Shown: one piece after another, positions 1 to 64,000 of the stretch
How the letters are laid out: each line of letters opens with the position of its first letter
Numbering within the stretch: position 1 is the first letter of the stretch
Origin: Bdellovibrionales bacterium
Lineage (GTDB): Bacteria; Bdellovibrionota; Bdellovibrionia; Bdellovibrionales; UBA1609
Direction: 5' to 3'
DNA length: 64,000 bases
NCBI GenBank assembly: GCA_027459485.1
Contig: DAIDIG010000011.1
Coordinates: 1-64,000 of the forward strand
Program-made: the position numbers and the translations under genes
The notes under the pieces: generated by a model
Database searches by the model: none
What the model was told of the DNA's origin: nothing
What the model saw: the letters and a program-made list of their open reading frames with translations, nothing else

Positions 1-315
1 GAAATATGGGATGTCGCCGTCGATCTGCGCCCCACTTCGCCGACGTTCGGCAAATCATTCGGCACGCGACTCTCGGGTGAGAATAAACATGAATTTTTCA
101 TCCCGCGCGGTTTTGCCCACGGTTTCGCCGTTTTGAGCGAAACAGCACTTGTGTCTTACAAATGCGACAACGTGTACTCGCCTGAAAACGAGGGCGGTTT
201 GCACTACGCCGATCCGGATCTCGCGATCGAGTGGCCGCTGCCGAATGAAAAGATTCTCACATCTGAGAAGGACAAAAAGAATCCGTTATTTCGCGCACTC
301 AGGGAGCAACTGTGA
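1..315 (+). CDS. rfbC: dTDP-4-dehydrorhamnose 3,5-epimerase, C-terminal part (5' end outside window)
   Basis: The frame is open from base 1 and ends in TGA at 313-315. The visible 104 residues match the C-terminal half of RmlC cupin epimerases: a VAVDLR strand, SPTFGKS, then FIPRGFAHGFAVL and the late CDNVYSPENEGG stretch, ending with IEWPLP as in the family. The enzyme converts dTDP-4-keto-6-deoxyglucose to dTDP-4-keto-rhamnose in the cytoplasm. The catalytic His/Lys region lies mostly upstream of the window, so the active site cannot be checked in full. It overlaps rfbD by 4 bases (GTGA), which implies translational coupling in a rhamnose operon. Confidence 0.93.
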   Translation, partial: EIWDVAVDLRPTSPTFGKSFGTRLSGENKHEFFIPRGFAHGFAVLSETALVSYKCDNVYSPENEGGLHYADPDLAIEWPLPNEKILTSEKDKKNPLFRALREQL

Positions 316-1154
316 TCGTCGTAACCGGGGCCACAGGTCAACTCGGTTTTGAACTGCGGCGCCTAATTGAGGGCTCGGGTGCGAACACCGAATCAGTCAC
401 CTTTTTAAATTCAAAGGAACTCGACTTGCGCGAAACACCGCGCATTCGAAGTGTTCTGGCTGAAATTCGACCATCGCTTCTCATCAACGCCGCCGCCTAC
501 ACACAAGTCGACAAAGCCGAAAGTGAACCCGAAATTGCTCACCAGGTGAATGTCGAAGCTCCGAAACAAATGGCTCGGCTGGCACGCGAAATGAATTTTC
601 GTTTGATTCATCTCTCGACCGATTATGTTTTTGATGGGCAGGCTTGTGAACCCTTCCGCGAAGAGGCTCGCCTAAACCCGCAGAGCGTTTATGGGCGAAC
701 TAAGGCCGACGGTGAAGCGGCCGTGTTGGGTGAGCTGCCGACCGCTCTTATCGTGCGTACATCATGGGTTTACTCGTCGCACGGGCAAAATTTCGTCAAA
801 ACCGTCCTACGAATTGCCAAAGAGCGCAATGAGATGAGGGTTGTCGTTGATCAAGTGGGTTCGTTGACCTATGCCCGCGACCTTGCGAGCGCAGTTCTCG
901 CGGCCCGCGAACTGTCAGGCATTTATCATTTCAGCAATGAAGGCGCGGCCAGTTGGTACGATGTCGCGTGTGCCGTCAAACGGCTCAAGCGCCTTTCGCT
1001 TTCTGTCGAGCCGATTTTGACGCGCGATTATCCGACCCCGGCCAAACGGCCGCACTATAGCGTTTTAGATAAAACGAAAATAAAAATTGCGCTCAACCTG
1101 AAAATTCCTCACTGGATGGAGAGTTTAGAGACATGTCTAAAAGAAATATCTTAG
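312..1154 (+). CDS. rfbD: dTDP-4-dehydrorhamnose reductase
   Basis: This 280-residue short-chain dehydrogenase has the N-terminal Rossmann motif GATGQLG (residues 6-12), the STDYVFDG segment and the YGRTK (YxxxK) catalytic motif, in the order and length usual for RmlD. It reduces dTDP-4-keto-rhamnose to dTDP-L-rhamnose with NAD(P)H, the last step of the pathway. The start is a GTG whose bases overlap the rfbC stop. The 3' end overlaps rfbB by 22 bases, so rfbC, rfbD and rfbB are one transcription unit. The product feeds surface polysaccharide or O-antigen synthesis. Function is secure from motifs and context. Confidence 0.95.
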   Translation: MIVVTGATGQLGFELRRLIEGSGANTESVTFLNSKELDLRETPRIRSVLAEIRPSLLINAAAYTQVDKAESEPEIAHQVNVEAPKQMARLAREMNFRLIHLSTDYVFDGQACEPFREEARLNPQSVYGRTKADGEAAVLGELPTALIVRTSWVYSSHGQNFVKTVLRIAKERNEMRVVVDQVGSLTYARDLASAVLAARELSGIYHFSNEGAASWYDVACAVKRLKRLSLSVEPILTRDYPTPAKRPHYSVLDKTKIKIALNLKIPHWMESLETCLKEIS

Positions 1155-2146
1155 TCACCGGCGGCGCCGGTTTTATCGGGGCAAATTTCATAGAGTACTA
1201 TCTCGAAGCCCATCCCGATTGTAGCGTGATCAATCTGGACAAGCTCACGTACGCCGGCAATCTCGACAACTTGAAAGTGGCGGCGAAAAATCCGCGATAC
1301 AAGTTTATCCACGGCGATATCTGTGACCGCACTCTCGTCGAAAAGGTATTCGCCGATCACCACATTGATGGAGTGATTCACTTTGCGGCCGAATCGCACG
1401 TCGACAATTCGATCACGGGCCCGGCGGCTTTTGTGCAAACCAATATCGTGGGCACATTCACGCTTCTTGATGCGGCCCGCTCGCGCTGGATGAAAAAACC
1501 TTTCGTGAAAAACCCTGAATATGAAACCGCGCGCTTTCATCATATCTCAACCGATGAGGTGTACGGTACACTCGGGGCCACCGGGTTATTCACTGAAACC
1601 ACTCCTTACGCGCCGAATTCGCCCTATAGCGCTTCGAAAGCGAGCTCGGATTTGCTGGCGAGAAGCTATTTTCATACCTACGGTATGAACGTCGTCACCA
1701 CGAATTGCAGCAACAACTATGGGCCGAAACAGCATAACGAAAAATTGATCCCCACCGTCATTCGCAAAGCTTTGCAAGAAGAGCCCATACCTGTTTATGG
1801 CAAAGGCGAAAATGTTCGCGATTGGCTTTACGTTGAAGACCACTGCCGCGGGATCGACCTCGCTTTTCAAAAGGGCCGCGCCGGCGAATCGTACAACATC
1901 GGCGGACGAAACGAGTGGAAGAATCTCGATATCGTCGCAAGCATTTGCGAAATTCTTGACCAAAAGAAGCCCCGTCAGAACGGGCGCAGCTACAAAGACC
2001 TGATCACATTCGTCACCGACCGCCCCGGTCATGACCTTCGCTACGCCATCGACGCCTCAAAGATCGAGACGGAACTCGGCTGGCGCGCGAAGGAGACCTT
2101 CACGACCGGGATCGCGAAGACTATAGACTGGTATGTAAACCGATAG
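1133..2146 (+). CDS. rfbB: dTDP-glucose 4,6-dehydratase
   Basis: This 337-residue extended short-chain dehydrogenase starts with the NAD motif GGAGFIG. It has the STDEVYG segment, where the Asp-Glu pair is the dehydratase-specific acid/base, and PYSASK with the YxxxK dyad. NNYGPKQ and the late DRPGHD motif are also typical of RmlB. It makes dTDP-4-keto-6-deoxyglucose from dTDP-glucose. The ATG lies inside rfbD (22-base overlap). rfbA is not visible and may precede rfbC outside the window. Its 3' end overlaps the convergent HPF-like gene by 26 bases, so the two transcripts run into each other. Confidence 0.96.
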   Translation: MSKRNILVTGGAGFIGANFIEYYLEAHPDCSVINLDKLTYAGNLDNLKVAAKNPRYKFIHGDICDRTLVEKVFADHHIDGVIHFAAESHVDNSITGPAAFVQTNIVGTFTLLDAARSRWMKKPFVKNPEYETARFHHISTDEVYGTLGATGLFTETTPYAPNSPYSASKASSDLLARSYFHTYGMNVVTTNCSNNYGPKQHNEKLIPTVIRKALQEEPIPVYGKGENVRDWLYVEDHCRGIDLAFQKGRAGESYNIGGRNEWKNLDIVASICEILDQKKPRQNGRSYKDLITFVTDRPGHDLRYAIDASKIETELGWRAKETFTTGIAKTIDWYVNR

Positions 2147-2495
2147 CCGTCAGTGCCATTATACCGACGACGAACACGGCCGTTGAACCGAGCTGACGAA
2201 TCGTCTCGCGCGTGAATCGCGTGGACTTCCATTTACCGAGTTGGCGCCTGATTCTATAAATGAGCTTATGACCAAGGTCGTGAACGCGTCGAGCTGACGC
2301 GCTTGCAAAAAATTCGCCGGCCCGCGATTTGATGCGAACCATACCGCGAAAATCTTTGCCCGCGCGATGAATGGTCGCTCTCACGCTAGCAAGGGTCGGC
2401 GCCTCCTTGCGGATCTCCTCAACGATTTCTTTCACGTACGTCTCCACGTACGTGGAAGGGGAAAAGCCTTCGAACTGAATCGTAATGTCTTTCAT
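2121..2495 (-). CDS. HPF/RaiA-like protein with C-terminal membrane segment
   Basis: The protein has 124 residues. Residues 1-90 (MKDITIQFEGFSPS, then a long helix, RATIHRAGKDF, MVRIKSRAG, ASASARRVHDLGHKLIYRIRRQL) follow the beta-alpha-beta-beta-beta-alpha layout and spacing of ribosome hibernation factors (sigma-54 modulation/S30EA family), including the closing basic helix. Residues about 105-121 (STAVFVVGIMALTAIGL) form a hydrophobic helix, which is not usual in HPF or RaiA and would tether the protein to the membrane. A strong ribosome site (AAAGGAGGG) precedes the ATG. It overlaps rfbB tail to tail. HPF assignment is inference from pattern; an unrelated small basic membrane protein is the alternative. 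Confidence 0.55.
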   Translation of the reverse strand: MKDITIQFEGFSPSTYVETYVKEIVEEIRKEAPTLASVRATIHRAGKDFRGMVRIKSRAGEFFASASARRVHDLGHKLIYRIRRQLGKWKSTRFTRETIRQLGSTAVFVVGIMALTAIGLHTSL

Positions 2496-2517
2496 GCACC
2501 CTCCTTTAAAATTGTTG

Positions 2518-2537
2518 AACCTTCTACTATGAAGGTT
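2518..2537. other. Small inverted repeat between the HPF-like gene and the copper ATPase
   Basis: AACCTTC (2518-2524) and GAAGGTT (2531-2537) form a 7-bp stem with a 6-base loop. It lies downstream of the copper ATPase stop and just upstream of the HPF-like ribosome site, so it could end the ATPase transcript or shape the HPF-like leader. No clear T-run follows. Confidence 0.3.
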
Positions 2538-2598
2538 AGGCCGAAGCGGCCACAGTCAAGACCGGCGTACGAAATCTTAAGGTCTAGTTTGAGTCGAC

Positions 2599-4830
2599 TT
2601 AAATTTTCGTAAAATTCAAACGAAGTGCGTTGGCTATAACCGAAACGGAGCTGAGGCTCATCGCTGCCGCGGCGACAACCGGCGTGAGAAGTATGCCGAA
2701 AAATGGATATAAAACGCCGGCTGCAACGGGAACACCGAGCGTGTTGTAGACGAACGCGAAAAACAAATTTTGTTTTATATTCCGAATCGTGTTCTCGCTC
2801 ATTTCTCGGGCGCGAACAATGCCCTGAAGATCGCCTTTGACCAAGGTCACTCCCGCGCTTTTCATCGCGATGTCCGTGCCCGTCCCCATGGCAATGCCGA
2901 CTTCGGCGAGCGCTAATGCCGGGGCATCGTTAATGCCGTCGCCCGCCACAGCGACCTTGCGACCCTGTTCTTGTAAGCGCTTGACGAGATTGGCCTTGTC
3001 TTGCGGGAGCGTCTCCGCCTCGACATCTTCTATGCCGAGTTGGCGCGCCACAACTTCAGCCGTTTTTCGATTATCGCCGGTCGCCATAACCACTTTTATG
3101 CCTAAGCATTTCAATGTCTGAACTGCCGGGGCAGACGACGGTTTGATCGGGTCTTCGACGATCAATTCACCTGCCAATCGGCCATCGATTGCGACAAATA
3201 AACTCGCGGTCACTGCATCAATTTGAACCGAAAAATCTCGCATAAGGGCGGCATTCCCGACCGTCACTTTTCTTGCGCCGACTTCACCCACCGCGCCCTT
3301 GCCGGTGATCGATTGAAAGCGATCAACCGGTTCGGGAGATATGTGGCGCGCTTGTGCTGCTGCTACAATTGCCGATGCAAGTGGGTGTTCGCTCGCCCGT
3401 TCAACGCTAGCCGCGTACCGCAAAATGTCGTCTTCGCCAAAACCCTCGTGTGCACGAATGTTTGTCACTTTTGGGCGGCCCTCGGTGAGCGTGCCCGTTT
3501 TGTCGACGATCAGCGTGTCAATCGTGCGCAAAACTTCGATTGCCTCGGCATCGCGAAAAAGCACACCGAATGTGGCGGCCCGCCCTGTGGCAACCATGAT
3601 CGCCATCGGGGTCGCAAGCCCCAAAGCGCAGGGGCATGCGATAATCAAAACGGCGATCGAGTTCACAAACGCGTGAGCGAGCCGGGGGTCAGGGCCAAAA
3701 AGAGCCCAGGCGATTGCCGTAAGAATCGAAACCGTCACGACCGCCGGGACAAAGTAGCCGGCGACCTGATCGGCCAATCGCTGAATCGGCGCGCGCGACC
3801 GCTGAGCTTCTGCAACCATTTGAACGATTCGCGAAAGGAGTGTGTCGCGGCCCACCTTTTCAGCTCTCATAGTGAACGAACCCGTGCCGTTCAAAGTGCC
3901 GCCAACGACTTTCGCGCCGCTCATTTTCTCAACCGGCATCGATTCGCCAGTGACCATTGACTCGTCGACAGTAGACGTGCCTGAAAGAACGACCCCATCC
4001 ACCGGGATCTTCTCGCCCGGCCGCACGCGAAGTGGGTCGCCGACCGAGACATCTTCGAGCGACACGTCGTATTCGTGACCGTCTTGATCGATGCGTCGTG
4101 CGGTTTTTGGCGCCAAATGCAGAAGCGACTTAATGGCCGAACCTGTTTTCGCGCGAGCTTTGAGTTCCAAAACCTGGCCGAGCAAAACGAGCGTCACGAT
4201 CATCGCCGCCGAGTCGAAGTAAACCGGAAATCCGCCTTGCGCATCGTGAACCAGGTGCGAAAAAAGACGCGGGAACAATTCAGCAATGGCACTGTAACCG
4301 TAAGCCACCCCGACACCGAACCCGATGAGTGTAAACATATTAAGGCTTCGGTTACGAAGCGACTGCACAAACCGTGCAAAAAACGGATACCCGCCCCACA
4401 AAACAACAGCACTTGAAAATACAAACTCTATCCACCTCTGCAAACTGGACGGCCCGTGAAACATCACCGGAACGGTGAACACCAAGCAAACCCAAAATCG
4501 CCGGCGCATGTATGAGTACTCGGTCGTGTCTTCTTCTGCCGTGACGAGCTTCGGCTCAAGCGCCATCCCGCAATAGGGGCAACTGCCCGGGCCAATTTGT
4601 TCAACTTCGGGGTGCATGGGGCAAGTGTATTCGGCATTCGCTAGTGCCGGGTCAACAGGTTGAGGCGGCGCGAGATAGCGCATTGGCTCCTGATCAAATT
4701 TTACTTTGCATTTCGGATTGCAAAAATAATAGGTTTGCCCTCGAAAGTGACTGTGGCCGCCTTTTGCTGACGCCGGGTCGACACTCATCCCACAGACAGG
4801 GTCCTTTGCTTGCTCCATACTGGTCGCCAT
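2599..4830 (-). CDS. copA: Copper-translocating P1B-type ATPase with YHS and HMBD metal-binding domains
   Basis: A 743-residue protein if read from the ATG at 4830; an upstream in-frame start at 4857 and a later ATG at 4818 are alternatives. The N-terminus has a YHS-type domain (DPVCGMSV, then YYFCNPKC) and a heavy-metal-binding domain ([15 protein letters not shown]) instead of the usual GMTCxxC HMA domain. The core has TGES near residue 294, the transmembrane CPC site near 399-401, DKTGTLTEG near 443, SEHPLA and [10 protein letters not shown]. The last membrane helices carry VYNTLG and MSLSS, the residues that define Cu(I) exporters. It pumps Cu(I) out of the cytoplasm by ATP hydrolysis. 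It is transcribed away from the FN3 gene at 4876 across a very short spacer. Silver transport is possible. Confidence 0.93.
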
Positions 4831-4875
4831 TAAGCTTCTACTGCGCCAACAAGTCAACTTCTCGACTTTCGACCG

Positions 4876-5484
4876 ATGGCCGATATCGATGTTATGTTAG
4901 AAACTTGTAACGTGGGTAAACAACGTGGTTTGGACTTCTTTGCCGGCATTGTTGTAGGCGCGGTCATTATGTTACTGGCTTCGCGGCTATTCACTGCCAA
5001 AAAAAGGCTTTTGGTCGCGCCCACAAACCCAAGTTCGGTCGCGCAACCGCCGGTACAGAAAAGTCCGCCGCCTGTTACGGATAGTAATAAAGTCGCGACC
5101 CATTCGAAGAAGTCAAAAAAAGTTCACCTGCCCCTTTTGCCGCCGCCGCATTTCGCTCCGACGCTGCCGCAGGTTCTGTACTCGAATGCTAAGGGAGAAG
5201 TGCCGCTGGCGTGGCTACCCGTCGATAATGCCCGGCGCTACGAGGTCCGAATTACCGACGACAAAGGTCACCGTGTAGAGCTGAGTGGCTGGGTACACAC
5301 TAACATTTCGCTGACGGGGCTGCCTCCGCCGGCGCTGAATGAGAGCGAGCGCGTTTATTGGGTCGAAATTGCAACGCAAAACAAGGATCAAATGGCCGGT
5401 CAATACGGGCCGAAGCGGAAAATTATTTATCTTGGTAAAGCGCTCTCGACTCCAAAAATCGAAAGCATTCATGTCGAGGAATGA
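4876..5484 (+). CDS. Membrane-anchored protein with FN3-like domain
   Basis: This 202-residue protein has one hydrophobic helix (about residues 20-38, [19 protein letters not shown]), a proline- and lysine-rich linker (about 45-95), and a periplasmic beta-sandwich-like part (about 98-190) with FN3-type spacing: [18 protein letters not shown], then ISLTGLPPP and [10 protein letters not shown]. No enzyme motif is visible. It directly precedes the large FN3/beta-barrel gene, with its stop adjoining that start, so the two probably act together in the envelope. Starts at 4876 or 4894 fit about equally well. Family not identified beyond FN3-like. Confidence 0.7.
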
Positions 5485-7359
5485 TTGAACCGCTGGCTTT
5501 TATTTCTAGTTGTCATTTTGAGCCTAACCGCGAACTGCAAAACCCTTGAGCATATTCCGGCCCGCGAAGTGGTCGTCAAATTTGATCAAATTGACGGGGC
5601 TAAATGGTATAATATTCTCGTTCGGGCGTACGGCCCCACTTCAGCGCCGCCTTACGAGACCATAAGCAAAAAGAATGAAATTCGCTTATTGCTCACGCCC
5701 GGGCACTACCAAATTCGTGTCCAAGCGGTCAAAAGCTTAAAGAAGCAAAGTGAGTGGAGCGACTGGAAGGAATTTTGGGTCCACCTTAAGCCTCCGACAA
5801 ACGTGTCGCCGACCAACTGGCGGTTGGTTGTGCCGAAGAAGTCCGCAAAGACCAAAACCGTTACTTTTCAGTGGCCGCGAGTTCAGCTTGCGATATCGTA
5901 TTACTTTAAGTTAGTTGGGCCAAACGGCCAAGCGATCACCGAGAAGACGATCAAGAGCGCCCAAGTCAGCGTCGAGCTCCCAATCAATAATTCGTACGAG
6001 TGGGCCGTTCAACCGTTAGTGACGAAGGCCGAACTCGAGGATAAAAATATCGAGTTCGACTGGCACCAATTCTCTGTCGGATCTCCATTAAACGGAGTCC
6101 ACACAGTGACGATAATGGCCGAACAAAAACGCCGAGCCAAACAATACGAATTCAAATTTCAAAAGTATTTGACGATAACTCAGTTGGCACCGCCGTTTTA
6201 TATGAAATCTCCGACGCCGCACCTGAAAATTCCTTTGCCGCCAGGTCACTATCAAGTGCAAACGCGATCCATCGGCCATAACGGGCGCGAATCGTCGTGG
6301 GGCGAAGTGACCTCATTTTTCGTAAAAATCCCGCAGCCGACTTTGATCACCCCACTATTCGGCGAAGTTGTCGAGGCAACTGATTTTACACAGTCAAAAG
6401 TCCGGTTGCACTGGCGCCCGATACCCGAAGCCGCGGCATACAACGTGAAAGTCTACAGTGCAAATGGCGATCTCCTGATTAACAAACTGACCGACAAAAA
6501 TAAAATAGAAGTGGAACTGCCGCACGAGTCGACATATCGGTGGACAGTCACCTCTTACAATTTCGGTGAACCTCTGCCCGCGACAAACCTCGGCGAACAT
6601 CTTTCAGCGGCCGCGTTGCCGCCGGCCGATTTCTCGATCAATCGATACATCCCGCTTTTGCTCAACAGCGCCGAAGAATCTTCGCAACTTTATGGCTGGA
6701 TGAGATACCTTATCTCGAACATGAATTTCACCGCCGGCAATTACGACAACGGGACGCGCGTAAACGATACTCTTCTCGGCGGCTATGGCGAGCTCGCGCT
6801 CGGCTATTGGCGCCGAAAGGCGAACGACGGCTTACTCGCCACCTACACTTATTCGGGGCTTCAAGTGAATGGTTTTCAAAACTTTTTTTGGCACGACTGG
6901 GCGCTACTTTACGGCAAAAGATATCTACCCAGCCCGCACACCCGGATTCGTTGGTGGCTTGGGGCTGAGTACGAACAGGCGCCCGAAGTTTTATACTCCG
7001 CGACGACGAGTGCCATCTCGTTTTCACGGATTTCAACGGTCGGCCCAGAGGCGCGAGCAGCGTACTTATACTCGTTTAATGAAAAGTGGGGCGCGCACGT
7101 GGATGCCACAGCTTATTACGGGCTCGCCTCCGTTGGTACACCTAATGGTTTAGGCGCGGTACCGCAACTCTCTTATAGTTTGGGGTTACTTGCCACTTAC
7201 AAAATCTCAAAAATGATCACATCGATGTTCGGATACACCTATCAAATTGAAAATGCCGCTTACAATAGTAGCTTCGACGGTCATACCAATACCGTTCAAC
7301 TTGGCGGTAACTTTTTTAGCTTTGCACTTGAGTTTGGACTTGAGACCCCAGAAAAGTAA
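5485..7359 (+). CDS. Exported FN3-repeat protein with C-terminal outer-membrane-barrel-like domain
   Basis: A 624-residue protein that starts at a TTG next to the previous stop, with GAGGA 5 bases upstream. The signal peptide is WLLFLVVILSLTANC, which looks lipoprotein-like but has Asn before the Cys. Residues about 25-380 hold at least four FN3-like repeats, each with a hydrophobic strand around a W-x-x-[IV] core and a Y-x-[VI]-[RQ]-V strand (for example KFDQIDGAKWYNILVRAY and HWRPIPEAAAYNVKVYS). Residues about 390-620 change to alternating aromatic/hydrophobic strands with turns (ELALGYWRR, LATYTYSGLQV, IRWWLGAEYE, LGGNFFSFALEFG), as in an outer-membrane beta-barrel. An FN3 array joined to a barrel would span from the periplasm to the outer membrane. 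The function is unknown. Confidence 0.72.
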   Translation: MNRWLLFLVVILSLTANCKTLEHIPAREVVVKFDQIDGAKWYNILVRAYGPTSAPPYETISKKNEIRLLLTPGHYQIRVQAVKSLKKQSEWSDWKEFWVHLKPPTNVSPTNWRLVVPKKSAKTKTVTFQWPRVQLAISYYFKLVGPNGQAITEKTIKSAQVSVELPINNSYEWAVQPLVTKAELEDKNIEFDWHQFSVGSPLNGVHTVTIMAEQKRRAKQYEFKFQKYLTITQLAPPFYMKSPTPHLKIPLPPGHYQVQTRSIGHNGRESSWGEVTSFFVKIPQPTLITPLFGEVVEATDFTQSKVRLHWRPIPEAAAYNVKVYSANGDLLINKLTDKNKIEVELPHESTYRWTVTSYNFGEPLPATNLGEHLSAAALPPADFSINRYIPLLLNSAEESSQLYGWMRYLISNMNFTAGNYDNGTRVNDTLLGGYGELALGYWRRKANDGLLATYTYSGLQVNGFQNFFWHDWALLYGKRYLPSPHTRIRWWLGAEYEQAPEVLYSATTSAISFSRISTVGPEARAAYLYSFNEKWGAHVDATAYYGLASVGTPNGLGAVPQLSYSLGLLATYKISKMITSMFGYTYQIENAAYNSSFDGHTNTVQLGGNFFSFALEFGLETPEK

Positions 7360-7369
7360 CGGGCTTGTT

Positions 7370-8155
7370 TTAATTGTGACAGAACTTCCCGATATCGTAG
7401 AGTCGCTGAATGTCAGTGCCTGCCACCGCCGCGCCGACCGCGACGGCCGCTTCTGCGATCGACCCCGCAAAGTAAAAGCTCGTCGGCGAACTTGTCCAGC
7501 CATTGAGGTTGTCTTCTCCCATTCGCCAATAGCCGCTATAAGATTGGGCCGAAGTTACTGTTAAGAGTGGTGTACCAACCGATGCGCCATCCACATAGAG
7601 ATACATCCCTGCAGCGCTTAAACTGGCGGCCGCCATATGCCATTTGCCATCATTATACGCTAACGGCGAGACAATAGTTTTGACTGCACCAGGATAAACG
7701 CCAAAAACTACAGTGCCAGCATTTGTCATATAGATATGTCGGTCGTAATTGCTGGAGTTGCCCGTTTTTGCATTACCGAATCCGATGAGCTTACCACCTC
7801 TAGCGGTTGTCGTTTTAAACCAAATAAGCAAAGTAAAAACCTGCGGACCAGTCATCGAGGTATTGGACGTGACATATTGTGAGCTGCCATTGAGAGTGAT
7901 GGATTTTGACGGCATGACAAGCGGGCCGACCTGATCAAGCGTGGGTGAACCTACGTAGGTACCGGTATCTGTACCAACCATTGTTGCCGCCGTGGTGCCC
8001 GATGTTTCAAGAAACCGCCAATATTCGGTAAACCCGTAGCTTTTGACGAGGCCCTGATATGAGTTGCAAACTTGCTCTGAAGTAAAATTCAGAAATTGAG
8101 CCTGGGCCCATTGCGAGAAAACTAAAATGCCGAGAATCGCGATGAGTCGGCTCAT
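7370..8155 (-). CDS. Secreted LamG/concanavalin-like domain protein
   Basis: This 261-residue protein has a clear signal peptide (SRLIAILGILVFSQWAQA, cleaved before QFLNF). Residues about 70-250 form a LamG-like jelly roll: SITLNGSSQYV, FTLLIWFKT, DRHIYMTNAG, DGKWHMAAASL, MYLYVDGASVG and YWRMGEDNLNGW, ending in FAGSIAEAAV. Such domains bind glycans or proteins at the cell surface. It is the last gene of a three-gene minus-strand operon and starts 1 base after the fibre gene stop, so it is probably translated by coupling and displayed with the fibre. The 3' end lies 10 bases from the convergent FN3/barrel gene. Ligand unknown. Confidence 0.82.
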   Translation of the reverse strand: MSRLIAILGILVFSQWAQAQFLNFTSEQVCNSYQGLVKSYGFTEYWRFLETSGTTAATMVGTDTGTYVGSPTLDQVGPLVMPSKSITLNGSSQYVTSNTSMTGPQVFTLLIWFKTTTARGGKLIGFGNAKTGNSSNYDRHIYMTNAGTVVFGVYPGAVKTIVSPLAYNDGKWHMAAASLSAAGMYLYVDGASVGTPLLTVTSAQSYSGYWRMGEDNLNGWTSSPTSFYFAGSIAEAAVAVGAAVAGTDIQRLYDIGKFCHN

Positions 8156-8156
8156 T

Positions 8157-11100
8157 TTAATTCCAACCCGTCGTCCACGAAATGTAGCAGTAGCCGCCGG
8201 CGCTCATGATCGTATAAATGGTAGCGTTTGCGACAACACTGGCGTTGGCCGGCATGAAAGAAGACGTCATCGAGGTCGTGCCGGAATCCGAGTAACAATT
8301 AATTGTCGTCGTGCCCGTACCCGTGCCGCGCAGAATGAGTGTGTATGTCGCGCCATCTTTCATGTTCCAAATATTCGCCGTCACACTCGATTGCGTGCCG
8401 GTTGACCATACCATCGTGTTGCCTGAATTCGTATTGAACGTGAGCGGAGACGTGGCGGATGACGCTTGCGACGGGCTATACGCTTGGCCTTGAATTTTGG
8501 CATTTCCGTTCACGTTCAGCTTTTCAGTTAAGGTGGATGTGCCTATTCCTACGTTTTGAGACGTGTCGATCGTCATTGCGGCTGCGCCATTCGTCTCAAT
8601 CGACAAATTGTTCGCGTCGGTTGTGCCAAGAGTGCCGGCCGAACCGAATGCGTTGCCGCCGTTGACAAAGGCGCCTGAGGTGCCCGTGGTGTTAAGTGAC
8701 ACAACTCCCGACGAAACATTGAGCCCTGAACCGACTTGCATAAGACCGAGCTGGCCGGTCGTTGCTGTTTGAATGTTTGTATTCGATGCCGATGTGATGC
8801 GGCCTTTCGCGTCGACTGTGATGGCCGGGACGGCTGTCGCCGTACCATAACTTGCCGCCGTGACACCTGTGCTGGCGAGTGTGAGCGAGCCCGCGTTTGA
8901 CATTGTGGCGTCACCACTTACTGATACAGGAGCCCATTGCGAACTCGTATTGTTATAGGCAAAAATCTGAGCATCTGTCGGTGCGCTTGACGATACGGCC
9001 TTGCCTTGAATTTTACCAACAGTTGTCGCTGTCGACCCCGCGGTTGATGTCACGTCACCCGTGAGCGCGGGCATTTGCGTTGCGGCGACTGAGCCAGTCA
9101 AATCACTAAAGCTTGGTTGCGAAAGACTCGGCACACCCGCCGATGAAATCGAATTGACCCACTCATGCGCGATTGGCGTCACAGCCTCAACACCGCCGAT
9201 CGATGTCGTTGTTGGTGTGGCAAGTGAGATTGTGCCACTACCCGTGATCGGGCCACCCGTGAGACCTGTTCCTGTACCGACGCTTGTGACCGTACCGCCC
9301 GAGCCTGCGGCGGATGCCATAATCGACCACGCGCCAGAGTTATACTGATAAACTTTTTTCGTATCGGTTGCCATATAGATCGTGCCGGCACCGGGTGCCG
9401 CAGGTTTCGAAGCATCAAGACCTGTCTCAATACCAGGCGAGCCACCCAAGTTCTGCATTCCGTCGGTTATGCCGTAACCTGTCAGTGTCGTTGGACTTGT
9501 CCCAGCCGTCACTCGGCCGTAGGTATCAACCGTCACCGACGTATACGTTCCGGTCGCCACTCCACTCGTAGGCAGATCACTCGAGGTCAGCGCGCGAAAA
9601 GTCGGCGCTCCATTTGCGCCACTCGGAGCAGCAAGAACAGTATTCGCGGTTTGGCTTGCAAGCGTTGCCGAAAGCGTTCCGCTTGTCGTCACCGGCGAAC
9701 CCGTTACGCTAAAAATTGTCGGGAGCGTTAAACCTACGCTCGTGACCGTACCACCCGCCCCTGCCGCGGAGGCCATCAAAGCCCAGGCTCCCGAATTATA
9801 CTGATAGACTTTATTTGTATCGGTCGCAAAATAAACGGTTCCCGCCAAAGGCGCCGCCGGCTTACTCGTATCAAGACCGGTTAGTAATTCAGGAGTTCCC
9901 CCACCGTTTTGCACGCTGTCTGTGATGCCGTAACCTGCAAGCGTCGTCGGGTTTGTTCCGCCCGTCACGCGGCCGTACGTATCGACAGTCACTGACTTAT
10001 AAGTGCCTGTCGCCACTCCACTCATCGGTAGATCGCTCGAGGCGATCGTGCGAAAAGTCGGCGCGCCGGCAGCACCTGTCGGGGCCGCCAAGAAAGTCGC
10101 CTGCGCCTGTGAACTAAAGTTACTCGCGCCCACTGCAATGTTTGTGCAGACAAACGTATCGGTGGGCGAAGAATACGTGAGCGTTTGACCCGACGAACAC
10201 GTTGTCGGGAAAAACGGCGCATTGCCAGCCGCAGTCGAGCGAATATCGGCGATACCGATAAACGCATCGACATACTTAGACGTGCCATCGTATCTCAGCA
10301 CTTGCCCCATGCTTGTAGGCGCCGTTGTGTCGACGGACGTGCCTTCGATCTTTGCCACAGTTGTCGCTGTCGACCCCGCGGTTGACGTCACGTCGCCCGT
10401 GAGCGCGGGCATTTGCGACGATGTCACGCTACCCGAAAGATCACCAAACGAAGGCTGCGAAAGTTGTGGCACACCCGCCGATGAAATCGAATTGACCCAC
10501 TCATGCGCGACAGGATTGATCGCCTCAACACCGCCGATCGATGTCGTTGTTGGTGTGGCAAGAGAGATTGTGCCACTACCTGTGATCGGGCCACCCGTGA
10601 GACCTGTGCCCGTTGCCACATTCGTCACTGTACCGCTTGTTACGGTTGACCAAGATAAGTTGCCCGAACCGTCATTTTTTAGATAGGTGTTTGCCCCGCC
10701 TTGTGCTGCTGGCAAATTCATTGCGTAACTCGCAACTGAACTCGGGGGATTCACCGTCACCGTCCCAGAAGTAGAACCGTCAAATATGATTCCACCGAAG
10801 TTGGTGCGCCCCGAAGCATCGCGTTTCAAAATGGTGTTTGCGGTATCGACCGAAGTCGCGGCATTGGCAGCCACTTCAGCCGAGTGGATGTTCGCCGCCG
10901 TTGAACCGCCAACCGTTACTACCGTAGTTGCTGTAGTCCCCGCCGTGGACGTGACGTCGCCCGTGAGAGCCGGCATGCGCCCAGCGGCGACCGTGCCCGA
11001 AGCCAAATTGCTGGCGTTTAAATTTGTCAGTTGCGAACCGTCGACTGCCGGCAATTGTGCCGAGCCGTTCAGTTTCACGATTTGATTAGCACCGGTCCCC

Positions 11101-12572
11101 GAATTGAGTGTCAAAACGGGCGTTGTCGTCCCGCTGGCCACAGCGATATCGGTATTAGCTGAAGTAACGTTTGTGACCGTACCGCCCGAACCGACGGCTG
11201 ACGCCATGAGCGACCATGATCCCGAATTGAATTCATAAATTCGATGGGTGTCGGTCGCAAAATAAACCGTACCAGCTGCGGGAGCGGCCGGTTTGCTCGC
11301 ATCAAGCCCGGCCATCATGCCCGGGGCGCCACCTCCATTTTGAACGGCATCGGTGATTCCGTATCCACTGAGCGTCGTCGGGTTTGTGCCTGAAGTCACG
11401 CGGCCGTATGTATCTACAGCGACCGATTTGTACGTACCGGCCGCGACTCCACTTGCAGGCAAATCGGCGGCTACAAGCGCGCGAAATGCGGGCGCGGCAG
11501 CCACCCCGCTCGAAGGCCCTGCAAAGATCAAATTGGCATTTTGATTTGCGCTTGAAAGAATAGTCTCGGCGGCCGAACCATCCCAATAGCGAAGTTGATT
11601 GGTTGTCGTATTGACCCACATTGTACCCGTCGCGGTGAGGCCCATCCCCGCTAAAGTCGAAATCAATGACGTTTCTTGCGCGGCCGTGTATTTACCAGGC
11701 CCAATAGTGCCGGCGACCGAGAGTGAACCGTTTAAAATCAAATTTTGACTCGAATCGAGAGTCATCGCGAGACTAGTGCCCGAATAAAATTTAAGGCCCG
11801 TCGTGCCGTCCTGCGCTTGAATCGCGCCGAGTTGGGTCGCTCCACTTGAAAAATTAACGGTGTCCGTTCCACCACCGCCGCTGGCTGCATCCAACAAAAA
11901 TGAAGGGGCTGTTTTTTGAATTTCAAGATCGGCCGTCGTTGTCGAGGTGCCGATGCCGATACTGCCCGATGCTCCGGGCACGTAAATGTTCCCGCCCGTC
12001 GTAATACTGCCGGTCGTGCTGGTGTTGCCGTTCGCCTGCATGTACGGGCCGTTGCTGATCAATGTATTCAGCGCGGCTTGAGTGACGACTCCACTGACTT
12101 GAATGAAGCTCGCGGCGTCTTTGCCATCGAGGTTAAACGCATTCAGCGCAAAACCCGACGAACCGATCGTTTCCATCTGCGGCAGTGGCGTGCCATCCAC
12201 CACGAGCTGCAAAAGGCGCCAGTCGTTCGCACCGGGCGAATAGGTACCGGAGCAAGAATTGGAAATTGTCCCGCCATCGTTACTAAAAACTTGCGCGAGC
12301 GTGTTGGCGGGGCCCGTCGAATTCGTGCCGATGTTGACGGAAAACATACCGTAAGAGTCCGGCGTTACAGACTCGGTGTCTTCGTAAAGATAGCAACTGC
12401 CGGTCGGCGGATAAATTCGAAAATTGATCGTGACCGGGTAGTTTATCGGATTGCCGTTTGTATCGGTCACGCGCCCCTGAAAAGGCAGGAGATTCGGCAC
12501 TCCATTAGAGCTCACCGCAAAACTCGCGTACAACGTCACTAGTAATATGAGAGCGACTGACTTACGGCTCAA
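8157..12572 (-). CDS. Giant secreted fibre-like repeat protein (1471 residues)
   Basis: It begins at a TTG inside the end of the upstream lipoprotein gene, with GGGGGTGA just before it, and has a signal peptide (VALILLVTLYASFAVSS). An N-terminal folded part of about 170 residues (LPFQGRVTDTNGNPI, YPVTINFRIYPPTG) is followed by more than 1000 residues rich in Thr, Ser, Gly and Ala. That region is built from repeated modules (VDTYGRVT, LSGYGITD, GTVYFATDT, ALTGDVTSTAG) of the kind seen in phage tail fibres and large bacterial adhesins. Motifs of the type GIGTST followed by coiled-coil or LNVNGNAKIQG occur near both ends, as in trimeric fibre proteins. No peptidase S74 chaperone end is seen; the C-terminus holds a cysteine-containing beta domain (TTINCYSDSG, GGYCYISW). 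Likely a trimeric surface fibre or adhesin. Family membership is inference from repeat style. Confidence 0.75.
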   Translation of the reverse strand: MSRKSVALILLVTLYASFAVSSNGVPNLLPFQGRVTDTNGNPINYPVTINFRIYPPTGSCYLYEDTESVTPDSYGMFSVNIGTNSTGPANTLAQVFSNDGGTISNSCSGTYSPGANDWRLLQLVVDGTPLPQMETIGSSGFALNAFNLDGKDAASFIQVSGVVTQAALNTLISNGPYMQANGNTSTTGSITTGGNIYVPGASGSIGIGTSTTTADLEIQKTAPSFLLDAASGGGGTDTVNFSSGATQLGAIQAQDGTTGLKFYSGTSLAMTLDSSQNLILNGSLSVAGTIGPGKYTAAQETSLISTLAGMGLTATGTMWVNTTTNQLRYWDGSAAETILSSANQNANLIFAGPSSGVAAAPAFRALVAADLPASGVAAGTYKSVAVDTYGRVTSGTNPTTLSGYGITDAVQNGGGAPGMMAGLDASKPAAPAAGTVYFATDTHRIYEFNSGSWSLMASAVGSGGTVTNVTSANTDIAVASGTTTPVLTLNSGTGANQIVKLNGSAQLPAVDGSQLTNLNASNLASGTVAAGRMPALTGDVTSTAGTTATTVVTVGGSTAANIHSAEVAANAATSVDTANTILKRDASGRTNFGGIIFDGSTSGTVTVNPPSSVASYAMNLPAAQGGANTYLKNDGSGNLSWSTVTSGTVTNVATGTGLTGGPITGSGTISLATPTTTSIGGVEAINPVAHEWVNSISSAGVPQLSQPSFGDLSGSVTSSQMPALTGDVTSTAGSTATTVAKIEGTSVDTTAPTSMGQVLRYDGTSKYVDAFIGIADIRSTAAGNAPFFPTTCSSGQTLTYSSPTDTFVCTNIAVGASNFSSQAQATFLAAPTGAAGAPTFRTIASSDLPMSGVATGTYKSVTVDTYGRVTGGTNPTTLAGYGITDSVQNGGGTPELLTGLDTSKPAAPLAGTVYFATDTNKVYQYNSGAWALMASAAGAGGTVTSVGLTLPTIFSVTGSPVTTSGTLSATLASQTANTVLAAPSGANGAPTFRALTSSDLPTSGVATGTYTSVTVDTYGRVTAGTSPTTLTGYGITDGMQNLGGSPGIETGLDASKPAAPGAGTIYMATDTKKVYQYNSGAWSIMASAAGSGGTVTSVGTGTGLTGGPITGSGTISLATPTTTSIGGVEAVTPIAHEWVNSISSAGVPSLSQPSFSDLTGSVAATQMPALTGDVTSTAGSTATTVGKIQGKAVSSSAPTDAQIFAYNNTSSQWAPVSVSGDATMSNAGSLTLASTGVTAASYGTATAVPAITVDAKGRITSASNTNIQTATTGQLGLMQVGSGLNVSSGVVSLNTTGTSGAFVNGGNAFGSAGTLGTTDANNLSIETNGAAAMTIDTSQNVGIGTSTLTEKLNVNGNAKIQGQAYSPSQASSATSPLTFNTNSGNTMVWSTGTQSSVTANIWNMKDGATYTLILRGTGTGTTTINCYSDSGTTSMTSSFMPANASVVANATIYTIMSAGGYCYISWTTGWN
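9019..9269 (-). repeat. Fibre module type 2, copy 2
   Basis: A 251-base unit nearly identical to 10358-10608, encoding GGPITGSGTISLA, GGVEAVTPIAHEWV, SAGVPSLSQPSF and ALTGDVTSTAG. The shared length and sequence point to a recent internal duplication or gene conversion. Confidence 0.88.
9280..9604 (-). repeat. Fibre module type 1, copy C
   Basis: About 325 bases. It encodes PTFRALTSSDLP, VDTYGRVTAG, GYGITDGMQNLGG, GLDASKPAAP, GTIYMATDT and GGTVTSV, and runs directly into a type 2 module. Confidence 0.85.
9738..10061 (-). repeat. Fibre module type 1, copy B
   Basis: About 324 bases. It encodes PTFRTIASSDLP, VDTYGRVTGG, GYGITDSVQNGGG, GLDTSKPAAP, GTVYFATDT and GGTVTSV. It is closest by eye to copy C, with long matching DNA runs. 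Confidence 0.85.
10358..10608 (-). repeat. Fibre module type 2, copy 1
   Basis: A 251-base unit encoding TGLTGGPITGSGTISLA, TSIGGVEAINPVAHEWV, SAGVPQLSQPSF and ALTGDVTSTAG. The second copy at 9019-9269 has the same length and looks nearly identical at DNA level. Confidence 0.88.
11168..11493 (-). repeat. Fibre module type 1, copy A
   Basis: About 326 bases encoding the module that runs from AFRALVAADLP through VDTYGRVTSG, GYGITDAVQNGGG, GLDASKPAAP and GTVYFATDT to GGTVTNV. Copies B and C encode the same order of motifs at near-equal length. Confidence 0.85.
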
Positions 12573-13119
12573 AAGTCACCCCCGGCAAATACGTTGTCAC
12601 AATTTGAGATGCACTTTGCAACGTTACGCCGTTGATTAAACCCGATGCATTTTGGGTGAGACTCGAGTCATCGGACGATGAGGTATTTACAAGCGTCAAC
12701 GAAGGCGATGTCGGTGGCAGCAGATATCGCACGAGCACATGAGCCGTGCTTGTGGTAGAGAGTTTCGAACTTGCGCGCGCATAGACGTTCATATACTGCG
12801 GCACTGCGATTGAAATCGAAAACTGGCCGGTTGGGCACGCCCCCGCGATTTGCGTCCAAGTGCTATTGTCGGTTGAATATTCAAGCGTGTATGTTTTAGG
12901 GTCGCATGAGCCCTGCACGATAGCCGTGTGGCTTGGGCTGTTGATGATCCCTTTATTGTTGGCACCGGAAAACGCGGGGGCCTCAATCGGCATGAGATCG
13001 CTCACAGAAGGTGGAGGTGATTTCATACAAGAGCAAAGGACGAACATGGCACAAAAGGAGACACTGACGCCGTTAGCGCGCCATCTGCCATTTGTTGCAT
13101 GTCCACTTTGCGCCTGCAT
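12562..13119 (-). CDS. Small exported lipoprotein upstream of the fibre gene
   Basis: About 185 residues from the ATG at 13119; a GTG at 13125 is also in frame. The start is preceded by AGGTGCGT. A hydrophobic stretch ends in FVLCSC, a plausible lipobox, then KSPPPSVSD as a surface linker. The rest (YTLEYSTDNSTWTQIAGACP, MNVYARASSK, HVLVRYLLPPTSPSLTLVN) reads as a single FN3- or Ig-like beta domain with two cysteines. It overlaps the 1471-residue fibre gene by 11 bases, so the two are translationally coupled, and it heads the lipoprotein-fibre-LamG operon. It may anchor or guide the fibre at the outer membrane; that role is inferred only from position. Confidence 0.72.
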   Translation of the reverse strand: MQAQSGHATNGRWRANGVSVSFCAMFVLCSCMKSPPPSVSDLMPIEAPAFSGANNKGIINSPSHTAIVQGSCDPKTYTLEYSTDNSTWTQIAGACPTGQFSISIAVPQYMNVYARASSKLSTTSTAHVLVRYLLPPTSPSLTLVNTSSSDDSSLTQNASGLINGVTLQSASQIVTTYLPGVTFEP

Positions 13120-13433
13120 ACGCACCTGCCCTAGCTGCTAAAACGAGCGGAACTCCCCATCCGCGTCAAAACCGTTACATATTATTCGGCAGCACTGCGG
13201 CAAACCTTTAATTTCTGGATTCGTACGTCCTTTATGGAAAATTCTCGAACTGAAACAAATCAATCACGATCACCACCCGAACCAACTGACTTCTCAATCG
13301 AATGGCCCCGCATTAGAACTTGATCGGAAACCTAGACCAACGTCCTGATCATTACAGAAATGATTCTCGACAGCTTCAAAAATTTTGCGGGATGATCTCG
13401 ACTAAAGACGCGCAACGCGCGCAAGGAGGGGTC
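13120..13433. other. Divergent intergenic region, no gene seen
   Basis: About 310 bases between the divergent fibre operon and nuclease gene. It must hold both promoters, but no confident -35/-10 pair stands out. An AAGGAGGGG ribosome site at the right end sets the nuclease start at 13434. Confidence 0.6.
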
Positions 13434-14444
13434 ATGAAAGGGGTGAAAGCACGGGTCTGCAAACTTGCGGTTCTATTCATCGCAGGCGGCAGCATTATCG
13501 GTTTTTCGAATAGTTCGTGGGCATGGGGAGCAATGGGCCACGAGGCCATTGCAATGATTGCGCAACAGAATATGTCCTCAGCTGCGCTCGCCAAAGTTCG
13601 ATCTATTCTTGGCGGCATGTCGATGGAGCAATGTGCGGTTTGGCCCGACAATATCAAACACCAATCCGGCTGGCAGCACACGGCATCCTATCACTTCGTC
13701 AACGTGAAACTCGGGCAAACTTATTTTCAACAATACAGCCGACCCGGCTTTTTAGAAAAGGGCGACGTCTTACGCGCGACATTGAAAGCGGAAGATTTAT
13801 TGCGCGACAGCTCCACTTCGCGGACCGAAAAGAAATACGCCCTTTGCTTTCTCGAACACTTTGAGGGTGATTTGCACCAACCCCTGCACGAGGCCAACCG
13901 TGCTCTAGGTGGCAATCAAATTAAAATTAGTTTCTTCGGCAGAAGTACAAACCTCCATGCAATATGGGATTATGTAATGTTCAACGAAATCACCTGGGGC
14001 CAACCCAACTCGCCGAATGGGTACCAAAACATCTCCTCTCAAGACATTTCGAATTTCGTAAGTTTACTGCCGACGCCCTCAGCGGCTCAAATCTCGACAT
14101 GGCAGAACTCATACGTGAGAGACTGGTCGCGAGATGCGCGCTCGAAAGACATTTCCATTTATCGAGATTGGACAGGCGACAGCCAGTCTTACTTTAGCAA
14201 ATACGGCCCCTATGCCGAAGAAATGCTAGAAAAAGCCGGCTATCGATTGGCTGCCTACCTTGACGCCATTATGACAAATCAACCGTTTCAAGCGCAAAAG
14301 GCACAGGCCTTCCGCCAAGAAATACTGGCCCACATGGGCGGCACCGACCAGTATCCTATCGATCTCACTCCCTCAAACGGATCGACGCCGAATAGTGGCT
14401 CAAATAGCGGTTCGCCGTGGCGCCGTAGACGACGTCACTGGTAA
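13434..14444 (+). CDS. Secreted S1/P1 family zinc nuclease with Arg-rich tail
   Basis: The ATG at 13434 has a strong ribosome site (AAGGAGGGG); an upstream in-frame start at 13320 is less likely. The 336-residue product has a signal peptide ending SSWA, so the mature protein would begin with Trp31, the N-terminal zinc ligand of the family. All nine zinc ligands can be placed by eye: W31, H36 (MGH), D72 (WPD), H87 (YHF), H142 and D146 (HFEGD), H152 (PLH), H175 (NLH) and D179 (IWD). Such enzymes cut single-stranded DNA and RNA and release 5' nucleotides. The last 25 residues are a Gly/Ser/Asn linker closed by PWRRRRRHW, unusual for the family. It probably scavenges nucleic acid in the periplasm or outside the cell. 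Confidence 0.92.
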   Translation: MKGVKARVCKLAVLFIAGGSIIGFSNSSWAWGAMGHEAIAMIAQQNMSSAALAKVRSILGGMSMEQCAVWPDNIKHQSGWQHTASYHFVNVKLGQTYFQQYSRPGFLEKGDVLRATLKAEDLLRDSSTSRTEKKYALCFLEHFEGDLHQPLHEANRALGGNQIKISFFGRSTNLHAIWDYVMFNEITWGQPNSPNGYQNISSQDISNFVSLLPTPSAAQISTWQNSYVRDWSRDARSKDISIYRDWTGDSQSYFSKYGPYAEEMLEKAGYRLAAYLDAIMTNQPFQAQKAQAFRQEILAHMGGTDQYPIDLTPSNGSTPNSGSNSGSPWRRRRRHW

Positions 14445-14459
14445 TAGATTTTGTTTCTG

Positions 14460-14495
14460 AATCCAGGTATACGCGTGAACCGGTATACCTGGATT
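14460..14495. terminator. Strong hairpin downstream of the nuclease gene
   Basis: AATCCAGGTATAC (14460-14472) and GTATACCTGGATT (14483-14495) form a perfect 13-bp stem with a 10-base loop, 15 bases after the nuclease stop. It could terminate the nuclease transcript, but no long T-run follows. A protein-binding palindrome ahead of the next gene is the alternative. Confidence 0.5.
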
Positions 14496-14539
14496 TCGGC
14501 GCAGTTGCCTTACACAATTCGCGCTGCTATTTCTCTATT

Positions 14540-15223
14540 ATGAGCCCGACCCAGCGAAAACCGGCGGCCCAAGATTTCGATGCTAAACTGCTTTTACTTT
14601 TCAAACAGTATGCTGATTATATTCAACGGGCGGGCAAGTCCGTAGGTTTTCTCTCCGACGGCCATGCGCGGCGGCTTTTGGGCAGCCTTAAAGACGATCG
14701 CAAACATTTGGCCATTAACCAACTCACGAATCAAATGGCTGTTTTCGACGAGGTTCTGGCTCACAGTGAAAAGCTAACGGATTCACCGAAGCTCCTTTGG
14801 AGATATTTAAACAAAATCGGATACAGGCCCTGCGCCGACATTTTTGACAAGATTGAAGATAACGACGTTGTCGAAGTTTATGGCTCCGATCAAATTCATA
14901 TTTTTCAGAATTTCAATTTTTTTGATTGGATTAGCATTCCTCTCGAGCAAATCCTCAGCCTCACTTGGTACGAAAACACCAAAAGGGATGCCGAAATTCA
15001 GAAGGCGCTGTTTAGAGAAGCATATCGTGTGATTAGCGGAGAGGTTAAGACGACGTTTAGCCCCAACGTACCTTGGCATTGGATCGAAGAGATCGACACG
15101 GTCGGGTTACATCGATTTGAAATTCAAATAAAATGGGTTTCGCCAATTTTTTCAAATCATCAAACGATTGGATTTATTTGCGTCAACGAATGCCGCAATC
15201 TTATCCGTACACGGCCCGCCTGA
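14540..15223 (+). CDS. Uncharacterised 227-residue cytoplasmic protein
   Basis: No signal peptide or membrane segment is seen. The N-terminal half (about 1-100) is helical and charged (FDAKLLLLFKQYADYIQ, LLGSLKDDRKHLAINQL). The C-terminal half looks like a mixed alpha/beta domain (VVEVYGSDQIHIFQNFNFF, RFEIQIKWVSPIF, TIGFICVNEC). I do not recognise a family. It ends tail to tail with an XRE regulator, with a 23-base overlap of coding sequence, so the pair may be linked in function or regulation. A PAS- or ligand-sensing-like fold is possible for the second half, but that is only a guess. Confidence 0.72.
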   Translation: MSPTQRKPAAQDFDAKLLLLFKQYADYIQRAGKSVGFLSDGHARRLLGSLKDDRKHLAINQLTNQMAVFDEVLAHSEKLTDSPKLLWRYLNKIGYRPCADIFDKIEDNDVVEVYGSDQIHIFQNFNFFDWISIPLEQILSLTWYENTKRDAEIQKALFREAYRVISGEVKTTFSPNVPWHWIEEIDTVGLHRFEIQIKWVSPIFSNHQTIGFICVNECRNLIRTRPA

Positions 15224-15479
15224 GCTTTAACTTCAGGCGTGAAATGCCGGCCTCAAGCATGATCGTGTAAATGTCATCAATAGAAATATTGTAAATCGTC
15301 GTCAACTTTCGAAGCGCGCGTCCCGGCGGGCTTTGCACATCTCGCTCCCAATCCGAAACAACCTGCGCTGTATTGTACCCCACTCGGTGGGCCACTTCGA
15401 GCTGACTATAACCCGCACGGATGCGGGATTCTTTTAAAAACCGGCCAAGTTCGACCGGACGGCTTCCGCCACGCTTCAT
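15201..15479 (-). CDS. XRE-family helix-turn-helix regulator
   Basis: This 92-residue protein has a Cro/C1-type HTH over residues about 10-70: LGRFLKESRIRAGYSQLEVA, then YNTAQVVSDWERDV as the recognition part, and PPGRALRKLTTIYNISIDDI as closing helices. The last 20 residues are basic (SRLKLKLRRAVYG). It is a likely DNA-binding repressor. It overlaps the unknown gene at 14540-15223 tail to tail, and its start faces the promoter region of the motor-like operon at 15771, about 290 bases away. It could therefore control itself and that operon; no operator was recognised with confidence. Confidence 0.88.
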   Translation of the reverse strand: MKRGGSRPVELGRFLKESRIRAGYSQLEVAHRVGYNTAQVVSDWERDVQSPPGRALRKLTTIYNISIDDIYTIMLEAGISRLKLKLRRAVYG

Positions 15480-15507
15480 GCCATCACGCTACACTTAGGC
15501 CCCGGAA

Positions 15508-15536
15508 TTGACAATGTCCTATAATTTGCATGAAAT
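15508..15536 (+). promoter_or_regulatory. Candidate promoter in the XRE / motor-operon intergenic region
   Basis: TTGACA at 15508-15513, a 17-base spacer and TGAAAT at 15531-15536, pointing toward the motor-like operon. The -35 is perfect and the -10 is weak. The 15480-15770 gap holds no gene that I can see. Confidence 0.3.
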
Positions 15537-15770
15537 AAGTGAATAGTTACTTACGTCCGCGTTTGGGTTCATCGGCAATTGTTGATCTATGTTGGCCGAT
15601 CCTGGTCCGTCGTCTCGTGACCCAGACGCGGTACGTTTTGAGTCGCCTGTATGTTGGGCCTTAGTCTAAATGCCCTCCGACGATCGTCCAAAATGAGACT
15701 CGCTCCCCTGTAGTGCAACAATATTTGACCGATGCATAATATTGAGCAGCGGACTAAAGGAGAATTTGAA

Positions 15771-16391
15771 GTGAAACAACTTGTCTTGCTTATGCTGGTT
15801 GTCGGCGCTGCTTTAGTCGGCTGTTCAACCAGCCAACTGCGCGTACAATCCAGCCCAGACGCGGCCGATGTTTATCTTGTATCTAACGACGGGACCGCGA
15901 CTAAATTGGGTAAAACGCCGTTACTCTTAGACGGGCGCCAATATCCCCAGCTTTATTCTGATCTTACCCAAATACGGGTGGTCAAAGACGGCTATATAGC
16001 CCAGTCCGTTGTAATTCCGCACCTTGGAATGTTCGCCGGAGACGGCGAGGTGAATTTCAACCTCGCACAAACGGAGTTACCTAAAACTTGTACCGATCAA
16101 GAAGATTCATTTAATAATCTGGCCAAAGGCATTGCGGAGTCGGCAAACCTCATTCAAAAACGCCGTTTCGCGGACGCCATGCTGCTGCTCCAAAATTTGA
16201 GCCTCAAATATACTACGGTCGCCGTACTCTATGACCTACAGGGGAATGTCTATTACTTACAAGGTGATTTCGCCCATGCCCTGGACGCCTATAAACACGC
16301 CGACAAATTAGCGCCGAATAATGCTGAAACCCTACTTATGATTCGTCGCCTCCGCGATATGCAAGGCAGCGATAACGGGAGCAGTTCATGA
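15771..16391 (+). CDS. PEGA/TPR lipoprotein, first gene of the motor-like operon
   Basis: I choose the GTG at 15771, because AAAGGAG ends 8 bases upstream and the lipoprotein signal begins there (KQLVLLMLVVGAALVGC); an ATG at 15732 would add 13 unlikely residues. Cys18 is the lipidated residue. Residues about 22-98 resemble a PEGA domain (LRVQSSPDAADVYLV, LGKTPLLLDG, IRVVKDGY). Residues about 115-195 hold TPR-like helices (FADAMLLLQNL, LYDLQGNVYYLQGDFAHALD, YKHADKLAPNNAETLL). PEGA and TPR parts suggest a periplasmic scaffold that binds partner proteins. Its stop overlaps the MotA-like start by 4 bases, so it is coupled to the stator genes. Confidence 0.85.
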   Translation: MKQLVLLMLVVGAALVGCSTSQLRVQSSPDAADVYLVSNDGTATKLGKTPLLLDGRQYPQLYSDLTQIRVVKDGYIAQSVVIPHLGMFAGDGEVNFNLAQTELPKTCTDQEDSFNNLAKGIAESANLIQKRRFADAMLLLQNLSLKYTTVAVLYDLQGNVYYLQGDFAHALDAYKHADKLAPNNAETLLMIRRLRDMQGSDNGSSS

Positions 16392-17176
16392 TTTACCTAC
16401 TTGGCATTCTAGTAGCCGTATTTTCGCTAGTTGCGGCCGTGCTCCATCTTCATCAACAAGCCGCACATTTTTGGGATTTTGTTGCGTTTGCCTGCGTAAG
16501 TGGCGGGACTATAGCCGTGGCCCTCATGATCTTTCCATGGCAGTACAGACGGTCTATTTTTTCGGCAATCGGAACTCTTTTTTCTCCACGCGGGATTCAA
16601 GAGGCCGACACGATCCAAGTCTGCATGGAATTCTTTAAATCGATAAGCTCAGGCGCTCGGTCTTGGGACGAGCCAGCGCGTACGCTTAGTGATGAAATTT
16701 TACGTGATGGCGCTGAATTGCTTGCTTTAGGTTTTAACACCGAAAAGATTCATGAAATACTCGAAGAGCGAATCTACCAAAGCTTTGAGCGATCGCAAAA
16801 AATTGCAAATGCGTTTCGCTCGCTCTCGAAATACCCTCCGGCCTTCGGTCTCGCGGGCACGGTTCTGGGCCTCGTGACGTTAATGCGAAAAGTCTCAGCC
16901 GGTGCGGATGCGAAGCAAACCGGCTTTATGATGGCGATCGCGCTGATGGCAACTTTTTACGGATTATTGACAGCTAACCTGCTTGTCGCACCTCTCGGCG
17001 AAAATTTGGCGAAAACAGCGGTCGCTCAAAGAAAATCTGCGGAAATTGCATTACAGACAATAATTTTGCTGGCCAACAAGGCCAGTCTTCTTGAAGCACA
17101 AGAGGTGTTGAACTCTTACGTCGCGAAAAACGAGCGCATAAACGCTATTTCAACCGCCGCGCAGGAGGCCGCCTAA
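16388..17176 (+). CDS. MotA-like stator subunit
   Basis: This 262-residue protein has four membrane helices: about 2-20, 29-49, 150-168 and 183-203. It has a large cytoplasmic loop between the second and third (about 50-148) and a short C-terminal tail, the MotA plan. The third helix carries PPAFGLAGTVLGLVTLM, matching the MotA proline region (P151), and the fourth is MAIALMATFYGLLTANLLVAPLGENL. The loop has the usual LRDGAELL and EILEERI segments that contact FliG in flagellar stators. With MotB it would form a 5:2 ion channel that turns around its partner. The gene overlaps its neighbours by 4 and 1 bases. It differs from TolQ/ExbB by length and by the loop. Confidence 0.88.
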   Translation: MIYLLGILVAVFSLVAAVLHLHQQAAHFWDFVAFACVSGGTIAVALMIFPWQYRRSIFSAIGTLFSPRGIQEADTIQVCMEFFKSISSGARSWDEPARTLSDEILRDGAELLALGFNTEKIHEILEERIYQSFERSQKIANAFRSLSKYPPAFGLAGTVLGLVTLMRKVSAGADAKQTGFMMAIALMATFYGLLTANLLVAPLGENLAKTAVAQRKSAEIALQTIILLANKASLLEAQEVLNSYVAKNERINAISTAAQEAA

Positions 17177-17883
17177 TGCCGGTACTTCGACGCCGCCGCC
17201 TAACGGATCACTTTGAAATCGATACCGAAGGAAGTTGGGCCATCAGCTATGGCGACATGATCACTTTACTATTGACGTTTTTCGTATTGTTTTACTCCAC
17301 CCACCATAAACTGGATCGCCTAAATGCGATGGAGACCGCGCTTCTTGTGAAACTGAAAGAAAGCGCAACGAATAACCCGACGACAATACAACATCCGGGT
17401 CAGGACCCAATGATGGTCAATGATGTCATGCAGAGACTCGACGCGCGCGCTTATAAAGTCGGGAGCAAATTGATCGTCGAATTTCCGAATGTCTCATTTT
17501 TTGATTTGGGCCAAGTGGGCCTTACCAAAAGCGGCATAAACCAGCTCGCTCAATTTGTAAAAGTTTACATGCCTTATGCGGGCAATTACATGCTCGGTAT
17601 ACGCGCCTATACGGACAATAAAAAAGTTCGCAAATCGGCTCGTCGCCGATTTCATGACAATCTCGAGCTTTCCGCTCTTCGCGCTGTTGCGACCATGAGA
17701 AAACTTCAAGTTCTCGGAATACCCCTAAATCGGATGCGACTTGGGGGTTATGGCGAACTGCGAATGACTGCAGCCGCACTCGATCGCGCCATCGCATCGA
17801 CGCCCGACTACAACGTGCACGGATTAGCACTTGCTAGAAAAATAGTATTGGTCGTTGAACCCGAACCACGAGAGCAGTTATGA
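17176..17883 (+). CDS. MotB-like stator subunit with OmpA-type peptidoglycan-binding domain
   Basis: The protein has 235 residues. A single membrane helix (WAISYGDMITLLLTFFVLFY, about 21-40) carries the ion-binding aspartate D27, as in MotB. A linker of about 60 residues, which includes the plug region, leads to an OmpA-like domain (about 100-228). Its peptidoglycan-binding residues are present: D147 in YTDN and R169 in ELSALRA, followed by GIPLNRMRLGGYGE. The domain is a little irregular, with extra basic residues (VRKSARRRFHDN) between the two. It should anchor the stator to the wall while protons (or sodium) pass at D27. Its start overlaps the MotA-like stop by 1 base and its stop overlaps the next start by 4. 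Confidence 0.9.
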   Translation: MPVLRRRRLTDHFEIDTEGSWAISYGDMITLLLTFFVLFYSTHHKLDRLNAMETALLVKLKESATNNPTTIQHPGQDPMMVNDVMQRLDARAYKVGSKLIVEFPNVSFFDLGQVGLTKSGINQLAQFVKVYMPYAGNYMLGIRAYTDNKKVRKSARRRFHDNLELSALRAVATMRKLQVLGIPLNRMRLGGYGELRMTAAALDRAIASTPDYNVHGLALARKIVLVVEPEPREQL

Positions 17884-19607
17884 AAAATGATGAATGTTTT
17901 TCTATTTCCAAGACACTGATTGTTGCCGCTATCCTCTCATTCGGCATTATTCTGCATGCACAAGAAATAATGAAATTACCTCGCGTGGCGGAGCTTGAAG
18001 ACAGTTTGAAAGGTAACGCATCCGAATACATTAAGGCGCGATTTCCGAACACTCCTTTTATGGTGACCGTGAGCGTGGACCCTCTGCGCCGGGATGCCCC
18101 TGAACTGAATTCAAACAATACCGGAGATTTGCCCTTTTTTGATGCTGACACCGGCGAAGAAATCCGCGACGAGTGGGATGATCCTCAGGTCCCGTTAAGT
18201 GCACTTTTGAATCGGGTAAAGAGAATTCAAGTGGATATATCCGTACCCTCGACGTTGCGTGAAGGCGACATAGATGAACTTAAAAATTCAATTTTTCAAG
18301 ATCTCCATTTAACGCCTGCGCGCGACGAAGTGAACATAACACGGCGAGATTGGGTGACGAATCAAGTTCCCTGGGTCACCATCTACTCTGCCTGCGCCGC
18401 CCTCTTTGTTTTACTTTTCGGGCTTTTGATCATCAACCGCTCATCGGCAAAGCAAATAGCCAGAGCGTTAACAAACATGAAACTTGGCGGCACCAACGCA
18501 TCGAGCCCAGCATCGCTGCCCCCGCCGTCATTAGGCGAGAGCGATTCGAAGCGCCTTGGTCTCGCGGCCAACCAAGAACTTAAATTCAACGATCCAATAA
18601 AAATGAAGGAGCTTGCGTCGAGACATATCGAATTTCTGCTAAATGCAAAGGCCTTCCCCAACCATCAAGACATTTTCGTTTTAGACAACTTAGGTAAGCA
18701 GCACCCGAAGAAATTGGGCGCAATTCTGGCCGAATTCCCGGCTGAAATGCAACGAAAGCTATTCTCTTATAGCTCGGATTTTTGTTGGGTCGAGGCCCTC
18801 AACGAGCCCGGATTTTTAGATTACGAATGCCTTGAGGTCTTTCAGGCTCTCATCCAAAACCCGCGAAATGAAATTGTCACCGATTGGTGCCGGGCAATAT
18901 TGTCCGTTTGGCGGCTTGGCGATGCACGCACACAATTTCTCAAAAGCCTTTCGAAAGAAGAAGCTTTTGCCTTGCTCTCCGAGATGCCAAAGGCCATAGC
19001 CGTATCCGAGGCGAGACGAGCTTTTCCGGGCGCGTGGGCCGTTATCCTCGAAACGAATTTTAAGGCGGAAAAGATCTCCCTCCCACGAGTACGTGAAATA
19101 ATTGAGTCGGCCGTACGAGTTCTACCTCTTCATGATATTGAGATGGTGCGAAATTACCGAGAAGAGCGCGACTTGTTGGATTATTTGAGAACGGTTGACC
19201 CCGCCGAAGAACGAGATATATACGGAGCCGCCCCGGTCACATCGCTGATACATAAACTTCGGCCGCCATTTTATCCCTTGTTTGATCAAAATGCCGAAAG
19301 TCTAAAATGGTTTGTGATGAATATAGACATTGAACGCTGGGCTTACGCGCTTTTCAACGTGCCGAAATCTGAGCGGTCTAAAATTGATGTTCACTTAAGT
19401 GAAAAGCAGAAGTTTTTGTTGGTCGAACGCTTCAAAAATTTTGATGCCAACCCCCCGAGCAAGCAATCGGTTGGCGCCGCCCGCGAACAAATTGGCAGCG
19501 CCCTTCATCGTTGGCTGACAGATAAAAATGTCGCGGATAATTTTAACTCGGACGAAGGCGCTCTAGACGCGCCCGCAAGCGAGAAACCAGAGGCGGATGT
19601 TGCGTAG
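17880..19607 (+). CDS. FliF-like/FliG-like fused rotor protein candidate
   Basis: This 575-residue protein has an N-terminal hydrophobic helix or signal (about 11-27), a periplasmic part (28-165), a second membrane helix (166-185) and a long cytoplasmic part (186-575). Residues about 110-185 match the end of FliF: VKRIQVDISVPSTLREGDI, an ELKNSIFQDLHLT helix, then the membrane helix. Residues 274-295 (QHPKKLGAILAEFPAEM) match the EHPQ motif of the FliG middle domain. Residues about 455-545 match FliG-C: FYPLFDQNAESLKWFVMNID, AYALFNVP, then HLSEKQKFLLVERFKNF as the torque helix. By hand alignment to E. coli FliG, R281, D288 and R297 correspond to K509, E516 and K528, keeping charge. The FliG N domain, which normally binds FliF, seems absent. 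Probably a one-piece rotor for the MotA/B-like pair. Homology is inferred without a search. Confidence 0.7.
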   Translation: MKNDECFSISKTLIVAAILSFGIILHAQEIMKLPRVAELEDSLKGNASEYIKARFPNTPFMVTVSVDPLRRDAPELNSNNTGDLPFFDADTGEEIRDEWDDPQVPLSALLNRVKRIQVDISVPSTLREGDIDELKNSIFQDLHLTPARDEVNITRRDWVTNQVPWVTIYSACAALFVLLFGLLIINRSSAKQIARALTNMKLGGTNASSPASLPPPSLGESDSKRLGLAANQELKFNDPIKMKELASRHIEFLLNAKAFPNHQDIFVLDNLGKQHPKKLGAILAEFPAEMQRKLFSYSSDFCWVEALNEPGFLDYECLEVFQALIQNPRNEIVTDWCRAILSVWRLGDARTQFLKSLSKEEAFALLSEMPKAIAVSEARRAFPGAWAVILETNFKAEKISLPRVREIIESAVRVLPLHDIEMVRNYREERDLLDYLRTVDPAEERDIYGAAPVTSLIHKLRPPFYPLFDQNAESLKWFVMNIDIERWAYALFNVPKSERSKIDVHLSEKQKFLLVERFKNFDANPPSKQSVGAAREQIGSALHRWLTDKNVADNFNSDEGALDAPASEKPEADVA

Positions 19608-20175
19608 CGATTATTCCAGACCAATCGCAAACCTAATCGCGCTTGGTCTGCTTAGTTTGTCATTATCGGTCAAAGCGGGAACGCTCGAGGCATCCCTCGG
19701 TGCCTATCAGTTCAATGCGACAAACTCTAATAATGGAGCAAAGAACTCTCTTGCGGGGTTTGGCGCCTATCATGTCGCCTATCACAACCCGATTTGGTCG
19801 CACTTCGAAGCGGATGCAGGATATTCGATTATCGCCACAAACGGTTTCGGCGGCGACCTGGCATTCGGATTCGACATCGGCATCAACTATTTTCCATTTA
19901 CAGAAAATACCGATATCAAATTTAAAACGCCAATTGCTTCGGGTGTTTTTGGTAGCGTTTGGCGGCCCTTCATTGGGCTTGGATTTCACCAACGCAATTT
20001 TCAAAGCACAAGTTCGCAGTATGCCGGGGCCGGGCTAAAAATCGGCGCCGAATATGAATGGAAACAGTCGATGAGCCTGATCGGGTATGCCCGATATATA
20101 AGTTTGGGCGGACCGAACCAATCTCAGGCGAATCAAACGGAACTGCTATTTGGCGCGCTCTATCATCTTTGGTGA
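19597..20175 (+). CDS. Small outer-membrane beta-barrel protein
   Basis: This 192-residue protein has a signal peptide (ANLIALGLLSLSLSVKA, cleaved before GTLEASLG). The rest is made of amphipathic strands about 10 residues long with polar turns: LEASLGAYQF, GFGAYHVAYH, HFEADAGYSII, DLAFGFDIGINYFPF, SVWRPFIGLGFHQR and YAGAGLKIGAEYEW, with a final LLFGALYHLW ending in an aromatic residue. This is the pattern of an 8-strand OmpA/OmpW-like barrel with C-terminal aromatic assembly signal. The ATG overlaps the rotor-like gene by 11 bases, so it belongs to the same operon and could carry the complex across the outer membrane. Confidence 0.8.
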   Translation: MLRSDYSRPIANLIALGLLSLSLSVKAGTLEASLGAYQFNATNSNNGAKNSLAGFGAYHVAYHNPIWSHFEADAGYSIIATNGFGGDLAFGFDIGINYFPFTENTDIKFKTPIASGVFGSVWRPFIGLGFHQRNFQSTSSQYAGAGLKIGAEYEWKQSMSLIGYARYISLGGPNQSQANQTELLFGALYHLW

Positions 20176-20178
20176 TAA

Positions 20179-23100
20179 ATGAAGAGATTACGGTATCTAA
20201 TTTTCATATTTATCGGACTTACAGGCTGCTCGAAAGGCAGCAGCCAGTTCGCCAATATACTGAATAACCCGAATGGGACGGGCACCGGCACGTCTAGTAT
20301 TTCGATCACGAGCTATATCCCCGCCTCCGCTTCTGTCACAGTCAAAGAAACTGATACAGAAAATTTTCTTGTATCGGCTACCGGCCAAGGAACTCTTCAG
20401 TACTCTTGGACTGTTGACGGTGCGGCCGTTGGGTCGAACTCCCCTTCGTATAGTTTGATTGCTCCTAATTTTACTGTTGCTAATCACACCGTGAAGGTCG
20501 TGATCAATGATAACATCGGCACCACTTCACAAACATGGAGCGTGAAAGTCAATGGCCCGCCGGTTATAGGGACATCAACACCATCGGTTTCAACGGTCAG
20601 CCTACAGCAAAACACAGCGCTTTCTTATTCGGTCTCGGCGACCGACCCGAACAATGACACTTTAACTTATGTCTGGAAGCTTGACGGGCAATCGAACATT
20701 CTAACCTCGACCACGAATACAGTGACGTGGACACCGACTGCCACACAAATTGGAGCGCATACCATTAGCGTCGATATATACGACGGGCCGATATCAGACC
20801 CCGGCACGTACGATATCAACCAGTCTTGGACGACGAATGTAAATAACTTTTCGAATGCCTGTAATAATATGCAGGACTACAGCGAGACAAATACGTCCTG
20901 CGTTTTGGTTGGCATCCCGGGCATCGGCGATGGCTTAAATCCGGCACTTTCACCTTCAAGTATTTATATAACACCGACCGCATTTGCCCAGACGTCGAAC
21001 GGCGACTTGTTTATAGCAGACGCTGGCAATCACGTTATTTGGTACTACAATCTCTATTCGTCGCCGAGCACGACTGTATTGGGCGTAACCGTGCCGATTA
21101 ACACGATGAAAGTTGTGGCCGGGGTCGGCATGGCCTCATCGGGCAACAGCGCAAGCACGAAGGCGCTTCGAAATTTTTTAAATTCACCCAACGGTATTTA
21201 TTATGACGGTTCGAATCTCTATATTGCTGACACGAATAACAACCGAATATTAAAAGTAGATAACACCGGAACCGTTACGTCCGTGTTGACCTCGGGCTGC
21301 AATTCTCCCCGGCAGATGACAATTGTCGGCAGCTATCTATATGTCGCGTGTTATTCATCCAATATAATCAAAGCGATTAACACTTCGACTTTGGCAGCTA
21401 CCACTTTTGCCGGTACCGGTTCTGCCGGCAACCCAGCGAATACGAATCAAAGTTCTTTTACGGATCCAACGGACGGTGTACTCAATGGCCCGTATGGCAT
21501 AGCAGCCGATTCCGCCGGTGATATATTTGTTGGTGAATACGGCGGTTGTCGCATTCGCATGTACAATCAAAGCGGCGCAACCGTCACGTTGTACGGCAGT
21601 TACTCGATTAGCAATAACATGCAGCGAATAATTGTCGGCACTTCGGGCTCGCCAAGTTGCACGCACGTGACCGGTAACGCCGTGTCCGGAGCTAGAACAT
21701 ATCACGTGAGAAGCCTTTCTTTCGTATCACCGACATTGTTAACTTGGACGGACGACATGAGTACTGTGTCAGCCGTAAACTTTTCGACGACGTCGGACTC
21801 GCTGTTCGGTGTAGCGATACCTTCTTACTATGCGCAATCTATGCTCGGCACTTATAGCGGATACATTGGTGAAGGATTACTCCCCAACCAAACCCGGTTC
21901 AATGTCCCTAATGCTGACATTATCGACCCCAACACCGGCAACCTCTACATTGCCGACACGAACAATCTGCGGCTTCGACGGTTTCTTGCCTCAAATAATA
22001 AGACCGAACTCGTTGCCGGCAACGGATCTGTTCGTGGGCAATCGAACGCCGGGCAGGGTCAAGTCAATGCCAACCAAGAAAAGATGTACGGAATTTTCGG
22101 ATTAGCAGTCGATCATTCTTCAGGCGAAATTTTTGTTTCGGATTCATACAATAATCGAATTCGCGACGTGAACGTGTACGGGCAAGTCACTCAAGCCGCG
22201 GGCACCGGCGCTGTCGGGCTTGGACAAGAACAAGACGCGTACCCGTCGAACGTGACAATGAACCAACCTCGGGGGCTTGTGCTGATCGATTCGACGGCCA
22301 GCTTCGGCGGCGATCTGGTTTGGGTTGATTCTCAAAACGACCAGATCCGACTGTATAATCGTGGCTCAACGGACCAAACTTTTTTTGGAGTCACCGTGCC
22401 TGCGGGGATGGTTGCAACAATTGCCGGCAATGGTTCGCCTGGCGACGCGACAAGCGGTTCGGCACTTACGGCCGCGTTTAATAATCCGACAGGTGTCACC
22501 TTCGACGGCACCAACCTCTATGTCGCTGACACCAACAACAGCTGCGTTAAAATGATTGATCCTTCTGGCAATCTCTCGGTTGTAGCAGGCACGTGCGGAT
22601 CAGCTGGCAATCTAGATGGTTATGCCGGCACAGGTCGCCTGAACGGACCGCAGGGCATCGATTACTATTCGAACGGAACTCATCAAGGGATACTTATCGC
22701 CGACAGTAACAATGGGCGAATTCGGTTTTATCGAATCGCCGGCACTTCGACTCTCTTATTTGGTACAGTGATTTCGGTCGGGCAAACCGTCACTATCGGT
22801 TGCGGAGGCACATTTCACGACGAGGGCATCAATGCAACTCTGACCCCTTGCAATGGAGTCTACGATGTTGCAACCGTCGGTACGCAGGCTTGCTTCACCA
22901 ATATGTATTACCACAATGCCCGGTGCATCACTCAAACGGGCCAGGTGAACACGGTTCTCGGGGGGCCTGAAGGCATAAGCAATACAACACCGCTTTACGG
23001 GCCCGGAGGATCGTTTGCAAATAGCGACTATGATCCGCTCAACCCAAATTACACGAGTCAAAACGGGGTCACGGCATTTTTACTACCGTCACCGATTGCC

Positions 23101-23226
23101 GAACCTTCGCTGACTTCCAGCTATGGTCAGGTTGTGTTCCCGCGCTCCATTCGCGCAATCGACAGCGCCACGATACTCGTCGGCGAATTCTACCTTGGCC
23201 TCATCCGCGAAGTAAAACTGCCGTAA
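20179..23226 (+). CDS. Very large NHL beta-propeller lipoprotein
   Basis: This 1015-residue protein is a lipoprotein (YLIFIFIGLTGC, Cys17). Residues about 40-220 form two Ig/cadherin-like domains (YSWTVDGAAVGSNSPSYSL, LSYSVSATDPNNDTLTYVW). From about 250 onward there are at least nine NHL-type blades, each with a core like PNGIYYDG followed by LYIADTNNNRILKV; examples are LFIADAGNHVIW, IFVSDSYNNRIRDV, LYVADTNNSCVKM and ILIADSNNGRIRF. They should build one or two propellers that bind proteins or glycans at the surface. It starts 3 bases after the barrel gene, which places it as the outermost part of the motor-like operon. No enzymatic residues are visible. Confidence 0.87.
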   Translation: MKRLRYLIFIFIGLTGCSKGSSQFANILNNPNGTGTGTSSISITSYIPASASVTVKETDTENFLVSATGQGTLQYSWTVDGAAVGSNSPSYSLIAPNFTVANHTVKVVINDNIGTTSQTWSVKVNGPPVIGTSTPSVSTVSLQQNTALSYSVSATDPNNDTLTYVWKLDGQSNILTSTTNTVTWTPTATQIGAHTISVDIYDGPISDPGTYDINQSWTTNVNNFSNACNNMQDYSETNTSCVLVGIPGIGDGLNPALSPSSIYITPTAFAQTSNGDLFIADAGNHVIWYYNLYSSPSTTVLGVTVPINTMKVVAGVGMASSGNSASTKALRNFLNSPNGIYYDGSNLYIADTNNNRILKVDNTGTVTSVLTSGCNSPRQMTIVGSYLYVACYSSNIIKAINTSTLAATTFAGTGSAGNPANTNQSSFTDPTDGVLNGPYGIAADSAGDIFVGEYGGCRIRMYNQSGATVTLYGSYSISNNMQRIIVGTSGSPSCTHVTGNAVSGARTYHVRSLSFVSPTLLTWTDDMSTVSAVNFSTTSDSLFGVAIPSYYAQSMLGTYSGYIGEGLLPNQTRFNVPNADIIDPNTGNLYIADTNNLRLRRFLASNNKTELVAGNGSVRGQSNAGQGQVNANQEKMYGIFGLAVDHSSGEIFVSDSYNNRIRDVNVYGQVTQAAGTGAVGLGQEQDAYPSNVTMNQPRGLVLIDSTASFGGDLVWVDSQNDQIRLYNRGSTDQTFFGVTVPAGMVATIAGNGSPGDATSGSALTAAFNNPTGVTFDGTNLYVADTNNSCVKMIDPSGNLSVVAGTCGSAGNLDGYAGTGRLNGPQGIDYYSNGTHQGILIADSNNGRIRFYRIAGTSTLLFGTVISVGQTVTIGCGGTFHDEGINATLTPCNGVYDVATVGTQACFTNMYYHNARCITQTGQVNTVLGGPEGISNTTPLYGPGGSFANSDYDPLNPNYTSQNGVTAFLLPSPIAEPSLTSSYGQVVFPRSIRAIDSATILVGEFYLGLIREVKLP

Positions 23227-23260
23227 CGAATTTCACCTCTGGTTCGTGTAGTGATTGGAT

Positions 23261-23337
23261 TGGTAGGGGCTCCAGGACTTGAACCTGGGATCCTCCGGTT
23301 ATGAGCCGGATGCTTTAACCAACTAAGCTAAGCCCCC
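23261..23337 (-). tRNA. tRNA with CAU anticodon (Met or Ile2)
   Basis: A full cloverleaf on the minus strand: acceptor GGGGGCT pairing with AGCCCCT, D stem GCTT/AAGC, anticodon stem TCCGG/CCGGA with loop CTCATAA, T stem CCAGG/CCTGG with TTCAAGT, discriminator A and encoded CCA. The first pair is G1-U72, which is unusual. CAU could be elongator Met or lysidine-modified Ile2. It begins 7 bases after the rpoD stop on the same strand, so co-transcription is likely. Confidence 0.93.
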
Positions 23338-23344
23338 AAGGTGT

Positions 23345-25192
23345 TTAAGAGCCGCCGCCACCTTCACCATTGTAATCTATAAATGCCTTGAGCTTGTTTG
23401 AGCGGCTGGGGTGACGAAGTTTTCTGAGCGCTTTGGCCTCGATCTGACGAATCCGCTCGCGCGTGACGTTAAAATCCTGACCGACTTCTTCGAGCGTGTG
23501 ATCGCTTTCTTCGCCGATCCCGAAACGCATGCGGAGAACTTTTTCTTCTCGAGGAGTGAGCGTCGCCAGAACCCGCCGCGTTTGCTCGGCCAAGTTCAAA
23601 TTCACGATCGCATCCGACGGATTGATCACATTCTTATCTTCGATGAAATCGCCAAGGTGCGAGTCTTCTTCGCCAACAGGCGTTTCAAGTGAAATCGGCT
23701 CTTTCGCGATCTTCAAAACCTTACGCACTTTTTCAAGCGGCATGTCCATTTTTTCTGTGATCTCTTCAGGAGTCGGCTCACGCCCCAACTCTTGCACCAA
23801 AAGACGCGACGTCCGGACAAGCTTATTGATCGTCTCGATCATGTGAACAGGCACGCGGATCGTGCGCGCCTGATCGGCAATCGCACGGGTGATCGCTTGG
23901 CGAATCCACCACGTGGCGTAAGTCGAAAATTTGTAACCACGGCGATATTCGAATTTGTCGACGGCTTTCATCAAACCGATATTGCCTTCTTGAATTAAAT
24001 CGAGAAGTTGCAGACCGCGGTTGGCGTATTTTTTCGCGATCGAAACCACTAGCCGCAAATTCGCCTCGACGAGTTCCGCTTTCGCTTTGTCAGCTTCGCG
24101 CTCACCCTTCCAGATTAAAGTGTTCGTGTCGCGAATCCATTCAAAATTCATCTCTGTTTCGGCTTCAAGGCGCTTGAGGCGGCGATCCGCATTCGTGGCA
24201 AGGTAGTAATGATTTCTCAAGGCGTTATAATTGAGTCCGGTCTCTTTAAAAACTTTTTGCGATTCGGCGTCCGAACTTTCGCAGCGCTTGAATTTTGTCT
24301 CGAGATCCGACAACTCCTTCGAAAAGCTTTTTTGCAAACCGTCGCGCAGGCGCTTTCGCAAAACCGACATCCGGCTTACGAGATTTTTGAATTTGATGAC
24401 GATGCGGTTGATCGTTTTGCGGTTGAAGTTGATCGACTCAAAACTCACCATCAATTCTTTATTGAGCCCTTCGAGTTCTTCTTGAGCTTCTTTTGCCTCA
24501 GTCGAGTTGCGAGGCGCGACACGCAAAGTATCAAAAGCTCGTTTCGAACGCTTTTGATACTTCTTCACGTGACCGATCAATTCGTGAATCTTTTCGATGT
24601 ATTCTTTTTCTTCGTATTGCGTTTCTTCGTCTTCAAGGCCGCGAAAGATCGCTTTGACCTTAATTCGGCCCTCATCGAGTCGCTTGCCCAAATCGATGAT
24701 TTCTTGAGTGCCGATCGGTGACATTAAAACCGCGCGCACGATTTCGCGCTCACCGCGTTCGATACGTTGAGCGATTTCGACTTCGCCTTCGCGCGTGAGA
24801 AGCGCGACCGAGCCCATTTTTCGCAAATAAAGGCGAACGGGATCATTTGAGCGGGGATCACCGCTGTCTTCTTCGTCGGCTTCGTCGTCATCACCGCCGT
24901 ATTCGTCGCCTTCAAAAAGGCGGTCTTCTTCGTCCTTGTCTTTCTTATTTTCCGACCCATCGGTAACGATTACACCATTGACCTCGAGGGCCTGCATGAA
25001 GTGATCGAGCACCGGAGCCGACATAATCTCAGGCGCGAGCAGTTCATTTATTTCTTCAATTGACAGTGTCGTTCGCTCTTTGGCCAGTTTGATAAAGCGC
25101 TGAATTTCTTCGACAATTAAAACTTGCTGGTCTCTTTCCGATAGAGACGTTGTCGTGCCTTCTTTTTCGCTTTTTGGGGTCGTGGAACTCAT
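23345..25192 (-). CDS. rpoD: RNA polymerase primary sigma factor RpoD
   Basis: This 615-residue protein has the sigma-70 layout: region 1.1 (about 25-80), an acidic spacer ([22 protein letters not shown]), region 1.2 ([11 protein letters not shown]), a large non-conserved region, regions 2.1-2.4 ([49 protein letters not shown]), region 3, and region 4 ([19 protein letters not shown]). It directs RNA polymerase to housekeeping promoters. It is the last protein gene of the rpsU-yqeY-dnaG-rpoD operon, starting 4 bases after the dnaG stop. A tRNA follows after 7 bases. The C-terminus ends in a Gly-rich tail (YNGEGGGGS). Confidence 0.98.
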
Positions 25193-25196
25193 CGAT

Positions 25197-27047
25197 TTAT
25201 AACTCCCGATCGCGGCGTAAGTGATGTTTAGACTTTTGCATATTCATTATTTGTTCCAACTTTTTTTTCTGCTCTTCATCAACGGGAGCGGCCGTTAGCG
25301 ACGCCGCCAGTTCGCGCGATTTAAACTGCAAATACTTGGTTCGGATTTGCCGAATACAGTCCTCCAGAAATTGAACGCGCACTTCGCCCGCCATTGAACT
25401 GAGCGGCTCACCCAGATGTAGTGCCAGAGATTGAACCGGTTCTGCAATGGTCATTAAATAAGCCGATAACTTATCAAATTCATTTGGCATTTGTCTATAA
25501 AACGTGTTCGCCTTCAAAAATAACTCCTGCACGCCCGGATGCGACAATTCATGTACGGCCTCAGAGGCCATGACCTTCTCAAACGTTTCACGGTCGGCTA
25601 AGGATAGGTTTAGCAAAAAAAGTTCCGCCCGAGGGACCCCGTTTAAATTGATCCTAGGCCCCATTGATTGGACGTCGGCCGCTTCTTGAGGGGTTACGGG
25701 AACTTGGCTTCGTGCCAATGTGGCCGATTTCTGCGGGGGAGTTGTGGCTAACGCGCCCAAATGCTTGCCAATCCAGTTCGGCTCAACTCCGATTTTTTGC
25801 GCTATTTCAGCGATATAGAGCTCTTTAAGGCGTGGGTCCGAAACGCTCTCGAGCAGGGGTGTCAAATCGTTCAACAAGGTGACCTTTTCTGATGCCGTAC
25901 CTCGAAAATAAGCAAGTCTGCGCTGCAACACGAGTGAGAAAAGATCATTTGCTGAGCGTAAAAGCGCTGATAAGGCATCAGCGCCGCGCTCTTTAATGAA
26001 TTCATCGGGGTCAAGCTCGTCTGGTAAAAACACTGCTTTTGCGAGCAGGTTTTGTCCGAGCAAGATCGGCAAGCTGCGCTCGGCGCCGTTCACTCCGGCA
26101 TCATCGCCGTCGTACAAAACGACCACATTTGGTGAATAGCGCTTGAGGAGCTTCGCGTGCGACTCCGTCATCGCTGTGCCGAGTGTCGCGACAACATTTT
26201 GGATGCCGGCCGCAAAGAGCGCGAGAAAATCCATGTAACCTTCAACAACGACCGCGAAATTTTCCGAGCGGATGTATTTCGCCGTTTCGTTGAGGCCGTA
26301 AAATATTTGCCCTTTTTGAAAAACGTCCGATTCAGCACTGTTGAGATATTTCGGTTGTTGCGCATCCGAAAGCGCGCGACCACCGAAGCCAACACAATCC
26401 CCTTTATGTGATATTACGGGGAACATGAGCCGATCCCGAAACATGTCGTAGTGGCCGTTGCCGTTTCGATCGGGTTTAACAAGGCCCAGATGTTCGGCTA
26501 AATTGAGTGGGGCCTTCAATCGTTGCATCTCACGCGCAAGCGCGTCTTTTTGCGCGGGCGCATACCCAAGCGAAAAAAGTTCGATGATGTCTTCGGTCAA
26601 CCCGCGTTTTTTCGCATATGCTCGCGCTGGATGATCTGCTGGCAACTTGAGTAGCGCGCTGTGATAACGATCTCTCGTGACGCCGTTGACTTTCAGCAGT
26701 TGCTCGCGTCGCGATTTTGCAGCCGTTGATTCGTGATTCGACTTCGCCTCAGCCGGGATCGGAATTCCCGCCTTATTTGCGAGATACTCAACCGCTTCGG
26801 GGAAGTTAAACCCCTTGAGCTCCTGTAGAGCCGTGTAGATCTGCCCGGAACGCTTGCACCCAAAACAGTGATAGACCTGCTTTTCTTCGGAGACCGAAAA
26901 CGACGGCGTCTTTTCATTGTGGCCCGGAAATGGACACAACCCCATTAGCCGACCGCCTGATCGTTTGAGCTCGGTAAATTCTGAAAACAGATCCACGATG
27001 TTACTTGCATCGCGAACCCGCTCGATAAAGTCAGGGGTAAATCGCAT
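25197..27047 (-). CDS. dnaG: DNA primase DnaG
   Basis: A 616-residue primase. The N-terminal zinc finger has CPFPGH and CFGC (around residues 39-64). The catalytic core contains the EGYMD acidic motif and LYDGDDAG (TOPRIM), and the early RDRLMFP and GFGGRAL segments. The C-terminal helicase-binding part is shorter and more divergent. It makes RNA primers for replication and works with DnaB. It sits between yqeY and rpoD in the classical macromolecular synthesis operon, on the minus strand. Confidence 0.97.
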
Positions 27048-27075
27048 TCCCGCCCTCAGAGTCCTCAGACGGCCT

Positions 27076-27522
27076 CTATGTGAGTTTTGCTTTTACAATT
27101 TCGCTGATCATTTTGCCGTCAGCGGCACCGGCCGTCTTTGCCATGGTCGCTTTGATCACTGCTCCCATGTCTTTCATCGTGGCGGCTTTGGTTTCAGCAA
27201 TCACCGCCGCAATCACCTTTTCAAGCTCGTCTCGCGACATTTGCTTTGGCAAATACGCTTCGATCACGTTCAGTTGCGCCTTTTCTTGATCGACGAGATC
27301 CTGCCGGCCGGCTTTGCTGTATTGTTCGATGGAGTCTTTATGCTGGTTGCACATCTTTTTGATGACGGCGATCACGTCTTGATCGGCAATCGCGTTCGGT
27401 CGCAATTCAATCTCTTTGTTCTTTATCGCGGATTGCAGAAAACGCAGGGCCGACAATTTGACGGCGTCCTGCGCTTTCATCGCGTTTTTCATGTCATTGA
27501 GGATCGTTTCTTTCATCGTCAC
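27076..27522 (-). CDS. yqeY: GatB/YqeY domain protein
   Basis: The product is 148 residues from a GTG at 27522, which has AAGGAG 9 bases upstream; the ATG two codons later (27516) is less well spaced. It is a helical YqeY protein: LNDMKNAMKAQDAVKLSALR, then IKKMCNQHKDSIEQYSKAGR, QDLVDQEKAQLNVIEAYLPK and the closing MKDMGAVIKATMAK, as in the family that resembles the GatB tail domain. The molecular role is not established; it often lies with rpsU and dnaG. It is co-directional with both here. Confidence 0.93.
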   Translation of the reverse strand: MTMKETILNDMKNAMKAQDAVKLSALRFLQSAIKNKEIELRPNAIADQDVIAVIKKMCNQHKDSIEQYSKAGRQDLVDQEKAQLNVIEAYLPKQMSRDELEKVIAAVIAETKAATMKDMGAVIKATMAKTAGAADGKMISEIVKAKLT

Positions 27523-27544
27523 TTTTGGTGACTCCTTTAGGCGA

Positions 27545-27751
27545 TTATTCTCGACTAAAACTAGGTTTGCGTACTTTTTTAAGTGCGCGCTTACGGGCAG
27601 AGAGACTCTTTTTCTTGCGGCGAACGCTCGGTTTTTCAAAATGCTCGCGCTTTTTCAGCTCCGACAAAATGCCCGATTTTTCGCACGCTTTTTTGAATCG
27701 TCGAAACGCTTGTTCGAACGCTTCGCCCTCGCGTATACGAATGATTGCCAA
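27545..27751 (-). CDS. rpsU: Ribosomal protein bS21
   Basis: Read from a TTG at 27751 (AGGTGA 6 bases upstream) this is a 68-residue basic protein, the family's usual size; a GTG at 27760 is the alternative. [20 protein letters not shown], then [20 protein letters not shown] and a Lys/Arg-rich tail are characteristic of S21. It binds the small ribosomal subunit near the anti-Shine-Dalgarno sequence. It is the first gene of the rpsU-yqeY-dnaG-rpoD operon. It is divergent from tadA, with fewer than 80 bases between the two start codons. Confidence 0.92.
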
Positions 27752-27792
27752 ACCAATCACCTGCCCTTCATGAATCAGCCTAACGTGCCGGA

Positions 27793-27821
27793 TTGCGCCG
27801 CGCGTTGTCAACTGGTAAGAT
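27793..27821 (+). promoter_or_regulatory. Candidate tadA promoter giving a short or leaderless transcript
   Basis: TTGCGC at 27793-27798, a 17-base spacer and TAAGAT at 27816-27821. Transcription would begin about base 27828, the tadA GTG itself. No ribosome site is visible before that GTG, which fits a leaderless message. Confidence 0.4.
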
Positions 27822-27827
27822 GTTTCT

Positions 27828-28286
27828 GTGAGCAATCAACAAATTCACGAATCCTTCATGCGTGTGGCGATCGAACAGGCACGGCTGGCCGAAGCGTCTG
27901 GTGATGTTCCTATCGGAGCGATCATAGTTCGCAACGATGAGGTGGTCGCCTCCACTTTCAATGAAAAAGAGGCTTTGCGGGTGCCCACAGCTCATGCGGA
28001 GATGCTCGCAATCGAGCGCGCGGCACTGAAGCTCGAACGCTGGCGGCTCATCGACTGCGATTTGTATGTCACACTTGAACCGTGCCTTATGTGCGCGGGC
28101 GCTATCGTGCAAGCACGGCTTCGCTCCGTTGTTTATGGCGCTGTGGACCCAAAAGCCGGCGCCGTGGCATCTCTCTATCAAGTGCTCACCGACGGGCGTC
28201 TCAATCACCGCCCGCAGATAATCGGCGGCGTACTTGAAAACGAGTGCGCTTCACTGCTAAAAGATTTCTTTGCGAAAAAGCGATAA
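27828..28286 (+). CDS. tadA: tRNA-specific adenosine deaminase
   Basis: This 152-residue zinc deaminase has the HAEM motif (H56, E58) and PCLMCAGAI (C86, C89), the catalytic zinc site, plus PIGAIIV early on and RLRSVVYGA afterwards. It converts A34 to inosine in tRNA-Arg(ACG). The start is GTG at 27828 without an obvious ribosome site. The tRNA-Ser gene begins 2 bases after its stop, so the tRNA and the tRNA-modifying enzyme may share a transcript. It is divergent from rpsU. Confidence 0.95.
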
Positions 28287-28288
28287 AC

Positions 28289-28378
28289 GGAGAGATGGGA
28301 GAGTGGTTTAATCCAGCAGCCTGGAACGCTGCCATGGTCGCAAGGCCATCGTGAGTTCGAATCTCACTCTCTCCGCCA
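28289..28378 (+). tRNA. tRNA-Ser(GGA)
   Basis: A class II tRNA: acceptor starting GGAGAGA, anticodon stem GCAGC/GCTGC with loop CTGGAAC (anticodon GGA), a long variable arm ATGGTC-GCAA-GGCCAT, T arm GTGAG/CTCAC with TTCGAAT, acceptor TCTCTCC, discriminator G and encoded CCA. It lies 2 bases after tadA. Confidence 0.96.
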
Positions 28379-28823
28379 CACTGATCTGCTGACGGTCTGG
28401 CCTCACGGTTGCAATCCGCCAAATATTAGTTCGCAGAAAACTCAGAAGCGCCACACACCAATGGATTGCCTGGCGAACTGCAATCCCGGGTGACGCATAT
28501 GAAAGCATGCCCATTTGACAAGGGCTTGATCTGGATGCCAGCGAAAGCTAAATAACGTGTTCCGTTCCAATTAGTTACATTTACAATGCGACCAGCATAG
28601 ACTGTCTTTTTAGATAAGCAATCGGCCGAAACAACAACTCCCTGTAGATCCGATGCGGGCATGATTTTGAATTGCCTGTTGTCATGTCCAAGAAGATCCT
28701 CTCTGTGAACAATTATAAAATGAGAAAAAACTCTAAACCAGATGAGACAATGGAATCACTATTGAAAAGAATAAATGGTCGTTGAAACCTTTGGCGCCCC
28801 TTCTCGGCTACGTGGCCCGCCCC
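28379..28823. other. Gene-poor, AT-rich stretch after tRNA-Ser
   Basis: About 445 bases without a convincing gene. The right half (about 28660-28790) is clearly richer in A and T than its neighbours. One short open frame is described separately. No integrase or repeat of the tRNA end was seen. Confidence 0.5.
28426..28662 (-). pseudogene. Short open frame, possible remnant of an exported protein
   Basis: This frame gives 78 residues (DLQGVVVSADCLSKKTVYAG, NWNGTRYLAFAGIQIKPLSN, HAFICVTRDCSSPGNPLVCG) with four cysteines and a protein-like composition, suggesting a secreted beta domain. There is no ribosome site at the only ATG. The same frame stays open another 31 codons upstream without any start codon, as if the front of a gene had been lost. 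No family was recognised. It may instead be chance. Confidence 0.3.
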
Positions 28824-29786
28824 TCAGGGCAATGGCTTCTGAACAAGGTCGAGCTCCATCTGGATATTGCATCGCTCATATGGAGACGAATGGCCATTCA
28901 CTTTTTTAAACCCCAGCTTTTTGTAAAGATTTATGGCAGCGGTCAAAGCGGTGTTGCTCTCTAGATAAATTCGAACGGCCTTCAACTGGCGAGCTTTTTC
29001 AACGATCGCTCGGCCGAGTTGCCAGCCGATGCTTTTACCGCGATGAGCGGGTGATACGGCCATCTTCGCGAGTTCGTAGACACTCTTTTCGAGTGGAATC
29101 AGCGCACACACCCCCACGGGTTCTTTGTCAATGGTCGCGACAAAGATGAAGCCACCGCGGCCCAGAATATATTTTTTAGGATTTTCAAGAACCTCAATGT
29201 CCGGTTTTTCCATCCGGAAATGCTTTGTAATCCATTCTCTATTTAAATCGTGAAAAGCTTTTCTAAACTTCGGCTGGTATTCTTCAATACGGACGCGAGC
29301 TGATTCGCGCTGTTTTTTCACTTCGAGTACGCGATTGAGAAACGAATTTTTAGCCAGCAATGACTCCCACTCCTCAAGTGTCGCCCACAGGTCACGCGTG
29401 GCCTCAGCGGACATCTGCTCGACGGCGGCCTCGACATCGGCACACTGAATTTCAATTTTTTTGCCGATCTCCCGACCTCGCTTCGTGAGTGAAATGATAG
29501 TGGATCGGCGGTCGTCAGGGTCGCTTTTTTCAAAAGTCAACCCGGCCCGGCTCATCTCAGCCAATGTTTTACTGACCGACGCATGCGAATGGCCGATCGA
29601 CTCGGCAATTAAGGACGCTGTTTTCACCTCGGTCTGGTAAAGAAGATAAAAAACCGGAAACCACTTTGGTTGAAACTCAGCGCCGTAGATGGCATAAATC
29701 GCCTTCGCGTCTTCGCCAAATTTTTCGCCAAGAACGCGAATACGCGAACCTAACGCAATTTTGCCCATTCGATCGAAAAAATTCAT
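28824..29786 (-). CDS. MarR-type regulator fused to a GNAT acetyltransferase
   Basis: This 320-residue protein has two parts. Residues about 30-145 form a MarR winged helix (VFYLLYQTEVKTASLIAESI, HASVSKTLAEMSRAGL, DPDDRRSTIISLTKRG as the wing). Residues about 185-310 form a GNAT domain with the acetyl-CoA motif MAVSPAHRGKSIGWQLGRAI and a closing NLYKKLGFKKV. Such fusions are a known architecture in which the regulator may sense or modify a small molecule. A 12-bp palindrome lies 12 bases upstream of its start and may be its own operator. The dienelactone-hydrolase-like gene is transcribed divergently 142 bases away and may be a target. The substrate is unknown. Confidence 0.9.
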   Translation of the reverse strand: MNFFDRMGKIALGSRIRVLGEKFGEDAKAIYAIYGAEFQPKWFPVFYLLYQTEVKTASLIAESIGHSHASVSKTLAEMSRAGLTFEKSDPDDRRSTIISLTKRGREIGKKIEIQCADVEAAVEQMSAEATRDLWATLEEWESLLAKNSFLNRVLEVKKQRESARVRIEEYQPKFRKAFHDLNREWITKHFRMEKPDIEVLENPKKYILGRGGFIFVATIDKEPVGVCALIPLEKSVYELAKMAVSPAHRGKSIGWQLGRAIVEKARQLKAVRIYLESNTALTAAINLYKKLGFKKVNGHSSPYERCNIQMELDLVQKPLP

Positions 29787-29797
29787 TCGCGCAATAT

Positions 29798-29809
29798 GTA
29801 ACCGGTTAC
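29798..29809. promoter_or_regulatory. Palindromic candidate operator for the MarR-GNAT regulator
   Basis: GTAACCGGTTAC is a perfect 12-bp palindrome lying 12 bases before the MarR-GNAT start, where a bound dimer would block transcription. MarR proteins bind palindromes of this sort; binding is inferred. Confidence 0.5.
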
Positions 29810-29867
29810 GTAATCAGTCAAGCATTGAAAAAACGGGAGCATAGACGATTCAAATACCGAGATTTCA

Positions 29868-29896
29868 TTGAGATATTTATAGATTGGCGTTATAAG
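29868..29896 (+). promoter_or_regulatory. Candidate sigma-70 promoter of the hydrolase gene
   Basis: TTGAGA (29868-29873), a 17-base spacer and TATAAG (29891-29896) stand 33 bases before the ATG at 29929. Both boxes match 5 of 6 consensus bases. Confidence 0.6.
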
Positions 29897-29928
29897 TATC
29901 TCTTCACTTAAACCGTGCGGGGAGCATC

Positions 29929-30666
29929 ATGAGGCAGCAACAAGTCGATATTCAAACGAACGATGGGGTTTGCAAAACGTGGGTTGTCAAACCTGAAAAA
30001 ATAGGCGCGTGGCCGGGCGTCGTCTTCTACATGGATGGATTTGGTATTCGACCAGCGATGCTTGAGATGGCGAATCATATTGCAAAAGAAGGCTACGTCG
30101 TGCTTTTACCCGATCTGTATTACCGATTCGGCAGTTATGGACCATTGGTGCCAAAAGAAGTTTTAAAAGGTGACTTTCGCGCGACAGTCGGCCCCATGAT
30201 GGCGACGACGGACAATCACAAAGCCGCAAATGACACAGCCGCATTGCTTTCTTATCTCGATACTCGGGACGATGTCGCCGGCGATAAGGTTGGGACAGTC
30301 GGCTTCTGCATGGGCGGCGGAATGGCTTTGACGGCGGCCGGTTTTTATCCGGATCGCGTGGCGGCGGCGGTGAGCTTTCATGGCGGTAATTTGGCCACTG
30401 ATTTGCCGACAAGCCCGCATCTACTTGCGCCAAAAATCAAAGCGGAAGTTTACGTCGCCGGAGCCGATAAGGATCACGGCTACCCGCCCGAAATGGCCAA
30501 GCGGCTTGAAGACGCTCTTACAAAAGCGGGCGTTCGGCACAAGTGCGAAGTATACGAAGGCAAACTTCACGGCTGGATGAAACCCGACATGCCGGTGTAC
30601 GACGCACAGGCGGCGGAACGCGGTTGGCGGGAATTTTTCGCTCTCTATTCACGCAATCTGAAGTAG
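29929..30666 (+). CDS. Dienelactone hydrolase family protein
   Basis: A 245-residue alpha/beta hydrolase. The nucleophile elbow is GFCMGG with Cys127, as in dienelactone hydrolase, where serine enzymes have GxSxG. A late acidic residue (AGADKDHGYP) and KLHGW with the histidine complete the triad. EGYVVLLPDLYYRFG is the typical early segment. These enzymes open lactones or cut esters; the physiological substrate is unknown. A well-placed promoter and a GGGGAG ribosome site precede the ATG. It is divergent from the MarR-GNAT gene, which may regulate it. Confidence 0.92.
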   Translation: MRQQQVDIQTNDGVCKTWVVKPEKIGAWPGVVFYMDGFGIRPAMLEMANHIAKEGYVVLLPDLYYRFGSYGPLVPKEVLKGDFRATVGPMMATTDNHKAANDTAALLSYLDTRDDVAGDKVGTVGFCMGGGMALTAAGFYPDRVAAAVSFHGGNLATDLPTSPHLLAPKIKAEVYVAGADKDHGYPPEMAKRLEDALTKAGVRHKCEVYEGKLHGWMKPDMPVYDAQAAERGWREFFALYSRNLK

Positions 30667-30711
30667 ACTTTTCGAATACTTCAATTCAACAGGCGGTCGC
30701 AAACCTCATTT

Positions 30712-32362
30712 TCACTGCCAAGTTCCGGCGCTGAAGTCTTTGCCGAATTGGCCGTAATTTGGATCAGACGGCGAAAGCGAATAAGTGCCATCAGTCGAAA
30801 GCATCGGCTGTTGCACGAAGAATATACTGTTGCTGTCGATGTTCAGCTTTTGCCAGCCGGCTAAATCGAGGCCATGCTGCTGCCACGACCAAGTTATAAT
30901 TTTTTGAGTAGCGTCTGGGCTCCAGTACAAATTGTTTTCAAATTGGGCCTCTTGCCCGGTTAGAATCGCCGACACATAGGCGTCGCTCGCCGTAATGAGT
31001 GTGGTCGAACCGATGGCGATTGGCTGGCCGATCAAAGAGGGGTCATACGACCCGTTCGCTCCGATAAATTCGAGCGGGGCCGTCTGACTGTCGTCATAAA
31101 AAATATTGTGCGCGATTACATAAGCGTTTTGGCCCTGACCCCATATCGGATTGCCGAAACCTATAAAGCCGTCGACGAACGTATTGTCGTGTAAGTAAAT
31201 ATTTTTAATATATCCAGGCTGCGAACCAACATCGACCAGATTTCTGCCGTTTGCATTACCAACCAATAAGTTATTTTCAATCTCAATGCCCACTTGACTG
31301 TATTGGCTGTAAAGTCCAATCCCCGCACCGCCGTCAATGTTGTAACATGTGTTATGTCGGTAGGTATTGTACCAACCATCGTCCTTATCTTCGATGCACG
31401 TGCCGTCGTATATGTCATGGATGATGTTATCCTCTTCAAGAGAGTGGCTCACGTCGTAAAACGTCGCCGGCGAAATGTGGATATCATGGTTGTAATTGTT
31501 GAGATCGTAGACTTGGTTGTTTTGCAGAATAAGATTCTGGTACACGGGCGTCGAACCCTTTACGTAGTCCGACGTAAATATAAACGCGGGGTTTTCGTAG
31601 GCGTCGTTCGCGTTCGTTACCGTAATACCGTGCATGATGTTATTGCGCCAAGTAACGGGTTTGCCGTCGCCATCTAACCAAAAAAATTTAAATGCGCTAT
31701 TTGTAATTTCAAAACCTTGATACAGCAGTGGGTTTTGTACGCTGCTGCCGAGTCCTATACATGTACGCTGCCCCTGACAATCGAGGGTCGGCATTTTATC
31801 GCCAGGGAAAGCCATCCAGATGCTTGGCATCGTGTTCATTTTAATGCCGGTTGAAGCATAGCTCCCCGCACGGAAATAAAGAGCCGCAGTTGTCGGCAAT
31901 CCTTTACTTTGCACACCCAGCAATGTTTGAAACGGCTGTGCCATTGTACCTGAGTTTGAATCGTTGCCATTGACCGCGTCGATAAAATAAAATCCGTTCG
32001 AAGTCACATTGATCCTGCAACAGTTTAAATGTGTAGGGGTAGAGGCCGCCGACCACAGCATAACGGCTATAATATTGTACATTGGGATAGGCATTAGTGA
32101 GATCCGTCTCGATAAACTGCAGGGGCCAGCCGGTATAAGACTTGCCGCTATATTGCGTAGGTGTCGTTGTTCCGCCTGAATTTTGCGAGCCGCTCGAGTT
32201 TGAATTTGGCGGGGTTTCAACGCTGGCACTCGAAAGGCTGTTGGCGCCGGCGGCGGTAAATGCACCCGAACAGTTCTCAAATGAAATTGTTAGCAGTATC
32301 GAACTTGCTATCAGCACCGCTGATTTCACGAGCAATGGGCCGGTCAATTTGACTTTAACCAT
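30712..32362 (-). pseudogene. Right-handed beta-helix lipoprotein with a frameshift
   Basis: Two overlapping frames carry one protein. The first (from the ATG at 32362) has a lipoprotein signal (VLIASSILLTISFENCSG) and 118 residues up to about base 32009. The second continues with NVTSNGFYFIDAVNGNDSNS, the usual start of a pectate-lyase-like beta-helix, then NNQVYDLNNYNHDI, HNTCYNIDGGAG, ENNLLVGNANG and HDNTFVDG, one helix turn each, to base 30712. Skipping one base near 32005-32025 would join them into about 550 residues. This is a disabling mutation or a sequencing error; no slippery site was seen. Beta-helix proteins of this form cut or bind polysaccharide. It lies 8 bases after the jelly-roll lipoprotein gene. 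Confidence 0.78.
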
Positions 32363-32370
32363 ACGTCCCC

Positions 32371-33513
32371 CTAGTTCTTGCAGCCAATTCTTTTAGTAGC
32401 CAAAACGACGTCGTCATAAAGTATCGTTTGGTCTTCAGGAGCACTCGCCATGTACGAATCGTTTGCCTGATAATATGAACCGAGCAGAACCCGCTTCAGA
32501 AGAACATCGCTTGCCGAACGAAAATTGAACCCTGAAAACGGCTGTGGATTCGTATCATATTGCCCGAATGTGAAAAACTGATCGCGCAGCCACGTGCCAA
32601 GCGGAGTGCCGGGCTCGTAGTCACCGACGAGTTGATTATTCACCCAAAACTTGAGTAGCCCGTCAGATTGACCGAGCGTGTTTGCCTTTGTCTCAAGCTC
32701 CAAACAAACCCATTTGTCGCGCTGAAACGGGGTCTGGTTTGCCGGGTTAAATACGTTGCCATAATAATAGGTGAAACCTTGATCGCCGGCGCAACCCGGT
32801 ACGGCGGTCCCATTGTTACAGCGCCCCGAGCGCATTTGATACCAATAAACATAATCGAAAAACGTGTCGTTGCTCGAGATATCGAAGTTGTACCAAAAAC
32901 CCTGATCCCCAGCTGGTACGGTATCTGCTAATCCATCGCTTTGATATGTGGGAGATCCGGCTGTGACGCGAATCCAGTGATGGGGGTGCGCGGTGTTGCC
33001 GACGACTTGCACATACATTCGCTCGTACAATATGGGAACAGGTTGCGGCAGCGGATAGTAAACGTAAGCCGAAATGTACGGCCCAAGCGAACTGTTGAGC
33101 TGTGACTTAGTCACCGTTGTTTGCAAATAACTTGACCCACCATTTGCAACCGCCGGGTTATTCACAATGTTGATATATGTGCCTTTGGCCCCGCCGTAAT
33201 CGAGCCAGCCGTTGTATCCCGACTCGAAATTTGTGTAATTTATAACGCTCGGGTCGTTTTGAATGCCGACGTCACCCGGGTATTGCGCCGACAAATAGGC
33301 GCCCGCGCCGGTATTTTGCGGAGGCGGGGTATTGTTCGAGCTGCCCGTTGTGCTGTCGCCGGTGCTCGCACCTGTCACTGCCGAAATGCTGCTTAAATCG
33401 ACCGCCGAAAAGCCTTTCGAGCAGTCTTGAAATGAGACGGCGAGAAGTGTCGACGCCCCTAACAGTGCAATCAACTTCGACAAGTTTAGGTCAACCAAAT
33501 GGCGCTTATTCAC
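32371..33513 (-). CDS. Lipoprotein with polysaccharide-lyase-like jelly-roll domain
   Basis: Start taken as the GTG at 33513, 5 bases after GGGGGAG; longer in-frame starts add a basic non-signal leader. The signal LIALLGASTLLAVSFQDCSK gives a lipoprotein with Asp before the Cys. A Ser/Thr/Gly linker follows (about 35-70), then a domain of about 300 residues with FESGYNGWLDYGG early and DKWVCLELETKANTLGQSDG, LLKFWVNNQLVGDY and ILYDDVVLATKRIG late. The W-x-x-x-E and DG-x-x-x-x-WVN pattern is like alginate/glucuronan lyases (PL14/PL20) and other jelly rolls. It heads a two-gene operon with the beta-helix protein, which suggests joint attack on a polyuronide. Substrate unproven. Confidence 0.75.
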   Translation of the reverse strand: MNKRHLVDLNLSKLIALLGASTLLAVSFQDCSKGFSAVDLSSISAVTGASTGDSTTGSSNNTPPPQNTGAGAYLSAQYPGDVGIQNDPSVINYTNFESGYNGWLDYGGAKGTYINIVNNPAVANGGSSYLQTTVTKSQLNSSLGPYISAYVYYPLPQPVPILYERMYVQVVGNTAHPHHWIRVTAGSPTYQSDGLADTVPAGDQGFWYNFDISSNDTFFDYVYWYQMRSGRCNNGTAVPGCAGDQGFTYYYGNVFNPANQTPFQRDKWVCLELETKANTLGQSDGLLKFWVNNQLVGDYEPGTPLGTWLRDQFFTFGQYDTNPQPFSGFNFRSASDVLLKRVLLGSYYQANDSYMASAPEDQTILYDDVVLATKRIGCKN

Positions 33514-33648
33514 AGGGCTCCCCCAAGAATAACTTAACTGCAATGGACGTGCCTTAATTTGTTTCAAAAAGAGATCTTTGGCAGGGGGCTCCCGCCGGTT
33601 CTTAATGGAAATTGCTAAAAGCGAACCCATTCTGTATGTTCGAGCATA

Positions 33649-34512
33649 TTGGATCATAACCTAGTTTCATCACTTATTTGGCTTGCCGAAATTGCCGGCG
33701 TCTCTTTCGCCGGTGGTATCATCGGCTCGATCAGCGGGCTTGGCGGCGGTATTGTCATCGTCCCGGTTCTTACTTTGATTATGCGCATGCCGATTCAAGA
33801 AGCGATCGGGGCCAGCATTATCTCGGTCATTGCGGTGTCGAGCGGCGCCGGTTCCGTTTACGTTCGTGATCACATCACCAATGTTCGGATCGCGATGTTC
33901 TTAGAAGTTGCGACGGCAACAGGGGCCATACTAGGTGCCGCTGTACTCGCGCCTTATATCAGTCCGAAAGTTCTCTCCATATTGTTTGGAGTCACACTTT
34001 TAACTTCGCTCATCCCGATTCTTGCCAATATCGGTGAAGAGCTCCCGAAGGACGTCAAGAACGATAAGTTGGCGTCACTTCTTCGACTCAACGGCTCTTA
34101 CTACGACAAGAGGATGCGCCGTGAAGTCGACTATCAGGTTTCAGGTATCCCGCCTTCGCTGGGCATTATGTTTTCGGCCGGCATCATTTCCGGTCTTCTT
34201 GGGATCGGTTCAGGAGTGCTCAAAGTGCTCGCCCACGAAATTTGCATGAAAGTGCCGACGAAAGTTTCGACCGCCACAAGTAATTTTATGATCGGCGTAA
34301 CGGCGGCAGCCGCAGCGGGGGTCTATTTGCACAACGGTCTTGTTTTACCTTACCTCGTCGTACCCGTTGCGACATCCGTTCTCGCCGGCGCGTTTTTAGG
34401 CACAAAATTAATGGAAAACATGAGTAACTCGGGAGTCCGAAAAGTTTTTGCCATCGCGCTCGGCGTGATCGGACTGCAAATGCTCTTGAAAGGGCTCGGC
34501 TTCAATTTATGA
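33649..34512 (+). CDS. TauE/SafE family membrane transporter
   Basis: This 287-residue protein has about eight membrane helices. The two-halves repeat is visible: GGIIGSISGLGGGIVIVPVL early and AGIISGLLGIGSGVLKVL later, the glycine-rich marks of the family (sulfite/organosulfonate or other anion exporters). A TTG at 33649 is the start by extent, with only a weak ribosome site. It overlaps the DUF1634 gene by 4 bases, a common pairing. The substrate cannot be read from the sequence. Confidence 0.9.
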   Translation: MDHNLVSSLIWLAEIAGVSFAGGIIGSISGLGGGIVIVPVLTLIMRMPIQEAIGASIISVIAVSSGAGSVYVRDHITNVRIAMFLEVATATGAILGAAVLAPYISPKVLSILFGVTLLTSLIPILANIGEELPKDVKNDKLASLLRLNGSYYDKRMRREVDYQVSGIPPSLGIMFSAGIISGLLGIGSGVLKVLAHEICMKVPTKVSTATSNFMIGVTAAAAAGVYLHNGLVLPYLVVPVATSVLAGAFLGTKLMENMSNSGVRKVFAIALGVIGLQMLLKGLGFNL

Positions 34513-34880
34513 ACAATTCGGTCGATGAGTCGATTATTCAAGATGCCGCCAGTTGGGTGTTACGAATCGGCGTGATCTCAAGCGTTGTCGTCATGTTCGC
34601 TGGCCTTGTGATTTGCTTTTTGCACGGCACGCCGACAGTTCATGAAATGAAGAGTGTTCGATTTAACGATCATTTCGACGCGCTCCTCAAGGGCATGCTT
34701 CACGGCGACGGCCTCAGCACCATTCAGATTGGGATTTTGCTCTTGATCTTCACACCCATCGTGCGCGTGGCCGTCTCAATGGTGCTATTTTGGGTAGCGG
34801 ATAAAGATTTTTTGTACACGGCCATCACGTTTGTGGTGTTAATGCTGACCTTGACGGCTCTTCTGTTTTTGCATCAATAA
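34509..34880 (+). CDS. DUF1634 small membrane protein
   Basis: This 123-residue protein has three hydrophobic helices (about 16-38, 73-95 and 99-121): WVLRIGVISSVVVMFAGLVI, then GILLLIFTPIVRVAVSMVLF and a closing TAITFVVLMLTLTALLFLHQ. The PIVRVAVS segment is typical of DUF1634. The start overlaps the TauE/SafE stop (ATGA), so it is likely an accessory subunit of that transporter. No catalytic residues are evident. Confidence 0.87.
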   Translation: MNNSVDESIIQDAASWVLRIGVISSVVVMFAGLVICFLHGTPTVHEMKSVRFNDHFDALLKGMLHGDGLSTIQIGILLLIFTPIVRVAVSMVLFWVADKDFLYTAITFVVLMLTLTALLFLHQ

Positions 34881-34922
34881 ACTCCCCTGTCTTTGACCCG
34901 CCGGTTTTGCTAAAGTAGCGCG

Positions 34923-36200
34923 ATGAGCATTTCGTCGTCTTTCGGTCGCGCCCTTAAACATAGAAATTATCGTTTGTACTTTACCGGTCAGAGCATTTCG
35001 CTCATTGGCACTTGGCTTACTCGCGTCGCGACAAGTTGGCTGGTTTATCGTCTCACAAAGTCGGCGTTTCTTCTGGGTTTCGTAAGTTTTGCCGGGCAGA
35101 TCCCGATGTTTTTATTTGCTTCAATTGCAGGCGTTTGGATTGATCGCTGGAACCGTCACCGAATTTTGATCATCACCCAAATTTTAGCGATGATCCAGTC
35201 CGCTCTTCTTGCGATTTTTACGATCAGCGGAAAAATCACCATTGTGGACGTGATCGTGCTCAGCATTTTTCAAGGCTTCATCAACACCTTCGACATGCCG
35301 ACACGGCAGGCATTCGTAATTGAAATGGTGGAGTCGCGCGAAGATTTGCCGAATGCGATTGCGCTCAACTCCTCGATGGTGAACATGGCCCGGTTGATTG
35401 GGCCGTCGTTCGCCGGCATTCTTATTGCGACAACGGGTGAAGGCGGTTGTTTTGCGATCGATGCTCTCAGTTATATCGCCGTGATCGCGTCGCTTTTCAT
35501 GATGCGGCTCAAGCCGTCGACGGGCAAAGAGCGTGAGCGAAAGCTGATGTGGCGGGAGTTAGCCGACGGTTTTCGCTACGCCATCAACTTCCGCCCAGTA
35601 CTCATCATATTGACCATGCTAGGCCTCGTGAGTTTCATGGGCTTGCCGTACATGGTGTTGCTGCCTGTGATTGTCTCAAAACAGCTCCATCAGGGCGCCG
35701 CACTACTCGGCTACCTCACGGCCGTCGCCGGGCTCGGCGCTCTTGTGGGAGTGTTGTATTTGGCTTCGCGAAAATCCGTATTGGGTCTCGGCCGCGTTAT
35801 TTCATATTCGACAGCCATTTTAGGCGTGGGCCTCATGTGCTTTTCACTTTCGCATTGGCCGCTTGTCTCGACGTTTTTCGTATTCTTCACGGGTCTCGGG
35901 CTCATGGTTCAACTTGCGGCGGGCAACACGATTTTGCAAACCATTGTTGAAGAAGACAAACGCGGCCGCGTAATGAGTCTTTACACCATGGCCGTCGCGG
36001 GGATGGTCCCATTCGGCAGTTTGTTCAGCGGAGTTGTCGCCAAATATCTCGGCGCCCCCGCGACCTTATTTATCGGCGGCTTTTCTTGCGCCGTGGGCGC
36101 GTTCGTTTTTTATCGATTACTACCCTCGCTCGGACAAAAAATCCGCCCCATTTATCGTGAGCTCGGTATATTGCCGCCGCTCGAAAGCGAACTGAACTAG
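34923..36200 (+). CDS. MFS exporter (MFS_3/EntS-like)
   Basis: This 425-residue protein has twelve predicted membrane helices. NYRLYFTGQSISLIGTWLTR is the usual opening of the MFS_3 group. VWIDRWNRHRILI is motif A in the 2-3 loop, and EEDKRGRVMSLYTMAVAGM marks the same group in the second half. Such proteins export siderophores, macrolides or other small molecules using the proton gradient. It has its own ribosome site 42 bases after the DUF1634 gene. No regulator or biosynthetic gene is next to it, so the substrate is open. Confidence 0.9.
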   Translation: MSISSSFGRALKHRNYRLYFTGQSISLIGTWLTRVATSWLVYRLTKSAFLLGFVSFAGQIPMFLFASIAGVWIDRWNRHRILIITQILAMIQSALLAIFTISGKITIVDVIVLSIFQGFINTFDMPTRQAFVIEMVESREDLPNAIALNSSMVNMARLIGPSFAGILIATTGEGGCFAIDALSYIAVIASLFMMRLKPSTGKERERKLMWRELADGFRYAINFRPVLIILTMLGLVSFMGLPYMVLLPVIVSKQLHQGAALLGYLTAVAGLGALVGVLYLASRKSVLGLGRVISYSTAILGVGLMCFSLSHWPLVSTFFVFFTGLGLMVQLAAGNTILQTIVEEDKRGRVMSLYTMAVAGMVPFGSLFSGVVAKYLGAPATLFIGGFSCAVGAFVFYRLLPSLGQKIRPIYRELGILPPLESELN

Positions 36201-36322
36201 TGTCGCACCGAAGGGCATAGCCGAAGGGCGGGCTCTGGGTCGAGTCCAGGCCACAGTCGAGTGAAGTTCAAGTACATTTAAGGTGTCGAAAGATTTGTAA
36301 AATTGCAACGTGGTGGGGTGTT

Positions 36323-38125
36323 ATGTCGCTTCGACAAAAGCTAATCATCTTTACTTTAATCATTAGCATCGGTTCGCTTGCGCTTTTCGGTTTTGTCGCC
36401 CTGAATGACTTTCGCCATGACAAAGTTGCCTATGTATTGGATTCGAACACGCAGGCGGCGATTCACGGTGCGGAAATTATAAACTTGCTTCTCACGAATC
36501 GTTTAAAATCACTCGCCCCGTTGGTTGCTCAGATCAATCAACAAACGGGAATAAGCCCGCAAATGGCCACTGCATTTTCAAATATCCCCGAATTGCAAGG
36601 CATCGCCCTGAGAAAAGCAAATGAACCTGCTTCACCGAAACTGGAATGGTCGCGAACCCCGAATTTATTCGACGCTCAATTACCAAATTTATCGGCAAGC
36701 AATGTGTACATCGAGCAAGTCCCGGGGTCGGAGTTTTGGCGGCTCACGACCGAGCTGAATGATCAATCCGGCTTTGTACTTGAAACCGTCTGGAACGATA
36801 AACCGTTTTCGTTCATTCGAGACAACACGGGGGTGCAAGATTATTTTGTGCTTGGCCCGCATAGCCAGATCTTGATCGCGCCGACGAACCCGCAGTTCAC
36901 GCGCCACCCTGATTTCTCCGGTATTTCGTTTGCGAGCGAATTAGGCCCGCTGTCGGTGAAAACCGAATCGCTCAGAGTTCAGGGTGAAGATTGGTTGATC
37001 GGCATTTCACGATTGGCGGTCGGTAACCTCTACATCATTGCCGGCACCCCGAGAAAAGTCGCATTTCTCGCCACCCAGAAGCTGGAACTCAAAACCGTAT
37101 TGTTCTCTATCTTCTTGGTATTTCTGATCATCGCGATTAGCCTTTTCAGTACAGGCCGAATCACGCGAACGCTCACTGACCTATCAGCTGCAACGCTCAA
37201 AATTTCGCACGGTGATTTCAATCTGCATGTCGAACAGCGCGACCGGACCGAAATCGGCATTCTCGCCGGGCGATTTAATGCCATGGCGAGCGAGATCAAA
37301 CGTTTGCTCGCGGAAACAGCCGAGAAGGCTCGCATGGCGAACGAACTGCGCACAGCAAAAGCCGTGCAGGAGCAACTCTTCCCCGCCGGCAATCTAAAAA
37401 CTCCAGAAATTGAAATAGAAGGCTATTACGAATCGGCGTCAGAGTGTTCGGGCGACTGGTGGTTTTATCAGGATTTTCCCGATAACGTGCTTTTTTGTAT
37501 CGGCGACGTCACCGGCCACGGCGCCCCGGCGGCTCTTATGACAAGTGCGGCCCGAAGCGCATTCGCCACATTGATGCATATTCCGAATCAAAAGCTGTCC
37601 GATCTCATGATGTACATCAACGAAGCGCTTTATTCGATGTCGAGAGGCGCAACCACGATGACGTTTTTCTTGGGGCGCTACCGTAAAACTGACGGAGTGG
37701 TTGAGTACTGCAACGCGAGTCACCACCCCGCTGTTTACATGCCCTATAAAGAAAATTTACAAAAGCAGGATCTCGCCTTTCTTGATGTCCCGCCAGGGCC
37801 AGCATTCGCAAGTCTACCGGACTCCAAATACAAAGAGGGGCAATTTCAACTTCAACCTGGCGACGCACTCTTTTTGTATACCGATGGAATTCTCGAGATG
37901 CAAAACTCTAAAAACGTAATGTTCGGCGAGCGCCGCCTATTCAAGTCGCTCGTCTCAGTGGGCTTACAACGTCACGCCATTATCACGACGGTCATTTCAG
38001 ACTTTCGCGAATTTCATGGTGGGCAAACCTTGCAAGATGACTGTACGCTTCTCGTCGTCCGCCGGCCGATGCCTGAGTTGTCGGCTGTGGTGAATGAAAC
38101 GCCGGCTACTACAAACGTGTTTTGA
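36323..38125 (+). CDS. Membrane HAMP-linked PP2C (SpoIIE-type) phosphatase
   Basis: A 600-residue protein with a membrane helix at about 7-27, an extracytoplasmic sensor region (28-255), a second helix (about 258-278, VLFSIFLVFLIIAISLF), a HAMP domain (about 280-335, LTDLSAATLKISHGDF), a coiled linker and a SpoIIE domain (about 370-590). The metal-binding motifs are present: FCIGDVTGHG, LYTDGI and LQDDCTLLVV. ARSAFATLM and CNASHHPAVYM also match. It should dephosphorylate an anti-anti-sigma or similar partner when the sensor is triggered. No anti-sigma or STAS gene is seen nearby. The 3' end overlaps the convergent barrel gene by 17 bases. Confidence 0.93.
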   Translation: MSLRQKLIIFTLIISIGSLALFGFVALNDFRHDKVAYVLDSNTQAAIHGAEIINLLLTNRLKSLAPLVAQINQQTGISPQMATAFSNIPELQGIALRKANEPASPKLEWSRTPNLFDAQLPNLSASNVYIEQVPGSEFWRLTTELNDQSGFVLETVWNDKPFSFIRDNTGVQDYFVLGPHSQILIAPTNPQFTRHPDFSGISFASELGPLSVKTESLRVQGEDWLIGISRLAVGNLYIIAGTPRKVAFLATQKLELKTVLFSIFLVFLIIAISLFSTGRITRTLTDLSAATLKISHGDFNLHVEQRDRTEIGILAGRFNAMASEIKRLLAETAEKARMANELRTAKAVQEQLFPAGNLKTPEIEIEGYYESASECSGDWWFYQDFPDNVLFCIGDVTGHGAPAALMTSAARSAFATLMHIPNQKLSDLMMYINEALYSMSRGATTMTFFLGRYRKTDGVVEYCNASHHPAVYMPYKENLQKQDLAFLDVPPGPAFASLPDSKYKEGQFQLQPGDALFLYTDGILEMQNSKNVMFGERRLFKSLVSVGLQRHAIITTVISDFREFHGGQTLQDDCTLLVVRRPMPELSAVVNETPATTNVF

Positions 38126-39269
38126 TACCGAGCGGGTGAATACCCAAGACAAGAAGCCCGGCGCCGCTGACGTAATTGTATGCAAAATTCGAATTTAAAT
38201 AACGGCCGTCGAGCTCCCGGTAAAAGGCGTCGGCTTCGACACCCCAGTACCAATTGCGCGTGAACATGCGACCATACATGAAACGCGCGCCTGTCAAAAA
38301 CGCAAAATTCGGTTGAAACGGCGACGAGCTAATCAAATAGCCGAACTGAAAATGCGTACGAAAGAACCACTGCCGTTCCGAATCGAACGTGTACTCGGCC
38401 CCAACTCGCGCATATAAATTGTGTAAATTCACGAGCGTCGACGTCGATGAACTTGTGTAATCAAAAAGTGGCAAGTCCTCATAATCAAGCGCCATGTAAA
38501 CTTGTGGAATCACCCGAAACGGCCTATTAAAAAAAACTTCATCGCGCGGGCTTAGGTTTCGACCGATGCCGAGCGTGAAATCCGATTGCGTGCGTTGATC
38601 GGGGGCACCCGAACTGATGGTGCTGCCGCTTTGGCGCCCAAAGTATTCGGCTAAAAAATAATATTTTGGCCGCCATCCGTAGCGCAGACGAATCTGATAT
38701 TGCGGTAGCCCCCCGGCTGAAGTACTGTTGCTCGAGCTAAACCCTTGGTTTGAATCCTGATGCCCAAATACACTATCAAGGCTCGACCCCGCTAGAACTT
38801 CAACATTTAAGCCGCGATACCGGTTAATGACTCGCCCGGCTTCTAAGCGGGCGAGCACCGGCATGTCGAGGTGTACTAGAACCTCTCGCTTGTTACCACC
38901 TGCATCGATGACCCAAAGATGCAAAGTCACCGGCTCATTCGGTACTTCGGCTGTGACGTACGCGATTTGAAATGCTTCACCGGCGCGTAAAAATCTTCTA
39001 TGCGGAGTAACGACTTTGAGTGCGCGTATGTTTTCAATGTCGGGTTCGGCATTCGGCGGGTAAACGTCAATCTGACGGTCAACCCACACCAAAGCTCGAA
39101 CGGGCGCCCTGACCTTTAAAAGCAACCGAGAAAGATCGGTATGCGGCACCTCAAAGACATCTTTGATATCGACGCGAACACCTTGAAACGATTCTCGCGA
39201 AAGATTTTCGCCGGCATGGGAATATCTCGATGCGAACAACAGGAGTGCTACTAAGAAGAAATTCAACAT
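38109..39269 (-). CDS. Exported beta-barrel-like protein
   Basis: Read from the ATG at 39269 (386 residues); a TTG four codons earlier is possible. The signal peptide is NFFLVALLLFASRYSHA. The first 140 residues form a compact beta domain (FEVPHTDLSRLLLKVRAPVR, EAFQIAYVTAEVP, VTLHLWVIDAGGNKREV). The second part has alternating aromatic strands typical of outer-membrane barrels (QIRLRYGWRPKYYFLAEYFG, VIPQVYMALDYED, YARVGAEYTF, WFFRTHFQFGYLI, WYWGVEADAFYRE). The role is unknown. It ends tail to tail with the phosphatase gene. Confidence 0.75.
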   Translation of the reverse strand: MLNFFLVALLLFASRYSHAGENLSRESFQGVRVDIKDVFEVPHTDLSRLLLKVRAPVRALVWVDRQIDVYPPNAEPDIENIRALKVVTPHRRFLRAGEAFQIAYVTAEVPNEPVTLHLWVIDAGGNKREVLVHLDMPVLARLEAGRVINRYRGLNVEVLAGSSLDSVFGHQDSNQGFSSSNSTSAGGLPQYQIRLRYGWRPKYYFLAEYFGRQSGSTISSGAPDQRTQSDFTLGIGRNLSPRDEVFFNRPFRVIPQVYMALDYEDLPLFDYTSSSTSTLVNLHNLYARVGAEYTFDSERQWFFRTHFQFGYLISSSPFQPNFAFLTGARFMYGRMFTRNWYWGVEADAFYRELDGRYLNSNFAYNYVSGAGLLVLGIHPLGIKTRL

Positions 39270-39346
39270 TCGCACCTGCAAATTCTTTCATTTGTGCTCA
39301 GCGAACGCAAGCTTGCTGTTTACCATTATGATGCTTACAATTGTCT

Positions 39347-40024
39347 ATGCAAAAATCTTTTCGCTACTACGACATGGTCATGGCGGCTTTTGTGACCATT
39401 CTACTTTGTTCAAACCTTATCGGCGCGGCGAAAGTATGCACCGTTGGTGGCCTTACTTTCGGCGCAGGTGTGTTATTCTTCCCGATTAGTTACATCTTTG
39501 GCGATATTCTCACAGAAGTGTACGGGTATGCACGTTCGAGAAAAGTCGTTTGGGTAGGTTTCGCCGCCATGGGTTTTGCCAGCTTTATGGCATGGATTAT
39601 TTTAATATTGCCGCCGGCTCCGGGTTGGCCCTATCAGAAGGTTTATGAAACTGCGTTTGGCAACACGCCTCGAATAGTCATCGCGTCACTGGCCGCCTAT
39701 TTCGCCGGTGAGTTCGCCAACTCCTACACTCTTGCGAAAATGAAAATCTGGACGAGCGGTCGCCTTTTGTGGACACGCACCGTCGGCTCAACGATCATCG
39801 GTGAATTCGTGGACTCAATGATTTTTTATCCGCTCGCATTTCTAGGTATATGGACCCCGCATCTTGTCGTCGAGGTTCTCTTTACTAATTACGCACTCAA
39901 AGTTTTGTGGGAAGTTCTTATGACCCCGGTAACTTATAAAATCGTCGGTTTTCTCAAAGCGAAGGAACACGAAGATTATTACGACTACGATACCGATTTT
40001 AACCCATTCACTCTAAAAACCTGA
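39347..40024 (+). CDS. yhhQ: Queuosine precursor transporter (YhhQ/DUF165 family)
   Basis: The ATG at 39347 gives 225 residues; a TTG two codons earlier is in frame. It has six or seven membrane helices with LLCSNLIGAAKV, FFPISYIFGDILTEVYGYAR, FAGEFANSYTLAKMK and VGSTIIGEFVDSMIFYP, the hallmark motifs of the family. Members import queuine or 7-cyano/aminomethyl-deazaguanine for tRNA queuosine. A preQ1 riboswitch was not recognised in the leader. The C-terminal tail is acidic and Tyr-rich (HEDYYDYDTDF). The PAP2 gene follows 4 bases later. Confidence 0.93.
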   Translation: MQKSFRYYDMVMAAFVTILLCSNLIGAAKVCTVGGLTFGAGVLFFPISYIFGDILTEVYGYARSRKVVWVGFAAMGFASFMAWIILILPPAPGWPYQKVYETAFGNTPRIVIASLAAYFAGEFANSYTLAKMKIWTSGRLLWTRTVGSTIIGEFVDSMIFYPLAFLGIWTPHLVVEVLFTNYALKVLWEVLMTPVTYKIVGFLKAKEHEDYYDYDTDFNPFTLKT

Positions 40025-40028
40025 AGTC

Positions 40029-40799
40029 GTGCGCATCTGGTTCATTTCACTCTTCTTGGTACTGTTTACATATAAGAGCTTTGCTAGCCAACAGCCGTCG
40101 GACGGAGGAATTCAAGATGAAAATTTTTGGCAGGGGGTGGGTCGCGATCTTGCGTCACCCGTGACCACTTCTGCATCTGAGGTCCTTTGGCCGGGGTTAG
40201 GCGTTGAAAGCGTTTTACTTCTCACGCAATCGCAGTTTTCGGATAAAATTCAACCGCAAATTGCGCGAGAGCAGCCGCTCGGTTCGACATCGAATTTCGG
40301 CAACATTATGGGCAAGCTTGTACCGAACGCACTTTATGCCGGCGGCATGCTCGGGTACTACGAGTGGAGTGGTTCGTCGCTGGCTCTCAGACGCGCGATT
40401 TTGATGTTCAAGGCGACATTGTACGCCGGGCTAGTGACAGATTCGCTGAAAGTCATCACGCGCGAACGGCGGCCGAACGGCTCAAGTGATCTTGCGTCCT
40501 TCCCGTCAGGCCATACGACTGTTGCCTTTGCCTTCGCGTCCGTCGTCGGAGCCGAGCACGCATGGTATTACGGTGTTGGCGCATACGCGCTGGCATCTTT
40601 TGTCGGCTTTAGCCGCATGAATGATAACAAGCATTACCTCCATGACGTCGCGGCAGGCGCTCTTATCGGCACTGTTTACGGCCTCGGTCTATACAATCGC
40701 GATATTGAAAAAAATGGCTCGACTAAGATCCATCATGTCTCGCTGGTACCGGTTGTGACCCCTGACGTTTCATACTTAGATGTGAGCTTTGACTACTGA
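40029..40799 (+). CDS. Exported PAP2-family phosphatase
   Basis: This 256-residue protein starts at a GTG and has a signal peptide (WFISLFLVLFTYKSFA). The three acid-phosphatase motifs are complete: KVITRERRP, then FPSGHTT and SRMNDNKHYLHDVAAG. PAP2 enzymes remove phosphate from phosphatidate, undecaprenyl diphosphate or lipid A, at the outer face of the inner membrane or in the periplasm. Here only one or two hydrophobic helices flank the motifs, so it may be a periplasmic or peripheral member. It lies 4 bases after yhhQ and is probably co-transcribed. Confidence 0.92.
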   Translation: MRIWFISLFLVLFTYKSFASQQPSDGGIQDENFWQGVGRDLASPVTTSASEVLWPGLGVESVLLLTQSQFSDKIQPQIAREQPLGSTSNFGNIMGKLVPNALYAGGMLGYYEWSGSSLALRRAILMFKATLYAGLVTDSLKVITRERRPNGSSDLASFPSGHTTVAFAFASVVGAEHAWYYGVGAYALASFVGFSRMNDNKHYLHDVAAGALIGTVYGLGLYNRDIEKNGSTKIHHVSLVPVVTPDVSYLDVSFDY

Positions 40800-40825
40800 G
40801 CGCACGCTTTTATAATTAAGAAAAG

Positions 40826-42748
40826 ATGCCAATTAAATACATCGTCGGTTTTGGTCTCGCATTTTCGCTCTCACTGTATGCTTCGGTTTCGCCGGCCATC
40901 GTGCCAAGTTCTCTAACGATTGCGCCGAGCACCGAGTCGGTACTTAGCGATGATCTCGGGCGCATTCTAAAAGAGGCGCACCTTCCAGCCAATCTTATCG
41001 CTTTTACCATGGTCGCGTCGCCGCAGGGAATTAAACTGAATTCAACTGCCGTCTTCACCAACTGCACAGCCGGTCGCGTGCTTCTCGTCATTCAAGGGCC
41101 GGCGCGCGAAGATGTGTCGGCGTTTTACTACGGGCTTCATCGCCTTGGGTTTTTGTTCCCACACCCGCGGATTCAATTAAGCCCGACCCTCGCGGCGGTA
41201 CTCGCTCATTGCGGCCAGACATTTAAGTGGCAACCGTCTCTTGCACATCGCGGGTTTCATTTACATACCGAGCACCCGAATGAATGGGTCTCCGGTTTTT
41301 TCCAGGGCCAGACAAAAATTGCCCGCGATACGGTTTTATGGTTGGCACACAATTTTCAAAACGTCATGGAGCTCGAGTTATTGAAGGGAACACTCCATCG
41401 TTTCGCGCGCGACAACTCTTCGGTCATACAGCTCGCGCATAGCTTACAAATTCAAGTTGGCTTGAGCGTCAGTCTTTCGATGCTGCAACAGCGCAGCTAC
41501 CATCTTTTGCCATTTTGGTCGGCTCTGACGACTTATCACAGCGATTCGATTTTACATGAAAAAATCGAGTCGCTTATCAACACCGTCGACTTCGATTACC
41601 TGAGCCTCGATCTTGGCTTCACCGAGTTCACGCCGACTTGGTACGGTAAAACCATTCATTGGTTAAATCTTATCAGTACGGATTTACGCTCGCACGGCCG
41701 CTACCTTATGGCAAAGGTGCATTCATCGACGAATCAATACGACGAAAAATACGGCAACTTCAACTTTCTGCCTCAGTATTGCCAGCCCGACGTCGGCATT
41801 CTACCTCATACCGTGATGTTCTATGGTCTTCTCGACGAACAGGCGCCGGTGTACGGCCGACAGAACTTTATGGACATGGATCGCTTTATTCGAGTGCAAA
41901 CCACCAAGCGAAAGACCTGGTACTATCCCGAAACGAGCTATTTCGTCGGCATGGACATCGATGTTCCACTTTATTTAACCGACTACCTTCGTGCGCGCGC
42001 CCAGGATTATAAGCACGTCGTTCAAGACGGGGTCGACGGCCTGCTTGATTTTACGACGGGTCAGGAACTTGGTTATTGGCTGTTTGATTGGAATGTCGCC
42101 TTGCAAGCCGATCACGAGTATTTGGGCGATGAAATGATCGGCCTCAAACTTCTTGGCGAGAGTATAGATGTCTGGAAGAAGCTTCTCGATTTTCAAACTC
42201 ATTATTTCAAAGACAAACAACTGATCGCGGTCTTATCAACCTCAAATTTGCTCGATGAGTTGCCATTCACTAAGCCCATCCACAAACGCGTCTTGCTGCG
42301 CGACTTGTTTCACAAAGAGTCGCAGCTTGAATATCAAATCGCGCTACTGAAAGCCGCCATTCACGACGAACCGCCGATCACAGGCGTGAAAAATGCCGAA
42401 CTAAAAAACATGCTGCAAGTGACGTACGACCGAATGCAAGATGCTCTCGACATTCGAGAGGCCATCGAAGATCAACACGATGAGCCGGATAAAACCGCCT
42501 GGCTCAATCAAGCGAGTGAAATTCGCAATTCAGCTCAGGTGATCATGCAGACGGTATCGAGCGCCGACTCGCGCTATCCAAAAAGTCTTGTGTTTTCTGA
42601 AGAGACCAACCCAACGAGCTACAAATACGGATACGGCTGGGTCGCCGTTCACTTATACTACTGGGATCGCGAACAACACATCGCCGCACACCACATCACA
42701 AACCCGTTTTTTATGAATCTTTATAACCCATTCCGACTGGTATTTTAA
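40826..42748 (+). CDS. Secreted glycoside-hydrolase-like protein
   Basis: This 640-residue protein has a signal peptide (YIVGFGLAFSLSLYASVSPA). Residues about 30-125 look like the N-terminal alpha/beta domain seen in GH20, GH67 and DUF4838 proteins (AREDVSAFYYGLHRLGFLFP). A barrel-like part follows (SLAHRGFHLHTEHPNEW, FDYLSLDLGFTEFTP, RYLMAKVHSS, GILPHTVMFYGLLDEQAP, TWYYPETSYF, LGYWLFDWNVALQAD), and the C-terminal third is helical. That order resembles alpha-glucuronidase or beta-hexosaminidase relatives; the catalytic acids cannot be assigned with confidence. It follows the PAP2 gene by 26 bases. Possible role: degrading or remodelling host or prey glycans. Confidence 0.62.
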   Translation: MPIKYIVGFGLAFSLSLYASVSPAIVPSSLTIAPSTESVLSDDLGRILKEAHLPANLIAFTMVASPQGIKLNSTAVFTNCTAGRVLLVIQGPAREDVSAFYYGLHRLGFLFPHPRIQLSPTLAAVLAHCGQTFKWQPSLAHRGFHLHTEHPNEWVSGFFQGQTKIARDTVLWLAHNFQNVMELELLKGTLHRFARDNSSVIQLAHSLQIQVGLSVSLSMLQQRSYHLLPFWSALTTYHSDSILHEKIESLINTVDFDYLSLDLGFTEFTPTWYGKTIHWLNLISTDLRSHGRYLMAKVHSSTNQYDEKYGNFNFLPQYCQPDVGILPHTVMFYGLLDEQAPVYGRQNFMDMDRFIRVQTTKRKTWYYPETSYFVGMDIDVPLYLTDYLRARAQDYKHVVQDGVDGLLDFTTGQELGYWLFDWNVALQADHEYLGDEMIGLKLLGESIDVWKKLLDFQTHYFKDKQLIAVLSTSNLLDELPFTKPIHKRVLLRDLFHKESQLEYQIALLKAAIHDEPPITGVKNAELKNMLQVTYDRMQDALDIREAIEDQHDEPDKTAWLNQASEIRNSAQVIMQTVSSADSRYPKSLVFSEETNPTSYKYGYGWVAVHLYYWDREQHIAAHHITNPFFMNLYNPFRLVF

Positions 42749-42872
42749 CTTGGTCGCCCGCCCGAGCGGTAGTTCTGACACAATTCTTGCTCACTCCTCA
42801 TTCGGTTCTAACTCGGCCGGGGCGGCAAGATGGTAGCATTGAATCAAACGAACTCTCCACACGGGAGGTCAA

Positions 42873-43715
42873 ATGATCGATTCAATGATCGCGGCGCAAA
42901 TTGCGCACCCCCTAACGGCCAAACAGTATCAAGAAAGTGAACGTGCGCGCGTCGCCGGGCTGATCAAAAAGTTTCAACCGAAAGCATTTTTTCAAGCTGA
43001 GTTCGGCCCGTACCGCGTCGAAGTCGCGACCTCGCCCGAAGATCTTCAGAGAATTATCGACCTTCGCCGCCACTCGTTTAACGAAGACTTTGCAATGAAC
43101 ACGCCGATTGGCTGGATCGACTTTGATCATTGCGATATCAAAGCCGATCATGTCATCTTGAAGCACGTCGACACTAAAGAAATTCTCGGCTCGTATCGCA
43201 TCATGTGCTCTGATTTTTCAGACAGGTATTACAGCGAAGAGGAATTCGACATCGGGCGCATTCTGGCGCTTGACGGCGTGAAAATCGAACTCGGCCGCGC
43301 CTGCATCCATCGGGAACACCGAAACGGAGTGACACTCAACCTTGTCTGGAAGGGTCTGGCCCGCTACGCCCGGCTCGTGAACGCGCGCTATATGTTCGGT
43401 TGCGCGAGCGTGAAAACGATTTCACCCGATGTCGCGTACTCAATGTACTGGCATTTGTATCCGCTATTTTTTAGTTCGCAAATTGCCGCGAAGGTCACGC
43501 CTAAATATACCTGCCCGCGCCCATCGAACATTGACTATTTGCCGGGCTGGAATGTGATTGAGCCGCAAATTCCGAGCCTTCTTAAATCATATTTGCAGGC
43601 CGGCGCGTGTATAGCGAGCGAACCTGCGCTAGATCTTATTTTCGGCTGCATCGATTTTTTAACCGTACTCGATCTACAAAAAATGAATGCCAAATATGCA
43701 AGGCGGTTTTTCTGA
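42873..43715 (+). CDS. olsB: GNAT N-acyltransferase, OlsB-like
   Basis: This 280-residue protein has an ornithine-lipid synthase-type acyltransferase fold: YRVEVATSPEDLQRIIDLRR, SFNEDF, ILGSYRIMCSDF, then VKIELGRACIHREHRNGVTL, which holds the conserved acyl-acceptor residues of the OlsB and hemolysin acyltransferase-like group. The first step would link a 3-hydroxy fatty acid to ornithine or another amino acid. The ribosome site CGGGAGGT precedes the ATG. An OlsA-like acyltransferase overlaps its stop, which supports aminolipid synthesis. The identity of the amino acid is unproven. Confidence 0.83.
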   Translation: MIDSMIAAQIAHPLTAKQYQESERARVAGLIKKFQPKAFFQAEFGPYRVEVATSPEDLQRIIDLRRHSFNEDFAMNTPIGWIDFDHCDIKADHVILKHVDTKEILGSYRIMCSDFSDRYYSEEEFDIGRILALDGVKIELGRACIHREHRNGVTLNLVWKGLARYARLVNARYMFGCASVKTISPDVAYSMYWHLYPLFFSSQIAAKVTPKYTCPRPSNIDYLPGWNVIEPQIPSLLKSYLQAGACIASEPALDLIFGCIDFLTVLDLQKMNAKYARRFF

Positions 43716-44554
43716 GGCAGCCGTTCCGCCTCATTGCTTTTGCCGTTTTACTCACCAGCTTCGCCTTGGGGTCGAATCTTGTTCGTCTTCTGATTTGGGA
43801 TGATTTCGCCGTGAGGCGCTGGATTGGCCGTTGGCTTCGGTTGCACGCGCGTCTGACTTTGCTGGCGTTCGGCATTCGCATCGACACTGAAAATATTCAA
43901 GCCGTGAATCAATCACCCGCGTTTATAGTTTCGAATCATTTGGGGTATCTTGACGCCTTGGTGATCTCTTCACTTGTGCCGGCTTCATTCGTGACGTCGG
44001 TCGAGATGCGCGACGCCTTTTTCATCGGCTGGCTCACGAAAGTCGCGGGCTGTCTCTACGTCGAACGAAGAAATCGCGAGAACTTAGGCAGTGAAGTTTC
44101 GGGTTTGACATTAGCCCTGAAATCGGGAGTGAATGTTTGCGTCTTCCCCGAAGCGACGAGCACAAGCGGAGAATCGGTTTTGCGGTTTCGCCGCCCGCTT
44201 TACGCCGCGGCCATTGAAAGCAATACAGCTATCGTGCCGCTATGTTTGAATTACGAGTCAGTCGATGGCGAGCCCGTCACCGTTCGAAATCGTGATTCTA
44301 TTTTCTGGTATGGCGATATGTCGTTTTTCTCTCACCTGTGGTCTTTTTGGAAACTTCGCACGACACGAGTTCGCGTGTCAGTCGGCTCACCAATTCAGTC
44401 GAAATTGCAGGATACTACGACACTCGCCGATACGTCTCATCGAATTGTATCGGCCCGGTATCGCCCGATATCGAATCCGCTCATGCCGGGCCCCCTCGCC
44501 TTGAACAATAGTTATTCAGAAACACAACAATCAGTTCTTTTTCAATCGCCTTGA
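43712..44554 (+). CDS. olsA: 1-acyl-glycerol-3-phosphate acyltransferase-like, OlsA candidate
   Basis: This frame has no ATG, GTG or TTG at a sensible place. A CTG at 43712 overlaps the OlsB stop as CTGA, with AAGG upstream, giving 280 residues. The alternative GTG at 43607 adds a long leader of unlikely sequence. The protein has an N-terminal hydrophobic helix (RLIAFAVLLTSFALGSNLV) and PlsC motifs: SNHLGYLD (NHxxxD), VSSLVPASF, ERRNRENLG and FPEATSTSGESV. In ornithine-lipid synthesis OlsA adds the second acyl chain. The 3' end overlaps the convergent purN by 74 bases. Confidence 0.82.
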   Translation: MRQPFRLIAFAVLLTSFALGSNLVRLLIWDDFAVRRWIGRWLRLHARLTLLAFGIRIDTENIQAVNQSPAFIVSNHLGYLDALVISSLVPASFVTSVEMRDAFFIGWLTKVAGCLYVERRNRENLGSEVSGLTLALKSGVNVCVFPEATSTSGESVLRFRRPLYAAAIESNTAIVPLCLNYESVDGEPVTVRNRDSIFWYGDMSFFSHLWSFWKLRTTRVRVSVGSPIQSKLQDTTTLADTSHRIVSARYRPISNPLMPGPLALNNSYSETQQSVLFQSP

Positions 44555-45083
44555 TCTTTTCTTCGAGTTCTTCGACGGACCAAGCCGGATTGATCGGGAC
44601 ACGCTGCTGTAAAAGCGTTCGGCCGTCGTCATAACGGTCATTGACTTCGTGAATAGTGACTCCCGACTCAAAGTCGCCGGCGCGGACAACTGAATCGTGC
44701 ACAGCTCGTCCAAACATACCCTTACCGCCGTGTTTAGGTAGCAGACTTGGATGCGAATTAAACATGCGCCCGGCAAACTCCTGGGTGAGATCACTTCCGA
44801 TCATTTTTAGGTAGCCGAGTAAAAAAATAATATCCGGTCTTTGCGCGTGGACGGCGCGCAAAATCGCCTTGTCAAAATCGCCCGCCGTCAAATACTCACG
44901 CCGCGAAATAAGCGCGTGTTGAATTCCATAATCTTCTGCCACTTTGAGAGCGCGCGCGCTCGGATTATCGGACACAACCCCGATCACGCGCCATTTCGGC
45001 TTCTCGCGCTTTTCATATTTTAAGAGATATTCGAGGGTACTTCCGAAACCGGACGCGAAAACCGTGAGTCTTACTTTTCCCAT
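44481..45083 (-). CDS. purN: Phosphoribosylglycinamide formyltransferase
   Basis: This 200-residue protein has the formyltransferase fold: VFASGFGSTLEYLL early, DIIFLLGYLKMIG, then FNSHPSLLPKHGGKGMFG with the catalytic Asn-His pair and SGVTIHEVNDRYDDG with the Asp. It transfers formyl from 10-formyl-THF to GAR in purine synthesis. The MFGRAVHD stretch is like the PurN subtype of Bacteroidetes and others. It overlaps fahA by 13 bases at its 5' end, and olsA by 74 bases tail to tail, a long overlap for two real genes. Read as real because both frames carry complete family motifs. Confidence 0.93.
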   Translation of the reverse strand: MGKVRLTVFASGFGSTLEYLLKYEKREKPKWRVIGVVSDNPSARALKVAEDYGIQHALISRREYLTAGDFDKAILRAVHAQRPDIIFLLGYLKMIGSDLTQEFAGRMFNSHPSLLPKHGGKGMFGRAVHDSVVRAGDFESGVTIHEVNDRYDDGRTLLQQRVPINPAWSVEELEEKIKAIEKELIVVFLNNYCSRRGGPA

Positions 45084-46069
45084 ACCCGCACAGTTTGATG
45101 GATGCGGCCAAAAACATCGCGACCCTTCAGGTCGAGCATTTTGATTTCAACCCGGTCGCCGGGTTTCATAAATGGCGTCTTCATTTCACCGGTCTGAATT
45201 TTTTCGATCATGCGGGGTTCTGCTAGGCAGCTTGACCCGGCGTTTGGGTCTTCGTTTGAAACAGTTCCGCTGCCGATAATTGTACCGGCTGAGAGACTGC
45301 GCGTTCGTGCCGCATGAGCAATCAACTCGCCAAAATGAAAATGCATCTCGCGCCCGTTCGCCCGGCCAAACGACACACCGTTAAACTCGATTAATAGTGG
45401 CAGATGAACTCGACCCATCTGCCAGCTGTCGCCGAGTTCATCCGGCGTCACTGCAAACGGGGCAAACGCCGACGACGGTTTACTTTGAAAGAAGCCAAAA
45501 CCCATCGCCAGCTCATCGGGAATCAACCCGCGCAGAGTAACGTCGTTTACAATCATAACCAAAATTATGTGCGCAAGCGCGTCTTGCGCAGTAATCCCCA
45601 TTGGCACATCGTCTGTCAGGACCGCGATCTCACCCTCGAAATCCGTACCGTGTGCCGGGTCGATTTGGGGGATATCATCGGTCGGCGCTAGAAAAGTATC
45701 ACTACCGCCTTGATACATCAGAGGCGTTGTCAAAAAATTCGGCGGCATCGTCGCCCCGCGCGCCTGCCTCACGAGCTTTGTATGGTGCAAAAACGCCGAG
45801 CCGTCAGCCCATTGAAAGGAACGCGGTAACGGTGAATGCAAATCCCGCTCAGAGAGCTTAAACTCCCCCGAAACCGACTTTTCATTCAGATTATCGTAGA
45901 TTTTCTCGAGTTCGGGCCGTGTAACTGACCAAGATTCAACCGCCTCGCGAAGTGTTGCCGGCAGTCGAGCGTTCACCGATTGGGGTTTGACCGCCCGTAT
46001 ATTGTCGCGGCTGACAACAATCAGCTCGCCGTCGCGACTGGTTTTACTTTTCAGCGTTGCCAATTTCAT
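45071..46069 (-). CDS. fahA: Fumarylacetoacetate hydrolase
   Basis: This 332-residue protein has the FAH fold: GTDFEGEIAVLTDDV gives the metal-binding Asp/Glu set, with GSGTVSNEDPNAGSSCLAE and MKPGDRVEIKMLDLKGRDVFG near the end, as in fumarylacetoacetases of the bacterial short form. It cuts fumarylacetoacetate into fumarate and acetoacetate, the last step of tyrosine breakdown. The maleylacetoacetate isomerase gene is divergent next to it (55 bases between starts), which makes the pathway role firm. Its 3' end overlaps purN. Confidence 0.93.
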   Translation of the reverse strand: MKLATLKSKTSRDGELIVVSRDNIRAVKPQSVNARLPATLREAVESWSVTRPELEKIYDNLNEKSVSGEFKLSERDLHSPLPRSFQWADGSAFLHHTKLVRQARGATMPPNFLTTPLMYQGGSDTFLAPTDDIPQIDPAHGTDFEGEIAVLTDDVPMGITAQDALAHIILVMIVNDVTLRGLIPDELAMGFGFFQSKPSSAFAPFAVTPDELGDSWQMGRVHLPLLIEFNGVSFGRANGREMHFHFGELIAHAARTRSLSAGTIIGSGTVSNEDPNAGSSCLAEPRMIEKIQTGEMKTPFMKPGDRVEIKMLDLKGRDVFGRIHQTVRVWEK

Positions 46070-46124
46070 AAAATCCGGTCTACCTCTATATGCAGACCTT
46101 ACTCACTATGATCGGGGAGTCAAC

Positions 46125-46784
46125 ATGGCGGCCGAATTTATTCTCTATAGCTACTATCGAAGTTCAGCGTCGTATCGCGCTCGCATCGCGCTCAACCTCA
46201 AAAAAATAAAATTTGAGTACCGTCCGGTGCATCTTTTAAAAAACGGCGGTGAGCAAAATCAATCTGAATACCGCCGACTAAACCCGAGTGGTCAAGTTCC
46301 GTGCTTGATTCATAACGGCAAACCGATTGGGCAATCAATGTCGATTCTTGAATATCTTGATCAAATTTTGCCTGAACCGAATTTGTTCCCACACGAGCCT
46401 TACGATCGCGCGATCGTGATGCAAATTTGCGAAATTGTGAACAGCGGAATTCAGCCGCTTCAAAACACATCTGTCTTGGCGGAGCTCGAAAAGACCTATG
46501 GGCTGACATCGGAACAGCGAAAAGCGTGGATACACGAATGGAATCGCCACGGATTAACGGCCCTCGAAGAAATCTTGAAGAAGACAGCCGGCGATCACGC
46601 ATTCGGCGACACCATCACGGCGGCCGAATGCTTTATTGTACCGCAAGTTTTTTCAGCCAATCGTTTCGGGGTACCGCTCAATGATTATCCGACGGTTCGA
46701 CGGGTCTGCCGCGCTGTCGAAGAGCTCGAGGCGTTTATACTGGCGCATCCGTCTCGCCAACCCGATTTCGAGTCCCCAACTTAA
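46125..46784 (+). CDS. maiA: Maleylacetoacetate isomerase
   Basis: The ATG at 46125 follows GGGGAGT and gives 219 residues; the frame is open further upstream but without a ribosome site. It is a zeta-class glutathione transferase: LYSYYRSSASYRARIAL contains the SSCS-like motif as RSSASYR, then NPSGQVPCL, GQSMSILEYLD and EIVNSGIQPLQN. It isomerises maleylacetoacetate to fumarylacetoacetate using glutathione. It is transcribed away from fahA, so a common divergent promoter of about 55 bases is likely. Its stop overlaps the ctaA end by 4 bases. Confidence 0.93.
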   Translation: MAAEFILYSYYRSSASYRARIALNLKKIKFEYRPVHLLKNGGEQNQSEYRRLNPSGQVPCLIHNGKPIGQSMSILEYLDQILPEPNLFPHEPYDRAIVMQICEIVNSGIQPLQNTSVLAELEKTYGLTSEQRKAWIHEWNRHGLTALEEILKKTAGDHAFGDTITAAECFIVPQVFSANRFGVPLNDYPTVRRVCRAVEELEAFILAHPSRQPDFESPT

Positions 46785-47656
46785 GCGGATTCGCCCGTCG
46801 ATTTGTGCAGAAGCGTGACCGCAATCGCAAGTAGCGAGACCGCCAGGCCTAAATGCGTCACCGTAATGATCGGCGGAGTGAGAAACTTGACGTTCATCAC
46901 TCCGACAAAAATCTGTGCGAATACAAGAACTAAAAGCCACATCGACAGTCGCTTCATGCTCGAGACCGGAACCCGAGCCAAAATATAGATCGAATATAAA
47001 ATGATGATTGTCGCGACAGTGTAGGCGCCCAATCGATGGATCACCTGCAGACCGATCAGCCCATGCAAAGTTGGTATCAGTTTACCTTCGCAGAGCGGAA
47101 AATTCGGGCACACGAGACCAGCATAGTTAGAAGCCACAAGCCCCCCGAGCAAAATTTGCCCGTAGATCGCTGCTAATAAAACAAGCGAAGCAGGCAAAGC
47201 TTTTCGAACCTCGGTCCGTTCGGCGCTCAATCGTGCTTTCAGCGAAAGATATGCCCAAAGTGAAAATGAGAAAAAGGCCGTGCCGAGAGCCAGGTGCCCC
47301 GTCACGATTTCATATTTGAGCTTCAACAGAACCGTGAGGCCGCCCATTACGATTTGCCCTACGAGCAATAAAAGTGCTCCGCCGGCCACCCATTTTACTG
47401 ACCATTTTATCGAGCGATCAAAAATGATTCGAAAATTTAAGAAAACTGTGGCTAAAGTGATCAGGCCGGCCAGCACTCTATGTATAAATTCAAAATAAAC
47501 TTGCGGCTGATAATTCGGGATGAACCGGCCGAAACACAGCGGCCAATCCGGGCACGAAAGCCCCGCATCCATCGCCCGTACCGATCCGCCGAGCAGTATG
47601 AGGCAGAAAATGCCAATACAAAAAAACTTATAATACCGGACGTACCGTTCGTTCAC
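46781..47656 (-). CDS. ctaA: Heme A synthase
   Basis: A 291-residue protein with eight membrane helices in two four-helix halves. The haem-ligand histidines are present in YFEFIHRVLAGLITL, VTGHLALGTAF, LQVIHRLGAYT and VTHLGLAVS. LSCPDWPLCFGRFIPNYQ and LVCPNFPLCEGKLIP are the paired cysteine loops outside the membrane. It oxidises haem O to haem A. It is the last gene of the oxidase cluster, 6 bases after ctaB. Its end meets maiA tail to tail. Confidence 0.94.
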   Translation of the reverse strand: MNERYVRYYKFFCIGIFCLILLGGSVRAMDAGLSCPDWPLCFGRFIPNYQPQVYFEFIHRVLAGLITLATVFLNFRIIFDRSIKWSVKWVAGGALLLLVGQIVMGGLTVLLKLKYEIVTGHLALGTAFFSFSLWAYLSLKARLSAERTEVRKALPASLVLLAAIYGQILLGGLVASNYAGLVCPNFPLCEGKLIPTLHGLIGLQVIHRLGAYTVATIIILYSIYILARVPVSSMKRLSMWLLVLVFAQIFVGVMNVKFLTPPIITVTHLGLAVSLLAIAVTLLHKSTGESA

Positions 47657-47662
47657 GACCGA

Positions 47663-48556
47663 TTAAGCTCCCTTCGACGTATAAAAGAAACACCAACGAT
47701 CAAACACCGGGGCGCAGATAAAAACGAGCATGCTGAGGTTTGTCCAAAGAAAAAATGGCAACCACAATATCGCGTCTTCATTCGCCTGCTCTGACGAGCG
47801 GTAGTATTTAAAAAACTCCCACAATACTTTGAGGGCGATCGGAATGACAAAGACGAGGTACACAACTCGCGACGGGACAAAAAGGGGTGCCGCTAAGGCA
47901 AGTGCGACATAAGCAAAAGTATAAAGACCAATGTGATAGAGAGTTTGTCGAACACCGATTTTAATCGGCAAAACCGGAAACCCGGCTCTGGCGTAATCGT
48001 CCTTATAACGAACCGACAGCGCCCAAAAGTGCGGCATCTGCCACAAAAACATTATAAGAAACAAATAAAGACTATCGGGGCGCCAAATGCGCGGATCGTT
48101 CAACGAGTATCCGATCAACACCGGCATCGCGCCGGGAATCGCACCCGGTACGGCGGCAAAGGCCCAGCGCTTCTTCCAGAACAACGTATAAAACCCGTTG
48201 TACAAAATGACCGTGATGAGTGCGAGTAGGCATGTGAGAGAGTTCATGAGAGCGAGTAGCCCGAGCCCCGCCAGTAAGCAAGCAAAGGCAATCACGTACG
48301 CATGCCAGATTGCGAGCTCACCCTTGGGCAACGGGCGCTTCGACGTGCGCGGCATCTTCTCATCGAGCCGCCACTCTTGCGCCTGATTGAGCGCAAAACT
48401 GCCTGCGCTGACGAAGTACAGACCTAAAAGCAAAAAAAGCGGTGTCGTCCATTCTATAACGTGCCAAAAAGGCAAACTGACCGCGTAGCCCGCCAACCCG
48501 CTGATCATTACGAACAGCGTAATACCGGGCTTCGTCAATTTAAGGAATGCTCTCAC
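47663..48556 (-). CDS. ctaB: Protoheme IX farnesyltransferase
   Basis: This 297-residue UbiA-type prenyltransferase has nine membrane helices. The first acid motif reads NQAQEWRLDEKMPRTSKRPL, where the usual NxxxDxxxD has Glu in place of the first Asp. The second is YKDDYARAGFPVLPI. It adds farnesyl to haem B to make haem O, the substrate of CtaA. It overlaps the subunit IV gene by 4 bases and stands 6 bases before ctaA, so assembly and haem genes are co-transcribed with the oxidase. Confidence 0.95.
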   Translation of the reverse strand: MRAFLKLTKPGITLFVMISGLAGYAVSLPFWHVIEWTTPLFLLLGLYFVSAGSFALNQAQEWRLDEKMPRTSKRPLPKGELAIWHAYVIAFACLLAGLGLLALMNSLTCLLALITVILYNGFYTLFWKKRWAFAAVPGAIPGAMPVLIGYSLNDPRIWRPDSLYLFLIMFLWQMPHFWALSVRYKDDYARAGFPVLPIKIGVRQTLYHIGLYTFAYVALALAAPLFVPSRVVYLVFVIPIALKVLWEFFKYYRSSEQANEDAILWLPFFLWTNLSMLVFICAPVFDRWCFFYTSKGA

Positions 48557-48909
48557 AAGGTGCTTTGAACATGCACTCGGGTATAGATGTCAAGTACGCA
48601 AAACAGAAGAAGGACCAAAAGAAAGAAAACTCCCGTCAAAAAAATCGCGAGGTTTAATTTTTTGTCGTATTTGAGACCCATAAAAATTGCGAGCACAAGC
48701 GAGGCCTTAACTGTCGCGATCAAAAAAGCAATCAAGGTGTTAAAAATGCCGGCGTCGAAACCCGAAACCGGCCGAGCGACCGCGACGGTCAGAGCCGTTA
48801 AGATAAGCAGTGCGATCAGCACCTTCACGTAAGATGACATCGGAACAATAATGTGGCCGCCGTGCTCGCCGTGACCGTGGGCTTCTGCCGCAGCTTTGGT
48901 ATGTGCCAT
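48553..48909 (-). CDS. ctaF: Cytochrome c oxidase subunit IV
   Basis: This 118-residue protein has a His-rich N-terminus (AEAHGHGEHGGH) and three membrane helices: VKVLIALLILTALTVAV, then NTLIAFLIATVKASLVLAIF with the conserved lysine, and FLTGVFFLLVLLLFCVLDIY. It matches the COX4/ctaF-type subunit of caa3 oxidases. AGGAGAG precedes the ATG. It lies 9 bases after subunit III and overlaps ctaB by 4. Confidence 0.92.
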   Translation of the reverse strand: MAHTKAAAEAHGHGEHGGHIIVPMSSYVKVLIALLILTALTVAVARPVSGFDAGIFNTLIAFLIATVKASLVLAIFMGLKYDKKLNLAIFLTGVFFLLVLLLFCVLDIYTRVHVQSTL

Positions 48910-48918
48910 ATTGCTCTC

Positions 48919-49575
48919 CTAACCCACCAGATAAAGTAGCGGGAATAAGTAAATCCACACGATGTCGACCAAGTGCCAAAAAAGACCGACAGTTTCGACC
49001 GCAGTGTAGTATTCGCTGTTAAATTCGCCTTTAATTGACCGGATCATCACCCAGGTAATGAGACACATCCCGGCGACCACGTGAATGCCGTGCAAACCGG
49101 TCATGCAGAAATAAAGTGCAAAGAACAACGCGAGATTTTTATGATGTGCACCCTGGTAATGAAAGAAATGGGGTGGCAGCAATCCAAGCTCAAATTTGTG
49201 ACGCCACTCGAAATACTTAATAACCAGAAACACGAAACCAAGAACGATCGTGATCGCCATACATCGGATGGCTTTAACGCGCTCGTTTGTTTGGGTGTAA
49301 TGCACTCCGGACGCCATAAAAAACGAACTGATAATAAGAACGGTGGTATTCGCGGCACCCATGCGCCAATCGCACCAGCGCGCCCCTTCGGCGAACATCG
49401 CGGGGTAAAGGCCGTGAAATATGATGTAGGCCACAAACAGGCCGCCGAACATCAAAATCTCGGTACAAAGAAAAATCCAAATACCGAGTTTGGCGGCGTC
49501 AAATTGCTGAGCCATATCGCGAAAATGGTGGGCGAGCGGCGAATGCCGTTCTGCATGTGCGCTAGCGGTACTCAT
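48919..49575 (-). CDS. ctaE: Cytochrome c oxidase subunit III
   Basis: This 218-residue protein has five or six membrane helices with [58 protein letters not shown] and [20 protein letters not shown], the standard subunit III sequence of caa3-type enzymes. It stabilises the core oxidase. The ATG lies inside the end of ctaD (14-base overlap), so translation is coupled. Confidence 0.95.
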
Positions 49576-51157
49576 ATGGACCTGCCGTGACTATGGGTTC
49601 AGTTACGAAATTATCGTGCGGCGGCGGTGAAACCGTCGACCATTCTAAAGTTTTAGCACCCCAAGGGTTGGCGGACGCCTTTTCGCCGCCGAATATTCCC
49701 TGCAAAATAACAATCAGCGCAATCAAAAACCCTAGGCCGATCGTGTAGGCGCCGATTGACGAGATCCTATTCAGCGATGTGAAGGCCGGCAGGTAGTCGT
49801 AATATCTGCGTGGCATACCCATCGCGCCCAAGATAAATTGGGGGAAGAACGTAACGTTAAACCCGACAAAAATAAGTACGAACGTGATACGTGCCCAAAA
49901 AATATTGTACATGCGGCCGAAAATTTTCGGGAACCAATAGTAAAATCCCGCCATGATGGCCATGAGCGTCCCGCCGACCATCACGTAATGAAAATGCGCG
50001 ACAACGAAATAGGTGTCGTGCAAATGAACGTCCAGCGCGATAGTGGCAAGCATAATGCCGGTCACACCACCGATTGTGAACAAAAACAAGAACCCGAGAG
50101 CAAACAGCATCGGCGGCTTGAATTCAATCGATCCTTTATAGAGCGTGGCAGTCCAGTTAAATACCTTAATGGCTGTCGGCACACCCACCAGCATTGTAAT
50201 AAATGAAAAAATGATGCCGGCGACTTCAGATTGACCTGCAACAAAAAGGTGATGACCCCAAACAAAGAAGCTCACGGCAGCGATACCGATCGAAGAGAAT
50301 GCGATCGCTTTGTAGCCGAAAATTGTCTTATGCGAAAATGCCGTAATCACTTCGCTGATAACGCCCATTGCCGGCAGAATCATGATGTACACGGCCGGGT
50401 GCGAATAAAACCAGAAAAAATGCTCGAAGAGAACGGGGTCACCGCCAAGCGTAGGGTCAAAAATACCGACGCCTAAAATTCGCTCGCAGGCAATAAGTAG
50501 CAAGGTAATTGCGAGTACCGGAGTTGCCAGCACTTGGATGATCGCCGTCGAGTATAAGCCCCAACAGAAAAGCGGCATGCGCCAAAACGTCATGCCCGGC
50601 GCCCGGAGTTTATGAATCGTCACAATAAAGTTAAGGCCCGTCAAAATTGACGAAAACCCCATGATGAACGCGCCAAGAACCATAAAGGTGACACCCGTAT
50701 GCGTCCTAATCGAATAAGGCGTATAAAACGTCCATCCCGTATCGACCCCGTTGTAAAAAAGCGATGTAAAAGCGACGAGCGCCCCGACCATTAAACAATA
50801 CCAGCTGATTAAGTTCAGCTTTGGAAAGGCTACATCCTTCGCCCCAATTTGAAGCGGCATGATGAAATTGCCAAGAAATGCCGGGATACCGGGGATGATC
50901 ACCATGAAAACCATGATCGTACCGTGGTAAGTCATCACTCGATTGTAAGTCTCTGGGCCCATAATCGTGCGGCCGGGAGCAATGAGCTCTGTTCGCATGA
51001 GCATCGCAAAGATCCCGCCCAATAAGAAAAAAACCATGACGGAAATCATGTACAATATGCCGATTCGTTTGTGGTCAAGTGTCGTCAGCCAAGACCAAAG
51101 CCCTTTTTCGTGGTTCAAATAATTGTCGCCGGATGGGGCGGTCGCTGTCGCGGACAT
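49562..51157 (-). CDS. ctaD: Cytochrome c oxidase subunit I
   Basis: This 531-residue protein has twelve membrane helices and the haem-copper ligands: the early [10 protein letters not shown] histidine, [17 protein letters not shown] with the His and cross-linked Tyr, WGHHLFVAG with the two CuB histidines, and [12 protein letters not shown] with the haem a3 and haem a ligands. KHTIFG-type and proton-channel segments are present. It is an A-type haem-copper oxidase, reducing oxygen to water. Position between subunits II and III is standard. Confidence 0.98.
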
Positions 51158-51181
51158 TTCTCAAATCTCCTTTGCTCGAAA

Positions 51182-52147
51182 TTACTTCAAGCTCTTCACG
51201 TACTCTATCAGGCCCGTCAATTCTTCTTCACTCAACTGACCTTGGAACGACGGCATCACACCCTTAGGGAAGCCCTGAACCGAATATGTCGAAGGATGAA
51301 GAATATGCGTACGAATGTAATTCTCGTCGGCGAGGTGCGGCGGCTGCCCTTGCAACTGAACCATCGAGCCAAACACGTGCTGCAAGCCGGGGCCGACTTT
51401 TCGCTCTGTCGTCGGATTGTGGCAAACCGAACATTTCTGTTGAAACAAGTGCTGCCCGACCTGGACCGGGGTTAGGCCTTTGTATGGATTTGTTTCCAGC
51501 CACTTATCAAAATCGGCTTTTGATAAGACGTGCACGATACCCAACATCGCCGAGTGACCCATGCCGCAATACTCAGCGCAAAAAATATGAAAGTTGCCGA
51601 CATGAGGAGCTTGAAACCATGTTTGCGTGTAACGCCCGGGTACCACGTCTTGTTTTTGCCGAAAGGCCGGTATGTACATACTATGAATGACATCTTTTGA
51701 AGTCATAATCAGTCGCACGGGCGTATTAACCGGCACGTACATGTCGGCTGTCGTCTTCTTGCCGCTTTTGTACATGAAGTTCCACGACCATTGCTGCGCC
51801 AGCACATTCACTTCAAATGCGTCCTCGGGCATTGTTCGCATTTGATAATAGACGTACCAGCCCCAACCGAACGCGACCATGAACAGGCAAAACGGAATAA
51901 AACTCCATAAAAATTCAAGAGTCGTATTGTGCGTGATATACGCGGATTTTCGGCCAGTTTGGCGGCGGTATTTAATACTGAAATAGACCATCCCGCCGAT
52001 TACGATCAGCGAGGCGATAGCGCTCATCAAAACCATAACTAAATAAAGGTGATCGTAGAGCGGCGCAATTGTATCGCCATCCGGCGGCATGAAAGTGCCG
52101 TTAGCGTGAGCGATCGATGAAAAAAGAGAACTCAGTTGCCAGATCAT
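51182..52147 (-). CDS. ctaC: Cytochrome c oxidase subunit II with fused cytochrome c (caa3 type)
   Basis: This 321-residue protein has two membrane helices near the N-terminus (about 29-55 and 69-90) and the CuA domain: VIHSMYIPAFRQKQDVVPG, then FCAEYCGMGHSAM with the two Cys, His and Met ligands. A C-terminal cytochrome c domain follows with CSVCH and MPSFQGQLSEEELTG, so electrons enter through a fused haem. It overlaps the sco gene by 4 bases and precedes ctaD by 24. Confidence 0.97.
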   Translation of the reverse strand: MIWQLSSLFSSIAHANGTFMPPDGDTIAPLYDHLYLVMVLMSAIASLIVIGGMVYFSIKYRRQTGRKSAYITHNTTLEFLWSFIPFCLFMVAFGWGWYVYYQMRTMPEDAFEVNVLAQQWSWNFMYKSGKKTTADMYVPVNTPVRLIMTSKDVIHSMYIPAFRQKQDVVPGRYTQTWFQAPHVGNFHIFCAEYCGMGHSAMLGIVHVLSKADFDKWLETNPYKGLTPVQVGQHLFQQKCSVCHNPTTERKVGPGLQHVFGSMVQLQGQPPHLADENYIRTHILHPSTYSVQGFPKGVMPSFQGQLSEEELTGLIEYVKSLK

Positions 52148-52998
52148 GTTATCTCCGGGCCGTTATTTCCTGCACGTTTTTTCTTTCTCTCATTTAGCCA
52201 CATCGGAATCAGAATGATGGATAAAACCCCCACCGTGAAAACACACGCAATCCGCATGAGGTTAAATGACCACAAGACATATTTGTTCCCGTTAGGGCTA
52301 AATTGAAAACAGCACAACGTGATTTGGTCGACAATTGTGCCGACCTTACCCTCGCCGGCCTCGACCAATGAAAGTCTCATAGTTTTCGGCGCATAATCGA
52401 TACCGTACAAATATCGAGAAAGAACTCCTTCTGGAGTCAAAATATAGGTCGCCGTCGCGTGAGCGAACTGTTTCAACTGTTCGTTCCATTTGTAATGAAA
52501 GCCGATTTCGCTCGCGAGTTCCGTCACATTTTTCTGATCGCCCACCAGAAAATGCCAATGCTTTTCGGCACTGGGTTTACCGAGCATTTTCATAACTCGA
52601 GCCTTGTGTTCGGCCGCGATTTTCGGCGTTTCTCGAGGGTCCATGCTAACCAAAACCAGTTCGTAAAACTTACCGGCTTCACCCTTCATCTTTTTAAAGA
52701 TGTGCGCAAGCCCTTCCATCTGCATGCCACAAAGGTTCGGGCAATTGTAATAAACCATGGCCATGACGACTGGACGGCCTTGATTGAAATACTGGCCAAG
52801 CTTCACGGTTTGACCCGTGGAGCTCTGAAATTGCAAATTGAGGTTCAGCTTTTTACCTCGATGCTCAGTGACGCCTACGCCTTGAAGTTCGCGTGGGATT
52901 ACACTCGCGGCTTGCTGAGGCAATTCACCCGGCTCGTATGCAAACGCGAGCGCGCTGAACAAAATCAAAATACTCGATTTTAGAATCGCCTTCGTCAT
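52144..52998 (-). CDS. SCO1/SenC-type copper chaperone
   Basis: The ATG at 52998 lies 8 bases after the cytochrome c stop and gives 284 residues; a longer start at 53034 overlaps the cytochrome gene. A signal or anchor (ILKSSILILFSALAFA) is followed by a thioredoxin-like domain with YYNCPNLCGM (CxxxC copper ligands) and the later HATATYILTPEG (histidine). The C-terminus adds a membrane helix (VFTVGVLSIILIPMWL), unusual for Sco proteins but seen in some oxidase clusters. It delivers copper to the CuA site of subunit II, whose gene follows directly. Confidence 0.92.
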   Translation of the reverse strand: MTKAILKSSILILFSALAFAYEPGELPQQAASVIPRELQGVGVTEHRGKKLNLNLQFQSSTGQTVKLGQYFNQGRPVVMAMVYYNCPNLCGMQMEGLAHIFKKMKGEAGKFYELVLVSMDPRETPKIAAEHKARVMKMLGKPSAEKHWHFLVGDQKNVTELASEIGFHYKWNEQLKQFAHATATYILTPEGVLSRYLYGIDYAPKTMRLSLVEAGEGKVGTIVDQITLCCFQFSPNGNKYVLWSFNLMRIACVFTVGVLSIILIPMWLNERKKKRAGNNGPEIT

Positions 52999-53005
52999 TT
53001 CTCTT

Positions 53006-53554
53006 TTAGTCCGCCGTCTTGGCAAATTCCTCAAGCTTCTTCGGATCGTCGGGAACTTTGTTGTGGGTGATGGATCTTATAAATTGAACGAGGGCCCAGC
53101 GATCTTTAACGGGCAGCTGCTTCCAGGCCGGCATGGCGCTTGGCGGAAGTCCGTTTTGCAAAACTTTAAAAAGCGCGATTGAATCGCCCTTTGTCTTCCA
53201 TTTACCTTCGACAAAGTTCCGCGGACGCGGATTGAGCCCTTGACCGGCGGGCCCGTCGCCCATCCCCTTCGGGCCATGGCACATTGCGCAGGTGTTCTCG
53301 TAGACATAGTGACCGTGCTCAACCATTTTTGGGTTAGGCTCCCACGGTTCCGTGATCGACGAGATATCTGCGTCACCCGGTGCTACAGTTGCGGCTGTTT
53401 GAACAATAGCCGCACCTGACTTCGGCAATTCTTTGAGATCAACGCCGGGGTGAAAAAAACCGATGTAGACGAAAAATAAAAGGCAAAACCCAACCGACAA
53501 AACAAAGGCAATCAGGCCGCCTTTGTCGTAGTCATCTGAACCATTGCTCGACAT
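53006..53554 (-). CDS. Membrane-anchored monohaem cytochrome c
   Basis: Start taken as the ATG at 53554 (182 residues) following AGAGAG; an upstream in-frame start at 53596 is less likely. A membrane helix (LIAFVLSVGFCLLFFVYIGF, about 13-33) anchors a periplasmic haem c domain with CAMCHGPKG and the axial Met in LPPSAMPAWKQL. It probably passes electrons to the caa3 oxidase, since it is the first gene of the cluster, immediately before sco. It is divergent from the BamE-like gene. Confidence 0.93.
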   Translation of the reverse strand: MSSNGSDDYDKGGLIAFVLSVGFCLLFFVYIGFFHPGVDLKELPKSGAAIVQTAATVAPGDADISSITEPWEPNPKMVEHGHYVYENTCAMCHGPKGMGDGPAGQGLNPRPRNFVEGKWKTKGDSIALFKVLQNGLPPSAMPAWKQLPVKDRWALVQFIRSITHNKVPDDPKKLEEFAKTAD

Positions 53555-53639
53555 AGGACTCTCTTCTAAAGCTGAATAACTTTTTTGTGTTCTCACTATA
53601 TAGTTGCTCGCATGTCAAGTCACGGCTAAACTCAGAGCT

Positions 53640-53981
53640 ATGCAACGGCAAAAATATTCCGGTTGGGCCATTTTGACAGTGTTGCTTTTTGGCAGCATTT
53701 TTTTGCTTTTTGGTTGCGCTTCATTGCCCCAAAGCCAAGCTCTGCGCCAAGTCCGAATCGGGATGACGAAATCGGAAGTTCTTTCGCTCGTCGGTAATCC
53801 GAAAATTTCAGATCGGCGCTTGAATCAAGACCGCTGGATTTATGAAACAGATGACGGACCCGATCACCACTATGTCGCAACATATGTATTTTTCGCTCAC
53901 AACCGCGTGACTTATGTCGGGGCGCCGAACAAGCCGACTCAGAAATCGACTTCTTCGCAGTTTCAGCCGGTCGATCAATAA
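53640..53981 (+). CDS. BamE/SmpA-like outer-membrane lipoprotein
   Basis: This 113-residue protein starts at ATG 53640. The lipoprotein signal is WAILTVLLFGSIFLLFGC. The domain after it (QVRIGMTKSEVLSLVGNPKI, QDRWIYETDDG, YVFFAHNRVTYVG) is the SmpA/OmlA fold of BamE-like proteins, which help assemble outer-membrane proteins. It lacks other Bam genes nearby, so it may be a paralogue of BamE with a different task. The end overlaps the convergent gene by 7 bases. Confidence 0.85.
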   Translation: MQRQKYSGWAILTVLLFGSIFLLFGCASLPQSQALRQVRIGMTKSEVLSLVGNPKISDRRLNQDRWIYETDDGPDHHYVATYVFFAHNRVTYVGAPNKPTQKSTSSQFQPVDQ

Positions 53982-54538
53982 CTGAGTTTCAGCCGCCCGT
54001 TTAAGTCGCTTTTTTTAGGCGCGCCTTCAACTCCCATGCCGTGAGCCCGTTTGATCTGCTCGACCGTCGCCTTCGGCTGTTCATCAATAAATGGAGCATA
54101 AGTGCGACTGATTTTATTTTTTAACTCGGTCAACTCTTCGTTCAGGCCTGAGCCAGTTTCATACTCGGTCAATGGCTTTGGTCTCATCGGCAAGTACCGC
54201 CGTTCGATCATCTCACCTTCTTCCGGGTATTTATATTTCAGAACTTCCTTTTCGTGATTGTACTTGTTCATCGAATGAACGAGGTCTTTGTACGATTGGG
54301 TAATGGGCTTCAATGGGCCCTGCCCTGAGTTTTTCGCGTTGATTGCCGATTGAAGTTTGCCGGCGTCATCTTTAATACGCGCCTCGAGTTTGTTGAGACT
54401 TGTGATTCGTCGCGCCCACTCGCGGTCGGCGCCGGTACTCACGTCTGCGCCTTCAGCGAGTAACGCGGCTCCGAATAGAGTGAGAATCAAAATTGCGAGG
54501 CCCAAAAAATATTTACGATTATGCCGTGTGAATTGCAT
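53975..54538 (-). CDS. Exported helical protein of unknown function
   Basis: This 187-residue protein has a signal peptide (YFLGLAILILTLFGAALLAEGA). The rest is mostly charged helix (WARRITSLNKLEARIKDDAG, ITQSYKDLVHSMNKYNHEK, LNEELTELKNKISRTYA) with a coiled-coil-like pattern, and a proline-rich middle (YLPMRPKPLTEYETG). No family was recognised. It overlaps the zinc-ribbon gene upstream by 20 bases and so shares an operon with it and secA. Confidence 0.72.
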   Translation of the reverse strand: MQFTRHNRKYFLGLAILILTLFGAALLAEGADVSTGADREWARRITSLNKLEARIKDDAGKLQSAINAKNSGQGPLKPITQSYKDLVHSMNKYNHEKEVLKYKYPEEGEMIERRYLPMRPKPLTEYETGSGLNEELTELKNKISRTYAPFIDEQPKATVEQIKRAHGMGVEGAPKKSDLNGRLKLSY

Positions 54539-55109
54539 ATTGCTCCCATGAAATGCCGACTGAAAGTGGCCGCAATCGTTGCACCAATACCGCCGCCTTC
54601 ACTGGTGTGACATCTGAAATTTTGACTGCGCCGTCACGAATGGAATTCATGATTTGATCTACGTCGAACAGAAAGCGCGAATCCGTCAAAATCTCTCGCA
54701 CGGACTTGCGGATGTCGGCCGTGTCTATATTCGTGAGATACAGGTGAAATCGTAGCGCCCCATCACGCGCTTGCGAGAGGGCGGAATTGCCATAATCAGC
54801 GATGTCAGACAAGTCGGCCGGGGCACTTTCGATCACGCCCGCCTCGGCCACCAGAGGCTCGCCCGTTTCGCTTTCGACGGATGCAGCGTTGAGCATTGGC
54901 GCACTCTCCGCTACCCGTGCACCGAGCGCCCCGGCGGGTTCGGAAACATCTGACGCTTCGACAATTGCCGGCGGTGGGTCTTGAGTCATAGGATTAGTCA
55001 TGGGCTCATCGATGCCGAGCATAATTTGCGCCCCACAATTCGGGCAGGAGATCAGCCCAAATTCGTCGGAGTGAATTTCGGCCTTACAAAATGGGCAGCT
55101 CGAACTCAT
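54519..55109 (-). CDS. Zinc-ribbon protein next to secA
   Basis: The protein has 196 residues. An N-terminal zinc ribbon ([20 protein letters not shown], two CxxC pairs) is followed by an acidic, low-complexity linker (about 35-110) and a folded domain (about 115-190: [60 protein letters not shown]). The last part has the look of a regulatory alpha/beta domain, but I cannot name it. It overlaps secA by 4 bases, so it is co-expressed with the translocase motor and with the exported protein downstream. Confidence 0.75.
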
Positions 55110-57898
55110 ATTCGTTTGTTTTTCTTTTTCTCCATCATGCGGCGCTGAGCACGATTCATTTTAGGTCCGCCCAGATCGTCGCGAGCGAATTCAGCTGGCG
55201 ATGGCACTCCCACGGGCGAGCGCTGTTGAGCTGCACCGGGCGCTAAATTGTACCCAGATGAACCATTTGCGGCTTGCCGTTCAGCGCCAACGGGAGCAGC
55301 GCCCGCGGCTTGATGAAGAAAGCTTGCCGATTCAGAGGCTTCACTGCCTTGATATCGCAGGTTTTGTTGAGCCTGACGCCGCCGCCATTCTTGTTCTAAA
55401 CGATTGGCCTCTTCGGCCTCTTCGGGGGTCACAATTCGAACTTTGAGCAATTTTTCAATAACTTCAGATGAAATCACTTCGTTCATACGCTCGAAGGCCG
55501 CAAAACCTTCTGATTTGTATTGTACAAGCGGGTCTTGCTGCGCCGTAAATCGCAATCGGACGGCGTCCTGCAAATAGTCGATGATTTTAAGGTGGTCCTT
55601 CCACCTGGCGTCGAGCGTTTGTAGCAGAATCATCTTTTGCATTTGCGCCCAAAATTCGCCGATCGCCGCCTTTTGATTGTCGAATGCGGCTTTCACCCCC
55701 GCCTTTACCGAGTTCGTTAAACTTTCAACAGTGGTAGTGGCCGGATCAAATTCGAGATCAATGCCGAATTGCTGTTGCAAAGCCGTACGCAGACCGGAGA
55801 GATCCCAGTCCGACGGTTTGCCCTTTTCGGGAGCGAACTTCTCAAGCACGCGCGAGGTGGTATCGCCCAAAAAATCCAAAATGATACGCTCGAGATCTTC
55901 GGGTTTACCATTCAGGATTTCGCGACGAAGACCGTAGATGGCCGTTCGCTGCTTGTTCATGACATCGTCGTACTCGAGCAAATGTTTACGAATATCGAAG
56001 TTGTGCCCTTCAACTTTTCGCTGGGCGCCTTCGATGGCGTTACTCACCATGCGCGCCGTGATCGGTTCGTCTTCGGGCACTTTGAGCATAGTCATGATTT
56101 TTTGTATGCGCTCGCCGTTAAACTTACGCATGAGATCATCTTCTAGCGAGAGATAAAAACGCGATTCGCCGGGGTCACCCTGCCGGCCCGATCGACCACG
56201 CAATTGATTGTCGATCCGTCGCGCTTCGTGGCGCTCGGTCCCAACAATGTAAAGGCCGCCGGCGACCAAAACCTCTTCTTTTTCGGCCGCGCATTGGGCT
56301 CTGAATTTTTCGAGTAGCTGCCTGTACTCTTCGCTATTCGTGTCGCCGTCTTTGCCGCCCGCCACTCGCCGAAGTTCGGCGCGCGCGAGAAACTCGGCAT
56401 TGCCGCCAAGGACGATATCTGTACCCCGACCGGCCATGTTCGTGGCAATCGTAATCGCGCCTTTGCGGCCAGCTTGCGCCACAAACTCCGCTTCTCTCTC
56501 ATGCTGTTTGGCGTTCAAAACGTTGTGAGTGATGCCGTCGTTTTTCAAAAAGCGGCTCAGTTTTTCCGATTTTTCGATACTCACCGTACCGACGAGAACG
56601 GGCTGGCCCTTTTTGTGGCGCTCTTGAATGTCGCGAACGATCGCGCGAAATTTCGCCGATTCATTTTTGAAAACGATGTCTTCAAGATCCAACCGTCGAA
56701 TCGGCTTATTTGTCGGGATGACCGTCACGTCGAGATTATAGATTTTTTTAAATTCGACAGCTTCGGTTTCAGCTGTACCGGTCATACCGGCAAGCCGTTC
56801 GTACATTCTGAAATAGTTTTGAAACGTGATCGTCGCAAGCGTTTGGTTTTCGCTTCGAATCGGCACGTGTTCTTTCGCTTCGATCGCCTGGTGCATGCCG
56901 TCGCTCCAACGGCGGCCGGGCATGAGGCGGCCCGTAAATTCATCAACAATGATGATTTCACCATTGACGACCATGTAATCGACGTCGCGGGCATAAAGGT
57001 GATGGGCCTTTAAACCTTGATAGATATGGTGAACCATTTCAATGTGCTGGGGGTCGTACAGGTTGCCGACTTGTAGCAGCTCTTCGCACAGGGCGTTGCC
57101 TTCTTCGGTGAGAGAAACGGTTTTCGATTTCTCTTCCATCGTAAAATGAATATCGAGCTTCAGATTCGGGATGATCTTGTCGATTTTTTCGTACTTGTCG
57201 GTCGATTCTTCGGCCGGCCCAGAAATAATGAGCGGTGTTCGCGCTTCGTCGACCAGAATGGAGTCGCACTCGTCGACGATCGCGAAATGATGCGGACGCT
57301 GCACGTAATCGGCGAGATCGAATTTCATATTGTCGCGTAGGTAATCGAAACCGAATTCGTTATTCGTCCCGTATGTGATATCGGCGGCGTAGGCTTCTTT
57401 TCGTTCCATGTCACTGCGCTCGTGAACGATGGTACCCGTCGACATCCCGAGAAAATTATAAATCTGCCCCATCCATTCACAGTCACGTTTCGCGAGATAA
57501 TCATTCACCGTGACAAGATGCGCACCTTTGCCGGTCAGCGCATTTAAATACAGCGGAAGAGTCGCGACCAAAGTCTTACCTTCACCGGTCCTCATCTCAG
57601 CAATACCACCATGATACAAGACCATGCCGCCGATCATCTGCACGTCGTAATGGCGCATGTTGAGAACACGCTTTGAGGCCTCGCGCACAACCGCGAACGC
57701 TTCGGGCAAAAGAGAGTCGAGCGATTCGCCGCGGGCCAAACGCTCTTTGAATTCACCCGTTTTGGCCTGAAGTTGGGGATTTGTAAGCCCCACGAGCTTA
57801 TTTTCAAAAGCCGCAATCTGCTCAACCATCGGGCGAAGACGGCGCATCTCGCGCTCGTGGCTTGTACCCACAACCTTTTTAAACAGCTTAGTGATCAT
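55106..57898 (-). CDS. secA: Protein translocase ATPase SecA
   Basis: A 930-residue SecA: Walker A in [30 protein letters not shown] (Walker B and DEAD-like), [37 protein letters not shown] and [20 protein letters not shown]. The helical scaffold and wing follow. The C-terminus is a proline/alanine/glycine-rich linker ending in [19 protein letters not shown] without the usual CxCxxxxxxxC zinc motif, so the SecB-binding tail is missing or replaced by a basic tail. It drives preprotein export through SecYEG. Confidence 0.98.
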
Positions 57899-57907
57899 CG
57901 GTTCACA

Positions 57908-58414
57908 TTATAATTTTAGGCGCGCCCTGTCTAGGGCGTTCGCCATAATGAGTTGGCGAAGACCTTCGCCCATGACCATCGCAACACAGTTGGCAAGATT
58001 AAAACTCCGGATCGCGCCGGGGAACGGAACCCGGTACACTTGCCCCGCGAACCGATCGAGTACATCGTTCGGTAGACCTTTTGTCTCTTTGCCGAAAACG
58101 AGCGTATCACCCGGCCGAAAGTTAATATCGAAAATAGTTTTCTCACCGGTCGTTTCAATGACATGGACGCGTTGATCAGGCTTCAATGAAGAAAGCCACT
58201 GGTTTCGACTGGCGTGGTAAATGAGCTCCAGGTTCTCCCAATAATCGAGTCCCGCTCGGCGAACTTGCTTTTCATCAATCGAAAACCCCAGCGGGCCGAC
58301 CAGATGAAGCCTCGACCACATCCCCACGCAAGTGCGCCCGATATTGCCCGTGTTGTTCGGGATTTCTGGCTCAACCAGAACAACATCGAAAAGAGTGTTG
58401 GGATAATGGGCCAT
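57908..58414 (-). CDS. trmL: tRNA (cytidine/uridine-34 2'-O) methyltransferase
   Basis: This 168-residue SPOUT protein has LVEPEIPNNTGNIGRTCVGM, LHLVGPLGFSIDEKQVRRAG, LVFGKETKGLPNDVLDRF and RSFNLANCVAMVMGE, the knot motifs of TrmL. It methylates the wobble base of tRNA-Leu species. The gene follows 3 bases after the GGCT-like gene on the minus strand and lies 9 bases before secA. Confidence 0.95.
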   Translation of the reverse strand: MAHYPNTLFDVVLVEPEIPNNTGNIGRTCVGMWSRLHLVGPLGFSIDEKQVRRAGLDYWENLELIYHASRNQWLSSLKPDQRVHVIETTGEKTIFDINFRPGDTLVFGKETKGLPNDVLDRFAGQVYRVPFPGAIRSFNLANCVAMVMGEGLRQLIMANALDRARLKL

Positions 58415-58417
58415 TGA

Positions 58418-59041
58418 TTATAAAAATCGGGCGACGTCTTTACCGAGCGAAGTCAAAGCGAGGCGCCGGCCTTTATCAACAATTAGTTCAAGTTTCAACA
58501 ATTCACGGTAAAGCGTCATATCGATCGGGATCACTTCACGACCTGAGCATTGACTGAGACGCTTAATGTAAGTGGCCTGCTTTTCGGTAAGCGATTGCCC
58601 CAAGGTCGGTCGCTTGGCTAGATCGCTTTGCCAATCTCCGCCGACGATTCGCTCTGAACCCTTCGGCAGTTTCGCAAGGTTAAACGCGTAAACAAAACAC
58701 TCTCTAAGACCGTCTTGAGTATCGGCCATAATCCGCTGCTTAACACACAAGCTTTTTTGCGGTGTTAAGGGAAAATATCCATTCAGTTCGTCGAGCAGCC
58801 TGAATACAAGCTCAGGCCCTTGCACCCGCGCAATCTCGCCCGGCACCAAATCTTCAACTTGAGCGTGACCAATGCCGTCGGATGCCGGCGCGACAAAAGC
58901 GGGGTACCCAGCTGGCAGCCGATAGACGAGGCCTTTTACTTGAGCCGGGTTGCGTTCAATCACATAGCGATCGAGGTGATGCGCCAAAACCATCCCCTGA
59001 GAATAAGCACCATAGAGAAACAACGACAGTTCATCCAACAT
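58418..59041 (-). CDS. Gamma-glutamylcyclotransferase-like fold protein
   Basis: This 207-residue protein has LFLYGAYSQGMVLAHHL, the YGxxxxG substrate-binding start of GGCT/AIG2 proteins, then VKGLVYRLPAGYPAFV, a VPGEIARV strand carrying the usual acidic residue, and LLDELNGYFP where most members read LDEYEG. The C-terminal 80 residues form an extra helical domain (LGQSLTEKQATYIKRLSQ, LYRELLKLELIVDKGRRLA). It may act on gamma-glutamyl compounds or be a non-enzymatic relative. It is coupled to trmL (3-base gap). Confidence 0.72.
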   Translation of the reverse strand: MLDELSLFLYGAYSQGMVLAHHLDRYVIERNPAQVKGLVYRLPAGYPAFVAPASDGIGHAQVEDLVPGEIARVQGPELVFRLLDELNGYFPLTPQKSLCVKQRIMADTQDGLRECFVYAFNLAKLPKGSERIVGGDWQSDLAKRPTLGQSLTEKQATYIKRLSQCSGREVIPIDMTLYRELLKLELIVDKGRRLALTSLGKDVARFL

Positions 59042-59180
59042 TCAACATCCCCCTTTGTCGCGGACGAGCGATTTACCAAATGCGCGGCGATTGCGCAAAC
59101 GGCATTATTTTCTGACGCAAGCAATTTCATGTTGTCGATTTTTCAACTCGCTTGTAAACGGTTGCGGTAGAGAAATATCT

Positions 59181-59627
59181 ATGAACGACACAATGACTTA
59201 CATGGGATACGAGTGGATCGCCGTCGAAAACGGCGTGGTGACAGTTGGTCTCACCGACGATGCTGTATCGGATTTATCCGACCAGATCACACTCAATTTG
59301 CCCGATGCTGACGATTCGGTTCTCGCGGGCAAAGTATGTGGCGATATTGAATCCGACAACGGCAATCTCAATCTCTACTGCCCCGTTTCGGGCACGGTTA
59401 TCGAAGTCAACGAAGCCGTACTCGAAAATCCGACACTCTTGCAAGAAGACCCGACCGATGAAGGCTGGTTGTTTAAAGTCGAAGCCGACGATCCGGATAA
59501 ACTCGATCGCATTTCACTTCGCGCGCGCTCGAATGAGGACGAAGACGAAGATGACGATGACGACGACGACGACGATGAGGATGAGGAGAATGACGACGAA
59601 GGTGATGACCGAGACGAGTACGAGTGA
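59181..59627 (+). CDS. GcvH-like protein lacking the lipoyl lysine, with acidic tail
   Basis: The ATG at 59181 gives 148 residues; an earlier in-frame start adds a non-homologous leader. Residues 9-105 follow glycine-cleavage H protein: GYEWIAVENGVVTVGLTDDA, DLSDQITLNLPDADDSVLAG, YCPVSGTVIEVNEAVLENP and EGWLFKVEADD. At the lipoylation site, where H proteins read ESVKA, this one reads ESDNG, with N60 in place of the lysine. Residues 118-148 are almost all Asp and Glu. It therefore cannot carry lipoate in the usual way and no GcvT or GcvP is nearby. It may be a scaffold or regulator. It overlaps the next gene by 23 bases. Confidence 0.8.
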   Translation: MNDTMTYMGYEWIAVENGVVTVGLTDDAVSDLSDQITLNLPDADDSVLAGKVCGDIESDNGNLNLYCPVSGTVIEVNEAVLENPTLLQEDPTDEGWLFKVEADDPDKLDRISLRARSNEDEDEDDDDDDDDDEDEENDDEGDDRDEYE

Positions 59628-60015
59628 TCAAGAATTTGCGCCGATCCAGGCGTATTTACAAACGGCGGAAAACGAAGTTGCCAAACCGCTCACCGGTCAA
59701 GTTGTTCTAGCAAAGATTCACAGTTCCGTTCGAATGCGAAAAGCTATCAAAAGCTTTTTTATTTTTTTCGGCCTTGCCATTGCGAGCATATTCGTTCCCA
59801 TACTCCATTTTTTCTTGGTGCCGGGGTTTTTGATTCTATCTATATTCATGGCGATAAATGCATACTCTGACAGCCAAGAGATCGCAAATCTTGATCTCAA
59901 ATGTGCGAAGTGCGGAACGTCGGTAACTCTGGCGGAAAAGCGGCAAGAGCAATATCCGTTTTGGGTGAAATGCCCGAGCTGCCAAACGGAATATCGAATC
60001 GAAAAATCCAGCTAA
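59605..60015 (+). CDS. Small membrane protein with C-terminal zinc ribbon
   Basis: Read from an ATG at 59605 (136 residues), just after GAAGG, inside the acidic tail of the GcvH-like gene; the longer frame upstream is a shadow of that gene. It has a helical N-terminus, two membrane helices in a hairpin (about 45-85, KSFFIFFGLAIASIFVPILH and FLVPGFLILSIFMAI), and a zinc ribbon (CAKCG, then CPSCQ) at the end. It may bring the GcvH-like protein or another partner to the membrane. No family was recognised. Confidence 0.75.
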   Translation: MTETSTSDQEFAPIQAYLQTAENEVAKPLTGQVVLAKIHSSVRMRKAIKSFFIFFGLAIASIFVPILHFFLVPGFLILSIFMAINAYSDSQEIANLDLKCAKCGTSVTLAEKRQEQYPFWVKCPSCQTEYRIEKSS

Positions 60016-60108
60016 ACGACTCGCGGAGGGCCGCAAGGCGCTGCGGCAGTCAAAACTCTCGCACAGTTTAAAGGCGGGCATCTCTGCGTTTAAATTATTG
60101 ACGGCGTA

Positions 60109-61548
60109 CTATTCGGTTTCAGCTTTGTCTGACTCGTCCGTTTCGTCGGATTTGACCGCTATGTCGCCGAACGGAGAATGCCGGAATTCGGAACCGTCCC
60201 AGGTAAAGATACGGCCTTCGGCGTCCATGACCGTCGCGACATGAATCGGCTTTTTCCAAACGGCGAAAAGGTTTTCCATCGTCGCTTTCATGTAATCTGG
60301 CTGCATTTCGACGCCTTCGAACAAATGCGTCAGCAGAAGTTCGCCGCTCTTGTTGAAGTTGCCATCGACGACGCTAATGATCGGCATACCCATATTCGTT
60401 ATCTGAAATAGGAATTTCTTCTTGATAGTTTTAAAATCACGATTGTCGACCTCGAGTTGCCCGGTCCGCTTGTTGAAGCGGTATACGAACATTTTGTGCT
60501 CACGACAAAAGTCTTCGGTGAGAAATTCATCTATGAAAGTGACGTCATTGTAATCGCGACGAACTTCGAAAATCTTTTCTCGGCCGCGTCCGATCTTCGT
60601 GTCCCAGTTTTTCTTTGCCGCGAGGTCGTCGCACTGCTCCCATTCTTTACCGAATTGGCCGCGGTTCCAGCGCGATTCGATTTCGCGAAACAGTTCGATG
60701 CCAATTTTGTAGGGGTTAAAGCCCGACGGTGGCATCACCATGGCACCGCTGTGTCGATCGGCGAAATCCACAATCTCGCAATCGTGCAGAATTTTCTCCG
60801 TCATGAGCTTTGCGTGCCAATAAGACGCCCAGCCTTCATTCATGATCTTCGTCATTGCTTGGGGGGCAAAATAGTAGGCCTCATCGCGAATGATCGATAG
60901 AATTGTATGCTGCCATTCTTCTAGCGGAGCGTAATCGAGCAGAAACTTTAGAATGTCGCGCTCTGGCCGATCTAGCGTCGGCGGAACGGTTGACTCGTCC
61001 GCTGTCTCCGCCGCCGCCGGACGAGAGCCGCGCGGCTTATACACGCTATACGCATCGATGAGATTTTCAAGGCTCAGGCATCGGTCAACAAAATCTTCAA
61101 CCGTGTCGAGACCGTGTTCATCGATGAGACGGCGCACCTTCACCGCGTGATTGGCCATCTCATTGATCATTTTGCGATTGGTTTTACCAAACCATTTGTT
61201 GTTCTTAAAAAAATCGCAATGACCGTAAACGTGGGCCATGACCAATTTCTGATCGACAAAATCGTTGCCCTCCATCAGATAGGCGTAACATGGGTCGTTG
61301 TTGATCACGAGCTCGTAAATTTTCGACAATCCGAACTCATAACTCTTCGAGAGTTGCTCGTAATCCATACCGAATCGCCAGTGCGGGTAGCGAGTCGGAA
61401 AGCCGCCTTTCGCCGCGATTTCGTTGAGCTGTTTATATGTCACAAGTTCAAATATCGTGTCGAAGAACTCAAGGCCCTGCCTCTTGGCTTCAGCGCAAAT
61501 ATGGACGCGCGCATTTTCAAGTTCGATCGGCAGCACGTTTTTTGACAT
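60109..61548 (-). CDS. spoVR: SpoVR family protein
   Basis: This 479-residue protein matches SpoVR/YcgB: RYPHWRFGMDYEQLSKSYEF, KIYELVINNDPCYAYLMEGN, KLVMAHVYGHCDFFKNNKWF, DYAPLEEWQHTILSIIRDE and ASYWHAKLMTEKIL. The C-terminal part is more variable. Its biochemical role is unknown. It forms an operon with DUF444 and PrkA, as yeaG-yeaH-ycgB in E. coli, linked to stationary phase or starvation. Its start base overlaps the DUF444 stop by 1. Confidence 0.95.
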   Translation of the reverse strand: MSKNVLPIELENARVHICAEAKRQGLEFFDTIFELVTYKQLNEIAAKGGFPTRYPHWRFGMDYEQLSKSYEFGLSKIYELVINNDPCYAYLMEGNDFVDQKLVMAHVYGHCDFFKNNKWFGKTNRKMINEMANHAVKVRRLIDEHGLDTVEDFVDRCLSLENLIDAYSVYKPRGSRPAAAETADESTVPPTLDRPERDILKFLLDYAPLEEWQHTILSIIRDEAYYFAPQAMTKIMNEGWASYWHAKLMTEKILHDCEIVDFADRHSGAMVMPPSGFNPYKIGIELFREIESRWNRGQFGKEWEQCDDLAAKKNWDTKIGRGREKIFEVRRDYNDVTFIDEFLTEDFCREHKMFVYRFNKRTGQLEVDNRDFKTIKKKFLFQITNMGMPIISVVDGNFNKSGELLLTHLFEGVEMQPDYMKATMENLFAVWKKPIHVATVMDAEGRIFTWDGSEFRHSPFGDIAVKSDETDESDKAETE

Positions 61549-62645
61549 CAGCGCCCCCTGCCTAAAAAATCTTTAATCGACTGCATGATCTTGTCTCTGT
61601 TTTCAATCTTACTCATGACCAAGCGATCGTCCGTTGTAAATGCTTTCTCCAAGTCTTTTAAAAACTGGCCCGAACCGTATTTCGATTCAACCTGCCCGTA
61701 ACCAAACATGTTTACACCCGGCAAAAAGAAGTCTTTGAGTAGATTGAGACAAACGCGCGTATCTTCGCCGCTCCAATTGTCGCCGTCGCTGAAATGAAAC
61801 GGATAAATATTCCATTCGTTTGCCGGATATTCTTCTTCGATGATTTTACGCGCGAGTTTATACGCCGATGAAATGAGCGTGCCACCCGATTCGCTCGTTG
61901 AGAAAAATGTCTTTTCATCCACCTCTTTTGCCGCGGCGTCGTGAATGATAAAGCGGGTTTCAAGCCCGCGATAATTGCGTCGAAGCCAGGTGTTGATCCA
62001 AAAGCTCTCAAGGCGAACGATTTCTTTTTGTTCGTCACCCATCGAGCCCGAGACATCCATCATGTAGATCACAACTGCGTTTGCTTGCGGTCGCGTGACT
62101 TTTTTAAACGTGCGAAACCTCATATCGTCTTTTATCGGCACAACGACAGGATCGTTCGCATCATATGTACCCTCTGTAATTTGCCGCTTTAAAGCCTCTT
62201 TGTAGCTTTGTTTGAATAGTTTAAGCGAATTAGGCCCAATCGGTGAGCGACCTGTGTACTTAGTTTGCACTGTTTCGATAGTCTTGTTGCCCTTCGGCTG
62301 AATTCGAGGCAGCTCAAGTTCTTCGCCCAGAATATCGGCCAACTCCTCGAGTGATACGTCGACCTCGAGTAAGTGCTGCCCGGGCGTATCCCCCGCCTGA
62401 CCCTTGCCTTCACCCTGTTGACCTTGAACAGCATCACCGGGTTGGCCTTGCCCTTGACCGACGCCGCCCTGATCTTTCGGCCCGTATTTGAATTTTGGTA
62501 TTTCGATGGACGGCACCGGAATTTTCACAAATTCCTTCTCTTGTTTGCCGATCATCTCGCCTTGGGTCACATATTTTTTGAAGTGCTGCTTAATGCGCCC
62601 CTTTATAATTTCACGAAATCGTCGATGGTCTTCAAGAATGGACAT
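61548..62645 (-). CDS. yeaH: DUF444 (YeaH/YhbH-type) protein with VWA-like fold
   Basis: This 365-residue protein starts [20 protein letters not shown] and has a Gly/Gln-rich segment (about 65-100). The later part carries [17 protein letters not shown] (MIDAS-like DxSxS), [20 protein letters not shown] and [17 protein letters not shown], typical of YeaH/YhbH. It acts with PrkA and SpoVR. It lies 4 bases after PrkA and overlaps SpoVR by 1. Confidence 0.94.
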
Positions 62646-62649
62646 AGAT

Positions 62650-64000
62650 TCATTTTTTCTCTTTCACGTCACCGCGCGCGAATATTCCGGCTACGTGTTG
62701 AAGAACATCTCCAGCCGAAATCTCATCATAACCGAATTCTTTAATCAGCCGCGCCTTTACGAGGTCGACTTTTTCGCGCGTTTCTTTGTTGTCATCAGAT
62801 GAAATATGCGCCGTCAACTTGATTGTATCGCGTTCATCTTCGAATAGCTTTCGTTCGAACGCCCGATGGAGTCGCTCATTCGTTTTATAATCGAATTTCT
62901 TACCCTCAAGACCATGCGATTCGATGTAGTTTCGAATTTCGTGGCGAAAATCGTCTTTTCGCGATTCGGGGATGTCGATTTTATCTTCAATTGAACGCAT
63001 GAGCCTCTCATCGACTTCTTTACCCTGAGTATACGCCTTCACGTTATCGATATAGTTCGAACACAAGCGATCGAGAGCGCCCTCGTCATTGCTGACGGCG
63101 TGTTGCACTTCGGCTTTGATGATCTCTTCGTACTCCTGCTTCACGACGCCGATCAATTCGCGATAGTCGTTACGAATTTCTTCGTTATTCGCCATGAGCG
63201 GATGATTTTTCAAGCCTGACTCAAGTTCATTCAACACAAGAAGTGGCGTCACAGACCCACGATTGAGTTGTTGCGCCATGACGATGGCATTTGAAATTTT
63301 GTCTTGGATATACCGGGGCGATATCCCGTCGAGACCTTCGCGCTTGGCTTCTTTACGAAGTTCTTTCACATTGTCCTCGGTAAAATTCGGTATCGTTTTG
63401 CCGTCGTAAAGTTTCAGCTTCTGCACGCGCGTCAGGTTGGCTTTTTTAGGCTTTTCAAGCCGAGTGAGCACGGCCCACATGGCCGCCATTTCAATTGTGT
63501 GCGGGGCGATACTGACACCCTTTAGGCGCTTGCTGTTGAAGTCTTTTTTATAGATCTTGATCTCTTCGTTCCACTTCGTGATGTACGGGATATCAATGCG
63601 CACAGTCCGGTCGCGCAGAGCTTCCATAAATTCATTGTCTTGAAGCCGACGAAATTCCGGTTCGTTCGTGTGACCGATAATCACTTCGTCGATATGCGTT
63701 TGCGCGAATTTTTTCGGTTTGACTCGATGCTCTTGCGAAGCTCCAAGTAAGTCATAGAGAAACGCCACATCGAGCTTCAAAACTTCGACAAATTCAATCA
63801 CGCCTCGATTGGCAATGTTGAATTCACCGTCAAAATTGAAAGCGCGCGGGTCTGAGTCCGACCCATACTCAGCGATCTTTCGGTAATTCAAATCGCCGGT
63901 GAGCTCAGTGCTATCCTGGTTCTTTTCATCTTTTGGCTGAAACGTGCCAATACCCACGCGATCGGCTTCGCTGAGGATGAGACGCTTCACACGAACGTGA
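62650..64000 (-). CDS. prkA: PrkA/YeaG family serine protein kinase, C-terminal part (5' end outside window)
   Basis: The frame is open to the right end of the window. Visible residues include [39 protein letters not shown] and [20 protein letters not shown], which are the AAA+ core motifs after Walker A, then the PrkA C-terminal domain ([20 protein letters not shown]). Walker A is upstream of the window. PrkA/YeaG kinases phosphorylate proteins in starvation or sporulation-like states. It is the first gene of the PrkA-DUF444-SpoVR operon. Confidence 0.96.

Follow-up and report, generated by a model that had tools for sequence, protein, structure and literature searches.

The operon at positions 15771–23226 of the window, by which we mean the whole analysed stretch of 64,000 nucleotides from contig DAIDIG010000011.1 of a Bdellovibrionales bacterium, encodes a real and conserved motor-like system that combines flagellar stator and rotor modules with outer-membrane and surface parts and that, as far as we searched, is unreported. 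It comprises six plus-strand ORFs (g1–g6) with successive overlaps of 4, 1, 4, and 11 bases followed by a 3-base gap. A strong ribosome-binding site, AAAGGAGA (15756–15763, plus strand), read directly from the sequence, lies 7 bases 5′ of the GTG start codon of g1 at 15771. This layout is as an earlier note had described it. The assignments that the note had made for all six proteins were borne out by Pfam and NCBIfam searches, which retrieved MotA, MotB, TPR/PEGA, FliG_C (weakly), and NHL, and by profile and fold comparisons. The operon is far beyond chance, because the g1–g5 block recurs in the same order in dozens of genomes whose g4 products are 22–77% identical to the window copy. No genes for an export apparatus, rod, hook, filament, or C-ring were found in or adjoining it.

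The rotor candidate is g4 (17880–19607, plus strand), a FliF-FliG fusion of 575 residues. Evidence from the single sequence is weak, because the FliG_C match of the window copy (E 0.0017, 19.0 bits) falls under the Pfam cut-off of 23.3, and hhalign comparisons of window-type g4 with narrow FliG and FliF sets of the phylum gave E-values of only 0.01 and 3e-4 at low probability. A profile of 29 relatives, in turn, matches the torque domain of solved FliG structures with E-values of 1.6e-4 to 4e-4. In addition, an AlphaFold model based on 34 relatives reached a mean pLDDT of 80.9, with most of the cytoplasmic part >90, and its best 25 Foldseek matches are all FliG or FliF structures; their E-values (0.002–0.2) are modest, which is to be expected of a chain with several domains. 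According to VIA-align, the C-domain (residues 461–550) superimposes on FliG (1qc7_B) with a Z score of 12.5 and an rmsd of 2.0 Å over 88 of 89 residues, and g4 aligns with stator-bound FliG (8ucs_H) at Z 12.2 and an rmsd of 1.8. The match to the RBM3 domain of FliF (8z5v) reaches Z 12.4 with an rmsd of 2.4 Å over 94 residues, compared to Z 8.7 for the best unrelated fold (OsmC family). Despite the weak pairwise hhalign scores, we thus regard the FliG/FliF identity of g4 as settled by its predicted structure and the wider family. The earlier note had called g4 a FliF-like/FliG-like fusion and had conceded that a placement outside FliF/FliG would refute its reading; profiles and model agree with the fusion, and no such placement was obtained.

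These FliG and FliF RBM3 matches therefore define the order of elements within the chain, all of them on the plus strand: a signal sequence, a periplasmic RBM3-like domain (residues 31–159; 17970–18356) delimited by structural alignment, one transmembrane helix at approximately residues 162–188 (18363–18443), recognized by its hydrophobic sequence and modeled as a helix from 165 to 201, and the cytoplasmic FliG-like domains (residues 239–550; 18594–19529), again placed by structural alignment. RBM1, RBM2, and the β-collar of FliF are absent according to both model and alignment; the periplasmic part measures only about 130 residues, and the alignment skips the collar, at the position of which g4 carries a short loop, DEWD (residues 97–100; 18168–18179), that is invariant in 34 of 34 sequences. 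In the torque helix, Lys509 (19404–19406) corresponds in position to FliG Arg281; 32 of 33 sequences have Lys here and the remaining one has Arg. Residue 516, which corresponds to FliG Asp288, is acidic (Glu or Asp) in 24. In the flagellar motor, MotA Glu98 and Arg90 are reported to contact FliG Arg281 and Asp289 (PMC7564593). The FliM-binding EHPQR motif is not recognizable in the g4 family consensus, and the register of the middle domain remains uncertain. Engineered FliF-FliG fusions are reported to form rings (PMC6079021, PMC11481574). The genome also encodes, on a different contig, flhA and a full flagellar FliG preceded by FliF. Elsewhere in this genome a FliG_C-only protein of 229 residues adjoins a FecR-like protein (L002, 1222–2943); FliG_C-only proteins of approximately 145–250 residues recur across the class, and FecR-like genes also occur near the motor set in loci L118 and L121.

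The two genes preceding g4 encode the stator. The product of g2 (16388–17176, plus strand; Pfam MotA_ExbB, 2e-18) is a MotA-type subunit with four transmembrane helices and the long MotA cytoplasmic loop, and its whole length aligns to structures of flagellar MotA, the best solved relatives being 6ysf and 8ucs (E 2e-42 and 4e-42). The region equivalent to MotA Arg90 and Glu98 could be aligned, but these positions are weakly conserved in the family profile. In a MotA/ExbB tree of 53 proteins, the 13 window-type MotA form a single clade (100/100), and the solved flagellar MotA fall into a separate group (87/90). The MotB-type subunit g3 (17176–17883, plus strand; Pfam MotB_plug 7.5e-10, OmpA 1.8e-5) combines an SYGDMITLLL helix containing Asp27 with an OmpA-type peptidoglycan-binding domain and matches MotB structures (6ysf, E 6e-20). 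Its family has retained, without exception, the ion-binding Asp27 as well as Asp147 and Arg169 of the OmpA-type domain. The stator identity of g2 and g3 and the rotor identity of g4 are both well supported, and homology together with the conserved residues supports a putative action of this stator on a FliG-type rotor.

Most g2 and g4 relatives end in -AA (24 of 34 and 24 of 28, respectively, versus 2 of 217 other ORFs of the same loci); in the window, the C-terminal codons specify -AA in g2 (17168–17173) and -VA in g4 (19599–19604). These ends resemble the SsrA tag of the same genome (GNDFQLAA), and a ClpXP/ClpAP degron is a possible interpretation based on sequence resemblance alone. The notion that this ending is specific to the motor was weakened by several other MotA of these genomes that share it, while flagellar FliG does not.

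The remaining three genes, also on the plus strand, encode envelope and surface proteins. The lipoprotein g1 (15771–16391) has the lipobox LVGC with Cys18 followed by Ser at +2, from which sorting to the periplasmic face of the outer membrane is predicted. It contains a PEGA-like domain and TPR (Pfam 0.11 and 4e-5 for the window copy); TPR were detected in 27 of 28 relatives and PEGA (<0.01) in nine, and C18, G47, T49, and P50 are invariant in the family. g5 (19597–20175) encodes an outer-membrane β-barrel with a signal peptide and a C-terminal aromatic residue, usually Phe or Trp in the family. Its AlphaFold model (mean pLDDT 90.5) has eight strands and most closely resembles NspA, OmpA, and OmpW (E 2e-6 to 2e-5). 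The last gene, g6 (20179–23226), encodes a lipoprotein (LTGC) whose N-terminal part has Ig-like repeats and whose C-terminal part has the repeats of an NHL β-propeller (Pfam NHL, 8.7e-31). The g6 protein thus joins Ig/cadherin/PKD-type repeats to the propeller; its relatives reach up to 2,568 residues, and surface exposure of g6 is inferred. Upstream of the operon, the window also encodes, on the minus strand, a tail-fiber- or surface-like repeat protein of 1471 residues (8157–12572) adjoining a lipoprotein-like ORF of 187 residues.

Of 369 Bdellovibrionota genomes, about 70 contain window-type g4 at strong scores, and these extend past the class to several other families. When 84,980 species were scanned with a pattern-based method and a tighter g4 alignment, 34 loci emerged, all but two of them in MAGs titled as members of the Bdellovibrionota group; the exceptions are titled Proteobacteria (L122) and merely "bacterium" (L109). 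No window-type set was detected in a scan of viral contigs or by tblastn against plasmids. Of 32 loci from the class, 21 contain g1–g5 complete and in order; among the other 11, g5 is missing from one, and the remaining ten are truncated, broken, or interrupted by a contig end. A g6 homolog lies inside or beside 22 of the 32 loci, in downstream, upstream, or divergent position. Locus L117 has the set in two parts, g2-g3-g4 and, nearby on the opposite strand, g1-g5-g6; the surface genes thus remain linked even where the operon is broken, which speaks for all six forming one set.

The six-gene set described in the earlier note is real, but it is not confined to the form seen in the window, since a diverged version occurs widely across the phylum, Bdellovibrio itself included. 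A MotA profile search revealed loci grouping MotA, MotB, a PEGA/TPR lipoprotein, a barrel, and a diverged FliFG of 558–792 residues. Once a coiled coil and a lytic transglycosylase, both wrongly included, had been removed, the alignment of these FliFG proteins matched the window-type g4 set with an hhalign E-value of 3.6e-18 over 498 columns and FliG with 2e-12 over 289 columns. A search with the diverged profile, restricted to Bdellovibrionota, listed 321 genomes; many of the matches are ordinary flagellar FliG, and approximately 100 are long FliFG-type frames. One such Bdellovibrio locus, with MotA at 2.92 Mb, has the order motA, motB, PEGA/TPR lipoprotein, barrel, a 325-residue protein, and FliFG, and is presumably the motA2-bd3021/motB2-bd3020 locus of B. 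bacteriovorus HD100. These two genes have been named as the motAB2 pair of HD100 and treated as a flagellar stator (PMC11323537). The FliFG of this operon is an ORF of 577 residues, located some 3 kb 3′ of motB2. The motAB2 operon shares motA, motB, the PEGA/TPR lipoprotein, the barrel, and the FliFG fusion with the window, but differs in gene order, the additional 325-residue protein gene, the lack of an NHL gene, and a MotA belonging to another clade. Upstream of the motAB2-type operon, locus L218 encodes a VWA-domain and an Ig/PKD protein (9920–11326 and 12542–14983), both adhesin-like, with the Ig/PKD protein located about 4 kb from the operon. A VWA adhesin, CglB, is used in myxobacterial gliding. 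In one genome of the genus Bdellovibrio (G008), the motor set occurs as three diverged copies (L210, L211, and L212), two of them with a divergently encoded large protein.

Based on the established families, folds, conserved gene order, and key residues of the set, we consider it probable that the operon encodes a stator-rotor machine that is distinct from the flagellum. In such a machine, MotA5-MotB2 stators formed by g2 and g3 would be anchored to peptidoglycan via the OmpA-type domain of MotB, and ion flow would rotate the MotA ring, which would drive the charged torque helix in the FliG part of g4. The g4 ring would serve as MS-ring and rotor in one protein, rotating in the inner membrane and periplasm; because its FliG part is fused via a single transmembrane helix to the RBM3 of FliF, the whole ring would have to turn. 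It would do so without RBM1, RBM2, a β-collar, FliM/FliN, an export gate, a rod, or a filament, and its periplasmic face, with the DEWD loop at the collar position, may transmit force to g1, g5, and g6. The output would most likely be work at the surface, either gliding or an adhesion-coupled movement, and swimming would be left to the flagellum of the same cell. Ring assembly, rotation, and the path of force are inferred from the protein families, gliding is likewise an inference, and no data exist on ring formation, rotation, or localization.

For a surface output count the g5 barrel and the adhesin-type repeats of g6. That this output is gliding is a tentative suggestion, to which we give somewhat less than an even chance: it is inferred from gene content and from a stated gap in knowledge, as the gliding machinery of Bdellovibrio was called unidentified in a 2026 review (PMC13104615), and it has to compete with Glt/Agl-type clusters, which are existing candidates for gliding in Bdellovibrio (PMC9140294, PMC12546842), and is weakened by the flagella that are always present. 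The complete proposal, in which a categorically new rotary machine with a fused FliF-FliG ring, its own MotAB, and outer-membrane and adhesin parts powers gliding in Bdellovibrionota, and the motAB2 operon would be related to this machine rather than encode a flagellar stator, is slightly more doubtful still.

Against a separate machine count the weak conservation at the Arg90/Glu98 positions, the genus that includes the putative HD100 genome (g30), all 24 genomes of which lack the window-type set and only some of which have the diverged one, and the presence of FlhA, a flagellar export protein, in 46 of 46 carrier genomes of good quality. Because every such carrier encodes FlhA, independence from the flagellum is not proven, and the "stand-alone" motor of the earlier note is strongly suggested by gene content but cannot be claimed beyond that. 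An accessory function in the flagellum, in which an alternative stator and an extra FliFG ring would add to or replace part of the motor and the outer-membrane parts would act on the sheathed flagellum, appears improbable but is the most serious competitor. Apart from the FlhA pattern, it could account for flagellin genes near the motor set in L122 and a fliG at 12 kb in G064 (contig C69), and in a 2011 study of the three motAB pairs each reportedly contributed to swimming. The HD100-type cousin moreover contains motAB2, a flagellar stator according to the literature, but FliL (Bd1076) bound MotB3, and an interaction with MotA2 or MotB2 was not seen (PMC11323537).

The genomic context also speaks against an accessory function, as the genes lie outside flagellar operons. 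A location within flagellar operons of relatives would, by the earlier note's own account, have refuted its reading, and was not seen among the neighbors scanned: for 103 neighboring proteins, the only flagellar family among the 25 most frequent of 121 families is flagellin, contributed by two genes of the single locus L122, although isolated flagellar neighbors could be concealed among the rarer families. Flagellar genes within 35 kb of the motor set occur in two cases (G064 and G158), a proximity that we judged to be no more than chance, and simple flagellar sigma-factor patterns match 5′ of g1 in only one of 30 loci. Likewise, a FliG fused to a FliF without RBM1, RBM2, and collar, and a MotA forming a separate clade, are not what an accessory would suggest. 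The co-occurrence with FlhA may instead stem from shared loss in reduced genomes, because the genomes of the class that lack FliG are mostly small.

Less likely again is a system that energizes outer-membrane work such as adhesin export, envelope maintenance, or uptake in a Tol/TonB-like role without locomotion. The PEGA/TPR lipoprotein, small barrel, and large NHL lipoprotein encoded in one operon would suit this function, but the stator is of the MotA and not the TolQ/ExbB type, and we know of no role of a FliG rotor in Tol or Ton. That the set is merely what is left of a duplicated flagellar motor, decayed or moonlighting and no longer acting as a motor, is suggested only by the FliG_C score of the window copy below the Pfam cut-off and can hardly be reconciled with intact reading frames and with key residues kept across several taxonomic families at identities down to about 22%.

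The separate stator-rotor machine that we favor would differ from all systems with which we compared it. MotA, MotB, the FliG C-domain, and FliF RBM3 are homologous to those of the flagellar motor by profile and fold, and the basic torque-helix residue is conserved; in contrast, FliF and FliG are one protein without RBM1, RBM2, and β-collar, and the operon lacks genes for FliM/FliN, export, rod, hook, and filament but has its own outer-membrane and surface genes. The 5:2 motors of Tol/Ton and Zorya likewise employ stators of the MotA/ExbB superfamily, but to our knowledge possess no rotor homologous to FliG. The GldLM/type IX motor of Bacteroidota is similar by analogy, as it couples a 5:2 inner-membrane motor to outer-membrane lipoproteins and a surface adhesin, but its stators are not homologous to MotAB (PMC13104615) and it has no FliG-type rotor. 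Agl-Glt of Myxococcus also links a proton-driven stator to outer-membrane and adhesin parts; its stators, however, described as of the MotAB/TolQR class, lack a FliG/FliF rotor and travel along the cell (in part PMC13104615). In the searches made, which included no Glt profile, the operon proteins matched families other than Glt/Agl. Consistent with the earlier note, which knew of no described system with this gene set, we found no description of a natural FliF-FliG fusion outside flagella or of this operon in the literature searched, which did not cover most subscription journals.

We are aware of no rotor of the FliG type other than the flagellar one. If shown to work without the flagellum, the system would be categorically new. 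A minimal motor free of secretion parts would demonstrate that stator and rotor, one half of the flagellum, can exist or be put to new use when the other half, the export machinery, is absent, and would thereby bear on flagellar evolution. For the Bdellovibrio group, the operon offers a candidate motor, ring, and adhesin for gliding, and it raises doubt as to whether each of the three motAB pairs of HD100 works for the flagellum alone, as has been assumed.
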